A stretch of DNA of 64,000 nucleotides from Synechococcus sp. CBW1004 (GTDB lineage: Bacteria > Cyanobacteriota > Cyanobacteriia > PCC-6307 > Cyanobiaceae). The position numbers and the translations under genes are program-made. This document shows, piece after piece, positions 1 to 64,000 of the stretch. A model generated the notes under the pieces. It saw only the letters and a program-made list of their open reading frames with translations. It had not been told where the DNA came from and searched no databases. The first letter of the stretch is position 1; every line of letters starts with the position of its first letter. The DNA lies in contig NZ_CP060397.1 of the NCBI RefSeq assembly GCF_015840715.1, positions 3,368,686 through 3,432,685 of the forward strand, given 5' to 3'.

Positions 1-1
1 C

Positions 2-946
2 ATCGCCACCCTAGAGGCGCTGCAGGAGGTTTCCCTGGCGGCCCAGGCCGGGGGGCGCATCGAGCGGCTGCTGGTGCGGCAGGGTGACCGGGTGCGGCGA
101 GGCCAGCTGTTGCTGGTGCTTGATCAGGCCCAGGCCCGCGCCGACGTGGTGCGGCTGCGTTCGGAGATGGAGACCAACCTGCTCAATTACCGCCGCTTCG
201 AGGTGCTGGTGCGTCAGGGGGCTGCCACCCCCTTCCAGCGGGATGACTTCCGGCAGCGTTACGTGGCGGCGAGGGAGGAGCTGGCGGCACGCCGCGCCGA
301 TCTCGCCTTCCGCCACCTGCGTGCCCCGATCGATGGAACCGTGGCCGATCTGACGGTGAAGCAAGGCGATCTGATCCAGGCCGGAGCCCCGTTCACCAGC
401 ATCATCCGCAATGACCGCCTCCTGGCGCGGATGGAGGTGCCCGCGGTGTATTCCGCAGCGACCCGGCCGGGTCTTCCTCTGCAGCTGCTCCAGCCATCCG
501 GTGCCGCCCCCCTGGCCCAGGCCCCGGTCATCTCGGTCGATCCCGGCATCGATCCCGCCAGCCAGACCCTGCTGGTGAAGGCCGAGTTCCCCAACCCGGA
601 TGACGCGCTGCGCGACGGCCTGCGCACCCGCGCTCGCCTGGTGCTCCAGGACCGCCCCTCTCCGGCTGTGCCCTTTGCGGCCGTGAGCCGCCAGTGGGGC
701 CAGAGCTTCGTGTTCGTTCTCGGTGATCTGGAGGCGCTGCGTCGCCGTCCGGGCCGCAGCGATCTGGCCAAGGCGGCCAGGCTTCCCCGCCAGACCCGCT
801 TCGCCCTTCAGACTCCGGTGCAGCTCGGTCCTCTGCAGGGGGGCTGGTATCCGGTGCTCCAAGGATTGCCGGAAGGCGCGGAGGTGATCACCTCCAATCA
901 GCAGAACCTCCGCCATGGCCAGCCCGTGCGTGCCATCTCCCCCTGA
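2..946 (+). CDS. RND efflux periplasmic adaptor subunit (5' partial)
   Basis: The reading frame is open from base 2, so the true start lies upstream of the window. The visible part has the membrane-fusion (HlyD/AcrA-like) plan: a lipoyl-like half-motif (VRQGDRVRRGQLLLVLD), a short helical hairpin, the second lipoyl half (LRAPIDGTVADLTVKQGDLI), a beta-barrel region, and a membrane-proximal end (GLPEGAEVITSNQQNLRHG). Such proteins bridge an inner-membrane RND pump and an outer-membrane channel. It is the first of two adaptor genes in front of one RND permease gene. Family assignment is firm; the substrate cannot be read from the sequence. Confidence 0.88.
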   Translation: MATLEALQEVSLAAQAGGRIERLLVRQGDRVRRGQLLLVLDQAQARADVVRLRSEMETNLLNYRRFEVLVRQGAATPFQRDDFRQRYVAAREELAARRADLAFRHLRAPIDGTVADLTVKQGDLIQAGAPFTSIIRNDRLLARMEVPAVYSAATRPGLPLQLLQPSGAAPLAQAPVISVDPGIDPASQTLLVKAEFPNPDDALRDGLRTRARLVLQDRPSPAVPFAAVSRQWGQSFVFVLGDLEALRRRPGRSDLAKAARLPRQTRFALQTPVQLGPLQGGWYPVLQGLPEGAEVITSNQQNLRHGQPVRAISP

Positions 947-1010
947 TTCCCATGGAAGGAGGGACGACCGGGCGTTTTCCGGTAACTTGCGGCGACATGC
1001 AGCAACCCGA

Positions 1011-2186
1011 GTGCTCCGGACGGCTCCTCCCCCACCCTCTGCCGCCCCGCTGCGCCGGTTGGTCGGGATGTCCCTGCTGCTGCCGGGGGTGATGCTGGGC
1101 GGCTGCACCAAGCCGCAGGCCAAGACCCCACCGCCCCCCTCCGTCCAGACGGTGATCGTCGGTTCGGCACGCTTTGCACCGGCGATCGATGTGGTGAGCC
1201 GCATCCAGTCTACCAGCAACGTGGTGATGCGCCCCGAAACCGACGGTCGGGTGGTGCGCATCCTGGCCAGCCAGGGACAGCGGGTGAAGGCGGGACAGCC
1301 GATCCTTGTGCTCGACAACGTGCAGCAGTCCGCCACCCTCGATGCCAGCCGTGCGGAGGCGCTCAAGGATCGCGCCAACGCGGAGCGCTACATCTTCCTC
1401 AATCAGCAGGGTGCGGTCTCCACGAAGGACCGTGATTACTACGTCACCCAGGCCATCCAGAGCCGTGAGCAGGTCCGCGCCAATGCCGCGACGCTGGGCT
1501 ACAAATTCGTCACGGCGCCGATCGATGGCGAACTCGGCAACCTCGATTCGGTCAAGCTGGGTGATTACGTGCATCAGGGCCAGGCGATCACCGGCATCGT
1601 CAACAACGCCGTGCTCTGGACGCTGATGGATGTGCCGGCCACCCAGGCCTCCCAGGTGAAGGTCGGCCAGCCCGTCCAGGTGGAGAGCCAGGGAAACCCG
1701 CCGGTGCGAGGCGTCGGCCGGGTGGTGTTCATCTCCCCCTATTACGGGGAAAACAACGAGAAGGCATCCCCCAACACCGTTCTTGTGAAGGCAGAGTTTC
1801 CCAACCTCACCGGCCAGCTGAAGACCAATCAGTATGTGCGCAATCGCATCATCACCGATGTCAAAGATCAGCTGGCGGTTCCGGCGCAGGCCGTGCAGAT
1901 GAAGGCGTCGCAGGCGTTCGTGTTCAAGGTCTATCCGCTGCGTCAGGTGCTGCCCCGAATCCAGGCCTCCGACCAGCTGCCAGAGGCCCAGAAGCAGACG
2001 CTGGCCAAGCTGCCCGGCAGCACACCGATCGCGGTTCAGGTGCCGGTGACGCTGGGCCAGATGCAGGGCAATCTGTTCCCGGTTCTGTCCGGGCTGAGCA
2101 AGGGCGATCAGGTGATCGTCTCCAACACGGCCCTGCTCCGTTCTGGCATCCCGGTGCGGGTGACGGGCAGCGGCTCCATGAACTGA
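1011..2186 (+). CDS. RND efflux periplasmic adaptor subunit, lipoprotein
   Basis: This is a second membrane-fusion protein. The longest frame opens with ATG at 915, overlapping the previous gene by 32 bases. GTG at 1011 is preferred because it gives an arginine-containing n-region, a hydrophobic stretch and a lipobox ending LGGC; ATG at 1068 would leave no positive n-region. After the lipid-attachment Cys come the lipoyl halves (GQRVKAGQPILVLDNVQQ and FVTAPIDGELGNLDSVKLGDYV), a beta-barrel, and a C-terminal GLSKGDQVIVSN motif close to that of the first adaptor. The stop lies 7 bases before the permease ATG, so the genes are probably co-transcribed. The start site is uncertain. Confidence 0.85.
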   Translation: MLRTAPPPPSAAPLRRLVGMSLLLPGVMLGGCTKPQAKTPPPPSVQTVIVGSARFAPAIDVVSRIQSTSNVVMRPETDGRVVRILASQGQRVKAGQPILVLDNVQQSATLDASRAEALKDRANAERYIFLNQQGAVSTKDRDYYVTQAIQSREQVRANAATLGYKFVTAPIDGELGNLDSVKLGDYVHQGQAITGIVNNAVLWTLMDVPATQASQVKVGQPVQVESQGNPPVRGVGRVVFISPYYGENNEKASPNTVLVKAEFPNLTGQLKTNQYVRNRIITDVKDQLAVPAQAVQMKASQAFVFKVYPLRQVLPRIQASDQLPEAQKQTLAKLPGSTPIAVQVPVTLGQMQGNLFPVLSGLSKGDQVIVSNTALLRSGIPVRVTGSGSMN

Positions 2187-2193
2187 GGCGGCC

Positions 2194-5100
2194 ATGTCCC
2201 TGTCGGATAATTTCATCAAGCGGCCGGTCCTCACCACCGTCTGCAGCATCCTGATCGTGCTGGTGGGGCTGATTGCCATTCCCACCCTCTCGATCGAGAA
2301 TCTTCCCAACATCGCGCCGCCCCTGATTCAGGTGACGGCGAACTACGGCGGCGCCAACTCTCTGGTGACTGAGCAGGCCGTCACCAATCCGATCGAACAG
2401 CAGATCAACGGTGTGCCGGGGGCGAGCTTCATCTCGTCCACCAGCAACATGACCGGGAACAGTGTGATCTCGGTCTACTTCGATGAAGGCACTGATATCA
2501 ACATTGACCAGGTCAATGTTCAGAACCGTGTGTCACTGGCGATGCCGCAGCTGCCCCAGCAGGTGCAGGCGACCGGTGTGTCGGTGAGTCAGAGCACGCC
2601 GTCGATTCTGTTGGCCTATCAGGTCTCCTCCAGTAGCGGTCAGTTCGACGCCGCCTATCTCAATGGCCTGATCTACGAAAATCTCTACTACCAGCTCGGG
2701 CGGGTCCCGGGTGTGGCCACGGTCAGCCTGCTTGGAGGCAGCAACCCAGCCTATTGGTTGTTCGTCGACCCGGTGCGGCTCAGTGCCAACAACCTCACCG
2801 CCGATCAGGTGGTCACGGCTGTCAAGAGTCAGAACTTCGTCTCCGTCGGGGGCATCGTCGGTGGCCCGCCGGCCGGAGGAAACCAGCAATTCGCCTATCC
2901 AATTCTCGTCAAGGACAACGGCAATCTCGTCTCCATCAAGGAGCTCAATGACCTGATCGTCGGTCGCTCTCCTCAGGGCAATCTGCTGCGACTTCAGGAT
3001 GTGGGTCAGGCCACCTATGGCTTCAATTCTTTCGGCCAGGCAGCCGTCAGCAAGGAGGGATATCCGGCGATCACCGTGGCTGTCTTCCAGACTCCGGAGA
3101 GCAATGCCCTGGATGTTTCCGAGGCGGTGGTGGCTGTGATGAATCAGTTCCGCCAGGGCGTGCCGCCCGGCGTGACGGTGAATCAGATCTATAACATCGG
3201 TCAATTTATTGAATCTGCCGTCGACGGTGTCGTCGACGCCCTTGGCCTGGCGATCGTGCTGGTGCTGCTGATCCTGTACGTGTTCCTGCAGGACTGGCGG
3301 GCGACCGTGGTGCCCAGCCTGGCCATCCCGATCTCCCTCGTCGGCACCTTCGCCTTCATCAAGATCTTCGGCTTTTCGATCAATCAACTCACCTTGCTCG
3401 GTCTGGTGCTGGCCACCGGCCTGGTGGTCGATGACGCCATCGTCGTGATCGAGGCCGTCTCCAAGAACATCGAGAAGGGCATGCGTCCACGCCAGGCAGC
3501 CCTGGAGTGCATGGGCGAGCTGATCGGGGCCCTGATCGCTACGGCTCTGGTGCTGATGGCCGTGTTCGTGCCGGTGGCCTTTTATCCGGGCAGCATCGGC
3601 ATCATCTATCGCCAGTTCGCCCTGACGATCGCCTTCTCGATCGCCATCTCCGCCTTCAATGCGCTCACCTTCTCGCCGATGCTCTCGGCGTTGATCCTGC
3701 GCAATGAGAAAGCGCCACCGCCTGGGCGGGTGCTGGGCGCGATCGCGGGGCTGATCGTCGGCCTGGCCTTCGGACGCTTCAGTTCGGCCTCGTTCGGTAA
3801 CATCTCCTATCTCATTGGTGTGGTGCTGGGTGTGCTCGGCGGCGCAAATCTGCGCTGGGTGTTTGATCGCTTCAATGCCTTCTTCGCCCGCGTCGAGAAA
3901 GGGTACGCCGCTCTGATCAGTCTGCTGATTCGTCGTCGTCGTCTGATTCTGGCCGGCCTCGGTGGCGGCATCGTGCTCACAGCCATCGCCTTCACGGCCC
4001 TCCCCTCGGCCTTCATTCCCGAGGAGGATCAGGGTTATGGACTCGGCATCTACCAGCTCCAGAATGGTGCCTCACTCACCCAGACACAGCGTGTCGGCAT
4101 GGAGATCGCCAAGGTCCTCAATCAGGAGGAGGACATCATCGCGGGATCGGTGATCAGCGGCTACGGCTTCAATGGCACCAGCCCTGATCAGGGGGTGTTC
4201 TTCTATGGCTTCAAGCCGCTGGACGAGCGCAAGGGCAACGCCCAGAAGGCCCCGGCCATCGTGGCGCGTCTGAACCAGAAGTTCAGCACCCTCAGCGAGG
4301 CGACTGTGATCGCGGGACAACCCCCTGCGGTTCCGGGCTTCTCGGCGCAGGGGGGCTTCTACTTCCAGTTCAATGATGAGAGCAATGGCGGCTACAGCTT
4401 CGTGGAGCTCGATGAGCAGGCCAACAAGCTGGTCTCTGCGGGGAGGGCGACCGGTGCCTTCGGGTCTCTCTATACCCAGTTCATCCCGAGCGCCCCAGCA
4501 TTCGGTCTTGATGTCGATCGCTCGATCATGGGCGCCCTGAACATTGATTTCCAGGAGGCGATGAACACCATTGCCGTGCTGGCAGGCGGCAACTATTCCG
4601 GTCTCACCTATGAAAGTGGGCAGGTCCGCAATATCTACGTCCAGTCCCAGGCAGCCAATCGCAGCAAGCTGGAGGATATCCTCGCCTATTACGTCCGCAG
4701 TCGCGACGGCAAGATGGTGCAGGTGTCGGAATTCGCCAAGCCCGAACTCACCAGTGCACCCCCGATCATCAGCCATTACAACCTCTATCGCACCATCCTG
4801 GTTCAGGGTATTGAGGCCGCCGGTACAAGCTCAGGCCAGGCCCTCGACACGATTCAGGAGGTCTTCAAAAATCTCAACTTTAATAACATTGGCTATGCCT
4901 TTACCGGCCTGGCGGCCCTGCAGCTATCGGCTGGAAACGCCAGCGTTCTGGTGTTCGGGCTGGGCATTCTCGTGGTGTATCTGGTGCTTTCGGCCCAGTA
5001 TGAGAGCTATGTCACGCCTGTGATCATTCTGATGACCGTGCCCCTGGCGATGCTCGGGGCGCTGGTGTTTCTGGCGCTGCGATCGATCGATCTCAACATC

Positions 5101-5484
5101 TATGCCCAGGTGGGCCTGGTCACCCTGATCGGTCTGGCGGCCAAGAATGGCATCCTGATCGTGGAGGTGGCCGAGCAGCACATGCAGGCCGGCATGACCG
5201 CCACCGAGGCCGCCATTGCTTCGGCGGAATCGCGGCTTCGGCCGATTCTGATGACGGCCATTGCCGCTCTCGCCGGCTTCCTGCCCCTGGTGGTGGCCAG
5301 CACCGCGGGCGCCAACAGCCAGCAGTCGCTGGGCACCGTGATCTTCGGCGGCCTGTTGGTGGCCACCGTGTTGTCTCTCGGGGTGGTTCCACCCTTCTAT
5401 GTGGTGATCAAGGGGCTGGAGGAGCGGCTCTTCCCCGCCAGGCCGGAGGAGGAGCCCCTCCCCGGCGAATCGGGCGGGGTCTGA
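2194..5484 (+). CDS. RND multidrug efflux transporter permease (AcrB/HAE1 family)
   Basis: At 1096 residues this is a full-length inner-membrane proton/drug antiporter of the resistance-nodulation-division superfamily. The N-terminus (FIKRPVLTTVCSILIVLVG) is the typical first transmembrane helix. Twelve membrane segments fall in two blocks, each with a large periplasmic loop. The proton-relay Asp pair is at about residues 413-414 (GLVVDDAIVVIEAV), and the matching Lys is near residue 984 (AAKNGILIVEVAEQ). These correspond to the AcrB D407/D408 and K940 positions, so the pump looks functional. It lies directly behind the two adaptor genes. No outer-membrane channel gene is visible in the window. 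Confidence 0.95.
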   Translation: MSLSDNFIKRPVLTTVCSILIVLVGLIAIPTLSIENLPNIAPPLIQVTANYGGANSLVTEQAVTNPIEQQINGVPGASFISSTSNMTGNSVISVYFDEGTDINIDQVNVQNRVSLAMPQLPQQVQATGVSVSQSTPSILLAYQVSSSSGQFDAAYLNGLIYENLYYQLGRVPGVATVSLLGGSNPAYWLFVDPVRLSANNLTADQVVTAVKSQNFVSVGGIVGGPPAGGNQQFAYPILVKDNGNLVSIKELNDLIVGRSPQGNLLRLQDVGQATYGFNSFGQAAVSKEGYPAITVAVFQTPESNALDVSEAVVAVMNQFRQGVPPGVTVNQIYNIGQFIESAVDGVVDALGLAIVLVLLILYVFLQDWRATVVPSLAIPISLVGTFAFIKIFGFSINQLTLLGLVLATGLVVDDAIVVIEAVSKNIEKGMRPRQAALECMGELIGALIATALVLMAVFVPVAFYPGSIGIIYRQFALTIAFSIAISAFNALTFSPMLSALILRNEKAPPPGRVLGAIAGLIVGLAFGRFSSASFGNISYLIGVVLGVLGGANLRWVFDRFNAFFARVEKGYAALISLLIRRRRLILAGLGGGIVLTAIAFTALPSAFIPEEDQGYGLGIYQLQNGASLTQTQRVGMEIAKVLNQEEDIIAGSVISGYGFNGTSPDQGVFFYGFKPLDERKGNAQKAPAIVARLNQKFSTLSEATVIAGQPPAVPGFSAQGGFYFQFNDESNGGYSFVELDEQANKLVSAGRATGAFGSLYTQFIPSAPAFGLDVDRSIMGALNIDFQEAMNTIAVLAGGNYSGLTYESGQVRNIYVQSQAANRSKLEDILAYYVRSRDGKMVQVSEFAKPELTSAPPIISHYNLYRTILVQGIEAAGTSSGQALDTIQEVFKNLNFNNIGYAFTGLAALQLSAGNASVLVFGLGILVVYLVLSAQYESYVTPVIILMTVPLAMLGALVFLALRSIDLNIYAQVGLVTLIGLAAKNGILIVEVAEQHMQAGMTATEAAIASAESRLRPILMTAIAALAGFLPLVVASTAGANSQQSLGTVIFGGLLVATVLSLGVVPPFYVVIKGLEERLFPARPEEEPLPGESGGV

Positions 5485-5582
5485 GTTGTGTCTTCATCCA
5501 CCTGTTATCTCGTGTTGCCTGATTTCTGCCTTCACGCCGGCGGGTCAGCCGCTTCCGGCGAACATCTCGCACCACGCAGGCG

Positions 5583-6353
5583 ATGACTTACTGCATCGGC
5601 TACTGGCTTGAAAAGGGTCTGGTGCTCGCCTCGGATTCGCGCACGAATGCCGGGGTCGATTACATCTCCGCTTACAGCAAGATGCATGTGTTCCAGCCAT
5701 CCTCGGATCGGCTGTTCGTGCTTCTCGCCGCTGGCAGCCTTGCCACCACCCAGGCCGTGGTGAACTGGATCCGCCGCGATCTCGATCGACCTGCCGAGCT
5801 GGAGCATGGTGGCTCCAGGGATCTGCGCCACTGCGATTACCTGTTCGAGGCGACAGCCTATGTCGGCCGCGTCAGCGTGGCCGTTCAGAAGGAAAATGAG
5901 GCGGAACTGCGCGCAGCGGGTGCCAGCGGTGCCGCCTCCTTCCTGCTTGGCGGCCAGATCGGAAGTGAGCCCCACGGCCTGTACCTCATCTACCCCCAGG
6001 GCAACGCGATCATGGCGACGCCCGAAACCCCCTATCTGCAGATCGGTGAAAGCAAATATGGCAAACCTCCCCTCGATAACGTCGGCCACACCCATCTGTC
6101 CCTCGAGGATGCGGCCCGGCTCTGCCTCATCTCCGAGGTGCTCACCCAGCGTTCCAACCTCAGCGTCGGTCCGCCGTTCGAACTGGTGGTGATTCCCGCC
6201 GGCAGCCTGCGCATCGCCCAGAAGCTGCGGATCGAGGCGGATGACCCCGATCTCAGGGCCATGATCGAGATCTGGAGTGAGGCCCAGCGGGAGGCTCTGC
6301 ATCGTCTGCCCCAGTTGCCCTGGGAGCGCCAGCCCGAGGCTGAGGCCTCATGA
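5583..6353 (+). CDS. Anbu-type bacterial proteasome-like peptidase
   Basis: The 256-residue protein starts MTYCIGYWLEKGLVLASDSRTNAGVDYIS, the pattern of the Anbu (ancestral beta subunit) branch of N-terminal-nucleophile hydrolases related to HslV and the 20S proteasome beta subunit. After Met removal, Thr1 would be the nucleophile, with Asp17 and Lys32 close to the catalytic Asp17/Lys33 of HslV. No ATPase partner is encoded nearby, and the transglutaminase-like, ATP-grasp and alpha-E genes often linked to Anbu are absent. Instead the gene overlaps a glutaminase gene by an ATGA, indicating translational coupling. Family is strongly supported; the natural substrate is not known. Confidence 0.88.
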   Translation: MTYCIGYWLEKGLVLASDSRTNAGVDYISAYSKMHVFQPSSDRLFVLLAAGSLATTQAVVNWIRRDLDRPAELEHGGSRDLRHCDYLFEATAYVGRVSVAVQKENEAELRAAGASGAASFLLGGQIGSEPHGLYLIYPQGNAIMATPETPYLQIGESKYGKPPLDNVGHTHLSLEDAARLCLISEVLTQRSNLSVGPPFELVVIPAGSLRIAQKLRIEADDPDLRAMIEIWSEAQREALHRLPQLPWERQPEAEAS

Positions 6354-7351
6354 CGACCGACGCTCCCGGCTCCGTCACAGACTGGGTCTCCACCGGCCAC
6401 TTGCCGGGCGAGGAGGCCGTGAGGGAGCTGGTGGCGGAAGCCCATCGTCGCTTCTCTCCCGTGCAGGACTGCGAGGTGGCCCGCTACATCCCGGCTCTGG
6501 CGGCGGCTAACCCAGGCCACTTCGGCCTCTGTGTGGCCTCGACCGGCGGCCTGCTGTTCGAAGCGGGCGAATCGACCCAGCCCTTCAGCATTCAGAGCCT
6601 GTCGAAGCCGTTCCTGTTCGCCCTCCTCTGTCAGGCGATCGGTGAGGACGTCGCCCGCGCCAGACTGGGAGTGAACAGCACCGGTCTGCCCTTCAATTCG
6701 GTGCTGGCGGTGGAGCGCAGCGGAGAGGGGCTCTCCAATCCGATGGTGAATGCCGGTGCGATCGCGGCCACCAGCCTGGTGCCGGGTGACACCGCTGAGG
6801 CCAAGTGGCATTTCATCGAGGAGGGCTTCTCCCGTTTCGCCGGCCGGCAGCTGCAGGTCGATCAGGCGGTGTATGCCTCGGAGATCGCCTCAAACCGCCG
6901 CAACCTCGGCATCGCGACCCTGCTGGAGGAGCAGCAGCGCATCTGGTTTGACCCCGATGCCGCCACCGACCTCTATACCCGACAGTGCGCCCTGAGCGTC
7001 ACCGCCCGCGATCTCGCATTGATGGCCGCCACGCTCGCCAATGGTGGCTGTCAGCCGTGCAGCGGTGAGCGGGTGATCGAGCCGCTGATCTGCCAGCACG
7101 TGCTCGCGGTGATGGTGACCGCGGGGCTCTACGAAACCTCGGGCGATTGGCTCTATGACACCGGTCTGCCTGGCAAGAGCGGGGTGTCCGGCGGCATGAT
7201 CACGGTCTGCCCGGGCAAGGGTGGCCTGGCGACCTATTCGCCGCCGCTGGATGAGTCGGGCAACAGCGTGCGCGGTCAATTGACCGCCCGCTTTCTCTCG
7301 GAGCGCCTCGGCCTCAATCTGTTCGCCTCCCGGCCACTGGCACCGTTCTGA
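6350..7351 (+). CDS. glsA: glutaminase A
   Basis: Glutaminase of the serine-dependent beta-lactamase/transpeptidase fold, converting L-glutamine to L-glutamate and ammonia in the cytoplasm. The catalytic S-x-x-K motif is SLSK at residues 83-86 (FSIQSLSKPF), followed by the family motif NPMVNAGAIA and later GLPGKSGVSGGMI. The 333-residue length is slightly above the usual 305-310. Its ATG overlaps the TGA of the preceding Anbu-type peptidase gene. On the other side it converges with gltS, a glutamate/sodium symporter gene now interrupted by insertion sequences, so the locus seems to have handled glutamine and glutamate together. Confidence 0.95.
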   Translation: MTTDAPGSVTDWVSTGHLPGEEAVRELVAEAHRRFSPVQDCEVARYIPALAAANPGHFGLCVASTGGLLFEAGESTQPFSIQSLSKPFLFALLCQAIGEDVARARLGVNSTGLPFNSVLAVERSGEGLSNPMVNAGAIAATSLVPGDTAEAKWHFIEEGFSRFAGRQLQVDQAVYASEIASNRRNLGIATLLEEQQRIWFDPDAATDLYTRQCALSVTARDLALMAATLANGGCQPCSGERVIEPLICQHVLAVMVTAGLYETSGDWLYDTGLPGKSGVSGGMITVCPGKGGLATYSPPLDESGNSVRGQLTARFLSERLGLNLFASRPLAPF

Positions 7352-7358
7352 ATCGCCC

Positions 7359-7730
7359 TCAGACCCGGTGCAGGAAGAACGGGATCAGCACGGCGTTGAG
7401 CAGATCGATGAAGAAGGCCGACACGAGCGGCAGCACGATGAAGGCCTTCGGAGAGGGGCCGAACCGCTGGGTCACCGCGGTCATGTTGGCCATGGCGGTG
7501 GGGGTGGAGCCCAGGGTGAAACCGCTGAAGCCGGCGGCGATCACAGCGGCGTCATAGGTGCCGCCCAGGAGAGGGAACACCAGCAGCATGTTGATCGCCA
7601 GCGCCAGGAGGAACTGGGCCAGCAGGATCAGCAGTAGTGGGCCCGCCAGCCCCACCAGGGTCCAGAACTGGATCGTCATCAGCGACATCGCCAGGAAGGC
7701 ACCCAGGGAGATCTCGGCGATCAGGTCTAG
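7359..7730 (-). pseudogene. gltS: gltS sodium/glutamate symporter, C-terminal part (split by IS insertion)
   Basis: This is the 3' part of a glutamate:sodium symporter gene, encoding LDLIAEISLGAFLAMSLM and later membrane helices ending FIDLLNAVLIPFFLHRV. The homology stops exactly at the CTAG at 7727-7730, where an IS5-type element begins. The first part of the gene is at 10773-11658 on the same strand. Joining the halves at one CTAG gives an uninterrupted frame (PSL then DLIAEIS). The protein should be non-functional as it stands, because the last helices are separated from the rest. The coding sequence shows no other damage, so the disruption is probably recent. Confidence 0.9.
7727..7730. 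repeat. CTAG target-site copy 1
   Basis: Left copy of the CTAG tetranucleotide at the border between the gltS 3' part and the IS5-type element. Identical copies lie at 8962-8965 and 10773-10776. Confidence 0.85.
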
Positions 7731-7766
7731 GGAAGCTCTGATCAAGACCGGGAATTGAGCGCAAGC

Positions 7767-7792
7767 GTGTCTCATTCTCGCCAATGAGACAC
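7767..7792. repeat. 9-bp inverted repeat inside the IS5-type element
   Basis: GTGTCTCAT at 7767-7775 and ATGAGACAC at 7784-7792 form a perfect 9-bp stem with an 8-base loop, in the non-coding left end of the element downstream of its transposase gene. No T-run follows on either strand. It could end transcription or shield the element from outside transcription. Confidence 0.55.
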
Positions 7793-7919
7793 AAGTGGGG
7801 TATTTTGTCCTTGGCTACTCGCCAGGTGCTCCAATCCAGGGCCTGACTGGCTTATTTCTCGTGAGTTCCCCGATCATTTTTGGCTGCTCACCCTCAAGAT
7901 GGCACACTTATTCTGTCAT

Positions 7920-8903
7920 TTACGCTGTAGAAGGACAACGTTCGCGCACCATCCAGAGATTGGCGAGGGCAAACAGCATCGTCAGCTTGAGGTTGTTCTT
8001 GCGGATGCCTCGGTAGAAGACCTTCCGAAATCCAAACTGGCACTTGATGATCCGAAATGGATGCTCCACCTTTGCCCTGACATGTGCTTTCGCCGCCTCC
8101 ATCAGATCCAGCAGTCTTCCCTCTGGGGTGTCCGGTAGAACTCGGCGCTGTCCGGGCTTCATGGCGATGCGCATCTCTGCTTCGCAGTCCTTGAACGCCT
8201 CACGCTTTTCGATGCCGATGTGGCCAGAGTCGCCGTAGATCACGCGTTCCTCGCCATGGACGCGATCGGGTGCCGTGTTCAGCTCATGGACGTTGGCAGC
8301 CGTGCTCACCACGGAATGGACCAGACCCGAGGCTGCATCCACACCGATGTGGCACCGCATCCCAAAGAACCACTGGTTGCCTTTGGCCACCGAGTGCATT
8401 TCAGGATCCCGCTCGCCCGTCTTGTTCTTGGTTGAACTGGGAGCGTTGATGATTGTGGCATCGAGGATCGTACCCTCCTTAAGCATCACGCCCTTCTCCC
8501 GCAGGCTCTGGTTCACCGTCTCCAGGATCTGCTCTGCTATCCGATTCTCTTCCAGGAGGTGGCGGAAGTTCAGGATCGTCGTCTCGTCAGGGATCCGGTC
8601 CTCAACCATGTCGATCCCAGCAAAGCGGCGGAAGCAGGGGGTATCGATCAGCATCTCCTCCATCAAGGGATCGGAAAGCGTGAACCACTGCTGCAGCAGG
8701 TGGATGCGCAGCATCACCTCCAGCGGAAACGGTGGGCGCCCGCCCTTGGCAGAAGGCCTGTGGTACACAGGCGAAATCAAGGCCAGGAAAGGATCCCAGG
8801 GCACTGTGGCTTCCATCTCATCGAGGAAGCGCTGCCGGCGCGTTTTCTTCTTGGCGTAGGTCTGCTCGTAGTCCGTGAAACCCAACTGGAGGGGGGCCGC
8901 CAT
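7920..8903 (-). CDS. IS5-family transposase
   Basis: A 327-residue DDE transposase of the IS5 family. The N-terminal part contains LISPVYHRPSAKGGRPPFPLEVMLRIHLLQQWF, typical of the IS5 group. Catalytic acidic blocks are seen at LDATIINAP, VIYGDSGHIG and the C-terminal VEHPFRIIKCQFGFRKVFYRGIRKN region. No stop or frameshift is visible, so the enzyme is probably active or was until recently. It reads in the same direction as the gltS gene it interrupts. Confidence 0.95.
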   Translation of the reverse strand: MAAPLQLGFTDYEQTYAKKKTRRQRFLDEMEATVPWDPFLALISPVYHRPSAKGGRPPFPLEVMLRIHLLQQWFTLSDPLMEEMLIDTPCFRRFAGIDMVEDRIPDETTILNFRHLLEENRIAEQILETVNQSLREKGVMLKEGTILDATIINAPSSTKNKTGERDPEMHSVAKGNQWFFGMRCHIGVDAASGLVHSVVSTAANVHELNTAPDRVHGEERVIYGDSGHIGIEKREAFKDCEAEMRIAMKPGQRRVLPDTPEGRLLDLMEAAKAHVRAKVEHPFRIIKCQFGFRKVFYRGIRKNNLKLTMLFALANLWMVRERCPSTA

Positions 8904-8961
8904 CCGCTGCCAGTCTCATTATTGGAACTGTACTGATTCTATCGGGTTTTTCAGGGGTTCC

Positions 8962-8965
8962 CTAG
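8962..8965. repeat. CTAG target-site copy 2, shared by two IS elements
   Basis: The CTAG between the right inverted repeat of the IS5-type element and the left inverted repeat of the IS1182-type element. It acts as a flank for both, which implies that one element inserted into the CTAG produced or used by the other. Confidence 0.8.
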
Positions 8966-10772
8966 GAGTTTGTTGCCCATAGAGCAGCAATCCTGGCTGC
9001 GACGAATCATCTGCTGAGGTGAACCGCTGAGACGGTGCTAAGGCACGTTTCTTCTGGTGAGCGTGCCCATCGCACGTAGGCCTGAGCCGGCTCTGGCCGC
9101 TGTGGCCAGTGCCGCTGCCTCTTATCCCGGTGCCTCCGCCATTGCCTGCTGCAGTGATCGCCTGCACCTGAACAACTTGAGCAGGTTGTGCGTGGCAGCG
9201 ATCAGGTGCCATTCACCATTCACCTTCTCCAGCCCCCTCAGCAGGAAGCGCCGTAGGCCCCGCGCTTCCTTGATCTGTCCGTTCACCGGCTCCACGATCG
9301 CCTCCTTGCGCTGGGCGTAGATCCTTGATCCCTTCTTGCTTCTGATCTTGCGGGCCATGAGGGCTTTGGCGTCGGCATCCTTGGGCATTGGGCCGCGTTT
9401 CGGCGGTAGTGGCTGGCCGTGCGGCAGGCGGCCGGTGGCGATGTAGGCATCAATACCCTGATCCACGCAGGCCTTGGCATTTTCATCAGTCCAGTAGCCC
9501 GCATCCATCGTCATCACCGCGGGCAGTGCACCAGCGCTTGTCGCGATGCGATCCAGCATGGGCTCCAGGTGCTCGAAGTCCGGTGGCTGGTTGCTCACGC
9601 CAACCGCCACGATCACCTGATGGTCGCGATCGACAGCCAGCTGGCAGTTGTAGCCCTGGATGAAGTGGCCATCGGTTTTCATGAGGTGACTGTCTGGGTC
9701 AGTGAAATTGCGCTGGGTTGCCTTGGTTGGAGTGCCATCAGCCTTTCTCGACAGGCCCCGCCTGGGCATCGCATCAGACGCAAGTGGCTCCAGATCCGGT
9801 GGTTCGATGCCGGCGCTCTCGGCGGCATCGATCGCCTGCTCCCTCGCAGCTTTGGCCTTGGCCGTTGCCGCCTCGTCTTTCCTGTTCAGCGCGGCCTGCT
9901 CCGCTGCCGGTGCAGCGGCCTCTCGGGCAGCCGTTGCTTTGGCCCTGGCCTCTTCTGCTTCCTCCTGGCGCTGACGCGCAGTTGCTGCTGCGGTCTCCGC
10001 TTCCATCTCCTTACGGGCCTGGCGAATCCTGGCCAGGCGGTCCTGACGCCGACGCAGTTCATCGGGAAGATCACTGCCGCGGTTGCCCTTGCCGTAGCGC
10101 CGATCCTCCTGGGCATGAAGGATCTCGGCCTTACGCATCAAGGCGTTGATCTCCTTCTCCAGCTGCTTCTCCGCTTTGAGCATCCGCTCGTGGCTCATGG
10201 CCTTGTGCTTGCTGGCATTGGCCTGCACCTTGGTGCCATCCAGGGCCACATGGCCCAGGCTCACCATGCCGGCCTTCTGGCACAGCCGCAGGATCTGAAC
10301 GAACAGATCGCTCAGGGCATCAAGGTTGCGACGGCGGAATTCACTGATGCGACTGTGATCCGGTTGCTGGTTACCGGTCAGCACCCGGAACGCCAGGTCC
10401 TCGTAGCAGGCGCGCTCGATCTTGCGGGAGGAGACGATGCCCACGCAATAGGCGTAGAGCAGCAAGAGCGTCATCATCCGCGGATCAAACCCTTTCTCCC
10501 CACGAGGATCCTTGGCCTGAGCGGGAATCAGGACCTGTGAGAGATCAAGCTCATCCACCAGATCCAGCAGGAAATACACCTGGTGGTCATCCGAGAGCCA
10601 GTCACTGGGTGATGGCGGCAGCAGGGTTGTCTGCTCCGGCTGCCAGGGACGGAAGGACTTGGGCTTCTGCATGCCCCATTGTCTCAGCCAGAACCATTGC
10701 AGTCACTGGGATCTGGGCAGATTCAGGGGCGTCTGTGGGGAGATCGGGGCGGGATCTACGCGCGACACGCTC
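8966..10772 (-). mobile_element. IS1182-family insertion sequence (about 1807 bp)
   Basis: The element starts GAGTTTGTTGCCCATAGAGC at 8966 and, read inward from 10772 on the minus strand, GAGCGTGTCGCGCGTAGATC. These terminal inverted repeats agree at 14 of 20 positions. Both ends are flanked by CTAG (8962-8965 and 10773-10776). It encodes one intact transposase on the minus strand, with about 155 non-coding bases at the left end and 100 at the right end. Confidence 0.83.
9122..10672 (-). CDS. IS1182-family transposase
   Basis: A 516-residue DDE transposase. The N-terminal half has the IS1182 pattern (LSDDHQVYFLLDLVDELDLS, PRMMTLLLLYAYCVGIVSSRKIERACYEDLAFRVLTG, PDHSRISEFRRR). Catalytic acidic residues appear in HVALDGTKVQANAS, VMTMDAGYWTDENAKACVDQGIDAYIATG and IVEPVNGQIKEARGLRRFLLRG. 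Between the first and second blocks, roughly residues 165-290, is a long Ala/Glu/Lys/Arg-rich stretch predicted to be coiled coil. The frame is intact, so the element may still be mobile. Confidence 0.94.
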   Translation of the reverse strand: MQKPKSFRPWQPEQTTLLPPSPSDWLSDDHQVYFLLDLVDELDLSQVLIPAQAKDPRGEKGFDPRMMTLLLLYAYCVGIVSSRKIERACYEDLAFRVLTGNQQPDHSRISEFRRRNLDALSDLFVQILRLCQKAGMVSLGHVALDGTKVQANASKHKAMSHERMLKAEKQLEKEINALMRKAEILHAQEDRRYGKGNRGSDLPDELRRRQDRLARIRQARKEMEAETAAATARQRQEEAEEARAKATAAREAAAPAAEQAALNRKDEAATAKAKAAREQAIDAAESAGIEPPDLEPLASDAMPRRGLSRKADGTPTKATQRNFTDPDSHLMKTDGHFIQGYNCQLAVDRDHQVIVAVGVSNQPPDFEHLEPMLDRIATSAGALPAVMTMDAGYWTDENAKACVDQGIDAYIATGRLPHGQPLPPKRGPMPKDADAKALMARKIRSKKGSRIYAQRKEAIVEPVNGQIKEARGLRRFLLRGLEKVNGEWHLIAATHNLLKLFRCRRSLQQAMAEAPG

Positions 10773-10776
10773 CTAG
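10773..10776. repeat. CTAG target-site copy 3
   Basis: The CTAG between the right end of the IS1182-type element and the 5' part of gltS. The original gene had a single CTAG here, within the codons for Ser-Leu-Asp. Confidence 0.85.
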
Positions 10777-11658
10777 CGAGGGGGTGCGCGACGGCCAGCG
10801 GAAGGGCATCCAGGCCGCTCTTCGAGGCAAGAGGTTGCTCAGCAGAATGCCGACGATCAGGCAGGGCACGAACAGGGGCAGAAACAGCCCGAGATCACGG
10901 ATCAGTTCCTGCAGGATCGAGCCCAGGATGATGCAGATGTGGATCGCCAGCACCGCGGAGAGGAACTCCTCGGATCCGATCAGCTTGCCGCTGGTGGAGG
11001 GCGGCTGCGCATCCGTCTCGGCGACAGCACCGGACGATTGTGGAAGGGATTCGCTCTGGCGGGCTGGCAGGGCCAGGCGATGGCGGCGGATCAGGAAGCG
11101 GGCGATCGGGCCGCCGCTGGCGCTGGCCAGGATCAGTCCGAAGGTGGCCGCGGCGATGCCGATCTCCAGCGCGTTGGCGACACCGTGTTCGGAGGCGAAC
11201 TGCGGTGCCCAGGCGATGGTGGTGCCGTGGCCGCCGATCAGTGAGAGAGTGCCCACCAGAAGTCCGGAGGCCGGCGGCAGGCCGCTCCAGCGAGCCAGGG
11301 TGATGCCCACCAGGTTCTGCGCGAGCATCAGCACGATCGTCAGCACCAGCAGCACCACCAGCGCGCGACCGCCGCGTCGCAGGTCCGCGAAGCTGGCGTT
11401 CAGGCCCACCGTGGTGAAGAAGTAGACGAGCAGCAGATCGCGGGCGCGCATCCCGAAGTTGATCTCCAGCCCGAAGATCAGATGCAGAACCGTGATCACC
11501 AGCGCCACGAGCAGACCACCGCTGACCGGTTCGGGAATGGTGTACTCGCGCAGGAATCGCAGACGGCGGTTGAGGGTCTTCCCGAGAAAGAGAACCAGAA
11601 TCCCGAGTGTGACTGTCAGAAAGGATGCGATCTGGATCTCACCATCGACAACATTCAT
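10773..11658 (-). pseudogene. gltS: gltS sodium/glutamate symporter, N-terminal part (split by IS insertion)
   Basis: This is the 5' part of a glutamate:sodium symporter gene. The protein begins MNVVDGEIQIASFLTVTLGI and contains family motifs: TIPEPVSGGLL, VYFFTTVGLNASFADL, IGGHGTTIAWAP and a second repeat ending FVPCLIVGILLSNLLP. After Leu295 the frame enters the IS1182-type element and stops after a few foreign residues. With the segment at 7359-7726 it would form a 417-residue protein, close to the 401 residues of E. coli GltS. The gene lies next to and converges with glsA, which makes glutamate. Transcription from its own promoter would still produce a truncated membrane protein. Confidence 0.9.
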
Positions 11659-11824
11659 GGATGGGTTGATCTCTTGCGGCCGCGCAAGTGTAGGCGCTGG
11701 GCTCCGCTCATTCCCTTCAGGTGCTCATGGGCTCGCTTCGCTCCAACCGGTGTGCGATCGGAGGACGGCTTCGCCGTGTCCATCAATCAAGGTGTGACGG
11801 GCGGCGCAGGCTCCTTGCCGGGAA

Positions 11825-13564
11825 TCAGGGGATGGGGCGTGCCGGGCCCTGGGCCCGCGCCTCCCGTGGTGGCTGCTTCCTTGCGTGGAAGGCGGCCAGA
11901 GCCGTGGGCAGGGTGGGGAAGAAGCGTTCCGGCCCGATCCGCGCGACCAGCCCCGCCCGCTGCAGTTGCTGATAGAGATCCTGCTTGACCCTGGCCATGG
12001 CGAGGACGATGCCCCGCGCCGCCAGGGCCTGCTGGAGGTCCAGCATCATGTCGGCGGCAGTGATGTCGATCTCGATGATGGCCTCGGCGTTGAGGACGAA
12101 CCATTCCACGGGGGTGCGTTCCGCGTCGATGGCTGCCAGTGCCCGGCTGCGGAAATGCTCGGCATTGGCGAAACAGAGGGGTGCGTCATAGCGATAGATC
12201 AGCAGTCCCGGTGTGGTGGTGGCTCCCTCCCAGTCGCTGATGTCATGCAGGCCGGCCAGATTCGGAACCCGCCCCATGACCGCATCATTCGGTCGCATCA
12301 GGCGGGCGAACAGATCGATCACCGACAGCGCCACCGCCACACCGATGCCGGTGAGGATGTCTGTGACCAGAACTCCCGCCACAGTCACCAGCGCCAGCCT
12401 GAACTCGCTGGGCTTGAACTGATGCATCCGCCGCAGCTCGGCGATGTCGATCAGGCGCAGCGCCGCGAAGATCACCACCGCACCCAGGGCGGCGCGCGGA
12501 AACAGGGCCAGTACCGGCCGCAGCACGAGCAGCACCAGCAGCACCATCACCAGGGCAACGAGGGAGTGGAGCTGGCTGCGGCTTCCTGCGCTGTCGCCCA
12601 GGGCCGTGCGACTGCCGCTGCTGCTCACCGGGAAACCCTGCAGCAGGCCGGCCCCCAGGTTGATCGCCCCGAGCGCCAGAAGCTCCTGATTGGCGTTGAT
12701 CCGCCCGCCGCTGCGGATGGCGAACGCTCGCGCGGTGAGCATGTTGTCGGAGTAGCCGACCAGCGCGATGCCCACCGCCGCCGAGAGCAGGTACCTCAGC
12801 TGCTCGATCGGGACTGCCGCCGGCAGCGCCACATGGGGCAGCCCTGCCGGGACAGCGCCGATCACCGCCACTCCCAGCTGATCCAGCCGCCCCAGCCTGA
12901 CGACGACCACACTCAGCAGCACCGCGACGAGCGGGCCCGGCGCCCTGGGGGCCAGCCTCCGCAGCAGCAGCAGGAAGAGCAGGACCCCGAGGCCCAGCAG
13001 CAATGTCGGCAGATGGATCTCCCCACGACGCTGCAGCAGCTCCAGCACCTGCGCCGGCGACGCGGAACTGTTCAGCTGCAGGCCCGCGATCCTGCCGATC
13101 TGGCCCGTGATCATGATCACCGCCACGCCGGCCATGTAGCCCACCAGGATCGGCCGGGAGAGCAGTTCGGCCAGGAAGTCGAGCCGCGCGAGTCGACCCA
13201 GACCACAGACCAGGCCCACCAGCAGGGCCAGCAGGGCGGCCAGTCCGGCGCTGGCCTCCGGATCCCCTGCGGTCAGGGGGGCGATCGCCGCAGCGGTCAT
13301 GACCGAGGTGGTGGATTCGGGCCCCACCGACAGCTGCGGGGAGGATCCGAGCAGGGCATAGAGCAACAGCGCCGGCAGGATGGCCCAGAGGCCATGAATC
13401 GCCGGCAGGCCTGCCAGTTCGGCGTAGGCCAGGCACTGAGGCACCAGGTAGGCCGCCACCGTGATTCCGGCGATCACATCACCCCGCCACCAGGCCAGGG
13501 GATAGCGCCGCAGGCTGGTCAGGCCTGGCAGCCAGCCCGAGGATCGCGGCGTGGAGTCACTCAA
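11825..13564 (-). CDS. SulP family inorganic anion transporter with STAS domain
   Basis: A 579-residue membrane transporter of the SLC26/SulP family. The N-terminal signature WWRGDVIAGITVAAYLVPQCLAYAELAGLPAIHGLWAILPALLLYALLGSSPQLSVGPESTTSVM is the hallmark of SulP carriers, and about ten to twelve hydrophobic helices follow up to residue 420. The C-terminus (about 440-555) is a STAS domain (LLIYRYDAPLCFANAEHFR, VLNAEAIIEIDITAADMMLDLQ). Members move sulfate, bicarbonate or other anions. The N-terminus does not look like the cyanobacterial bicarbonate carrier BicA, so the substrate is left open. It is 15 bases downstream of the phosphoglucomutase gene on the same strand. Confidence 0.92.
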   Translation of the reverse strand: MSDSTPRSSGWLPGLTSLRRYPLAWWRGDVIAGITVAAYLVPQCLAYAELAGLPAIHGLWAILPALLLYALLGSSPQLSVGPESTTSVMTAAAIAPLTAGDPEASAGLAALLALLVGLVCGLGRLARLDFLAELLSRPILVGYMAGVAVIMITGQIGRIAGLQLNSSASPAQVLELLQRRGEIHLPTLLLGLGVLLFLLLLRRLAPRAPGPLVAVLLSVVVVRLGRLDQLGVAVIGAVPAGLPHVALPAAVPIEQLRYLLSAAVGIALVGYSDNMLTARAFAIRSGGRINANQELLALGAINLGAGLLQGFPVSSSGSRTALGDSAGSRSQLHSLVALVMVLLVLLVLRPVLALFPRAALGAVVIFAALRLIDIAELRRMHQFKPSEFRLALVTVAGVLVTDILTGIGVAVALSVIDLFARLMRPNDAVMGRVPNLAGLHDISDWEGATTTPGLLIYRYDAPLCFANAEHFRSRALAAIDAERTPVEWFVLNAEAIIEIDITAADMMLDLQQALAARGIVLAMARVKQDLYQQLQRAGLVARIGPERFFPTLPTALAAFHARKQPPREARAQGPARPIP

Positions 13565-13579
13565 GAGATCCGCGAGGGA

Positions 13580-15316
<1,737 letters not shown>

Positions 15317-15329
15317 CTAGGGTGCGCCG

Positions 15330-15767
15330 ATGATCCAGTTCCCCATGATCCCCTCCGTCAGGGTCTTCCAGCTGCTCCGCCCCTCCTCCAGGCTGGCAGG
15401 CCTGGGCGCGGCCCTCGCGCTCTTCTCGGCGTCGGCGGCCTCTGCCGCTCCGCCTGCCTATCCCCAGGCGGTGGCCAACAGCGAGGCCGCCGCACGGGCG
15501 GTGTTGGCCCGCGCCGGTCGTGAATCCTGCCTGCGCGGCAAGCTCACCCGAGCCCTGCTCGAGCTGTCGAACAGTTGTGAGGCCAGCGGCACCCGCAACT
15601 CCCTCTGCTCCCTCGCGGACAAGGCGGTGGTGGTCACGCCGATGAGCCTGACCTTCATGGATGACACCTCCCACCAGCTGCTGGATCTGATCCGCCCCGT
15701 GGGCTCCACCACCCAGGCGTCGGCAGGCCGTGTGGCGCCTGAAACGGAGATGCCTGGGGAACCCTGA
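15330..15767 (+). CDS. small secreted protein of unknown function
   Basis: The 145-residue product has a clear signal peptide: a basic n-region (RPSSR), a hydrophobic core (LAGLGAALALFSASAA) and a likely cleavage site after SAA. The mature part begins APPAYPQAVANSEAAARAVL and has three Cys (SCLRG, NSCEAS, SLCSLADK) in a helical segment. A disordered Thr/Pro/Glu tail follows. I do not recognise the family. It diverges from pgm and converges with another small secreted Cys-containing protein, 27 bases away. An alternative start is ATG at 15345. Confidence 0.65.
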   Translation: MIQFPMIPSVRVFQLLRPSSRLAGLGAALALFSASAASAAPPAYPQAVANSEAAARAVLARAGRESCLRGKLTRALLELSNSCEASGTRNSLCSLADKAVVVTPMSLTFMDDTSHQLLDLIRPVGSTTQASAGRVAPETEMPGEP

Positions 15768-15794
15768 GCGGTCTGGGCTTTCGGTGGCTCAGGC

Positions 15795-16253
15795 TCAGCG
15801 GGGTGCCGGGGCACTGAAGGACGGGCTGCCACCGCCGCTGCCTGCGCTGCCTGAACCGGAGCCGCTGGTGGAGGGTCGGTCCGGCTGCCGGCAGAACACG
15901 GTCACATCCTTTGCGGCACGGTCGATTGCGTCGCGGCGTTCCCGGCTGTTCGTTGTGGCGGCGATGGCCTTCTGACGGATCGCCCAGAGGCTGTCCTTGC
16001 AGGTTGCGGAGAGGCGCGGATGATCCAGCAGCGGATCCGCCATCGCCCGGGCCTTGTCGCAGCTGGCGGCATCGTTGTCGCGGGCGCAGGCGAGGGTGGT
16101 GAGCTGCAGGCTGCGGAATGTGCTGGACGGTGGATAGAGACTGGCGGTCTCGGCGCCGGCAGGAGCCGCCAGCAGCGCCACCGCGGCAAGGCTGCAACCG
16201 GCCCGGCGACCAGCCTGTCCGGCACGGGTGAAAGGGGCGGTGGGCCGGCTCAT
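15795..16253 (-). CDS. secreted small protein of unknown function
   Basis: A 152-residue protein starting MSRPTAPFTRAGQAGRRAGCSLAAVALLAAPAGAE, a good signal peptide with likely cleavage after AGA. The mature region is about 90 helical residues with four Cys (LACARD, ASCDKA, ATCKDS, VFCRQP), then a low-complexity Gly/Ser/Pro tail. The start at 16253 is chosen because its ATG overlaps the TGA of the FAD monooxygenase gene (ATGA), a sign of translational coupling; the longer same-frame extension is out-of-frame shadow of that gene. No family recognised. Confidence 0.7.
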   Translation of the reverse strand: MSRPTAPFTRAGQAGRRAGCSLAAVALLAAPAGAETASLYPPSSTFRSLQLTTLACARDNDAASCDKARAMADPLLDHPRLSATCKDSLWAIRQKAIAATTNSRERRDAIDRAAKDVTVFCRQPDRPSTSGSGSGSAGSGGGSPSFSAPAPR

Positions 16254-17569
16254 CGGGCGGCGGAAGCTCGCTCCATCATGGCGGCCTGTGGTGGAGCGGG
16301 GTGAAGCGCTCCCGCCAGGCCCTGCCGCAGCGGTCCCTGGCTGTGCTGCCAGACCGCCGCCAGGAGCGGTGCCAGACCTGGGGCCAGCGCCGCGAGCAGC
16401 CTGCGCAGGGCCGGGCGGTGACCGAGCCGCTCGGCCCGCTGCCATTCCTGTTGCTGCAGGGCCTGCATGCGCTCGATCTCCGGACGGCGCAGCGTTTCCA
16501 TCGCGGCCAGGGCCCGATCGAGCGCCCCATCCCGACCCTGGCCGGCAGGCTGCTCGAGGGCGGCCGGCAGCAGGTCGGTGGCGGCCACCACATCGCGCAG
16601 GGCCATCGCCGTGCCCTGGGCCCGCAGAGGACTCATCGGATGGGCCGCATCGCCGAGCAGCAGCAGACCCGGCCGCCACCAGCGGTGGGCCAGACCCACC
16701 CGCACCGGCAGGCGCAGCGGCCCCTCGATCGCCTCCGGCGGAACAAAGGCCAGAGCTTCCGACAGTCCATCCGGACAGAGCCGCCGCCACAGCTCGCGCC
16801 ACTGCTCCGTGCTGCGCTCGATGCGTTCGCCGCCCTGCAGGGGCCAGCCCAGCTGCACGCCGCCGCTGGCGGAGGCGAACAACGCCATTGAGCCATCGTT
16901 GCCGATCACCGTGTGAAACCGTCCCGCCAGCTGGGCAGCCAGGGCCTCACCGGTGGGGCCGCCCAGCCGGAACCAGAGCACATCGACCGTCGGTGACGTG
17001 TCGGTCAGCTCCAGGCCGGCGCTGCGGCGCAGCAGCGATGCGCGTCCGTCGCAGGCCACCACGACGTCTGCCTGAAGGCGCTCGCCGTCGCTGAGGCGCA
17101 CCCCCTCGATCCGCCCCTGGGAGAGGCCGTCATCGGTGTGGATCAGTCCGGCGACAGCCCGGCCGAGGAGCAGCCGTGCCCCGGGCAGCTGCCGCAGCTC
17201 CTCGGCCCAGCTGTGCAACAGCGCCCCAGGCTCCACCAGGGTGCAGGGATGGCGGCTGCCCATCGGTTCCTCCACCTGGAACAGAGGCCGACCTTCCAGC
17301 CAGAAGCTCCAGCCGCGCAGAGGCAACTGCGGCACCGTTCCGGCCAGCGGCAGCAGGTCCAGGTGTGCAAGCGCCTCAAGGCCACTCGGCATGAGGGCCT
17401 CGCCACGGAAGCCTCCGCTCAGGCCGGGTCTGGCTTCCACCAGGGTGACGGGAAGCTGCCGTCGGGCCAGCTGCAGCGCCAGGGCCATGCCCGCAGGGCC
17501 GGCCCCGATGATGAGGGTGTGGCCGGCCGTCGAGCCTGCCGGGTCACTGGGACCGCCGGGAGGGTTCAG
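16250..17569 (-). CDS. FAD-dependent monooxygenase (UbiH/PHBH-like)
   Basis: This is a class A flavoprotein hydroxylase. The ADP-binding Rossmann motif reads HTLIIGAGPAGMALALQLARR, followed by VEARPGLSGGFRGEALMPSGLEAL, the DG motif VVACDGRASLLRRSAG, and the FAD-ribityl motif LLLLGDAAHPMSPLRAQGTAMALRD. The first ATG (17488) falls inside the GxGxxG motif, so it cannot be the start. No ATG, GTG or TTG occurs upstream in frame for at least 35 codons. CTG at 17569-17567, overlapping the TGA of the upstream gene as CTGA, is the best candidate. The gene is the third of a four-gene leftward operon. The substrate is unknown; quinone precursors or aromatic compounds are typical. Confidence 0.85.
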   Translation of the reverse strand: MNPPGGPSDPAGSTAGHTLIIGAGPAGMALALQLARRQLPVTLVEARPGLSGGFRGEALMPSGLEALAHLDLLPLAGTVPQLPLRGWSFWLEGRPLFQVEEPMGSRHPCTLVEPGALLHSWAEELRQLPGARLLLGRAVAGLIHTDDGLSQGRIEGVRLSDGERLQADVVVACDGRASLLRRSAGLELTDTSPTVDVLWFRLGGPTGEALAAQLAGRFHTVIGNDGSMALFASASGGVQLGWPLQGGERIERSTEQWRELWRRLCPDGLSEALAFVPPEAIEGPLRLPVRVGLAHRWWRPGLLLLGDAAHPMSPLRAQGTAMALRDVVAATDLLPAALEQPAGQGRDGALDRALAAMETLRRPEIERMQALQQQEWQRAERLGHRPALRRLLAALAPGLAPLLAAVWQHSQGPLRQGLAGALHPAPPQAAMMERASAAR

Positions 17570-17799
17570 AGGGGGTCGCCCGTGGGGATGGAGGTGCTGG
17601 TGTCCACGCCAAGCAACTGGTGTTTCTTGGCGAGCAGGTAGTCGACCAGCTCCTGCTGGACGGTCAGGAGCTCGCGTGTGCAGCCGCGGAAGGCGGCGCG
17701 ATGGCGGATCTCATCGTGGCGGGTGTTCAGATCACGCAGCATCAGGTCGATGGCGTCGAGCCGGGGCGTGATGGTGCGGGGGGAGGGCGCCGACGACAT
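17566..17799 (-). CDS. 77-aa protein of unknown function
   Basis: A small acidic/basic helical protein (SPRTITPRLDAIDLMLRDLNTRHDEIRHRAAFRGCTRELLTVQQELVDYLLAKKHQLLG) with no signal peptide. It looks like one or two amphipathic helices, possibly a coiled coil. ATG at 17799 lies 8 bases after the stop of the phospholipase-D-like gene, and its stop overlaps the apparent CTG start of the FAD monooxygenase. A longer frame back to 17946 would run through the end of the upstream gene and is less likely. No family recognised; conserved spacing within the operon is the main support. Confidence 0.65.
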   Translation of the reverse strand: MSSAPSPRTITPRLDAIDLMLRDLNTRHDEIRHRAAFRGCTRELLTVQQELVDYLLAKKHQLLGVDTSTSIPTGDPL

Positions 17800-17807
17800 C
17801 GCGGATT

Positions 17808-19244
17808 TCAGGGCTGAGGCCGGGGGGGAACTGCGATCGTAGGCCGTGCACTGGCTGTCAGCAGGCGCCCGCTGCCGCAGCGGCGCCACTGGCGCGCACG
17901 CTTGCGCTGCAGCCTGGCGCTCACCCCCAGTTCCGCACCACGCCACATCCGCGCCATCTCGCGTTCGAAGTGGGCCGCCAGCTGTGGTGAGTCGATCCGC
18001 AGCAACGTTTCGTCGTTGGTGTGCGCGGCGCTGGGACTCCAGTTGAAACTGCCGCTGATCACGCTGCGGCCATCGAGGATCGCCACCTTGTGATGCAGCT
18101 TGTCGCCCCGGGCCAGGCGGGGGGTGCCGGCCGCCTCGATCGGCGTCGTCCAGACCCGGTTGCCGGCCTCGAGACGGCAGTGGTGGTCGCTGATCTGCAC
18201 TCCCAGCAGATCAAGCACCTCGCTGTAGGAACGGCTGGCAAAGCCCGGATCGGCCAGCACCCGCAGCGTCACCCCCCGTTGGCGCAGCTCCGCCAGGGCG
18301 TCGGCGATGCCCTGCGCCGAGAACACGAACAGGCTCAGATCCACCCGCTGGCGCACACCCCGCAGCTGCCGCTCCAGCCAGGCCAGTCCGTTGTCCGGAT
18401 CCTGACGGCGATGGGGGGTGAACAGCACCTCCACGGGGGTACTCCCGATCCGGATCCGCTGCGGTGCGCCGCCCCCCTTGCCCGTGCCGAAGCGGCTGTC
18501 GGGACGGCCGCCTGGGCCATCACCCCAGAGGCGACCGAATTCCGTGGCGAACAGCTCCGCCAGCGCCGGGCTGTCAAAGCGCAGCAGGTGGTTGACGTTG
18601 CCGCGGGTGCGGGGATCGTCGGCGTCCCCGTGGATGCAGGAGGGGCTGAAGTTCGCCGACCCGGTGATCACCACCCGGCGGTCCACCACCAGAAACTTGT
18701 GGTGCATGAGTCCGCTGCCGGCGCTGCCGTCGGCCGTGTCGTCGATCAGTGGCACGCCGCCTCGGCGCAGGATCGCCACCGCGTCGCCCTGGCCGAGGGC
18801 CTGCAGCTGCGACACGCGCTGGCGTTGATGGGGCTCCACATCGATCGCGTGCAGCTCGCTCCAGGGAGTGCTGTAGGTGTTCTCAAGCACCACCCGCACC
18901 TGCACGCCCTGCCGGTGGCGATCCGCCAGAGCCTCGGCCACGGCCGGCAGCGACAGCTCCTGCACAGCCACCAGAACCTCGCTGCGGGCTTCGCCGATCG
19001 CCTCCAGGATCAGCGCTTCAAGGTTGTCGCCCTGGCGCCACTGCCCGCTGACCGGGCTGCGATAGCGCCGGTCGGCTCGATGGTTGAAGGCGACGCGGAT
19101 GCCCTCCGGCAGGGGAAGATCGGCGCTGGGGGCGCCGCTGCGGACGGCCGCGGTGGTGGTGCTGCAGCCCGCCAATGGCCACAGCAGTGCCAGAACGAGC
19201 AGCAGCGTCAGCCTGAGGCGGTGTCGTTGTCGGCAGGCGGTCAT
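17808..19244 (-). CDS. phospholipase D-like lipoprotein (two HKD motifs)
   Basis: A 478-residue protein with a lipoprotein signal peptide (LTLLLVLALLWPLAGC, lipid-attachment Cys27) and two phospholipase D superfamily modules. The HxK(x)4D motifs are H182-K183-D188 (HHKFLVVDRRVVITGSANFS) and H385-K386-D391 (HHKVAILDGRSVISGSFNWS), both complete, so the active site should form. The superfamily includes phospholipases, cardiolipin synthases and nucleases. Lipid anchoring and periplasmic exposure favour a lipid or cell-envelope role here. It is the first gene of a tight leftward operon with a 77-aa protein, a FAD monooxygenase and a secreted protein. Confidence 0.88.
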   Translation of the reverse strand: MTACRQRHRLRLTLLLVLALLWPLAGCSTTTAAVRSGAPSADLPLPEGIRVAFNHRADRRYRSPVSGQWRQGDNLEALILEAIGEARSEVLVAVQELSLPAVAEALADRHRQGVQVRVVLENTYSTPWSELHAIDVEPHQRQRVSQLQALGQGDAVAILRRGGVPLIDDTADGSAGSGLMHHKFLVVDRRVVITGSANFSPSCIHGDADDPRTRGNVNHLLRFDSPALAELFATEFGRLWGDGPGGRPDSRFGTGKGGGAPQRIRIGSTPVEVLFTPHRRQDPDNGLAWLERQLRGVRQRVDLSLFVFSAQGIADALAELRQRGVTLRVLADPGFASRSYSEVLDLLGVQISDHHCRLEAGNRVWTTPIEAAGTPRLARGDKLHHKVAILDGRSVISGSFNWSPSAAHTNDETLLRIDSPQLAAHFEREMARMWRGAELGVSARLQRKRARQWRRCGSGRLLTASARPTIAVPPRPQP

Positions 19245-19285
19245 CGGTGGGGGGCGGGCCTGCCCCCCAGGTTTCCCAGGGCCCG

Positions 19286-19489
19286 TCAGTCGTGACCGGG
19301 CATCTCAGCCGTGCGCAGCATCGTCACGAACCAGACGCTGCCCAGGACCACAGCGGCCAGAACGCCGGTGCCGATGCCGTGGCGCACCATCAGCAGCGCC
19401 ACCACCAGCGGGAAGAGCACTGTGCCCAGAAGGGGAGTCAGGGCCACGAAGGTCCTGAGGGCCACCGAAGGGGAGGAGGGTGCTGCCAT
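19286..19489 (-). CDS. 67-aa membrane protein of unknown function
   Basis: Two hydrophobic segments (FVALTPLLGTVLFPLVVALLMV and IGTGVLAAVVLGSVWFVTML) predict a two-helix inner-membrane protein with short tails. The ATG at 19489 overlaps the TGA of the upstream DUF4912 gene (TGATG), so the pair is probably translated together. A start three codons earlier is possible. I do not recognise the family. Confidence 0.65.
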   Translation of the reverse strand: MAAPSSPSVALRTFVALTPLLGTVLFPLVVALLMVRHGIGTGVLAAVVLGSVWFVTMLRTAEMPGHD

Positions 19490-20580
19490 CAGAACCACTC
19501 GGCGACGGCCTGGCTGGCCGGATTGCTGTTGTCCTCGGGTGTGGTGCGGCGGAACTCGAGGGTGATGTTGCGTCGCTGCTCGCCATCGGCGGCGATGGCC
19601 TCGATGGGATAGAGCTGCTGTCCGTCGCGGAAGGGGACCTGGATGCGGAAGGTGCCGTCGGGTGAGAGGGGGACGTCCTCGCCGCCGATGGTGAGGCGTG
19701 CGGCGGGATCGGTGGCGCCGTAGACGATGAGCTCGGCGTCGGCGACGAGCCAGAAGGAGCGCTGGCGGGGCGGGAGGCCTGCGCCGGACTCGCTGCGACC
19801 GGAGGCCCAGACGCCTGCGGCGGAGGCGGAGAAGCCCTCACCGGAGAGGGAGGAGTCGTGTTCGGCGAATTCATGGAAGGCCTCGGAGCCGCGTCCGAGG
19901 CGTCGCCAGCCTGTGGTGGCGGATTGATAGAGGCGCTCGTGGAGGCCGGTGTCTGCGGCGGCGGGAGTCAGGGGAGCGGGAGCAGGGGCGTTGCCGGGAT
20001 CGAGGGAGAAGGGGACGAACTGATCGAGGATCTGCTCGGAGGGATGGAGAGCGGGGACGCGGGCGACGGAAGAGAAGGCGAGGGAGATCCAGCCGCCGGC
20101 GGCACCCTTGCGGTAGCCGAGCTCGACGCGGTAGTCGCGATCGGAGAGTGGAACGGGGAGATACCACTCGCAGGCGTGGGCATCGACGACCACTTCCTGA
20201 AGGGTGTGGGGGTGGGCGGAGCCGGGAGCGAGGCCTGTGACGTCGGCGACGCGGAGACAGAGCTGAGAGGCACCGGCGGCGAGGGCCTGGTCGCGGTCAG
20301 CGTCGGCGATGTCCCAGAAGACGTAGGCCCACTGGGGATCGCGTGGGAGGAAGACGACGCGGGTCTCGGCGTCGGAGCGCTGAACGGGGGCGGCCATCGG
20401 GGGCTCGTCGCGCATCAGGCTTTCGATCGGCAGATCGCTGTCTTCCTGGCGGGCACTGATCGCCTCGAGCAGTTCTTCCTTGGTCTTGCGGCTGTACAGC
20501 GTGACGCCGAGTTCGCTCGCGATCTGGCGCAGTTGACGCAGGGTCTGCGTAGCCAAGGACGAAAGCGGCGACTGGCCCAC
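19489..20580 (-). CDS. DUF4912 domain-containing protein
   Basis: The 363-residue product starts at GTG 20580. Residues about 8-45 (TLRQLRQIASELGVTLYSRKTKEELLEAI) look like a SAP/Rho-N-type helix-extended-loop-helix module often found in nucleic-acid-binding proteins. Residues about 70-190 match DUF4912 (VVFLPRDPQWAYVFWDIADADRDQALAAG, then CEWYLPVPLSDRDYRVELGYR). The C-terminal half carries a further beta-rich module (SFWLVADAELIVYGATDPAARLTIGGEDVPLSPDGTF). Function is unknown. It lies downstream of cpcG, separated by a strong terminator, and upstream of a 67-aa membrane protein it overlaps. Confidence 0.88.
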   Translation of the reverse strand: MGQSPLSSLATQTLRQLRQIASELGVTLYSRKTKEELLEAISARQEDSDLPIESLMRDEPPMAAPVQRSDAETRVVFLPRDPQWAYVFWDIADADRDQALAAGASQLCLRVADVTGLAPGSAHPHTLQEVVVDAHACEWYLPVPLSDRDYRVELGYRKGAAGGWISLAFSSVARVPALHPSEQILDQFVPFSLDPGNAPAPAPLTPAAADTGLHERLYQSATTGWRRLGRGSEAFHEFAEHDSSLSGEGFSASAAGVWASGRSESGAGLPPRQRSFWLVADAELIVYGATDPAARLTIGGEDVPLSPDGTFRIQVPFRDGQQLYPIEAIAADGEQRRNITLEFRRTTPEDNSNPASQAVAEWF

Positions 20581-20680
20581 AGTGAAGATTTCGTTTGGGA
20601 TCAGTCTGGCTGAGTTTGCCCAGGGTCGCTGTGCTGGGTCGGGAGGTCGTCAGGGACCACTGACCGCGCTGATCCCACGC

Positions 20681-20711
20681 AAAAGGGTGCCCGTCCAGCG
20701 GACGGACACCC
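20681..20711 (-). terminator. rho-independent terminator of cpcG
   Basis: On the minus strand the stem GGGTGTCCGTCC pairs with GGACGGGCACCC around a GCT loop, followed by TTTT at 20684-20681. It lies 36-66 bases after the cpcG stop and separates phycobilisome transcription from the DUF4912 gene. Confidence 0.85.
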
Positions 20712-20746
20712 CCGGTCGGTGTGTGTTGCCTGCCCCTGAGGTCGCC

Positions 20747-21523
20747 TCAGCGGCTGATGCTGCGGTAGGGGACCTTGGAGAGGTAGTCCATGCCGGTGTT
20801 GCCTTGGGCACTGCCGACGCCACGCAGGGCGGGCAGGGTGCGAACCCAGGGGAGGTAGTCCTCGGGGAAGCCACCGCGACGTTGCTGGGCACGCTGCGGG
20901 AAGGCCTTGGCAGTACCGGTGTAGACGATCTGCGGGAAGCCGAAGATGCCCCGGTAGTACTCGTCGTAGCGGGGGGAGGTGAGGTTGAAGGGAGTTTCGC
21001 CGACCTCGCGGGAGCCGACCACACGATTGCGGTGGTACGGGACGGTGTCGTAGCCGAAGGCGTCGAGATACTCCTGGGAGTCAAGGATGTCGTCGACCAT
21101 GCCGCGGACGCCGCGGGTCATCAGCACGGCGGACCAGGCGATCTCCTCGGACTTGCCGTGGGTGGGACGACCCAGAAGCTTCTCCACGAGGTGGCGGGCC
21201 ACCTTGTAGTTGTTGTTGAGGTTGTAGAAGCTGCGGGTGAAGGTGTCCGACAGGCAGAGCGAGCGGATGAAGTCACGCACGGTGATCTGACCGTCGCGCA
21301 GCTGGCTCTCCAGGGTGCGGTCGCGGTCGACCTTGAAGGCGTGGAAGAAGATCTGGCGGTAGGCGCTCTCAATCACGAAGTTCTGATCTTCGCGATCCAT
21401 GGCCTTGTCCATGGACGCGGCGCGGGGATCCTCGTCGGAGCCCACCCGGAGGGCATCGACCCGGGAGTTCTGGGAGGTGGGGGCGTACTTGAGGAGGGGA
21501 AGAGCCACGCGGGGTCCGGTCAT
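20747..21523 (-). CDS. cpcG: phycobilisome rod-core linker polypeptide
   Basis: CpcG-type linker that attaches phycocyanin rods to the allophycocyanin core of the phycobilisome. The N-terminus VALPLLKYAPTSQNSRVDAL matches the CpcG signature, and the Pfam phycobilisome-linker domain follows (about residues 35-190: NFVIESAYRQIFFHAFKVDRDRTLESQLRDGQITVRDFIRSL and YDTVPYHR). The start is uncertain: ATG 21523 gives MTGPRVALPLLKY, GTG 21508 would give the classical (M/V)ALPLLKY start, and GTG 21586 a longer leader. It lies downstream of the bilin lyase gene cpcS on the same strand and ends at a strong terminator. Confidence 0.95.
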   Translation of the reverse strand: MTGPRVALPLLKYAPTSQNSRVDALRVGSDEDPRAASMDKAMDREDQNFVIESAYRQIFFHAFKVDRDRTLESQLRDGQITVRDFIRSLCLSDTFTRSFYNLNNNYKVARHLVEKLLGRPTHGKSEEIAWSAVLMTRGVRGMVDDILDSQEYLDAFGYDTVPYHRNRVVGSREVGETPFNLTSPRYDEYYRGIFGFPQIVYTGTAKAFPQRAQQRRGGFPEDYLPWVRTLPALRGVGSAQGNTGMDYLSKVPYRSISR

Positions 21524-21626
21524 CCGTCGGACGAGATCGTAGAAGTGCGCTCGCGGTGGGGTCTCCGGGCTCGCGTCAGGACTCACAGTCCGTAACGTTG
21601 GCCACCGTCGCGCCCGGGGCCGGCGC

Positions 21627-22232
21627 TCACCAGCCCAGGGCTGTCAGGGGTGCGTCCTTGCCGGTGGTCGTCACCGCGGCGCCGGGCTCGCCGGCCTCCA
21701 TGGCGGTGATGCGGGTCTCGACGCAGAAGGAGGCGGTGTTGGAGAGTCCCTGCACGGTGCTGGTCCGCAGGCGCACGTCGGGCCCGGCGAAGCTGAAGCG
21801 CTCCAGGGACTGCATCGTCTCGTATTCGGTGGTCAGCAGCAGCCCGTCGCGCTCGTCCATGGCGAAGCGGCCGGCCACAGGCGCCGTCTCGGCGTAGCCG
21901 CGGTCGCGCAGCAGCAGGCCGGCGCGGCCGCGGTCGTCCAGGGGGATCAGCCCGAAGACGCTCTCGCCTTCATGGGCCTCGCCGGCCTTGTCCCAGGCCA
22001 TCGAGCCGCTCCAGGTGACGCGGCAGCCGCCCACGAGGGCGCCTGGGTCCTGGCCATGCAGCGTGGCGATCGCCTGCAGCCGCGGGTCGTCCGGCTTCAG
22101 CTCCACCACCTCGATCCAGGAGCCGCCCGCTTCGGCGCGGCGGTGCAGCAGATGATGGCTGCTGCGCTGGGAGCGCCAGCGGCCGCAGCTGAGGCGGAAG
22201 AAGTGGAGGGCGTCGGGGATGGATCCGCTCAC
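21627..22232 (-). CDS. cpcS: phycobiliprotein lyase, CpcS/CpeS family
   Basis: A lipocalin-fold lyase that attaches bilin chromophores to cysteines of phycobiliproteins. The N-terminus ALHFFRLSCGRWRSQRSSHHLLHRRAEAGGSWIEVVEL is the family signature, followed by W(x)n strands and ESVFGLIPLDDRGRAGLLLRDRGYAE. Length (201 residues) is normal. Start is GTG at 22232. It is followed within about 100 bases by cpcG in the same direction, giving a small phycobilisome maturation/assembly unit. Whether it acts on phycocyanin, allophycocyanin or phycoerythrin beta chains cannot be told from the sequence. Confidence 0.9.
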   Translation of the reverse strand: MSGSIPDALHFFRLSCGRWRSQRSSHHLLHRRAEAGGSWIEVVELKPDDPRLQAIATLHGQDPGALVGGCRVTWSGSMAWDKAGEAHEGESVFGLIPLDDRGRAGLLLRDRGYAETAPVAGRFAMDERDGLLLTTEYETMQSLERFSFAGPDVRLRTSTVQGLSNTASFCVETRITAMEAGEPGAAVTTTGKDAPLTALGW

Positions 22233-22416
22233 GGGAAGCCTCGGGGCACGGCTCGATGTTCAGCATGATCGCAATGCGGCAGACCGGAGTGGGGCTGGCC
22301 CTCGCTGCCGGCTCGCCCGGCCGGATGCGGAGCGATCCCCCTCGGATGGCGGCCGCTGTGCCTCGAAGAGGGCTGAGGCCCGGTTCAGGCTCGGTTCCGC
22401 GGGTGGCCGTGGTGCG

Positions 22417-22770
22417 TCATGGATGGGGGCCGCCGGCGAGGCGGCAATCGGCCTGTCGGCGGGCCCAGCGCTCCAGGTCGTCGAGCTCCAGATCCAGAGC
22501 CATGCGCGATGGGCCGGCGATCGCCCGCAGCTGATCGGCGACATGCAGCATCTGGGCGCTGAAGGCCTCGGCGAAGGGCTGATCTCCTGCGGTGGCGTCC
22601 TGCTCGAGCACCCACCTGCGGATGGCCTCGCTGCTGGGAGGGTTTCCCTGACGGCGGCCGGCGATCTGCTGCAGGGTGCGCAGGCCGTGGGCCAGCAGCC
22701 GCAGGTGGTGGCGTTCCAGCGCGGGCAGCAGAGTGGCCTCGAGGCCGGCGAGTTCGTCGGGCGTGAGCAT
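22417..22770 (-). CDS. 117-aa protein of unknown function, partner of sufR
   Basis: A soluble, helix-rich protein (MLTPDELAGLEATLLPALERHHLRLLAHGLRTLQQIAG and MLHVADQLRAIAGPSRMALDLELDDLERWARRQADCRLAG). The ATG at 22770 is only 4 bases after the sufR stop, so the two are co-transcribed. I do not recognise a family. Position suggests a link to iron-sulfur regulation, but that is inference only. Confidence 0.75.
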   Translation of the reverse strand: MLTPDELAGLEATLLPALERHHLRLLAHGLRTLQQIAGRRQGNPPSSEAIRRWVLEQDATAGDQPFAEAFSAQMLHVADQLRAIAGPSRMALDLELDDLERWARRQADCRLAGGPHP

Positions 22771-22774
22771 CCGC

Positions 22775-23557
22775 TCAGGCGCTGACGTGGCCCGGGGAGA
22801 GGCGGAAGCCGCAGAAATGGTCGTCCTCCAGCCGCCAGTGCACCCGCTCCACCTGGCAGTCGGGGAAGGTGTGGCGGATCAGCTGGAGCTCCTGGTCGCA
22901 GACCATCGGGAACTCCTCGGCGATGCGCATCACCGAACAGTGGAATTCGCTGAGAATCCAGCCCCCCTGGTGGGGTGCGGCGCTGCTCGGCAGCTCGGCA
23001 TCGGCCCGCAGTTCTGCCACGTATCCCTCCTGACGTCGGAGTTCGACAAGCCGCTCGAGGCGTTCGTGCAGGGTGCCCTCCCCGATCCGCTGGCGATAGA
23101 GCGTCGCCTTGGAACGGGCCTGATCATTCAGGAGGGCTCGCAGTGTCTCGGGGGGAAGGCTGCTGGAGATCGACTGCAGCAATCCAAGGGCGAAATGCTC
23201 ACTACCGTCGGGGAAGCGTTCATGCCCCTGGGCGGTGAGGTGCCAGCGGTTGCTGGGGCGGCCGGGGCCGTCGTGGGAGGAGCAGGCTTCCACGAGCCCG
23301 TCCTCTTCGAGACTGCGTAGGTGACGTCGCATCACCTGCACCGAGACGCCCAGGCGATGGGCCAGGTCGGCGGCGGTGGCTTCACCTTCGCGCAGGAGAA
23401 GAGTGAGGGCTGCCTCGCGGGTGGTTGCCTGGCTCGTTGTTCCGCCTGAGCCGGAAGGTTGCGGAGTGGGAGTGTCGTTCCCGGCGGGGACTGCCGCCAC
23501 CATGCCGGGCGCCGGGACGGTGGCGGATTCGATTCCAGTGGGCGGCGGGACGCTCAT
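22775..23557 (-). CDS. sufR: iron-sulfur cluster biosynthesis repressor SufR
   Basis: DeoR/ArsR-like winged-helix repressor of the suf operon. The HTH is at about residues 46-105 (REAALTLLLREGEATAADLAHRLGVSVQVMRRHLRSLEEDGLVE). The cluster-binding region has Cys207, Cys220, Cys234 and Cys249, exactly the C-x12-C-x13-C-x14-C spacing that defines SufR. In Synechocystis, SufR carries [4Fe-4S] clusters and represses sufBCDS. The gene diverges from ftrC-sufBCDS, with a palindrome in between that fits an operator. The first 40 residues are Pro/Gly-rich, and a start at ATG 23503 is also possible. Confidence 0.95.
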   Translation of the reverse strand: MSVPPPTGIESATVPAPGMVAAVPAGNDTPTPQPSGSGGTTSQATTREAALTLLLREGEATAADLAHRLGVSVQVMRRHLRSLEEDGLVEACSSHDGPGRPSNRWHLTAQGHERFPDGSEHFALGLLQSISSSLPPETLRALLNDQARSKATLYRQRIGEGTLHERLERLVELRRQEGYVAELRADAELPSSAAPHQGGWILSEFHCSVMRIAEEFPMVCDQELQLIRHTFPDCQVERVHWRLEDDHFCGFRLSPGHVSA

Positions 23558-23738
23558 GGCGGGGGCGGAACGCCTTCACCATGCCACGCGTTCATGGCAA
23601 CTGGCGTGGATGGTCCTGTCGATGTGCGAGGCCGGCGACGGGGCTGAGGCTCCGGTCGCCCGGCGCGCCCAGGACGTGACGGTGGGCACAATGACCAGCT
23701 GCACCCGCGCATCGCTTCAGTGCCCTATGGTCTGACTA

Positions 23739-23758
23739 ACGAAACCCTGGCGTTTCGT
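23739..23758. promoter_or_regulatory. probable SufR operator (ACGAAAC-N6-GTTTCGT)
   Basis: A perfect 7-bp inverted repeat with a 6-base spacer lies in the divergent region between sufR and ftrC-sufBCDS. Its core AAAC-N6-GTTT keeps the AAC-N6-GTT architecture of the CAAC-N6-GTTG sites reported for Synechocystis SufR. It is 65-85 bases before the ftrC start and about 180 bases before the sufR start, so it could control both directions. Confidence 0.6.
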
Positions 23759-23822
23759 AAATGGTCACCCGCAGGTTCCGCTGACGCGATCCCGCCTGCC
23801 GCTGCCCCCTGACCCCGTCCCC

Positions 23823-24212
23823 ATGTCCGACGCCGCCACTGGCTCCAGTGTCAACGCCTCCAGCGCCGCGCCTGCTCCTCAGGCGTCCGACAGCCTGGAG
23901 GTGATCCGCAAGTTCGCCGAGACCTACGCCCAGCGCACGGGCACCTATTTCTGCAGTGACCCCGGCGTCACCGCCGTGGTGCTTGAGGGTCTCGCGCGCC
24001 ACAAGGATGAGCTGGGCGGCGCTCTCTGCCCCTGCCGGCACTACGAGGACAAGGAGGCTGAGGTGGCCCAGGCCTTCTGGAACTGCCCTTGTGTGCCGAT
24101 GCGGGAGCGCAAGGAGTGCCACTGCATGCTCTTCCTGACGGAGGACAACCCCTTCCGTGGCGAGAAGCAGACCATCTCGATCGAAGAAATCCAGTCCCAC
24201 GTTGCCGGCTGA
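23823..24212 (+). CDS. ftrC: ferredoxin-thioredoxin reductase, catalytic subunit
   Basis: Catalytic (beta) subunit of ferredoxin:thioredoxin reductase, passing photosynthetic electrons from ferredoxin to thioredoxin. The seven conserved Cys are present: one in GTYFCSDPG, then CPC-x16-CPC-x8-CHC (CPCRHY, NCPCVP, ECHCMLF). These hold the [4Fe-4S] cluster and the redox disulfide. The first 22 residues are Ala/Ser-rich and poorly conserved. It is the first gene of the rightward suf unit, 13 bases before sufB, so an Fe-S enzyme is expressed with the Fe-S assembly system. Confidence 0.95.
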
Positions 24213-24225
24213 AGCCGTTGCCCCG

Positions 24226-25671
<1,446 letters not shown>

Positions 25672-25757
25672 TCACCAGCCCATTCGTCATCTCTCCTCTC
25701 GCCCTGACTGCCACCCCGGCGTCCTTCCTTTCTCTCCTCTTCGCCTTCCCCGCCGCC

Positions 25758-26545
<788 letters not shown>

Positions 26546-26546
<1 letters not shown>

Positions 26547-27808
26547 TGGTGGCCGCATCCCTCTCCCGACCCGCCGCGGCGCCGGCCTGGAGCCAGGCTC
26601 TGCTGCAGGCCCTGCCTGCTCCTGCCGGTGTTCTGGCCCCGGTGCAGCAGCGTGGCCGTGATGCCCTGGCGGCCCTGCCCCTGCCCTCCAGGCGCGATGA
26701 GGCCTGGCGGTTCACGCCGCTGGAGGTGCTCACGGCCCTGGATCCATCCCTGCTCACCCTCGGCGCCGAGCCTCCGGTCTCGCTGCCGGCGGCGGCCAGT
26801 GGCACGGTTCGACTCGTGCTGGACGGCCGCGGCGATCCGCTCGCCGGCGTGACCCTGCCCGAGGGCCTCTCCCCGCTGAGTGAGGCGGAGCTGCAGCAGC
26901 GGCTCGGCCAGACCCTCGAGGCCAACGGCTGCCGTGAGGCCTGGCCGGTGCTGCTCAACAAGGCCGCCGCCGGTCAGCTGCTCGCCCTGCGGGTGCAGGG
27001 ACCGGTGCAACCGGTTCTCGAACTCGTGTGTGACGCAGGCGGTGAAGCCTGCCTTCTCCCCGTGCGCATCCTGCTGGTGCTGGAGGCGGGTGCCAGCCTT
27101 GCGGTGTTGCAGGTGCACCGCAGCCGGGGGGCCAACCTCAGCAGCGTTGTTGTTGAAGCCCAGCTTGGCGAGGGCGCCAGGCTGCAGCACGGCCTGCTCG
27201 CCCACGGCCACAGCGAAGCTGCGCTGCTGGCGCACCTGGCCGTATGCCAGGAGCCTGGCAGTGAGCTCAGTCTCAGCTCGGCGACGGCCGGCTGGGGCCT
27301 GCTGCGTTTCGAGCCGCGGGTGCAGCAGGCCGGCGGCCAGGCCCAGACCACCCTGCGCGCCCTGCAGCTGGTGAGCGGCCATCAGCTGGCCGACACCCAC
27401 AGCCAGGTGGCGTTTGAGGGACCCGAGGGGCGTCTCGATCAGCTGCACAAGGTGGTGGCCGGCGATGCCGGTCGCAGCGTGTTCAACGGCGCGGTGCGGG
27501 TTCCCCGGGCCGCCCAGCGCACCGATGCCTCCCAGCTGAGCCGCAGCCTGCTGCTCAGCGAGCGCGCCCGGGTCGATACCAAACCCGAGCTGGAGATCGT
27601 GGCCGACGACGTGCGTTGTGCCCACGGCGCCACCGTCAGCCAGCTGCAGCAGGATGAGCTCTTCTACCTGCAGAGCCGCGGTATCGGCGCCGATCGGGCC
27701 GCTGCCCTGCTCCTGCGCGGCTATTGCGAGGAGATCCTGCGCAGCCTGCCTTCCGCTGCTGCCGCCTGGCAGCCCCTGCCCACCCTGCTGGGGGAGACCA
27801 CCGACTGA
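26546..27808 (+). CDS. sufD: Fe-S cluster assembly protein SufD
   Basis: SufD, paralogue and partner of SufB in the SufBC2D complex. The N-terminal part has the PSRRDEAWRFTPLEVL motif. The C-terminal core carries [53 protein letters not shown], including the His in CAHGA shared by the family. At 420 residues it is full length. It is joined to sufC and sufS by one-base TGATG overlaps on both sides. Confidence 0.96.
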
Positions 27809-29214
27809 TGACGCTCACCCCCACCGCCCGTTCTGAGGAGGCCTCCGGCCCCGTGTGCAGGGACACCGAGACCCTGGCTGAGTCCGCAGCGGCCCAGGCT
27901 GCTGGGATTGCAACCGGATCCCCGGCAGATGCCGCCGGCTCCGGAGTGGCTGGGGTCCCGCTGGCCCCCCAGGAGGATCTGGCGGCCCTGACCCGGCCTG
28001 ATTTCCCGCTCCTGGCCCAGACCGCCTGCCTTGGCCAGCCGCTCATCTATCTCGACTACGCCGCCACCAGCCAGAAGCCCGCCCAGGTGCTGGAGGCCCT
28101 GCAGCATTACTACGGACACGACAACGCCAATGTGCACCGCGGTGCTCACCAGCTGAGTGCCCGTGCCACCGAGCAGTTCGAGGCGGCCCGCGACAGCGTC
28201 GCCCGCTTCATCGGTGCCGCCAGTGCCCGGGAGATCGTCTACACCCGCAACGCCAGCGAGGCGATCAACCTGGTGGCGCGCACCTGGGGTGAGGCCAGTC
28301 TGCGCCCCGGTGATGAGGTGTTGCTGACGGTGATGGAGCACCACAGCAACCTGGTGCCCTGGCAGCTGCTGTCGGCTCGCACCGGCTGCGTGCTGCGCCA
28401 TGTGGGCCTGACCGAGAGCGGTGAGCTGGATCTCGACGATCTGCGATCCAAGCTCAATGAGCGCACCCGCCTGGTGAGCCTGGTGCAGGTGAGCAACACC
28501 CTCGGCTGCCTCAACCCGATCGCCGAGATCGCCGCCCTCGCCCACGACGCCGGCGCCCTGCTGCTGGTGGATGCCTGTCAGAGCCTGCCGCACCTTGCGG
28601 TGGACGTGAAACAGCTCGGCTGCGATTTCCTGGTGGGCTCCTCCCACAAGTTCTGCGGACCCACCGGCATGGGCTTTCTGTGGGGCCGCGAGGCGCTGCT
28701 GGAGGCGATGCCGCCGTTCCTTGGTGGTGGCGAGATGATCCAGGATGTGTATCTGGAACACAGCAGCTGGGCGGATCTGCCCCACAAGTTCGAGGCGGGC
28801 ACGCCGGCGATCGGTGAGGCGATCGGCATGGGTGCCGCCATCTCCTACCTCGAGGCGATCGGCATGGAGCGCATTCATGCCTACGAGCAGCGGCTGACCC
28901 GGCACCTGTTCACGCGGCTCCAGGCGATCGACGGGCTGCGGATTCTGGGGCCCACGCCCGAGCAGCAGCCGCACCGGGCCGCCCTGGCGGCCTTCCATGT
29001 CGACGGCCTGCATGCCAATGACATCGCCGCCCTGCTCGATTCGGCCGGCATCTGCATCCGCAGTGGCCACCACTGCACCCAGCCGCTGCATCGCCACTAC
29101 GGCCTGAGCGCCACGGCTCGAGCCAGCCTGGCCTTCACCAGCACCTTTGAGGAGATCGATCGCTTCGCCGAGGAGCTGCAGAGCACGATCGGCTTTCTGC
29201 GCGAGCACAGCTGA
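27808..29214 (+). CDS. sufS: cysteine desulfurase SufS
   Basis: Pyridoxal-phosphate cysteine desulfurase (group II) providing sulfur to SufBCD. The PLP Lys is in VGSSHKFCGPTGMGFLWG, and the active-site Cys is in IRSGHHCTQPLHRHYG. ATG 27808 overlaps the sufD stop. From this start the protein has 468 residues, about 60 more than usual: residues 1-58 are an Ala/Gly/Thr/Pro-rich, probably disordered leader before the conserved core (RPDFPLLAQTACLGQPLIYLDYAATSQKP). No organelle-like or export signal is evident in the leader. Confidence 0.96.
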   Translation: MTLTPTARSEEASGPVCRDTETLAESAAAQAAGIATGSPADAAGSGVAGVPLAPQEDLAALTRPDFPLLAQTACLGQPLIYLDYAATSQKPAQVLEALQHYYGHDNANVHRGAHQLSARATEQFEAARDSVARFIGAASAREIVYTRNASEAINLVARTWGEASLRPGDEVLLTVMEHHSNLVPWQLLSARTGCVLRHVGLTESGELDLDDLRSKLNERTRLVSLVQVSNTLGCLNPIAEIAALAHDAGALLLVDACQSLPHLAVDVKQLGCDFLVGSSHKFCGPTGMGFLWGREALLEAMPPFLGGGEMIQDVYLEHSSWADLPHKFEAGTPAIGEAIGMGAAISYLEAIGMERIHAYEQRLTRHLFTRLQAIDGLRILGPTPEQQPHRAALAAFHVDGLHANDIAALLDSAGICIRSGHHCTQPLHRHYGLSATARASLAFTSTFEEIDRFAEELQSTIGFLREHS

Positions 29215-29223
29215 GCCGCGGCG

Positions 29224-29676
29224 ATGCCGATCACCTCTCTGCTGGCCACCAGCCCGTTCGCCGGGGGTCTGCTGCTCGCGGCTCTCGAGATGGTGGCCAG
29301 CCTGGTGGTCGATCTGTCGCAGCAGCAGCTGCGCGCCTATGACGCCGCCGGTCGGCTGATCTACCGGGCACCCGTCTCCACTGGACTTCCCGCCACCCCC
29401 ACCCCGATCGGACAGTTCCAGGTGGTCGGTCGTTATGCCGAAACGACCCTCACCGGCGCCGATTACCGGGTGCCGGGCGTGCGCGATGTGCTCTGCCTGG
29501 GCGGCGGCGGCCTCAGGCGGGATGCCATCTGCCTGCATCCGGCCCCCTGGCAGGAAGAGGCCCGCCAGTGTTTCGGGGTACGGCGCAGCCACGGTTGCGT
29601 GCGGCTGAGCAGCGCCACGGCCCGCTGGCTGTTCGAGCGCACCACCGTCGGCACGCCGGTGACGATTCAGGAGTGA
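29224..29676 (+). CDS. L,D-transpeptidase (YkuD family)
   Basis: A 150-residue YkuD catalytic domain that makes 3-3 crosslinks in peptidoglycan or attaches proteins to it. After a hydrophobic N-terminal segment (TSPFAGGLLLAALEMVASLVV), the domain shows VDLSQQQLRAYDAAGRLIYRAPVSTGLPATPTPIGQFQV. The catalytic motif is H105 plus S122-H123-G124-C125-V-R-L. The gene begins 9 bases after the sufS stop. The next gene encodes a peptidoglycan amidase lipoprotein, so the two may act together in wall remodelling. Confidence 0.9.
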   Translation: MPITSLLATSPFAGGLLLAALEMVASLVVDLSQQQLRAYDAAGRLIYRAPVSTGLPATPTPIGQFQVVGRYAETTLTGADYRVPGVRDVLCLGGGGLRRDAICLHPAPWQEEARQCFGVRRSHGCVRLSSATARWLFERTTVGTPVTIQE

Positions 29677-29935
29677 TTCCGCTTCAACGCTGATTCGGCG
29701 GGGACATCGCGATGGCGTTGCATGGGGTCAGTGGCCAGGGGCGCGGGGGCAGCCCATTCCGTTGCGGTCTCAAAGCGTTGTCCCGACCCAGGTGGGGCCG
29801 ATGGCCGGCAGCATGGCCTGGCGGAGCCCCGAACGGATGCAGGACAGCAGTGCGAGCAGCCTCCCCGTCGTCGTGAGTTCCGGCATGGGGGGCCTGGCCT
29901 CGATGGGCGCCACCGGGAGGGGAGTCAGAACGATC

Positions 29936-30718
29936 GTGAGGCGCAATCGGCGCTTGCCCCTCGTCCTGGCGCCGTTGCTGCTGCTCAGCGCATGCGGGCC
30001 CAGGCCGCCGCAGGCGCCCTTCCCGGTTCAGACCCTCGCCGATGCCGGACTCAGGCCCCTGAGCGCCGAGGCCCTGCAGGCCTGTGCCACACGACTGGGA
30101 CTGCCGGCGGAGCTGCCCCGCCCGGCCGACCGCACCAACTACGGCGAACGGCAGCGCCTCGATGCCTTCGGCAGGGAGGTGCCGCATACGCCCCAGCTGA
30201 TCGTGCTGCATGAAACCGTGATCTCAGCGCCGGACACCGTCAGGCTGTTCGCCACACCCCACCCCAGGGATGACGATCAGGCCAGCTATCACCTGTTGGT
30301 CGATCGCCTTGGGAACCGGCTGCGGATCGTGCCCGATGCCGGCCGGGCGTTCGGGGCGGGCATGGCGGCGTTCGGCGATTTCACGGTGCGCATCCGGCCG
30401 CAATCGGTGGGTTCGCTGAACAATGTGGCCCTGCATCTCAGCCTGGAGACGCCGCCCGATGGCCGCGGCGACGACGATGCCCATTCGGGCTACACCGAAG
30501 CCCAGTACAAGGCGGCTGCGGCGCAGGTGCTGCTCTGGCAGGCGGCCCACGGCATCCCGATGACCCGTGTGACCACCCACCAGGCAGTGGACCGCAGCCG
30601 CTCGCGCCGCGATCCGCGCAGCTTCCGCTGGGACCGCTTCGAGGCGGCCTGGCGTCAGGCGGTGCAGGCCTGCGGGCTGCCTGCGCAGGCTTACGATCGC
30701 GGCCGGGCGACGATCTGA
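29936..30718 (+). CDS. N-acetylmuramoyl-L-alanine amidase lipoprotein (amidase_2)
   Basis: A zinc amidase of the peptidoglycan-recognition-protein fold: QLIVLHETVISAPDTVRLFATPHPRDDDQASYHLLVDRLGNRLRIVPDAGRAFGAG, then VALHLSLETPP and TRVTTHQAVDRSRSRRDPRSF. Likely zinc ligands are the His of VLHET and of TTHQAVD. The frame is open back to 29762, but GTG at 29936 is preferred: it follows a GGAG 11 bases upstream and yields an ideal lipoprotein signal (MRRNRRLPLVLAPLLLLSAC). Starts at 29885 or 29903 remain possible. The protein probably sits in an outer or inner membrane leaflet facing the wall. Confidence 0.87.
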   Translation: MRRNRRLPLVLAPLLLLSACGPRPPQAPFPVQTLADAGLRPLSAEALQACATRLGLPAELPRPADRTNYGERQRLDAFGREVPHTPQLIVLHETVISAPDTVRLFATPHPRDDDQASYHLLVDRLGNRLRIVPDAGRAFGAGMAAFGDFTVRIRPQSVGSLNNVALHLSLETPPDGRGDDDAHSGYTEAQYKAAAAQVLLWQAAHGIPMTRVTTHQAVDRSRSRRDPRSFRWDRFEAAWRQAVQACGLPAQAYDRGRATI

Positions 30719-30733
30719 GGGGCTGGAGCCGAG

Positions 30734-31270
30734 ATGGAGTTCACCAGCCCTGGATCTGACCGCGTGGGCGAGCTGACAGAGCTCTTCCGTACCAGCTTTG
30801 CCGCCTCCGAAGGTGAGGCTGAGGGTGAGGCGATCGCCAGGCTTGTCTCCAGGTTGTCCAGGGCGATCGATGCGGAGCGTCTGTTCTGCTTCGGTGCTGA
30901 GGAGGATGATGCCCTTGTGGCCGCGATCTTCTTTTCCGAACTTGTCTTCGCCGCCGATGTGCGCGTGTTCATGCTCGCTCCCGTCGCGGTGCTGCGGCCC
31001 TTCCAGCGGCGTGGAATCGGGAAGGATCTGATCCGTTTCGGCCTGGGTGTCATGCAGCAGCGCGGTGTGGAGATTGCGGTCACCTATGGAGATCCGGCCT
31101 TCTATGGCAAGGTCGGCTTTCTGCCGCTGGCGGAGTCCAGCCTGAGGGCGCCGATGCCGCTCTCCATGCCCCAGGGCTGGCTCGGACAGTCGCTCACAGG
31201 CGAGGCGATCCCCACCCTGATCGACCGTCCATCCTGTGTTGCTGCGTTCGAAGACCCCCACTTTTGGTGA
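30734..31270 (+). CDS. GNAT family N-acetyltransferase
   Basis: A 178-residue acetyltransferase resembling the YhbS type. The acetyl-CoA binding motif is LAPVAVLRPFQRRGIGKDLIRFGLG (Q-R-R-G-I-G), followed by the YGDPAFYGKVGFLPL strand typical of that subgroup. The substrate is unknown. It starts 15 bases after the amidase stop and a GGAG lies just upstream of the ATG. Confidence 0.9.
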   Translation: MEFTSPGSDRVGELTELFRTSFAASEGEAEGEAIARLVSRLSRAIDAERLFCFGAEEDDALVAAIFFSELVFAADVRVFMLAPVAVLRPFQRRGIGKDLIRFGLGVMQQRGVEIAVTYGDPAFYGKVGFLPLAESSLRAPMPLSMPQGWLGQSLTGEAIPTLIDRPSCVAAFEDPHFW

Positions 31271-31336
31271 GATCGCGCTCGCTTGATGCTGGCGCCGCAG
31301 CTGCAGCGTTACTGTTGCGCCACCTCAGCTCAAGTC

Positions 31337-31861
31337 ATGTCCGTTCTCGGCCGCGCGGCCATTCTTCAGGCGATCGAGCAGGGTGACATTCAGATCACGC
31401 CCTTTGCAGCGGAACGGGTGGGGCCCGCCTCGGTGGATCTCACGCTCGCCAATTCCTTCCGGGTGTTCCGCAAGGTGCATCAGGTGATCGAGGTGCGCGA
31501 ACACACCGACTATCGCGAGCTCACCGAGAAGATCACCGTTGCCGATGGCCGTCACATCCTGATCATGCCGGGAGAAACGATCCTCGGCATCACGCAGGAG
31601 CGTCTGCGGCTGGGGCCCGGTCTGTGCGGCTGGCTGGAGGGGCGCAGCCGTTTCGCCCGTCTGGGCCTGATGGTGCATATCAGCGCCCCCTTCATGGGTC
31701 CCGGCATCGACAGTCAGCAGGTGCTGGAGATGAGCAATTTCGGTCCCGCTCCCCTGGCGGTGGTACCGGGAATTGCGATCTGTCAGTTCGTGTTTCAGAA
31801 ACTCGAAGGTTCGGAGCAGTATCAGGGTCGCTTCGCCGGCCAGACGCAGGAGAGTTTCTGA
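31337..31861 (+). CDS. dcd: dCTP deaminase-family protein
   Basis: Member of the trimeric dUTPase/dCTP-deaminase family, which controls dUTP/dCTP pools. Motifs: VGPASVDLTLANSFRVFR, LIMPGETILGITQERLRLGPGLCGWLEGRSRFARLGLMVH, and QQVLEMSNFGPAPLAVVPGIAICQFVF, where the Glu after VL matches the catalytic Glu of E. coli Dcd. The long frame opens at 31283, but ATG 31337 (MSVLGRAAILQAIEQG) matches the family N-terminus and gives 174 residues. Confidence 0.9.
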   Translation: MSVLGRAAILQAIEQGDIQITPFAAERVGPASVDLTLANSFRVFRKVHQVIEVREHTDYRELTEKITVADGRHILIMPGETILGITQERLRLGPGLCGWLEGRSRFARLGLMVHISAPFMGPGIDSQQVLEMSNFGPAPLAVVPGIAICQFVFQKLEGSEQYQGRFAGQTQESF

Positions 31862-31912
31862 GGCTCCGGTGCGTCCGATTCCCGTGTCTGCGTGCTGTTC
31901 GCTCCCTGAGGC

Positions 31913-32837
31913 TCACGCATCCCAGACGACGTGCTTTGGATAGGGGCCACCCGGCAGATCCCAGAAGCTGCCATCCACGAAGCGCTGATGGCGATCCAGT
32001 CCGTCGATCCGCGCCAGCTCCTCAGCGCGCAGCTGCAGCTGGGATGCGGCGAGGTTGTCAGCAAGCCGTTCGCGCCGCACCGATTTGGGGATCACGCTGG
32101 TGCCGCAGGCGATCCCCCAGGCCAGCAGGACCCGGGCCGCGCTGCAGCCGTGCGCTGCGGCAATGTCCATGACCTCCGGAATCTGCAGCAGGGGAGAGAT
32201 CGCTCCGGAGGGCGCCAAACCCAGCGGCGAGTAAGCCGTGATGGCGATCTGCTCGCGCCGGCAGAAGGCCATCAACTCGGGTTGCTGCAGCCAGGGGTGC
32301 CGTTCCACCTGGTTCACCGCGGGGCGGATGCGGCAGTGCGGCAGCAGCCCGGCCAGTTTGCGGGCGCTGAAGTTGGAGACGCCGATCTGCCGCACCAGGC
32401 CGGCCTCCACCAGGTCCTCCATCGCCGCCCAGGTGTCGGTCAGGGGCAGCTGCTCCAGCGGGATGAACTCCTCGGCCCGGCTCGGCATCAGTACTCCCGG
32501 TTGCTGGGCCACCGGCCAGTGGATCAGATACAGATCCAGCTGCTCCAGGCCCAGATCGGCCAGGCTGCGCTCCAGAGCCGGTCGCACCAACTCCGGGGAG
32601 TGGCTGTCGTTCCACAGCTTGGAGGTGATCCAGAGGTCGTCGCGCTCCAGCCCCCCCCGCACGCAGGGCTTCCTCCAGGGCGACGCCGATCTCGGCCTCA
32701 TTGCCATAGATGCTGGCGCAGTCGATATGGCGGTAGCCCAGTTCCAGGGCATGGCGCACCGCCGCGCCCACCTCACCCGGGGCCGCCTTCCAGGTGCCGA
32801 GCCCGAGGGATGGGATCGAGGTGAGCGGGGACGCCAT
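31913..32837 (-). pseudogene. aldo/keto reductase gene with frameshift
   Basis: A member of the aldo/keto reductase superfamily broken by one frameshift. Residues 1-62 ([24 protein letters not shown], then [27 protein letters not shown]) are read from 32837. The rest ([47 protein letters not shown] and on to the stop at 31913) is in another frame. The switch falls in a run of eight G on the coding strand (32651-32658); with seven G the frame is continuous at about 308 codons. Catalytic Asp, Tyr, Lys and His ([19 protein letters not shown]) are all retained. It may be a sequencing error, a recent mutation, or a phase-variable tract. Confidence 0.85.
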
Positions 32838-32893
32838 GGGTGGCGGTGCGGCTGGCCCCAGGTTGGCAAGCTGCGGGGGCGAAGGGCGTGCTG

Positions 32894-33454
32894 ATGCCGA
32901 TGAGCCCTCTCCTCCCGGCCGAGCCCCGGCTGTTCCTGGCGGTGCTGGGCGGCAGGGCCCACGGTTGCCACATCGAGCTGCACGATGTTCGCTTTGTGGT
33001 GGGCACCACGATCGATGCGGCCATTCCGGAGCTGCGGCGGCAGTGGTTCGGATCGCGTGAAGGCCTGCACCTCGATGCCTGGATGGCGGTGCAGGCGGTG
33101 GATGGCTGGATGGTGCGTCTGCAGCGCCAGCCCGATGCGCCCCGGCCCGAGCGGCTGTGGTTCGTCAATCTCGGTGCCTACCGCCCGGACTGCCTGGCGG
33201 AGCTGCATCACTTCGGCCTGGTGGTGGCCCGCTCACCCCAGGCGGCCAAGGCGGCGGCCAGGCGTCAGTGGCTCAGGGGCGCACTCCAGCAGCACAAGGA
33301 CGATCTCTGCGCCGTGGATGACTGTCTGGCGATCGAGCAGCTGGAGCTGCTCGGCGGCGAGCGTTGGCACGTGCGGCTCGAACGGCACCCTGAGGGGTTC
33401 AGCCAGCCCCAGGTGCCGGACTGGTTCGGCTACCGGCGGATCGATCGCTCCTGA
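32894..33454 (+). CDS. DUF1543 domain-containing protein
   Basis: The 186-residue product shows two copies of the DUF1543 pattern: [65 protein letters not shown], then [40 protein letters not shown]. Function is unknown. The frame is open from 32840, but ATG 32894 or 32900 fits the family better. It diverges from the frameshifted aldo/keto reductase gene, and its last 25 bases overlap the convergent metallophosphoesterase gene. Confidence 0.85.
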
Positions 33455-34464
33455 GTGTTGCGGCTGATGCTGCCGCTGCGGCCGCTGAGGGTCGCCGGCA
33501 GGCGGTTCCAGGCCAGCGGTTGCCCCGTGGCCACGGCGTAGGTGGTTTCCAGCAGCGACTCGGCCTGCCAGCGCAGATCGAGCGTGGTGAAGGTCTGCTG
33601 GGGTGGGATGGTGCCCTGCAGGAGCCGGCGGGGGCCGCTGCCCAGGGCGCCGAGCTGGATCCGATCGAGCTGGCCGCGGCGGGCGGGAAACCAGGCGTGC
33701 TGATGGCCGCTGATGTAGGCCTGCACCCGCCCCTCCTCCAGCAGGCGCTGCACGGCAGCCGCCTGATCGAGCATCTCGCCGGGGCGATCGCGCCCCTGGC
33801 TGACGCCCGCCAGGGGCAGGTGCCCCACCACCAGCCGCAGCCGCGCCTGGCGGGCCTGCGGACCGGCCAGCTGCCGGCGCGCCCAGTCGAGCTGATCAGC
33901 GGGGATGCGACTGGAGCTGGCATCCCACACCAGGACGAACACCTGCTCCTGCAGGACGCTGTAGTGGAAGGGGAAGTCGGCGGCGTCGACGAAGCGCAGC
34001 CCCAGCGCCTGCCGCCGCGGGCTCCAGAAGCGGCTAACGGCGGCGCGATCGGCCCTGAAGCCCGGGGCGCCGTCGTGGTTGCCCACGGCAGGCAGGAACG
34101 GCACCCCCGCCTGGCGCACCGGTGTGAGCACCGTGCGGGCGAAGCCCTCCCACATCGCATCGAGCTGGGCGGTGCTGAGGCCCGGTTTCTGGCCGGCCAC
34201 CATGTCGCCGGCGCAGATCAGCAGTGCGGGGTTGAGCGCGAGCAGCTGGCGCAGCCCCTGGCTCACCTGGGGGATGTAGGTGGTGGAGCCGTAGCTGCTG
34301 TTGAGGTCGCTGATCAGGCCCAGTCGCAGATCAGGCGCGACCTGCGGTGCGGCTTGCAAGCTGGCCTGAGGTGCGGCGGCGGCACGGCCCCGGGCCAGCA
34401 GCCAGCCCGTGCCTCCCAGTCCGGAGGCGGCGAGCTGAAGCAGCTGGCGGCGGCGCAGGGGCAC
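33430..34464 (-). CDS. metallophosphoesterase, exported
   Basis: Calcineurin-like phosphoesterase of 344 residues. Metal-binding blocks are in order: LGLISDLNSSYG (D-x-N variant of D-x-H), LLICAGDMVAG, AVGNHDG, VVGHLPLAG and ISGHQHAWF. The N-terminus (PLRRRQLLQLAASGLGGTGWLLARGRAAAA) resembles a twin-arginine signal, so the enzyme is likely exported to the periplasm. Start is GTG 34464. The substrate is not predictable; periplasmic phosphate scavenging is one possibility. Its 3' end overlaps the convergent DUF1543 gene. Confidence 0.88.
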   Translation of the reverse strand: MPLRRRQLLQLAASGLGGTGWLLARGRAAAAPQASLQAAPQVAPDLRLGLISDLNSSYGSTTYIPQVSQGLRQLLALNPALLICAGDMVAGQKPGLSTAQLDAMWEGFARTVLTPVRQAGVPFLPAVGNHDGAPGFRADRAAVSRFWSPRRQALGLRFVDAADFPFHYSVLQEQVFVLVWDASSSRIPADQLDWARRQLAGPQARQARLRLVVGHLPLAGVSQGRDRPGEMLDQAAAVQRLLEEGRVQAYISGHQHAWFPARRGQLDRIQLGALGSGPRRLLQGTIPPQQTFTTLDLRWQAESLLETTYAVATGQPLAWNRLPATLSGRSGSISRNTQERSIRR

Positions 34465-34743
34465 GGAGGCACAAGGGTGGGTTGCCGCTCAGCATGGAGC
34501 AGTCGCTCGGCAGCAGGCCAGGGTCCGGGAGCGGCGGCCTGTTCCCGCAGGCCTCATTCCGGGGATGTCTGGGCAGCAGGTGCCGCGCTGAAGCAGGGCC
34601 CATGACTCTGCGGCTTGTCTGAGTCGTCCTCCAGGCGGTGAGCCCCGGATGCATGCGTGCAGGCCAGCTCGGGTGCGCGTGGTGGCCGCTCCGGGCTCCT
34701 GCGGGCGGAGATGATCGGCAGGCGACGCACGCAGTGCTCCTCC

Positions 34744-35862
34744 ATGAACATCGACGGGAAGGCCTGGCGCACCATCGGCCTGGATCCGGGCGGTCGTTCG
34801 GTCTGGGTGATTGATCAGACCGTGCTGCCCCACCGTTTCGAGACCCGCACCCTGACCAGCTGCGAGCAGGCCGCCGAGGCGATCCGCACGATGGTGGTCC
34901 GCGGCGCACCGCTGATCGGCGTCACCGGGGCCTACGGGCTGATGCTGGCCCTGCAGGAGGATCCGTCCGATGGGGTGCTGGCGGCGGCCTTCGAGCAGCT
35001 CAACGCCACCCGGCCCACGGCGGTGAACCTGCGCTGGGCCCTGGAGCGGGTGCGGGATCGCGTGGCCCCGTTGCCCCCTGACCGGCGCGCCGAGGCGGCG
35101 AGGGACGAGGCGGGCGTCATCGCCGAGGAGGACGTGGCGATGTGTGAGGCGATCGGCGACCACGGCCTGGCGATCTTCCAGCAGCTGGCGGCGGCCAGGC
35201 CGGCGGAGCGCCAGGGGCAGCCGTTCCACGTGCTCACCCACTGCAACGCCGGCTGGCTCGCCACGGTCGACTGGGGCACCGCGCTGGCGCCGATCTACAA
35301 GGCCCATCGCAGCGGCATGGCCATCCACGTCTGGGTGGATGAGACGCGGCCCCGCAACCAGGGCGCCAGCCTCACCGCCTTCGAGCTCGGCAAGGAGGGG
35401 GTGCCTCACACCGTGATCGTCGACAACGCCGGCGGCCACCTGATGCAGCACGGTCAGGTGGATTCGGTGATCGTCGGCACCGACCGCACCACCCGTCGCG
35501 GCGACGTCTGCAACAAGATCGGCACCTATCTCAAGGCTCTCGCCGCCCACGACAACGGCGTGCCGTTCTATGTGGCCCTGCCCGCCTCCACCATCGACTG
35601 GACGATCGACGACGGTGTCGCCGAGATCCCGATCGAGGCCCGCAGCGCCGCTGAGGTGACCGCCATCCAGGGCCGGCTCCTGAGCGGCTCCGGAGGCGGC
35701 GAGATCGCCAGCGTGCAGCTCAGCCCCGATGGCAGCGAGGGCTTCAATCCCGCCTTCGATGTCACCCCTGCCCGGCTGGTGACCGCCCTGATCACCGAAC
35801 GCGGCGTGGCACCGGCGACCGAGGCGGGCCTGCGCGGGCTGTACGGCGGCCAGGCGGGCTGA
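34744..35862 (+). CDS. mtnA: S-methyl-5-thioribose-1-phosphate isomerase
   Basis: Methionine-salvage enzyme converting methylthioribose-1-phosphate to methylthioribulose-1-phosphate, a member of the eIF2B-like fold. Motifs: MVVRGAPLIGVTGAYG, LTHCNAGWLATVDWGTALAPIYKAH (catalytic Cys), WVDETRPRNQGASLTAFEL, and VIVGTDRTTRRGDVCNKIGTY (catalytic Asp). ATG 34744 (MNIDGKAWRTIGLD) fits the family and gives 372 residues; earlier in-frame starts at 34711 and 34657 give basic leaders unlike the family. The upstream 279 bases show no riboswitch I could recognise. Confidence 0.94.
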   Translation: MNIDGKAWRTIGLDPGGRSVWVIDQTVLPHRFETRTLTSCEQAAEAIRTMVVRGAPLIGVTGAYGLMLALQEDPSDGVLAAAFEQLNATRPTAVNLRWALERVRDRVAPLPPDRRAEAARDEAGVIAEEDVAMCEAIGDHGLAIFQQLAAARPAERQGQPFHVLTHCNAGWLATVDWGTALAPIYKAHRSGMAIHVWVDETRPRNQGASLTAFELGKEGVPHTVIVDNAGGHLMQHGQVDSVIVGTDRTTRRGDVCNKIGTYLKALAAHDNGVPFYVALPASTIDWTIDDGVAEIPIEARSAAEVTAIQGRLLSGSGGGEIASVQLSPDGSEGFNPAFDVTPARLVTALITERGVAPATEAGLRGLYGGQAG

Positions 35863-35976
35863 GCGAGGTGGCTGCCCCTGCGCCGCAGCGCCGGAGTTCC
35901 AGGCTGCCTTCCCTCCTTTGCTGTCCCCAGCGTTGCCCCAGGCTCCGACAATGGCCCCCCGTTCCGTTGCGTCCCC

Positions 35977-37020
35977 ATGCCCGAGGCCCTCGCCGCCGCC
36001 AGCCCGCCGCCCAACTGGGTGGAGAGCCGCCATCCCCTCGGCTGGGCCATCGACAGGCTGCTGGCGGTGGAGCCGTTGCGGCAGCTGCTCTTCTGGCAGG
36101 CCCGCGGCCTGATCATCCGCACCGCCGAGGGCCGCGGCATCGCCTGGCGACAGCGGCGCGAGCAGCTGCAGGCCGCCGCCGAACCGCTGCTGGCCGAGGT
36201 CACCGATCCGGCCACCCAGGTGCCTGCCTACTACCGCGCCCGCTTCCACGCCTACGACCAGGGCAATCTCTGCTGGCAAGCTGCCTGCGAGGCCGAGCAG
36301 GCCACCGATTCGATGGCGCTCAGGGTGTGGCCGCTGGAGAAGGCGTTGCCCGCCGGGGAGGCCCAGCAGCGGCTGCGGTCGGCGATCTTCAGCGCGATCG
36401 AGCCCAGCCTCTGCGGTCCGGTGCACCGGGCGCTGGATCTCGGCTGCTCGGTGGGCGTCGGCACCCTGGCCCTGCGCGACTGGCTGCAGCAGCGCCAGCA
36501 GGCCCGAGGCGCTGATGCTCCCGTGCAGGTTGAGGGCCTTGATCTCTCGGCCGAGATGCTGGCGGTGGCGAGGGTGCGCGAAGCCGAGCGGCAGGCCGCC
36601 AGGCGCGCGGCTGCCTCTGGCCCGGCTTCAGCCGGCAGCCCTGCCGTCGTCACGGCGCCTCCGATCACCTGGCACCACGCCGCCGCCGAGGCCACCGGCC
36701 TGCCCGCCGGCGCCTACGACCTGATCACCCTGCAGTTCGTCTGCCATGAGCTGCCGGGCGAGGCCACCGGCGCCGTGCTGCGCGAGGCGGCCCGCCTGCT
36801 GCGTCCCGGCGGCGTGATCGCCGTGGTGGATCAGGATCCCGACTCGGAGGTGATCCGGCGGCTGCCGGCCCCGATCGCCACCCTGCTCAAGAGCACCGAG
36901 CCCTACCTGGAGGACTACTTCCGGCTCGATTTCCCTGCGGCCCTGCAGGCGGCCGGCTTCCGGGAGGTGCGGCGCGAGGCGGCCGATCCGCGTCACCGGG
37001 TGCTGGTGGCGACGCGCTGA
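35977..37020 (+). CDS. class I SAM-dependent methyltransferase
   Basis: A 347-residue methyltransferase. Motif I (ALDLGCSVGVGTLALRDWL) is at about residues 152-170, motif II-like VEGLDLSAEMLAVAR follows, then a Pro/Ala-rich insert, YDLITLQFVCHELPGEATGAVLREAARLLRPGGVIAVVDQDP, and a C-terminal EPYLEDYFRLDFPAALQAAGF segment. The N-terminal 110 residues form a family-specific helical extension. Substrate unknown. It follows mtnA, which acts in recycling the SAM by-product methylthioadenosine, but the gap of 114 bases makes co-transcription uncertain. Confidence 0.88.
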   Translation: MPEALAAASPPPNWVESRHPLGWAIDRLLAVEPLRQLLFWQARGLIIRTAEGRGIAWRQRREQLQAAAEPLLAEVTDPATQVPAYYRARFHAYDQGNLCWQAACEAEQATDSMALRVWPLEKALPAGEAQQRLRSAIFSAIEPSLCGPVHRALDLGCSVGVGTLALRDWLQQRQQARGADAPVQVEGLDLSAEMLAVARVREAERQAARRAAASGPASAGSPAVVTAPPITWHHAAAEATGLPAGAYDLITLQFVCHELPGEATGAVLREAARLLRPGGVIAVVDQDPDSEVIRRLPAPIATLLKSTEPYLEDYFRLDFPAALQAAGFREVRREAADPRHRVLVATR

Positions 37021-37023
37021 ACC

Positions 37024-38031
37024 TCAGCTCCAGCCTTGCAGCGCGATCTTGCCCAGGGTGCGGCTGCTGGAGAGCAGGTCATGGGCCTGCTGCAGATGGG
37101 CGGCGCTGATCGGTCCGAGGGTGCGCGTCAGGGTGGAGCGGATCTCGCCGGCTTCCACCAGATCGGCCAGGCGATCGAGGATCCGCCCCTGCGCCAGCTG
37201 GGCCTCGCCCCCCTGGGCGCTGCGGCTGAACATGAACTCCCAGCACAGGCGCACGCTCTTCTCCTTGAGCCGCTCCATCGCCAGCGGTCCCTTGTTGCCC
37301 ACGATCACCAGCATCGAGCCGTGGGGCCGGATCAGCTCGCCCATCGGCTCCCAGTAGGCATCGGTGTCGGCGAAGTTGGCGATCGCATCCACCTGCTCCA
37401 GGCCCAGGGCCTGCAGCTGCGGTGCCAGGGGCTGGCGGTGGTCCACCACGGCCTCGGCACCCAGCTCCCTCACCCATGCCTGGCTGTCGGGTCGTGAGGC
37501 GCTGGCGATCACCCGCAGGCCGGCGCGGCGGGCCAGCTGGATCGCGATCGAGCCGACGCCGCCGGCCGCCCCCAGGATCAGCACCGAGCGCCGGGCCTCC
37601 TCGTTGCCAGGACAGCCGCTGCCCTCCGGATCGAAGCCGATCCCTTCGAACAGCCCTTCCCAGGCCGTGAGCGTCGTGAGCGGCAGGGAGGCGGCCTCGG
37701 CCCAGTTCAGGTTCTCCGGCTTGCGTCCGCAGAGGCGCGCGTCCACCGCCAGCCGCTCGGCGTAGCAGCCGGGGCGTCGGATGTCCCCCGCCACCATCAC
37801 GGCGTCGCCGGGCCGGAAGCGGGTGACGGCCTCGCCGCAGGCCTCCACCACGCCGGCGGCATCCCAGCCCAGGATCCGCCCGTCGCCGCCCGGGGCGATG
37901 CCGGCACGCACCTTGGTGTCCACGGGGTTCACCGCCAGCGCCTCCACCCGCAACAGCACGTCGTCGGGGCCGGGAATCGGGTCGGCCACCACGGCGTCGA
38001 TCAGCTCGGGGGTCGCAAGAACGGCCTTCAT
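37024..38031 (-). CDS. zinc-type alcohol dehydrogenase-like / quinone oxidoreductase (MDR family)
   Basis: A 335-residue member of the medium-chain dehydrogenase/reductase superfamily. The N-terminal GroES-like domain contains VLLRVEALAVNPVDTKVRAG and GWDAAGVVEACGEAVTRFRPGDAV. The NADPH-binding Rossmann motif is LILGAAGGVGSIAIQLARRAGLRVIA, and the C-terminus is typical of the ZADH/quinone-reductase subgroup. The catalytic-zinc Cys is replaced (VNPVDTK), so it is probably a zinc-independent quinone or enone reductase. ATG 38031 (MKAVLATPE) is chosen over an 11-codon longer frame. Substrate unknown. Confidence 0.88.
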   Translation of the reverse strand: MKAVLATPELIDAVVADPIPGPDDVLLRVEALAVNPVDTKVRAGIAPGGDGRILGWDAAGVVEACGEAVTRFRPGDAVMVAGDIRRPGCYAERLAVDARLCGRKPENLNWAEAASLPLTTLTAWEGLFEGIGFDPEGSGCPGNEEARRSVLILGAAGGVGSIAIQLARRAGLRVIASASRPDSQAWVRELGAEAVVDHRQPLAPQLQALGLEQVDAIANFADTDAYWEPMGELIRPHGSMLVIVGNKGPLAMERLKEKSVRLCWEFMFSRSAQGGEAQLAQGRILDRLADLVEAGEIRSTLTRTLGPISAAHLQQAHDLLSSSRTLGKIALQGWS

Positions 38032-38167
38032 GGCAGGGGCTGGAGAGAGACAGGCGCCAGGCACGTTCTACGCCACGCTTCTCTCGGACCGGCCCGTCCT
38101 CCGGGGCATGAGCCGGATCGTCGCTGCCGCCACCGCCCAGGGCCACCGCCCGCGGCATCCCGTTCCC

Positions 38168-38640
38168 TCAGCGCAGCCAGGCCGTCGCGCCTCCTCCCGG
38201 TTCCAGCGCCTGCAGCGCCCGGATGCGCGCCTCCAGGGGCGGATGGCTGGCGAACAGCGACAACCAGCCATCGGGAACGGCGATCTTGAAGGCATTGAGG
38301 CGGCCGCCATCGCGCCGGTCCACCGCGCCGCTGGTCTGGCCCAGCAGCGCCAGGGCCCCGGCCATCGCCGCCGGCCCGGTGAGCTGCGCTGCCCCGGCAT
38401 CGGCGCGGAACTCCCGGTGGCGCGAGAATCAGGCGGTCACCAGGGATCCGGCGATCCCGAGCAGCAGCTCCAGGGGCCAGATCAGGGCCGTCGGCGGGGG
38501 CGGTTGCCGATCACCGTCACGTTCGCTGCGCGGCAGCAGGATCACGATCGCCCGCGCCAGGAACATCACGAAGGCGTTCACCACGCCCTGCAGCAGCGTC
38601 ATCGTCACCATGTCGCCGTTGCCCACGTGGCTCAGCCGTG
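38168..38640 (-). pseudogene. htpX: degenerate htpX (M48 membrane metalloprotease) fragment
   Basis: The minus strand reads LSHVGNGDMVTMTLLQGVVNAFVMFLARAIVILL, then IWPLELLLGIAGSLVTA, a TGA stop, and in the same frame FSRHREFRADAGAAQLTGPAAMAGALALLGQTSG to LFASHPPLEARIRALQ. This is the C-terminal half of the heat-shock protease HtpX. The N-terminal half with the HExxH zinc site is gone: homology begins at the end of that motif (LSH) and is lost upstream. The internal TGA at 38428-38430 stands where family members have Trp. The fragment is clearly a relic. Confidence 0.85.
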
Positions 38641-38701
38641 GCGACGCTCCCGGTCTGCCGCGCTTCGCCGCATAGCCTCAGCCGAGCTCATCCCGCCACC
38701 G

Positions 38702-40768
38702 ATGCCCGTGCAACACCGCTGGTCCGAGGCCGGTGCCCGTGAGGCGGTGGAGCACTACGGCGGCCTCGGGATCAGCGAGCCCCTGGCCCTGCGCACCTAC
38801 TCAGCCCGCCTGCTGGGGGCCGATCCGGAGCTGGTGCTGCACGGCGGCGGCAACACCTCGGTGAAGACCCAGGTCACGGGCCTGCTGGGCGAAGTGATCA
38901 ATGTTCTCTGCGTCAAGGGCAGCGGCTGGGACCTGGCCACGATCGAGCCCGCCGGCCATCCCGCCGTGCGTCTCGAGCCCTTGCGCGAGCTGCGGGCTCT
39001 GGAGCGCCTCAGCGACGAGGACATGGTGGCCGCCCAGCGCCGCAACCTGATTGACCCTGCCGCGCCCAACCCTTCGGTGGAGGCGCTGCTGCATGCCTTC
39101 CTGCCCCACACCTTCGTCGACCACACCCATGCCACGGCCCTGCTGGCCCTGGCGGATCAGCCCGACGCCGAGGCGGTCTGCCGCGAGGTGTACGGCGAGC
39201 GGGTGGTGCTGGTGCCCTACGTGATGCCCGGCTTCGCCCTGGCCAAGGCCTGCGCCGATCTCTACGAACAGGCCGCCGCCCGCTCCGCCGCAACGGGCAT
39301 TCCCCTGGAGGGGATGGTGCTGCTCAAGCACGGTCTGTTCTCCTTCGGAGGCACCGCCGAGCAGAGCTATGGCCGCATGATCGAGCTGGTGCGCCTGGCC
39401 GAACAGCGGCTCGAGCGCGGCGAACGCCGCCTGCTTCCCCTGGCCTCACCGCCGCCGGCTCCGGATGCCGCCAGCCTGTTGCCCCGCCTGCGCGGCGCTC
39501 TCGGCCGGGCCGCCGCCGCCTCAGGCGCCCCCCCACACTGGCTGCTGGACTGGCGTGCCACCGCCGACGCCCGTGCCATCAGCGATGACGCCCGTCTGGC
39601 CGACTGGGCCGGTCGTGGCGTCGCCACCCCCGATCACGTGATCCGCACCAAGGCCCGGCCGCTGGTGCTGCCCCCCGATCCCGATGACGCCGCGATCGAG
39701 ACGGCGCTCCAGGCCTACATCGACGCCTATGGCGCGACCTTCGGCCGTCAGAACCTGCGCGTCGGCGGCCACAAGCGCCGCCTTGATCCGCTGCCGCGCC
39801 TGGTGGCGGTGCCGGGCCTCGGGCTGATCGGCCTCGGCGCCAACGCCGAAGCGGCCGCCATCACCGCTGACATCGGCGAGGCCTGGGCCCGCACCCTGCT
39901 GGCCGCCGAGAGCATCGGCCGCTTCGAGCCGGTGGGCGAGGACGACACCTTCGACATGGAGTACTGGAGCCTCGAGCAGGCCAAGCTCGGCAAGGGCAGC
40001 CCGAAGCCCCTGGTGCGTCAGGTGGTGCTCGTCACCGGTGGCGGCGGCGGCATCGGGGCCGCCACGGCGCGCGCCTTCGCTGCCCAGGGGGCCGATCTGG
40101 CGGTGCTCGACTACGAGGGAGAGGCCGCGGCGTCGGTGGCGGCGGCCTGCAGCCCCCATGCCCTGGGCCTGCGCTGCGACGTCACCGACCCGCAGCAGGT
40201 GCGCGCGGCCTTCGATGCGGTGTGCCGCCGCTTCGGGGGCCTCGATGTGGTGGTGAGCAATGCCGGCGCCGCCTGGACCGGCGCGATCGCCACCCTGCCG
40301 GAGCGGGAGCTGCGGGCCTGCTTCGAGCTCAACTTCTTCGCCCACCAGAGCGTGTCGCAGGCGGCGATGGCCGTGTTCCGCGCCCAGGGCCTCGGCGGTC
40401 AGCTGCTGTTCAACGTCAGCAAGCAGGCGCTCAACCCTGGGCCGGATTTCGGTGCTTACGGCATCAGCAAGGCCGCCCTGCTGGCCCTGATGCGCCAGTA
40501 CGCGCTCGAGGAGGGCGGCAACGGCATTCGGGTCAACGCGATCAACGCCGACCGCATCCGCTCCGGCCTGCTCGACGGAGAGATGATCCGCGAGCGGGCG
40601 GCGGCCCGCGGCGTCAGCGAGGAGGTCTATATGGCCGGCAACCTGCTGGGCCGCGAGGTGCAGGCCCGCCATGTCGCCGATGCCTTCGTCGCCCTGGCGC
40701 GCATGGAGCGCACCACCGGTGCCGTGCTCACCGTCGACGGCGGCAATGTGGCTGCCATGGTCCGTTAG
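38702..40768 (+). CDS. bifunctional aldolase / short-chain dehydrogenase
   Basis: A 688-residue fusion. The N-terminal class II aldolase/adducin domain (about residues 25-370) shows LVLHGGGNTSVK, the metal motif HTHATALLALAD, and LKHGLFSFGGTAEQSYGRMIELV. The C-terminal short-chain dehydrogenase domain (about 435-688) shows the NAD-binding VLVTGGGGGIGAATARAFAAQG, VVSNAGAAW, and the catalytic Tyr-x3-Lys in YGISKAALLALMRQYALEEGGNGIRVNAINAD. Proteins of this plan are linked to rhamnulose-phosphate cleavage and lactaldehyde oxidation in other bacteria. The substrate here is unproven. ATG 38702 is preferred to the long upstream frame crossing the htpX relic. Confidence 0.9.
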   Translation: MPVQHRWSEAGAREAVEHYGGLGISEPLALRTYSARLLGADPELVLHGGGNTSVKTQVTGLLGEVINVLCVKGSGWDLATIEPAGHPAVRLEPLRELRALERLSDEDMVAAQRRNLIDPAAPNPSVEALLHAFLPHTFVDHTHATALLALADQPDAEAVCREVYGERVVLVPYVMPGFALAKACADLYEQAAARSAATGIPLEGMVLLKHGLFSFGGTAEQSYGRMIELVRLAEQRLERGERRLLPLASPPPAPDAASLLPRLRGALGRAAAASGAPPHWLLDWRATADARAISDDARLADWAGRGVATPDHVIRTKARPLVLPPDPDDAAIETALQAYIDAYGATFGRQNLRVGGHKRRLDPLPRLVAVPGLGLIGLGANAEAAAITADIGEAWARTLLAAESIGRFEPVGEDDTFDMEYWSLEQAKLGKGSPKPLVRQVVLVTGGGGGIGAATARAFAAQGADLAVLDYEGEAAASVAAACSPHALGLRCDVTDPQQVRAAFDAVCRRFGGLDVVVSNAGAAWTGAIATLPERELRACFELNFFAHQSVSQAAMAVFRAQGLGGQLLFNVSKQALNPGPDFGAYGISKAALLALMRQYALEEGGNGIRVNAINADRIRSGLLDGEMIRERAAARGVSEEVYMAGNLLGREVQARHVADAFVALARMERTTGAVLTVDGGNVAAMVR

Positions 40769-40810
40769 GCCCCTCTCGGGGCCGTGGTGCGTCAGGCCCC
40801 TGGCGGGGCC
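40768..40810. repeat. tandem GC hairpins after the aldolase/dehydrogenase gene
   Basis: Two near-identical hairpins, GGCCCC-tctc-GGGGCC at 40768-40783 and GGCCCC-tggc-GGGGCC at 40795-40810, are spaced 27 bases apart in the 120-base gap between the convergent aldolase/dehydrogenase gene and hisD. The first begins in the stop codon. No T-run follows, but the arrangement may end transcription from both sides. Confidence 0.5.
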
Positions 40811-40888
40811 GGTTCGCGGAGCGCAGACGTTTGCTGTGGCCCCGTCAGCCCGGTTCAGCCGGGTGCGAGCCGGAGGCCGAGCCCCGTG

Positions 40889-42235
40889 TCAGGCCAGCCT
40901 CCTCCTGACCGATTCGGCGTGGCTGTGCAGGCCTTCGCTCTCGGCCAGCCGAACCACCGCCGGGGCGGTGGCCTCCAGGGCGGCGCGGTTGAAGCCGATC
41001 AGGCTGGTGTGGCGCAGGAAGGTCTCCACGCTCAGGGCACCGGCGAAGCGGGCGGTGCCGGAGGTGGGCAGGGTGTGGTTGGGGCCGGCCAGGTAGTCGC
41101 CCACGGCTTCCGGCGTCCAGGGACCCAGGAAGATGGCGCCGGCGTGCTGGATGTGCTCGGCCAGGGCCTCGGGATCCTCCACCAGCAGCTCCAGGTGCTC
41201 GGGCGCGAAGCGATCGCTCAGCGAGGCCGCTTCCGTCAGGTCATCACACACCACGATCAGGCCCCACTCCTCGAGGGCCTGGCGCGTGATCGCGGCACGG
41301 GGATGGTTCTCCAGCTGCGCCGCGATCGCTATGGGCACGGCCGTCGCCAGGGCCTCGCTGGTGGTGATCAGGATCGCGGCCGCCAGCGGGTCGTGCTCCG
41401 CCTGGGCCATCAGATCGGCGGCCACCTGCTCGGGGCGGGCCGTGTGGTCGGCGATCACCAGCACCTCGCTGGGCCCGGCCAGCGAATCGATGCCGACACG
41501 GCCGTAGACCGCCTTCTTGGCCAGGGTCACCCAGAGGTTGCCGGGGCCGCTGATCACATCCACCCGGGGAATGCTCTCGGTGCCCCAGGCCAGGGCGGCG
41601 ATCGCCTGGGCGCCGCCGATCCGGTACACCTCCTCGACTCCGGCCAGGTGGGCGGCGGCCAGCACCGTGGCGTTGGGCATGCCGTCCGGCCCCGGCGGGG
41701 TCACCATCACCAGTCGCTCCACCCCGGCCACCCGGGCAGGGACGGCATTCATCAGCACGGTGCTCGGGTAGGAGGCACGTCCTCCCGGCACGTACAGGCC
41801 GGCCCGCTCCACCGGCCGCCAGCGCCGGCCCAGCCGCTCGCCGTGGGGGCCCTGAAGGGCAAGGTCCCGGGGCATCTGAGCCCGGTGAAAGCTGAGGATC
41901 CGTTCGTGGGCCAGCCGCAGGGCGTCCTGCAGGTCGGCGGGGGTCGCCTCCCAGGCCTGCTGCAGCTGCTCGATCGGGATACGCAGCGGATCGGGGCGGA
42001 TGCCGTCGAAGCGCTCGGTCAGATCGAGCAGGGCCGCATCGCCCTCGCGCCGTACCTGCTCGAGAATCGCCGCCACCCGGCGCTCCTCGTCATGCAGTCT
42101 GGCGCCGTCCGTGCGGGATGCGATCGCCTCGAGGCGTTGCAGGGCCGCTTCGCCGCCGCGCAGCATCGCCACCGGCACGGGTGTGGGATCAACGGCGCGG
42201 TGGTCGCCCGCGGCAACGGTTGGGGAGACGCTCAC
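40889..42235 (-). CDS. hisD: histidinol dehydrogenase
   Basis: Last enzyme of histidine synthesis, oxidising L-histidinol to L-histidine with two NAD+. At 448 residues it is of normal length. Motifs: [102 protein letters not shown] (zinc ligands), FAPEHLEL and [29 protein letters not shown]. Start is GTG 42235. It diverges from rpsT. Confidence 0.97.
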
Positions 42236-42313
42236 GGGCGCGGCTGTGCGGAGGGACAGGGCAGTGAGGCGAGGCTAGGGCCCGACGGCTGCTCCACGTC
42301 CCGGCGCCGCTGA

Positions 42314-42697
<384 letters not shown>

Positions 42698-43142
42698 ACG
42701 CGTCGGGGTGGATCAGAGGCCGTGACTCATGGTGGGCGGCCACCCCTTGGTTCGTCGGGTGGATTCCACTGGTCACCCGTGCGCTGACCTGACGTCATTT
42801 CAGCGAGCAGAGTGCTCCATGACCGTGATCCGGCCTCCGGCTGCGGTCAGTCTCTGTCGGTGATCCGCCATCCCGCAGGGTTCAGGCGTTTGTTCTCCGA
42901 AGGATTGCTCAGAAGCCTCCGTCTGCGCTGCGGTCAGGGGCTGTCTGATTCGACATTGACGACCTTCGTCTCATGGTGTTCTCCGCCCGTCGTCCGTTTG
43001 GACGGCGGGCCTTTTTCATCCATTCCGTTCGCCAGGCGCCGTGTCCGGGATCGGCTGCCGCGTCAGCCCCTGCGGTCGCAGGGCGCCAGTCGGACCTGTG
43101 CCTGCTGATGATGCAGCCACGCGCTCCTGTCGTTTTCCGGCG
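42698..43142 (+). other. 445-base intergenic region rpsT-tatD
   Basis: No convincing protein gene is present; the only open frame long enough (42812-43108) runs through a terminator hairpin and resembles nothing. The region contains that terminator at 42985-43016. Upstream of it are several short inverted stretches. Either rpsT has a long 3' untranslated region or a separate small RNA is encoded here. No tRNA cloverleaf was found by eye. Confidence 0.45.
42985..43016 (+). terminator. strong rho-independent terminator upstream of tatD
   Basis: GCCCGTCGTCC and GGACGGCGGGC form an 11-bp stem (one G-T pair) with a four-base GTTT loop, followed by five T at 43012-43016. It ends transcripts coming from rpsT or from a small RNA between 42698 and 42985, and isolates tatD-rpoB from upstream transcription. 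Confidence 0.88.
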
Positions 43143-43988
43143 ATGTCTCCCACCACCATCGATGCCACCGCACCCGCTGCCCCACCGGCGGTGGCGGAGG
43201 GTGTGCTCGTCGACAGCCATTGCCATCTGGTCTTCCGCAACTTCGAGGAGGATCTCGATGCAGTCCGTCAGCGCTGGCACGAGGCGGGGGTGAAAGCCCT
43301 CGTGCATGCCTGCGTGGAGCCGTCCGAGATCCCGGCCATCCGTGCCCTGGCCGATCGCCTCCCGGAGCTGCGCTATTCGGTGGGCGTCCATCCGCTCGAC
43401 ACCGAGCACTGGCAGAGCGACACCGCTGCGGTGCTGTCCAGGGCGGCTCGCGATGACCGCCGGGTGGTGGCCATCGGTGAGCTGGGGCTCGACCTGTTCC
43501 GCCAGAAGAATCTCGAGGAGCAGCTGCAGGTGCTGCGTCCCCAGCTGGATCTGGCGGTGGAGCTCGACTTGCCGGTGATCATCCATTGCCGCGACGCGGC
43601 CGAGCCGATGCTCCAGGAGCTGCGGGAGCGGGCCGGCCGCGGTGCCTGCCCCCGGGGCGTGATGCATTGCTGGGGCGGCACGCCCGAGGAGATGCGTGGG
43701 TTTCTGGAGCTCGGCTTCTTCATCAGCTTCAGCGGCACCGTCACCTTCCCCAAGGCCACGGACACCCACGCCTGCGCCTGCGAGGTGCCGGCTGATCGCT
43801 ATCTGGTCGAGACCGACTGCCCCTTCCTCGCCCCGGTACCCCGCCGCGGCAAGCGCAATGAGCCCGCCTACGTGCGAGCCGTGGCCGAACGGGTGGCGGC
43901 GTTGCGTCAGGAGCCCGTTGCGCAGGTCTGCCGGACCAGCACAGCCAATGCCCTGCGTCTGTTTGGGTTTGCCCTTGACGATGTATGA
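43143..43988 (+). CDS. tatD: TatD family metal-dependent hydrolase (DNase)
   Basis: TIM-barrel metallohydrolase of the TatD/YcfH group, 281 residues from ATG 43143. Metal-ligand motifs are complete: VDSHCHL, GELGLDLF, VIIHCRDA, VMHCWGG, and VETDCPFLAPVPRRGKRNEPAYV. Family members are 3'-5' DNases or D-aminoacyl-tRNA-related enzymes. In related cyanobacteria this gene commonly precedes rpoB, as here. An upstream in-frame extension to 43041 would cross the region just after the terminator and is not preferred. Confidence 0.93.
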   Translation: MSPTTIDATAPAAPPAVAEGVLVDSHCHLVFRNFEEDLDAVRQRWHEAGVKALVHACVEPSEIPAIRALADRLPELRYSVGVHPLDTEHWQSDTAAVLSRAARDDRRVVAIGELGLDLFRQKNLEEQLQVLRPQLDLAVELDLPVIIHCRDAAEPMLQELRERAGRGACPRGVMHCWGGTPEEMRGFLELGFFISFSGTVTFPKATDTHACACEVPADRYLVETDCPFLAPVPRRGKRNEPAYVRAVAERVAALRQEPVAQVCRTSTANALRLFGFALDDV

Positions 43989-43989
43989 T
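43984..43989 (+). promoter_or_regulatory. candidate -10 element in front of rpoB leader
   Basis: TATGAT overlaps the tatD stop codon (TGA 43986-43988), about 490 bases before rpoB. No clear -35 partner is present. It is offered only as a possible origin of a long rpoB leader. Confidence 0.2.
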
Positions 43990-44480
43990 GTTTCATTGGC
44001 CTGGAAGCGGAAGCGCTCCCTTTGTCGACTACGGCACCGACGATCACCGCGGCTCCGCCGCTGCGCCTCACAGAAGCCCGACTGTCTTCAGTCCGCGCGG
44101 CCCCATTGCCGCTGGGCATGGCAGCTCGCCGGCCGGTTGAAGCCGAGGCGTCTGTCTTTGAGCACCCCTGCCTGGCTCACCGGTCAGGTCTGCCATTCAG
44201 CTCTGCGTCGCTGGCTCGCTCAGCGCCTGCAGGGCTGTTCCTGCCTGCGGTCATCTTAGGGGCATCGTCCCTGCCGCCCGCCTGGGGAGATCCCATCTAG
44301 GCGTTCTCCTCCTGCACGGCCCCCTCCCGGCCTGTCCGGGCAGGTTGCCGTCGGTGGGTCTCGCCGTCAGGAGAGGCGCCCTCCAGGGGCGTCCTTTCCG
44401 CCGCCGCCTTCTCTCTCCGGCCGCTTCCCGCTTCGCCGGCCCCGTCCCGTCCCTCTCCATCCCTCCTGCAGGTTCCCCGC
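43989..44480 (+). other. 492-base leader/intergenic region before rpoB
   Basis: I see no supported gene: the 92-codon TTG frame at 44022-44300 is Ala/Ser/Pro-rich with no family resemblance. The last 180 bases are strongly pyrimidine-rich on the plus strand (CCCTCCCGG, CTCTCTCCGG, CCCTCCTGCAGG). The stretch GGGAGATCCC at about 44284-44293 is a short palindrome. The length suggests an untranslated leader or attenuator of the rpoBC operon; no known riboswitch or ribosomal-protein-binding fold was recognised. Confidence 0.4.
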
Positions 44481-47771
<3,291 letters not shown>

Positions 47772-47844
47772 TCGCCGATTCTCCGTCCCCTCCTGACGGG
47801 ACGGATCGCCCTCCGCCTTCCCCTCTCACCGCACGGTCGCCGCC

Positions 47845-55238
<7,394 letters not shown>

Positions 55239-55296
55239 GGGGCGCGGATCGCCACCGCGGAGCAGACTGCCTCGCGTCTGCACCGCGCCTGCGCCG

Positions 55297-57051
55297 ATGG
55301 CCCCGATCGACTGGATGATCCTGATCGCGTATCTGGTGGCCAGCCTGCTCGTCGGCCTCTGGCTGGCGCGTCGCAACAGCGATCAGGCCGACTACTTCGT
55401 GGCGGGCCGGCAGCTGAAGGGCTGGCTGGCTGGCGCCTCCATGGCGGCCACCACCTTCTCGGTCGACACGCCCCTCTATGTGGCGGGGCTGGTGGGTGTA
55501 CGGGGCCTGGCCGGCAACTGGGAATGGTGGAGTTTCGGCGTGGCCCATGTGGCCATGGCGGTGGTGTTCGCTCCCCTGTGGCGCCGCAGCGGCGTGCTCA
55601 CCGATGCCGCCTTCACCGAGCTGCGCTACGGCGGCACAACCGCCGCCTGGCTGCGGGGGATCAAGGCGTTTCTGTTCGCCCTGCCGATCAACTGCATCGG
55701 CATCGGCTACGCCTTCCTGGCGATGGCCAAGGTGAGCGAGGCCCTGGGCCTGGCTCCCACCCCCCAGGCACGCCTCACGTTGCTGGCGATCGTGGGTGCG
55801 CTGGTGCTGGTGTACACAGCTGCCGGAGGGCTCTGGGCGGTGGTCGTCACCGACATGCTGCAGCTGGTGATGGCTCTGGCCGGTGCTCTCGCGGTGGCCG
55901 CGTTTGCTGTTCAGGCTGCTGGTGGCATGGACGCGATGCTCGCCAGCCTGCGGGAACTCAACCGTCCCGAGCTGCTCTCGCTGGTGCCCTGGCAGCTCGA
56001 GGGGGGCCAGCTGCGCTGGATCGATGGCGCGGGGATTTCAGTGGCCACCTTCAGCGCCTACATCGCCCTGCAGTGGTGGAGCTTCCGGCGCAGCGACGGC
56101 GGTGGCGAGTTCATCCAGCGGCTGCTGGCCACTCGCGATGAGCGTCAGGCACGCATCGCCAGCTGGGTGTTCCTGGCGGTGAACTATCTGCTGCGCAGCT
56201 GGCCCTGGATTCTGGTGGCCCTCGCCGCGGTGGTGCTTCTGCCCGAGACCACCGACTGGGAGCAGAGCTATCCGCTGCTGGCGGTGAAGCTGCTGCCGCC
56301 GGTGGCCCTGGGGCTGGTGGTGGTGTCGCTGGTGGCGGCCTTCATGAGCACCGTGAGCACGGCGGTGAACTGGGGTGCCAGCTACCTCACCCACGATCTC
56401 TACCAACGCTTCATGCGCCCCGCCGCCGGCCAGCGGGAGCTTCTCCTGGTGGGCCAGCTGGCCTCGGTGCTGCTGGTGGCTCTCGGCGTGCTCACCGCCC
56501 TGCTCAGCAACAACATCGGCACGGTGTTCCGGCTGGTGATCGCCATCGGCACCGGCCCCGGGGTGGTGCTGGTGCTGCGCTGGTTCTGGTGGCGCATCAA
56601 CGCCGCCGCCGAACTGACGGCGATGCTGGGCGGCTTCCTGGTGGGCTTCTCCACCTCGGTGCTGCCGCTGCTGCGCATCGACGACTACGGCCTGCGCCTT
56701 TTGGTCACCACGGCCCTGACCGCGGTTCTGTGGATCCTGGTGATGCTCGCCACTCCTCCCGAGAGCCCTGAAGTGCTGGAGCATTTCGTGCGGCAGGTGA
56801 AACCCTCCGGACCCGGCTGGACGCTCTGGCGTCAACGCACTGGTGTGGAGCCCGAGGAGAGCCTGCTCGACCTGATCAGCCAGCTGGTGTTCAGCTGCGC
56901 CGTGCTGTTCGGGGCCCTGCTCGGGATCGGTGGTTTTCTGCTCAAGCTGCCCGTGTGGGGCTGGGGCGGCCTCGTTGTGGCGGTGGTCGGCGTGACGGCG
57001 CTGCAACGGCGGCAGCAGCTGCAGAGCTGGTTGCGGGGCCTGGCGGCCTGA
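55297..57051 (+). CDS. sodium:solute symporter family protein
   Basis: A 584-residue membrane protein of the SSS (SLC5) family with about 13-14 hydrophobic helices. Diagnostic segments: DWMILIAYLVASLLVGLWLARRNSDQADYFVAGRQLKGWLAGASMAATTFSVDTPLYVAGLVGVRGLAGNWEWW near the N-terminus and LGLVVVSLVAAFMSTVSTAVNWGASYLTHDLYQRF, the sodium-binding region. The substrate cannot be assigned. ATG 55297 follows rlmN by 58 bases; the longer frame inside rlmN is not preferred. An extra hydrophobic pair at the C-terminus (residues about 525-570) follows the last carrier helix. Confidence 0.9.
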   Translation: MAPIDWMILIAYLVASLLVGLWLARRNSDQADYFVAGRQLKGWLAGASMAATTFSVDTPLYVAGLVGVRGLAGNWEWWSFGVAHVAMAVVFAPLWRRSGVLTDAAFTELRYGGTTAAWLRGIKAFLFALPINCIGIGYAFLAMAKVSEALGLAPTPQARLTLLAIVGALVLVYTAAGGLWAVVVTDMLQLVMALAGALAVAAFAVQAAGGMDAMLASLRELNRPELLSLVPWQLEGGQLRWIDGAGISVATFSAYIALQWWSFRRSDGGGEFIQRLLATRDERQARIASWVFLAVNYLLRSWPWILVALAAVVLLPETTDWEQSYPLLAVKLLPPVALGLVVVSLVAAFMSTVSTAVNWGASYLTHDLYQRFMRPAAGQRELLLVGQLASVLLVALGVLTALLSNNIGTVFRLVIAIGTGPGVVLVLRWFWWRINAAAELTAMLGGFLVGFSTSVLPLLRIDDYGLRLLVTTALTAVLWILVMLATPPESPEVLEHFVRQVKPSGPGWTLWRQRTGVEPEESLLDLISQLVFSCAVLFGALLGIGGFLLKLPVWGWGGLVVAVVGVTALQRRQQLQSWLRGLAA

Positions 57052-57103
57052 GCCTCCCGATCAGGTCTGTCGCGCAATACTGGCGAGGTTGACGCCGAAC
57101 CCC

Positions 57104-57229
57104 GTGAACTTTCTCCGCTCCACCCTGCTGCCGGCGGCGATCGTGCTGCTCTTCGGCGTCGCCCTGTTCGCTGTCAGCGCCCGCATCTGGCTGCCGGGCG
57201 ACATGGCGGCCCCGGCTCCGGTGGGCTGA
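57104..57229 (+). CDS. 41-aa single-span membrane protein
   Basis: A small gene from GTG 57104 to TGA 57227-57229, encoding MNFLRSTLLPAAIVLLFGVALFAVSARIWLPGDMAAPAPVG. It has one transmembrane helix and a short Pro/Ala-rich tail. The compact, clean helix with a basic N-terminus and the position between two well-defined genes make it look real. Function unknown; it could be a small subunit of a thylakoid or plasma-membrane complex. Confidence 0.6.
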   Translation: MNFLRSTLLPAAIVLLFGVALFAVSARIWLPGDMAAPAPVG

Positions 57230-57334
57230 TCGACCGGGTTCTGCGGTTCCTGCCGTCTTGTGGCTGGGGGAGATCCGCTGCTGAACCGACCGCTGGCCGG
57301 TGGACTGAGAGAATCGCGCCACGTCGAATCCGCC

Positions 57335-58147
57335 ATGCCGGCCGAGGATCTGCCCCACCCCGCTCCCTTCACCGACAGCAACACGGATCTGGTGCTCGAT
57401 CCGGAGGTGCTGGCGGCGGAACTGGCGCAGGAGCTGCTGGGTGATCCCCTTGATGAGATCGATACCGTCGAGGAGGAGGCCATCGATGTGGCCGCCGTCT
57501 GCGACTGGGGTCTGCAGCAGCTGGCCGGCGATCAGGACGAACGTCTCCAGGGCCTGCGGGTGTTCTGTGAGCATCGCGACCCGCGCGCCATCCCCCTGCT
57601 CCTGCCCCTGCTCGGCTCCAGCTGTCCGATCGTGCGGATGAGTGCCGTGTATGCCCTGGGACGCAACCCCTCCCCGCTGGCCGTGGAGCCGCTGCTGGGC
57701 CTGCTGGCCGGGGACGACAACGGCTACGTGCGCAAGGCGGTGGCCTGGAGCCTCGGCAACTACACCGACGCTCCGATCCTCAACCCGCTGATCCGCTCCC
57801 TGCAGATGGATGTGGCGGCGGTGCGTCTCTGGGCCGCCAGCTCCCTGGCCGATGCCGGCGGCACCGGTGCGGCCAAGGCCGATCCCGCCGCCGCCCAGCT
57901 GCTGCTGACGCTGCGCATCGACAGTGAACCCGCCGTGCGCAGCAACAGCGCCTGGGGCCTGGGCCGCCTCTATCCCGATCTGGTGGAGCCCCGCCAGAAG
58001 GAGGTGGTCGAGTGCCTGCTGCAGACGATGCTCCACGACGCCGAGTCGGGTGTGCGGGAGGAGGCGCGCCTCGCCCTCGAACAGCTGGAGCAGCCGGAAC
58101 TGCTCGAGCGCCTGCAGACCCTGATCGACGACGGTCTGATCGGCTGA
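57335..58147 (+). CDS. HEAT-repeat protein
   Basis: A 270-residue soluble protein. After an acidic N-terminus (TDLVLDPEVLAAELAQELLGDPLDEIDTVEEEAID), residues about 60-265 are HEAT/PBS-lyase-type repeats (RAIPLLLPLLGSSCPIVRMSAVYALGRNPSPLAVEPLLGLLAGDDNGYVRKAVAWSLGNYTDAPILNPLIRSL and more). Such repeats occur in CpcE/F bilin lyases and in general protein-binding scaffolds. The spacing is closer to a generic cyanobacterial HEAT protein than to a known lyase. ATG 57335 is used; a longer frame to 57260 crosses the upstream gap. Confidence 0.85.
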   Translation: MPAEDLPHPAPFTDSNTDLVLDPEVLAAELAQELLGDPLDEIDTVEEEAIDVAAVCDWGLQQLAGDQDERLQGLRVFCEHRDPRAIPLLLPLLGSSCPIVRMSAVYALGRNPSPLAVEPLLGLLAGDDNGYVRKAVAWSLGNYTDAPILNPLIRSLQMDVAAVRLWAASSLADAGGTGAAKADPAAAQLLLTLRIDSEPAVRSNSAWGLGRLYPDLVEPRQKEVVECLLQTMLHDAESGVREEARLALEQLEQPELLERLQTLIDDGLIG

Positions 58148-58403
58148 CCGGCTGGGCCCGTGGGGACTTCCGCCGGCACTGTCGGCCACGGTGCCGTCGC
58201 TCGCAACCGGCCCAGGACGCCGGCTCTCCGTGGGTGATGGGCTGTCTCACCGGCGCGGCGCAGAGCTCGACACCGTGTTGCGGGGCATCCGCTCGTCGCG
58301 TGCCTTCTGTCTCCCTGTCGTTCCTGCGCGCGGACGGCGGCGCAGACCTCGGAAAACCCCCTTAACATCGCCCCACGCCGTCCGTTCCATTCCGGCAGCG
58401 CCC

Positions 58404-58619
58404 ATGGCCCAGCGCACCATCCGATTCCGGATCCGCCCCGACGGCCGTGTCGAGGAGCACGTCGAGGGAGTGCAGGGCCTGGCCTGTGAGTCGCTCACCG
58501 AGCGGATCGAGGCCCGTCTCGGCCGGGTCAGCCAGCGCCGCAGCACCGCGGACGCCTTCGCCGCCCAAACCCAGGCGCTGCCCGAGCTCCAGTCCCTCCA
58601 GCAGCACCCCGAGTCCTGA
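58404..58619 (+). CDS. DUF2997 domain-containing protein
   Basis: A 71-residue protein beginning MAQRTIRFRIRPDGRVEEHVEGVQGLACESLTERIEARLGRVSQRRSTADAF, which matches the small DUF2997 family conserved in cyanobacteria. It lies 52 bases before the Ycf35-like gene. The pattern suggests a small alpha/beta protein. Function unknown; it is part of a trio with ycf35 and a ferredoxin. Confidence 0.85.
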   Translation: MAQRTIRFRIRPDGRVEEHVEGVQGLACESLTERIEARLGRVSQRRSTADAFAAQTQALPELQSLQQHPES

Positions 58620-58671
58620 GGCGCCAGACCCTCCTCAACGGGGATCCCTCCCGCCAACCCCTCCGATTCCG

Positions 58672-59064
58672 ATGTCGCACTTCAGCACCATCCAGACCGA
58701 ACTGCGTGATCGCGACGCCCTGCTCGGCGCCCTCGGCGATCTGGGTTACAGCGCCAGCGAGGAAGCCCAGCCCGTGCGCGGCTACCGCGGCCAGCAGGTC
58801 ACCGCTGAGGTGGCGATCCGCCAGGAGCAGGGTGCTGACATCGGCTTCCGCCTCAATCCCGACAGCGGCTGCTACGAGCTGGTGGCGGATCTCGATCTGT
58901 GGCGCCAACCGGTGCCGGTGGAGCGCTTCCTCTCCCAGCTCAACCAGCGCTATGCCCTGCGCACCATTCTGGCTGCCACCGCTGAGGAGGGCTTCCAGGT
59001 GAGTGAGCAGAGCCAGCAGCTCGACGGCAGCATCGAACTGGTCGTCACCCGCTGGGACGCCTGA
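58672..59064 (+). CDS. ycf35: Ycf35-like protein (DUF1257)
   Basis: A 130-residue protein starting MSHFSTIQTELRDRDALLGALGDLGY, the signature of DUF1257/Ycf35, which is encoded in red-algal plastids and cyanobacteria. It continues with VRGYRGQQVTAEVAIRQEQGADIGFRLNPDSGCYELVADL and a C-terminal YALRTILAATAEEGFQVSEQSQQLDGSIELVVTRW. No enzymatic motif is visible. The gene sits between DUF2997 and a 4Fe-4S ferredoxin gene, an arrangement suggesting a joint role. Confidence 0.92.
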   Translation: MSHFSTIQTELRDRDALLGALGDLGYSASEEAQPVRGYRGQQVTAEVAIRQEQGADIGFRLNPDSGCYELVADLDLWRQPVPVERFLSQLNQRYALRTILAATAEEGFQVSEQSQQLDGSIELVVTRWDA

Positions 59065-59081
59065 TCCCTCCGACGCCTCCC

Positions 59082-59501
59082 TTGGCTGATCCAACCCTCG
59101 CCTGGAGCGCTCCGGCCGGTCCGGCCGCCACGCCCCCCTCCGGTCTCGAGCCGGTTCTGGGCGGTGAGCTGCGTCAGAAGGCCGTCTGGGTCGATGAGGC
59201 CGTCTGCATCGGCTGTCGTTATTGCGCCCACGTGGCCACCAACACGTTCCTGGTGGAGCCCAACTGGGGTCGTTCGCGCGCCATCCGCCAGGACGGCGAC
59301 AGCACCGAGCGGATCCAGGAGGCGATCGACACCTGCCCGGTGGACTGCATCCACTGGGTGGACTACGAACAGCTGCCGGAGCTGGAGCAGCGCCTCAATG
59401 AGCAGGAGATCCTCCCCCTGGGAGTGCCCTCGCCGGCAAGGCTGAAGCGCACCCTGCCGCGCGCGCCCGGTGGTGTGGCTCCCGCCCCTTCCGATCCCTG
59501 A
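59082..59501 (+). CDS. 4Fe-4S ferredoxin-like protein
   Basis: A 139-residue protein with one [4Fe-4S] site: CIGCRYC (residues 42-48) and CPVDC later in IDTCPVDCIHWVDYEQLPELEQRL, giving C-x2-C-x2-C...C-P. This is the bacterial single-cluster ferredoxin plan. The N-terminal 35 residues and C-terminal 35 residues are Pro/Ala-rich tails. Start is TTG 59082, 17 bases after the ycf35 stop. It likely transfers electrons in a process shared with its two upstream neighbours. Confidence 0.9.
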   Translation: MADPTLAWSAPAGPAATPPSGLEPVLGGELRQKAVWVDEAVCIGCRYCAHVATNTFLVEPNWGRSRAIRQDGDSTERIQEAIDTCPVDCIHWVDYEQLPELEQRLNEQEILPLGVPSPARLKRTLPRAPGGVAPAPSDP

Positions 59502-59628
59502 GCGGATGCGGGCCCTGCCCACCTTTCTTTGTCCCGGGTGATCAGCCGGCGGCCCATGGGCCCACAGGCAGGCTGGGACTGCTCCCGGGGCTGACTCCGG
59601 GCCTCCCCCCGCATCTGACTCTCCAGCG

Positions 59629-60870
59629 ATGAGCGCGATCGCGATGTCCACGACCGAGGGAGCGATCCCCTGCCGGCGCTTCGGCCGCACCGAGCTGCCG
59701 ATGCCCGTGCTGTCGCTGGGGGGGATGCGCTTCCAGCAGAGCTGGAGCGACCTGCCGCCGGAGCAGATCGAGGCCGCCAGCCAGGACAACCTGCGGCGGA
59801 TCCTGGAGTGCTCCGTGGCGGTGGGGATGCATCACATCGAAACCGCCCGCCACTACGGCAGCTCCGAGCGTCAGCTGGGCGATCTGCTGGCGCAGGTGCC
59901 CGATCCGGCCCGCATCCTGCAGACCAAGATCCCGCCCTGTGCGGATCCCGCCCGCTTCGAGCAGGAGCTGCTCACCAGCGTGGAGCGCCTGCGTCTGGCG
60001 GAGCGGGGTGAGCGGATCGAGCTGCTCAGCATCCATGGCGTCAACAACCGCGAGCTGCTGGAGCACACCCTGCGCCCGGGTGGCTGCCTGGAGGTGGCCC
60101 GGCGCTGGCAGGACGAGGGTCGGGTGGGGCACATCGGCTTCTCCACCCATGCGGCTCTGGGCGAGATCCTCGAGGCGATCGAGACCGACGCCTTCAGCTA
60201 CATCAACCTGCACTGGTACTTCATCCGCCAGGACAACGGCCCCGCCATCGAGGCCGCGCGGGCCCACGACATGGGCGTGTTCCTGATCAGTCCCACCGAC
60301 AAGGGCGGCCATCTGCACAGCCCCAGCGAGCGTCTGCTGGAGCTGTGCGAGCCGCTGCATCCGATCGTGTTCAACGATCTGTTCTGCCTGAGCCATCCGG
60401 GGGTGCACACCCTGAGCCTCGGGGCGGCGCGGCCTTCCGATCTCGATCGGCACCTCGAGGCGGTGGCCCTGCTGCCGCGGGCGGCCGAGCTGCTGCCGCC
60501 GATCGTCGAGCGCCTCGAGAGGGCCCGCCATGAAGCCCTGGGCGAAGCCTGGCTCCACACCTGGAGGCAGGGGCTGCCGGACTGGCCCGAGACGCCCGGC
60601 GAGATCAACCTGCCGGTGCTGCTGTGGCTGCACACCCTTCTGGAGGCCTGGGATCTGGAGGCGTTCGGCCGCGCCCGCTACGGCCTGCTCGGCAACGGCG
60701 GCCATTGGTTCCCGGGGCGCAATGCCGATGCCCTCGATGCCGCGGTGAGCGAGGCGGAGCTGCGGGCGGTGCTGGGGCGGAGCCCCTGGTCGGCCGAGAT
60801 CCCGGCGATCCTGCGGGGCCTGCGCGAGCGGCTGGGCGGGCAGACCGTGAAGCGCCTGCAGCAGGAGTGA
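59629..60870 (+). CDS. aldo/keto reductase
   Basis: A 413-residue member of the aldo/keto reductase superfamily. Segments: FGRTELPMPVLSLGGMRFQQ, CSVAVGMHHIETARHYGSSERQLGDLL (Tyr), ILQTKIPPCADP (Lys), IELLSIHGVNNREL (His), EGRVGHIGFSTHA, and a long C-terminal region. The C-terminal extension is about 100 residues longer than simple AKRs and lacks the Cys pairs of the ferredoxin-fused type. An alternative start is ATG at 59644. Substrate unknown. Confidence 0.9.
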   Translation: MSAIAMSTTEGAIPCRRFGRTELPMPVLSLGGMRFQQSWSDLPPEQIEAASQDNLRRILECSVAVGMHHIETARHYGSSERQLGDLLAQVPDPARILQTKIPPCADPARFEQELLTSVERLRLAERGERIELLSIHGVNNRELLEHTLRPGGCLEVARRWQDEGRVGHIGFSTHAALGEILEAIETDAFSYINLHWYFIRQDNGPAIEAARAHDMGVFLISPTDKGGHLHSPSERLLELCEPLHPIVFNDLFCLSHPGVHTLSLGAARPSDLDRHLEAVALLPRAAELLPPIVERLERARHEALGEAWLHTWRQGLPDWPETPGEINLPVLLWLHTLLEAWDLEAFGRARYGLLGNGGHWFPGRNADALDAAVSEAELRAVLGRSPWSAEIPAILRGLRERLGGQTVKRLQQE

Positions 60871-60977
60871 GCCTCTGGTCGCCCGGCCACTGACCAGGGC
60901 CCGGGCCGATGGGCAAAAGCGTGCCGCCGAGCCAAAGCATCCCGCCGAGCCGTGCCACGGCGGCGGTGAGCCTGGCT

Positions 60978-61913
60978 TCAGGCCCGGCCCGGGCGCCTGC
61001 TGCTCGATCGCCGTGCGGTGGAGCCCCCGGCCGGCGCGCTCTGTCCCAGCGGCAGCTTGGCCGGCACGCCGATCGCGCGCGGGTAGGTGGCCGGGCAGGT
61101 CGCGGTGGGCACAACAGTCAGGGCGGTGCGCAGGCCGCGGCCGCCGGGAAGCTCCCGTTGCTCGCAGCGTTCGACGCGGGCGCTGAGCGGCAGGAGGGCG
61201 CGCTCGAGCTCCGCTTGATCGTCCGTTGACCACTGGCCGCGGTAGAGCAGCGCCTGGCCGTCCCGGGCCAGCAGCGGCACCAGATACTCCGCCACCACAG
61301 GCGCCGCGGCCACCGCCCGCGCCATCGCCAGCTGGAAGCGGCCGCGGCAGGCCGCCTGCCGGCCGGTGCGCTCCACCCGCTCACTGCGCACGCGCACCCG
61401 GTCAGCCAGGCCCAGTTCGGTCGCCATCGCCGCCACCGCATCCAGCTTGCGCTGCACCGAATCCACCAGGGTGATGCGGGCGCCAGGCAGGGCGATCGCC
61501 ACCGCCAGCCCGGGGAAGCCGCCGCCGGTGCCCACATCGATCACCTCCAGGCTGCTGCCCGCCAGGAGTGGGGCAACACTGGGCGCCCCGGGGGCTGAGC
61601 CGGCAGTCGGGGCGGTGTCGCCAGAGTGCCTCTGCTGCTTCGTGTCGGGGGCGTGCATCTGGGGCGCCTCGCCCGCAGCGGCTGCGGGAACTTCCCCCTG
61701 CTGAGCGTTGAGCAGCGGTACGAGCGGCCAGAGGCTGTCGAACACCTGGGCGATCCAGTAGTCGTCGCCCTCCACCAGCCGCGTCAGGTTGAGCCGCTGG
61801 TTCCAGCTGCGCAGCAGATGCTGGAGCTGGCAGAGCTGCTGCAGCTGGCGTGGCTGCGGCTGCCAGCCCAGCGCCTGCCAGAAGTCCGCTGCGGGCGGTG
61901 CATCGGCGTGCAT
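60978..61913 (-). CDS. rsmG: 16S rRNA (guanine527-N7)-methyltransferase
   Basis: RsmG/GidB, a SAM-dependent rRNA methyltransferase. Family motifs: [76 protein letters not shown] and [35 protein letters not shown]. Between residues about 70 and 120 there is an extra Ala/Pro/Gly/Gln-rich stretch, probably an unstructured loop, and the C-terminus has an Arg/Ser-rich tail. Total length 311 is well above the usual 210-245. It diverges from the J-domain gene. Confidence 0.93.
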
Positions 61914-61990
61914 CGGGTTCGGGCTGTCGTTCTCCCTAGGATCTCCCAGCCGCGGCGCCCTGCGCCGCCAGAGAGATCCGCCACCGGTCC

Positions 61991-62737
61991 ATGTCGAGCC
62001 ATCGGGCCAGCTCCAGTGCCAAGAGCGGGGGCGGCGAGCCGGCCCTGCGCTCCCCGGCGGGCGGCCTGAGCCACTACCAGCTGCTCGAGATCTCCCCGCA
62101 GGCGACGGCCGCCGAGCTGCGCCAGGCCTTCCGCCATCTCAGCAAGCGCTACCACCCCGACACCACCACCCTGCCGCCGGCGGAGGCCCGCGAGGCGTTC
62201 ACCCGCCTGCGCCAGGCCTATGCGGTGCTGGCGGATCCCGACAGCCGCCGCGCCTATGACGCCGCCCTGCAGCGGCCTGCACCGCCGCTGGTGGTGGTGC
62301 CGCCTCTCCCCACGGGCCCTGGCGCCGCCGCCAGACCGATCGGGGTGCGGCGCAGCCTCTCCGGGGGCGAATGGTTCGCGTTGGTGCTGCTCGGCCTGGC
62401 GCTGGCCCTGAGTCTGGTGCTGGGGGTCGGCCTGGCCTGGGCCCGCGGCGCCGCCCTGATCACGCGCCCCAGCTGGTGGAGCGAGGCCACCGCCGTTCCG
62501 GCTGCAGAGCGACTGGCCGCTCCCCCGTCGCTCCCGGCGTCGCCGGAGCCATCCGTCACCGCCCCCGCCCCGGCCTCCCTTCCGCACACCGTCCTCTCTC
62601 AGCCAGCTCTCTCGCAGGCCGACCGCTCGCCGGGGGTCCGCTCGCAGACCCATGAGACCCCGCCGGAGGCGTCGCTCGCGCCTCTGTCACCCACCGCCGG
62701 CTCTGCGGAATCTGACGGCATCGTGCAAGCTCCCTAG
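61991..62737 (+). CDS. membrane-anchored J-domain protein
   Basis: A 248-residue co-chaperone. The J domain is at residues about 25-92 with the Hsp70-activating HPD motif ([38 protein letters not shown], then [25 protein letters not shown]). A single transmembrane helix (about 127-150, [23 protein letters not shown]) is followed by a Pro/Ser/Ala-rich tail. It probably recruits DnaK to a membrane. It is closely followed by a DUF3143 gene. Confidence 0.9.
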
Positions 62738-62754
62738 ATCCTTCCGCCCCTCCG

Positions 62755-63021
62755 ATGGCGACCCTGCCGCCCGATCGCACTCCCCTCTATCACCACCCAC
62801 TGCCGGCTCTGGAGGAGTGGCTGCGCGGTCTCGGCGCGCGCCAGCGCGGGACCCATGCGGCCATCTGGGATCTGCATCGGCCCCAGTGGAGCGCCACGAT
62901 CGAACTGGCTGTGGAGGATCTGCAGGTGAGCTGGTATCACGACGGCCAGGAGCGCCTGCGCCACTTCCCCTATGGCCTGGCCCGCGCCGATGTGGAGGCG
63001 GCGATCCTCGCCGGTCCCTGA
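62755..63021 (+). CDS. DUF3143 domain-containing protein
   Basis: An 88-residue protein (PPDRTPLYHHPLPALEEWLRGLGARQRGTHAAIWDLHRPQWSATIELAVEDLQVSWYHDGQERLRHFPYGLARADVEAAIL) that fits the cyanobacterial DUF3143 family. Start ATG 62755 is 18 bases after the J-domain gene. It converges with bioA at a 21-base distance. Function unknown. Confidence 0.85.
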   Translation: MATLPPDRTPLYHHPLPALEEWLRGLGARQRGTHAAIWDLHRPQWSATIELAVEDLQVSWYHDGQERLRHFPYGLARADVEAAILAGP

Positions 63022-63042
63022 GCCGCAGAGCCCGCCTGCCGT

Positions 63043-64000
63043 TCAGAGGCGATCCAGGGCGCGGGTGATCGCTCCGTAGCACTGCTCCAGCTGGCTGTCG
63101 CTGATGCACAGGGGGGGCAGCAGATACACCACCTGGCCGAGCGGCCGCAGGAACACCCCTTCCTCCAGCACCAGGCGCTGCAGGGTGGGGCCGAGGGGAT
63201 TGAGGTAGCCCTCCTCGCCGGACGCCAGGTTGAAGGCGGCGATGCTGCCGAGCAGACGTGGCCGTCGCACGGCCGGATGGCCGCTGAGGGCCTCGAGGTG
63301 GGGCCGGTGGCGATCTTCGATGCCGCGGTGGCGCTGCGGATCGGCCTCCAGCAGATCGAGGCTGGCGAGGGCGGCGGCACAGCCGAGTGGATTCGCCGTG
63401 AAGCTGTGCCCGTGATAGAAGGTGCGCGCTGGATTGCGGTCGACGAAGTCGCTGTAGATGCGCTCCGCCGCCAGGGTGACGCCCATCGGCAGGAAGCCGC
63501 CGGTGAGGCCCTTGGACAGGGCGATCAGATCGGGCTGGACGCCGGCGAGCCGGCTGGCGAACAGCTCGCCGCAGCGGCCGAAGCCCGTCATCACTTCATC
63601 GGCGATCAGCAGGGCGCCCGCCTGGCGCACCCGCCGCTCTACTTGCTGCAGAAAGGCGGGCCGCACCATCGCCATGCCGCCGGCTCCCTGCACCAGGGGT
63701 TCGAGGATCACCGCCGCCGTCGGCACCTCCAGCAGCTGCTCCAGCCTGGCCAGGGCCTCAGCCTCGCGGGCCTCCACCTCGGCGTCGCCCCACCAGGTGG
63801 CCGGCCAGGGGGCACGGGCCACCTCAAACAGCAGCGGCTCGAACGGCGCGCTGAACAGCGAGCGCTCCCCCACTGCCATCGCCCCGAAGGTGTCGCCGTG
63901 GTAAGCGCCGTCAAAGGCGATCAGTCGGGCCCTCGGGGTGCAGCGGTTGTGCCACCACTGCCAGGCGATCTTGAGCGCCACCTCGACGGCGGTGGAGCCG
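63043..64000 (-). CDS. bioA: adenosylmethionine-8-amino-7-oxononanoate aminotransferase (5' partial)
   Basis: Biotin synthesis enzyme transferring an amino group from SAM to 7-keto-8-aminopelargonate with PLP. The visible 319 residues begin GSTAVEVALKIAWQWWHN, the conserved cofactor-binding region, and include LIAFDGAYHGDTFGAMAVG, ILEPLVQGAGGM, LIADEVMTGFGRCGELFAS, the PLP Lys in IALSKGLTGGFLPMGVTL, and FYHGHSFTANPLGCAAALASL. The 5' end and start codon lie beyond the window. The aminotransferase family is certain; the bioA specificity follows from the pattern of these motifs. Confidence 0.92.
   Translation of the reverse strand, partial: GSTAVEVALKIAWQWWHNRCTPRARLIAFDGAYHGDTFGAMAVGERSLFSAPFEPLLFEVARAPWPATWWGDAEVEAREAEALARLEQLLEVPTAAVILEPLVQGAGGMAMVRPAFLQQVERRVRQAGALLIADEVMTGFGRCGELFASRLAGVQPDLIALSKGLTGGFLPMGVTLAAERIYSDFVDRNPARTFYHGHSFTANPLGCAAALASLDLLEADPQRHRGIEDRHRPHLEALSGHPAVRRPRLLGSIAAFNLASGEEGYLNPLGPTLQRLVLEEGVFLRPLGQVVYLLPPLCISDSQLEQCYGAITRALDRL

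Follow-up and report, generated by a model that had tools for sequence, protein, structure and literature searches.

Why should a gene for Anbu (‘ancestral beta subunit’), a proteasome homolog, lie directly beside a gene for glutaminase in the genome of Synechococcus sp. CBW1004, and what might the two products do together? The stretch of DNA in which the arrangement was noticed, referred to below as the window, is 64,000 nucleotides long. The Anbu structure has been solved several times, as the Foldseek matches described below illustrate; substrates and interactors of Anbu are named as a key task in passages of two papers that found no activity (PMC6376114 and PMC5666114), and passages of the former record that YbAnbu, HyAnbu and PaAnbu cleaved none of three standard proteasome substrates. 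The same two sources, citing Iyer 2009 and Valas & Bourne 2008, describe Anbu in the passages concerned as residing mainly in an operon with a circularly permuted ATP-grasp protein, an alpha-E protein and a transglutaminase. No paper on a link between Anbu and glutaminase appeared among the open-access papers listed, and the word ‘glutaminase’ occurs in PMC6376114 only in the title of a reference.

The first of the two genes is intact as read from its open reading frame, and a sequence search of the PDB with its product returned five matches at E 0.001 (the best to 5loy_A, E 3.4e-67), all of which are Anbu by their entry titles. Thr1, Asp17 and Lys32 are present, with the threonine directly following the start methionine, and are invariant across an alignment of 22 Anbu proteins; the first-pass annotation, which had described an Anbu-family peptidase with a complete set of these three residues, is borne out on both counts. 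In a Foldseek search with an AlphaFold2 monomer model of the protein (mean pLDDT 87.3), ranks 1-31 of the best 50 rows are solved Anbu chains, and the nearest folds beyond Anbu are proteasome subunits. A C-terminal helix H5 has been described for Anbu (in passages of PMC8665760), and the model, which places a helix at residues 222-241, predicts the combination of proteasome-like fold and helix H5 by which an Anbu protein is recognized. Pfam and NCBIfam profile searches of the same protein gave no match at E 0.001, and a search of the strain’s own genome with the Pfam Proteasome model (PF00227) likewise gave none; the latter absence is uninformative, because an Anbu of this type scores below that model. 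The genome, a single contig of 3,672,318 bases, yields two Anbu matches, which are the gene in the window (termed Anbu-A here) and one copy of a second paralog, Anbu-B.

The neighboring gene encodes what is, by its family assignment, a predicted glutaminase (GlsA), with scores above the curated cut-offs of both PF04960 (331.8 bits versus 27, E 4e-99) and NF009020 (413.7 versus 395). It is one of three glutaminase-like matches in the genome, and its best solved match is the E. coli glutaminase YbaS (GlsA1; 1u60, E 1.1e-66). The E. coli gene, in contrast to glsA in the window, presumably lies beside the transporter gene ybaT and not beside a proteasome homolog. The features of the locus are collected in the table; the ends of its IS5-family element were placed from the CTAG copies and from a partial terminal repeat identified visually.

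Table. Features of the anbuA-glsA locus, in window positions.
Feature	Positions	Strand	Basis and remarks
RND efflux permease gene	2194..5484	+	ends 98 nt before anbuA; upstream neighbor here, no conserved partner
anbuA (Anbu, ancestral beta subunit, paralog A)	5583..6353	+	256 aa; PDB matches, catalytic residues, model, tree clade A
ATGA overlap (anbuA stop, glsA start)	6350..6353	+	ORF coordinates
glsA (predicted glutaminase)	6350..7351	+	333 aa, intact; profile matches
gltS 3' part (sodium/glutamate symporter)	7359..7730	-	profile matches; severed by insertions
IS5-family element	7731..8961	-	1231 bp; transposase ORF 7920-8903; CTAG at 7727-7730 and 8962-8965
IS1182-family element	8966..10772	-	1807 bp; transposase ORF 9122-10672; ends from CTAG at 8962-8965 and 10773-10776
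gltS 5' part	10773..11658	-	profile matches; severed by insertions

Across 149 genomes (the strain’s own and those of its relatives), Anbu was matched in 95 and glutaminase in 81; full-length matches at least 70% identical to the Anbu of the window, which are counted as Anbu-A, came only from the same genus and family among the matches listed. When loci with an identical Anbu protein are merged, there are 35 distinct and uninterrupted Anbu-A genes, and directly downstream of 28 of them, on the same strand, lies glsA (cut by a contig end in one case, L037), with the order anbuA-glsA in every pair. The rest consist of five genes that have no glsA directly downstream (L035, L039, L040, L049 and L050), one followed by a glsA remnant only (L032), and one for which the contig ends inside glsA (L036). 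Two broken copies of Anbu-A stand outside this count: L041, with a stop at codon 12 and a glsA about 6 kb away that also carries a stop, and the fragmentary L084, with no glsA in the stretch examined around it. Scarcity of Anbu-glsA adjacency in close relatives had been named in advance as the observation that would speak against the pairing; with 28 of 35 genes adjacent, the opposite was found. At the same time, because glsA is missing beside five Anbu-A genes and reduced to a remnant beside a sixth, the peptidase is not strictly dependent on the glutaminase.

The gene on the other side of anbuA varies by lineage, being an RND gene, a LysM-domain gene, a gene of about 330 codons or a set of divergent genes (as delimited by a custom ORF caller). 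Since glsA stays while this neighbor varies, the pair has been kept while its surroundings changed: Anbu and glsA are conserved as a unit, with both genes intact and their adjacency retained in most relatives that have Anbu-A. It might be supposed that the adjacency is simply inherited synteny that has no function, given that all of the pairs fall within one family and that many of the genomes are closely related. That supposition was already disfavoured and is very unlikely, both because of the differing upstream neighbors and because it takes three changes on the tree to account for the Anbu-A genes that have no glsA beside them (of which the well-supported branches force one only). A simple count of dN/dS in seven pairs of close loci gave 0.06-0.18 over the first 248 codons of anbuA and 0-0.19 over glsA, values by which the two sequences look to be under purifying selection.

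Within the genus, a hand count over 42 genomes found both genes in 24, Anbu-A only in 3, this glsA only in 2 and neither in 13 (Fisher p 1.9e-6 for co-presence, uncorrected for kinship). In that table G001, in which both genes are interrupted, and G033, in which glsA is cut by a contig end, were scored as having both; G032, with its glsA remnant, was scored as Anbu-A only; and G012 was scored as glsA only, with its glsA at a contig start, so that an Anbu gene may have been cut off. Among 29 genomes from other cyanobacterial families of the same class that carry both Anbu and glutaminase, no listed pair lies close together, many of these assemblies being fragmented such that a pair spanning a contig end would be missed. 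A wider sample of the phylum, in which Anbu was matched in 56 of 386 genomes, concerns Anbu only and says nothing on pairing.

The ATGA overlap in the window, described in the first-pass annotation as a sign of translational coupling, is present, with both reading frames in place. Elsewhere, ATG or GTG starts would permit a four-base overlap in L020, L025, L030, L038, L043, L051 and L055, which together with the window make 8 of the 28 pairs, and L020, L025, L051 and L055 offer later glsA starts as well as the overlapping one. A TTG start would give the overlap in two further pairs (L031 and L047), and in the remaining pairs a plausible glsA start lies 3 to 63 positions past the Anbu stop. Because the overlap is possible in only this minority, translational coupling is a local state and not a conserved feature of the pair, and as a shared trait it does not hold up. 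No fusion of Anbu and GlsA was seen among the pairs read. The two genes are likely to be co-transcribed, and the locus is probably a two-gene operon that joins a lineage-specific Anbu paralog to a glutaminase.

Close linkage of a gene for a protease-like protein with a gene for an enzyme, in an order (anbuA-glsA) that is the same in all 28 pairs, might also be expected if Anbu-A were to control GlsA by degrading or trimming it, so that enzyme and regulator would be encoded together. A dedicated regulator would not be expected to occur where its target gene is missing, as Anbu-A does in five loci, and this account appears extremely improbable.

The usual Anbu partners had been reported as missing, a statement that is correct for the locus and incorrect for the genome. 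Pfam and NCBIfam scans of the neighbors of Anbu-A found no ATP-grasp, alpha-E or transglutaminase gene; all three nonetheless sit together elsewhere on the chromosome with no Anbu beside them (G000:C1:2,015,646-2,019,091, equivalent to L126:5647-9092; the ATP-grasp and transglutaminase-like genes were identified by tblastn only), some 64 kb distant from Anbu-B and 1.36 Mb distant from Anbu-A. Twelve genomes of the family in which Anbu was not matched likewise gave an alpha-E match, so that the two components of the classical system can be separated. The canonical Anbu operon and the locus in the window thus share a protein family, a fold, a set of catalytic residues and, by family assignment, a setting of glutamine or amide chemistry; they differ in that the canonical genes are replaced as partners of Anbu-A by glsA.

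Beyond the family, six of 24 Anbu loci in other cyanobacterial families have ATP-grasp and alpha-E genes clustered nearby (with domains scanned on L111). Other surroundings were also encountered: in one cyanobacterium (L107:4065-7435) a gene for DUF2126, a putative amidoligase, lies directly upstream of Anbu, and in two related cyanobacteria (L102:6341-9267 and L104:6653-9582) uvrB overlaps the start of Anbu by four bases. On plasmids, 26 records matched Anbu, all at less than 60% identity; eight of these were inspected, and five carry annotated features, of which three display the canonical order, those of Azospirillum and Acidithiobacillus differ, and none includes a glutaminase among its features. 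On the Acidithiobacillus caldus plasmid mpAca1.1 (L133:3278-6765), Anbu, listed there as a hypothetical protein, adjoins glnL-ntrC, with glnA about 5 kb away.

The probable origin of the pair is indicated by Anbu-B, a parent-like paralog found in the same family and 55-66% identical to Anbu-A. An hrcA-cluster gene lies directly upstream of Anbu-B in 32 of 32 distinct loci (the HrcA domain itself was scanned on one representative). At L073:7048-8786 Anbu-B is found directly downstream of hrcA, the gene for the heat-shock repressor, and in many loci the two genes make a one-base contact; the same arrangement, with hrcA directly upstream of Anbu, recurs once (L105) among the 24 loci of other families. 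Downstream of Anbu-B, glsA (L059) or its degraded remains (L057 and L058) occur in only 3 of the 32 loci, such that the regular partner of Anbu-B is hrcA, whereas that of Anbu-A is glsA. In a tree of 76 Anbu proteins (23 of the 99 rows having been dropped by choice for brevity, L057 included), Anbu-A forms a clade with SH-aLRT support of 99, nested among Anbu-B rows through a joining branch with a value of 85; long branches meet in this tree, so that the place of a third clade, Anbu-C, and the root of Anbu-A plus Anbu-B are unsure.

A tree of 30 glsA rows, rooted on a distant glutaminase, contains the same main groups as the Anbu-A tree when the two are compared by eye, and the glsA of L059 branches outside those of the other family members. 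The latter position is expected if the order hrcA-Anbu-glsA preceded the duplication, and we infer from it that such an order may have existed, the root in question being a single long branch. Because glsA or its remains are found behind Anbu-B in three loci, the Anbu-A/glsA pair is probably the product of a duplication, within the family, of an hrcA-linked Anbu.

Anbu-C, the third paralog, is only 40-43% identical to Anbu-A, has other partners and is carried alongside it in many genomes, while an Anbu search of the window’s own genome found none. A transglutaminase-like gene lies directly upstream of Anbu-C in seven of eight loci, and an N-formylglutamate-amidohydrolase-like gene lies nearby in six of the eight (with domains scanned on L087). 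At L087:4926-8232 the run consists of a transglutaminase-like gene, an N-formylglutamate-amidohydrolase-like gene, a second transglutaminase-like gene and Anbu-C. Contexts of this type raise the idea that Anbu-A is not a peptidase at all, and instead an amidase or isopeptidase for gamma-glutamyl bonds on whose product GlsA acts, with one chemistry common to the transglutaminase, N-formylglutamate amidohydrolase and glutaminase settings. Judged by family, the neighbors of Anbu in the canonical operon and in two of the three paralog settings act on amides of glutamate or glutamine. Ntn hydrolases include non-peptide amidases, and Anbu need not be a peptidase (as put in passages of the Y. bercovieri paper, PMC6376114). 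However, hrcA, the constant partner of Anbu-B, does not fit, and the folds nearest to the model after Anbu itself are those of proteasome subunits; we judge the idea decidedly unlikely. A broader version, also unlikely, would see in Anbu an enzyme whose basic activity is to hydrolyze the amide bonds of glutamine or of gamma-glutamyl compounds, and whose paralogs in this picocyanobacterial family split among three settings (one with glutaminase, one with transglutaminase and N-formylglutamate-amidohydrolase-like genes and one with hrcA), with Anbu-A and GlsA forming a two-step route of nitrogen release. If this version is true, a proteasome homolog would be feeding a glutaminase, and Anbu would gain a first physiological class of substrate.

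The surroundings of glsA on its far side are also informative. In the window, a gltS gene that is convergent with glsA adjoins the pair, and the whole had been proposed to form a glutamine/glutamate module. In this genome the module is not intact: two insertion sequences, lying side by side, interrupt gltS, of which a search found no further copy, and the IS5-family element is present in at least 24 nearly identical copies, that of the window included (a count made with a query starting 15 bases inside the element, and with 40 of 105 candidate places scored). The proposal fares better in the relatives, where 15 of the 18 pairs with at least 1.1 kb of sequence downstream of glsA have a gltS no more than 2 kb away (counting the broken copy of the window). 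The gene adjoins the pair in convergent orientation in the window, L033 and L034; it is co-directional and downstream in 11 pairs, adjacent in L051 and separated by one or two ORFs in the other 10; and L055 has a gltS fragment on the upstream side of anbuA, right where the examined stretch ends. No gltS was found near the pair in L038 (for which 1.1 kb downstream was examined), L043 or L047. The convergent and co-directional kinds are only 47-51% identical and occur in different lineages, and this recurrence of two dissimilar gltS types near the pair is the best sign that favours a role in glutamine or glutamate metabolism.

The control of the pair offers a different perspective. A consensus scan of positions 5380-7500 found no promoter-like site, and an exact NtcA site (GTAN8TAC) is absent from the region of up to 300 nt that precedes anbuA in each of 58 rows, the window and duplicates included, a few of which offer less than 300 nt; in view of that absence, nitrogen control via NtcA was rejected. 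An exact CRP-type palindrome, GTGA-N6-TCAC, is absent upstream of anbuA in the window and starts 76-78 nt upstream of it in 10 of 36 distinct upstream regions, all of one lineage; the rate of this motif over all DNA examined, the ten included, is 0.011 per 300 nt, and the ten regions are related to one another. The palindrome is found in L042 (upstream of position 8001) and in nine other regions, and its inner bases vary. The cyanobacterial CRP consensus has been given, in passages of PMC2633013, as TGTGAN6TCACA with a -10 box about 22 bp downstream. In L042 a -10-like TAGCCT begins 29 nt after the palindrome, and the fit to the described spacing is therefore inexact.

These observations bear on what we consider to be the main rival to a nitrogen-salvage role, namely that the two genes share regulation only, being expressed together in response to a single stress, be it carbon, night or nitrogen, while their products act on unrelated substrates. 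It would accommodate the persistence of Anbu-A in the five of 35 loci that have no glsA and the degradation of glsA beside the hrcA-linked Anbu in two others, and the palindrome hints, in its one lineage, at cAMP-type rather than nitrogen control. Set against it are the two dissimilar gltS types near the pair, and the occurrence of Anbu-C, too, near enzymes of glutamine or glutamate chemistry; shared regulation alone is, on balance, somewhat unlikely.

The explanation that we favor, tentatively and at slightly less than even chances, is that anbuA and glsA are co-transcribed and serve a single nitrogen-salvage pathway. Anbu-A, as an N-terminal-nucleophile hydrolase of the Anbu fold, would cut peptide or amide bonds in compounds that contain glutamine or gamma-glutamyl groups; GlsA would convert the freed glutamine to glutamate and ammonia; and a GltS-type carrier, where intact, would move glutamate across the membrane. 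Several findings pull against nitrogen salvage. Its second enzyme is missing beside the five solitary Anbu-A genes, reduced to a remnant at L032 and degraded behind Anbu-B in L057 and L058. In 11 of the 15 pairs that have gltS, either one or two ORFs intervene or (in L055) gltS lies on the far side of anbuA, and in the strain’s own genome it is broken. To these may be added the lack of an exact NtcA site, the failure of YbAnbu, HyAnbu and PaAnbu to cleave the standard proteasome substrates (PMC6376114), and the setting of the parent paralog, whose constant partner, hrcA, shows no obvious connection with glutamine.

Outside of the cyanobacteria, connections between Anbu and nitrogen are hinted at by the behavior of Pseudomonas putida under limitation, by predicted sigma54 regulons and by the glnL-ntrC neighborhood in A. 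caldus. The ‘proteasome-type protease’ COG of those regulons is taken here to be Anbu. That COG appears in predicted sigma54 regulons of Proteobacteria in passages of PMC12316311, and Anbu is described as raised in nitrogen-limited P. putida in passages of PMC6376114 and PMC5666114 that cite Hervas 2008.

Taken together, the analysis suggests that Anbu-A is an extra copy of Anbu, placed beside a glutaminase, and that its role lies in recycling nitrogen from glutamine and not within the customary Anbu operon. An Anbu paralog that is found outside that operon, and kept beside a well-understood enzyme, provides a concrete hypothesis for its substrate, and that hypothesis comes accompanied by natural variants in which one partner is missing.
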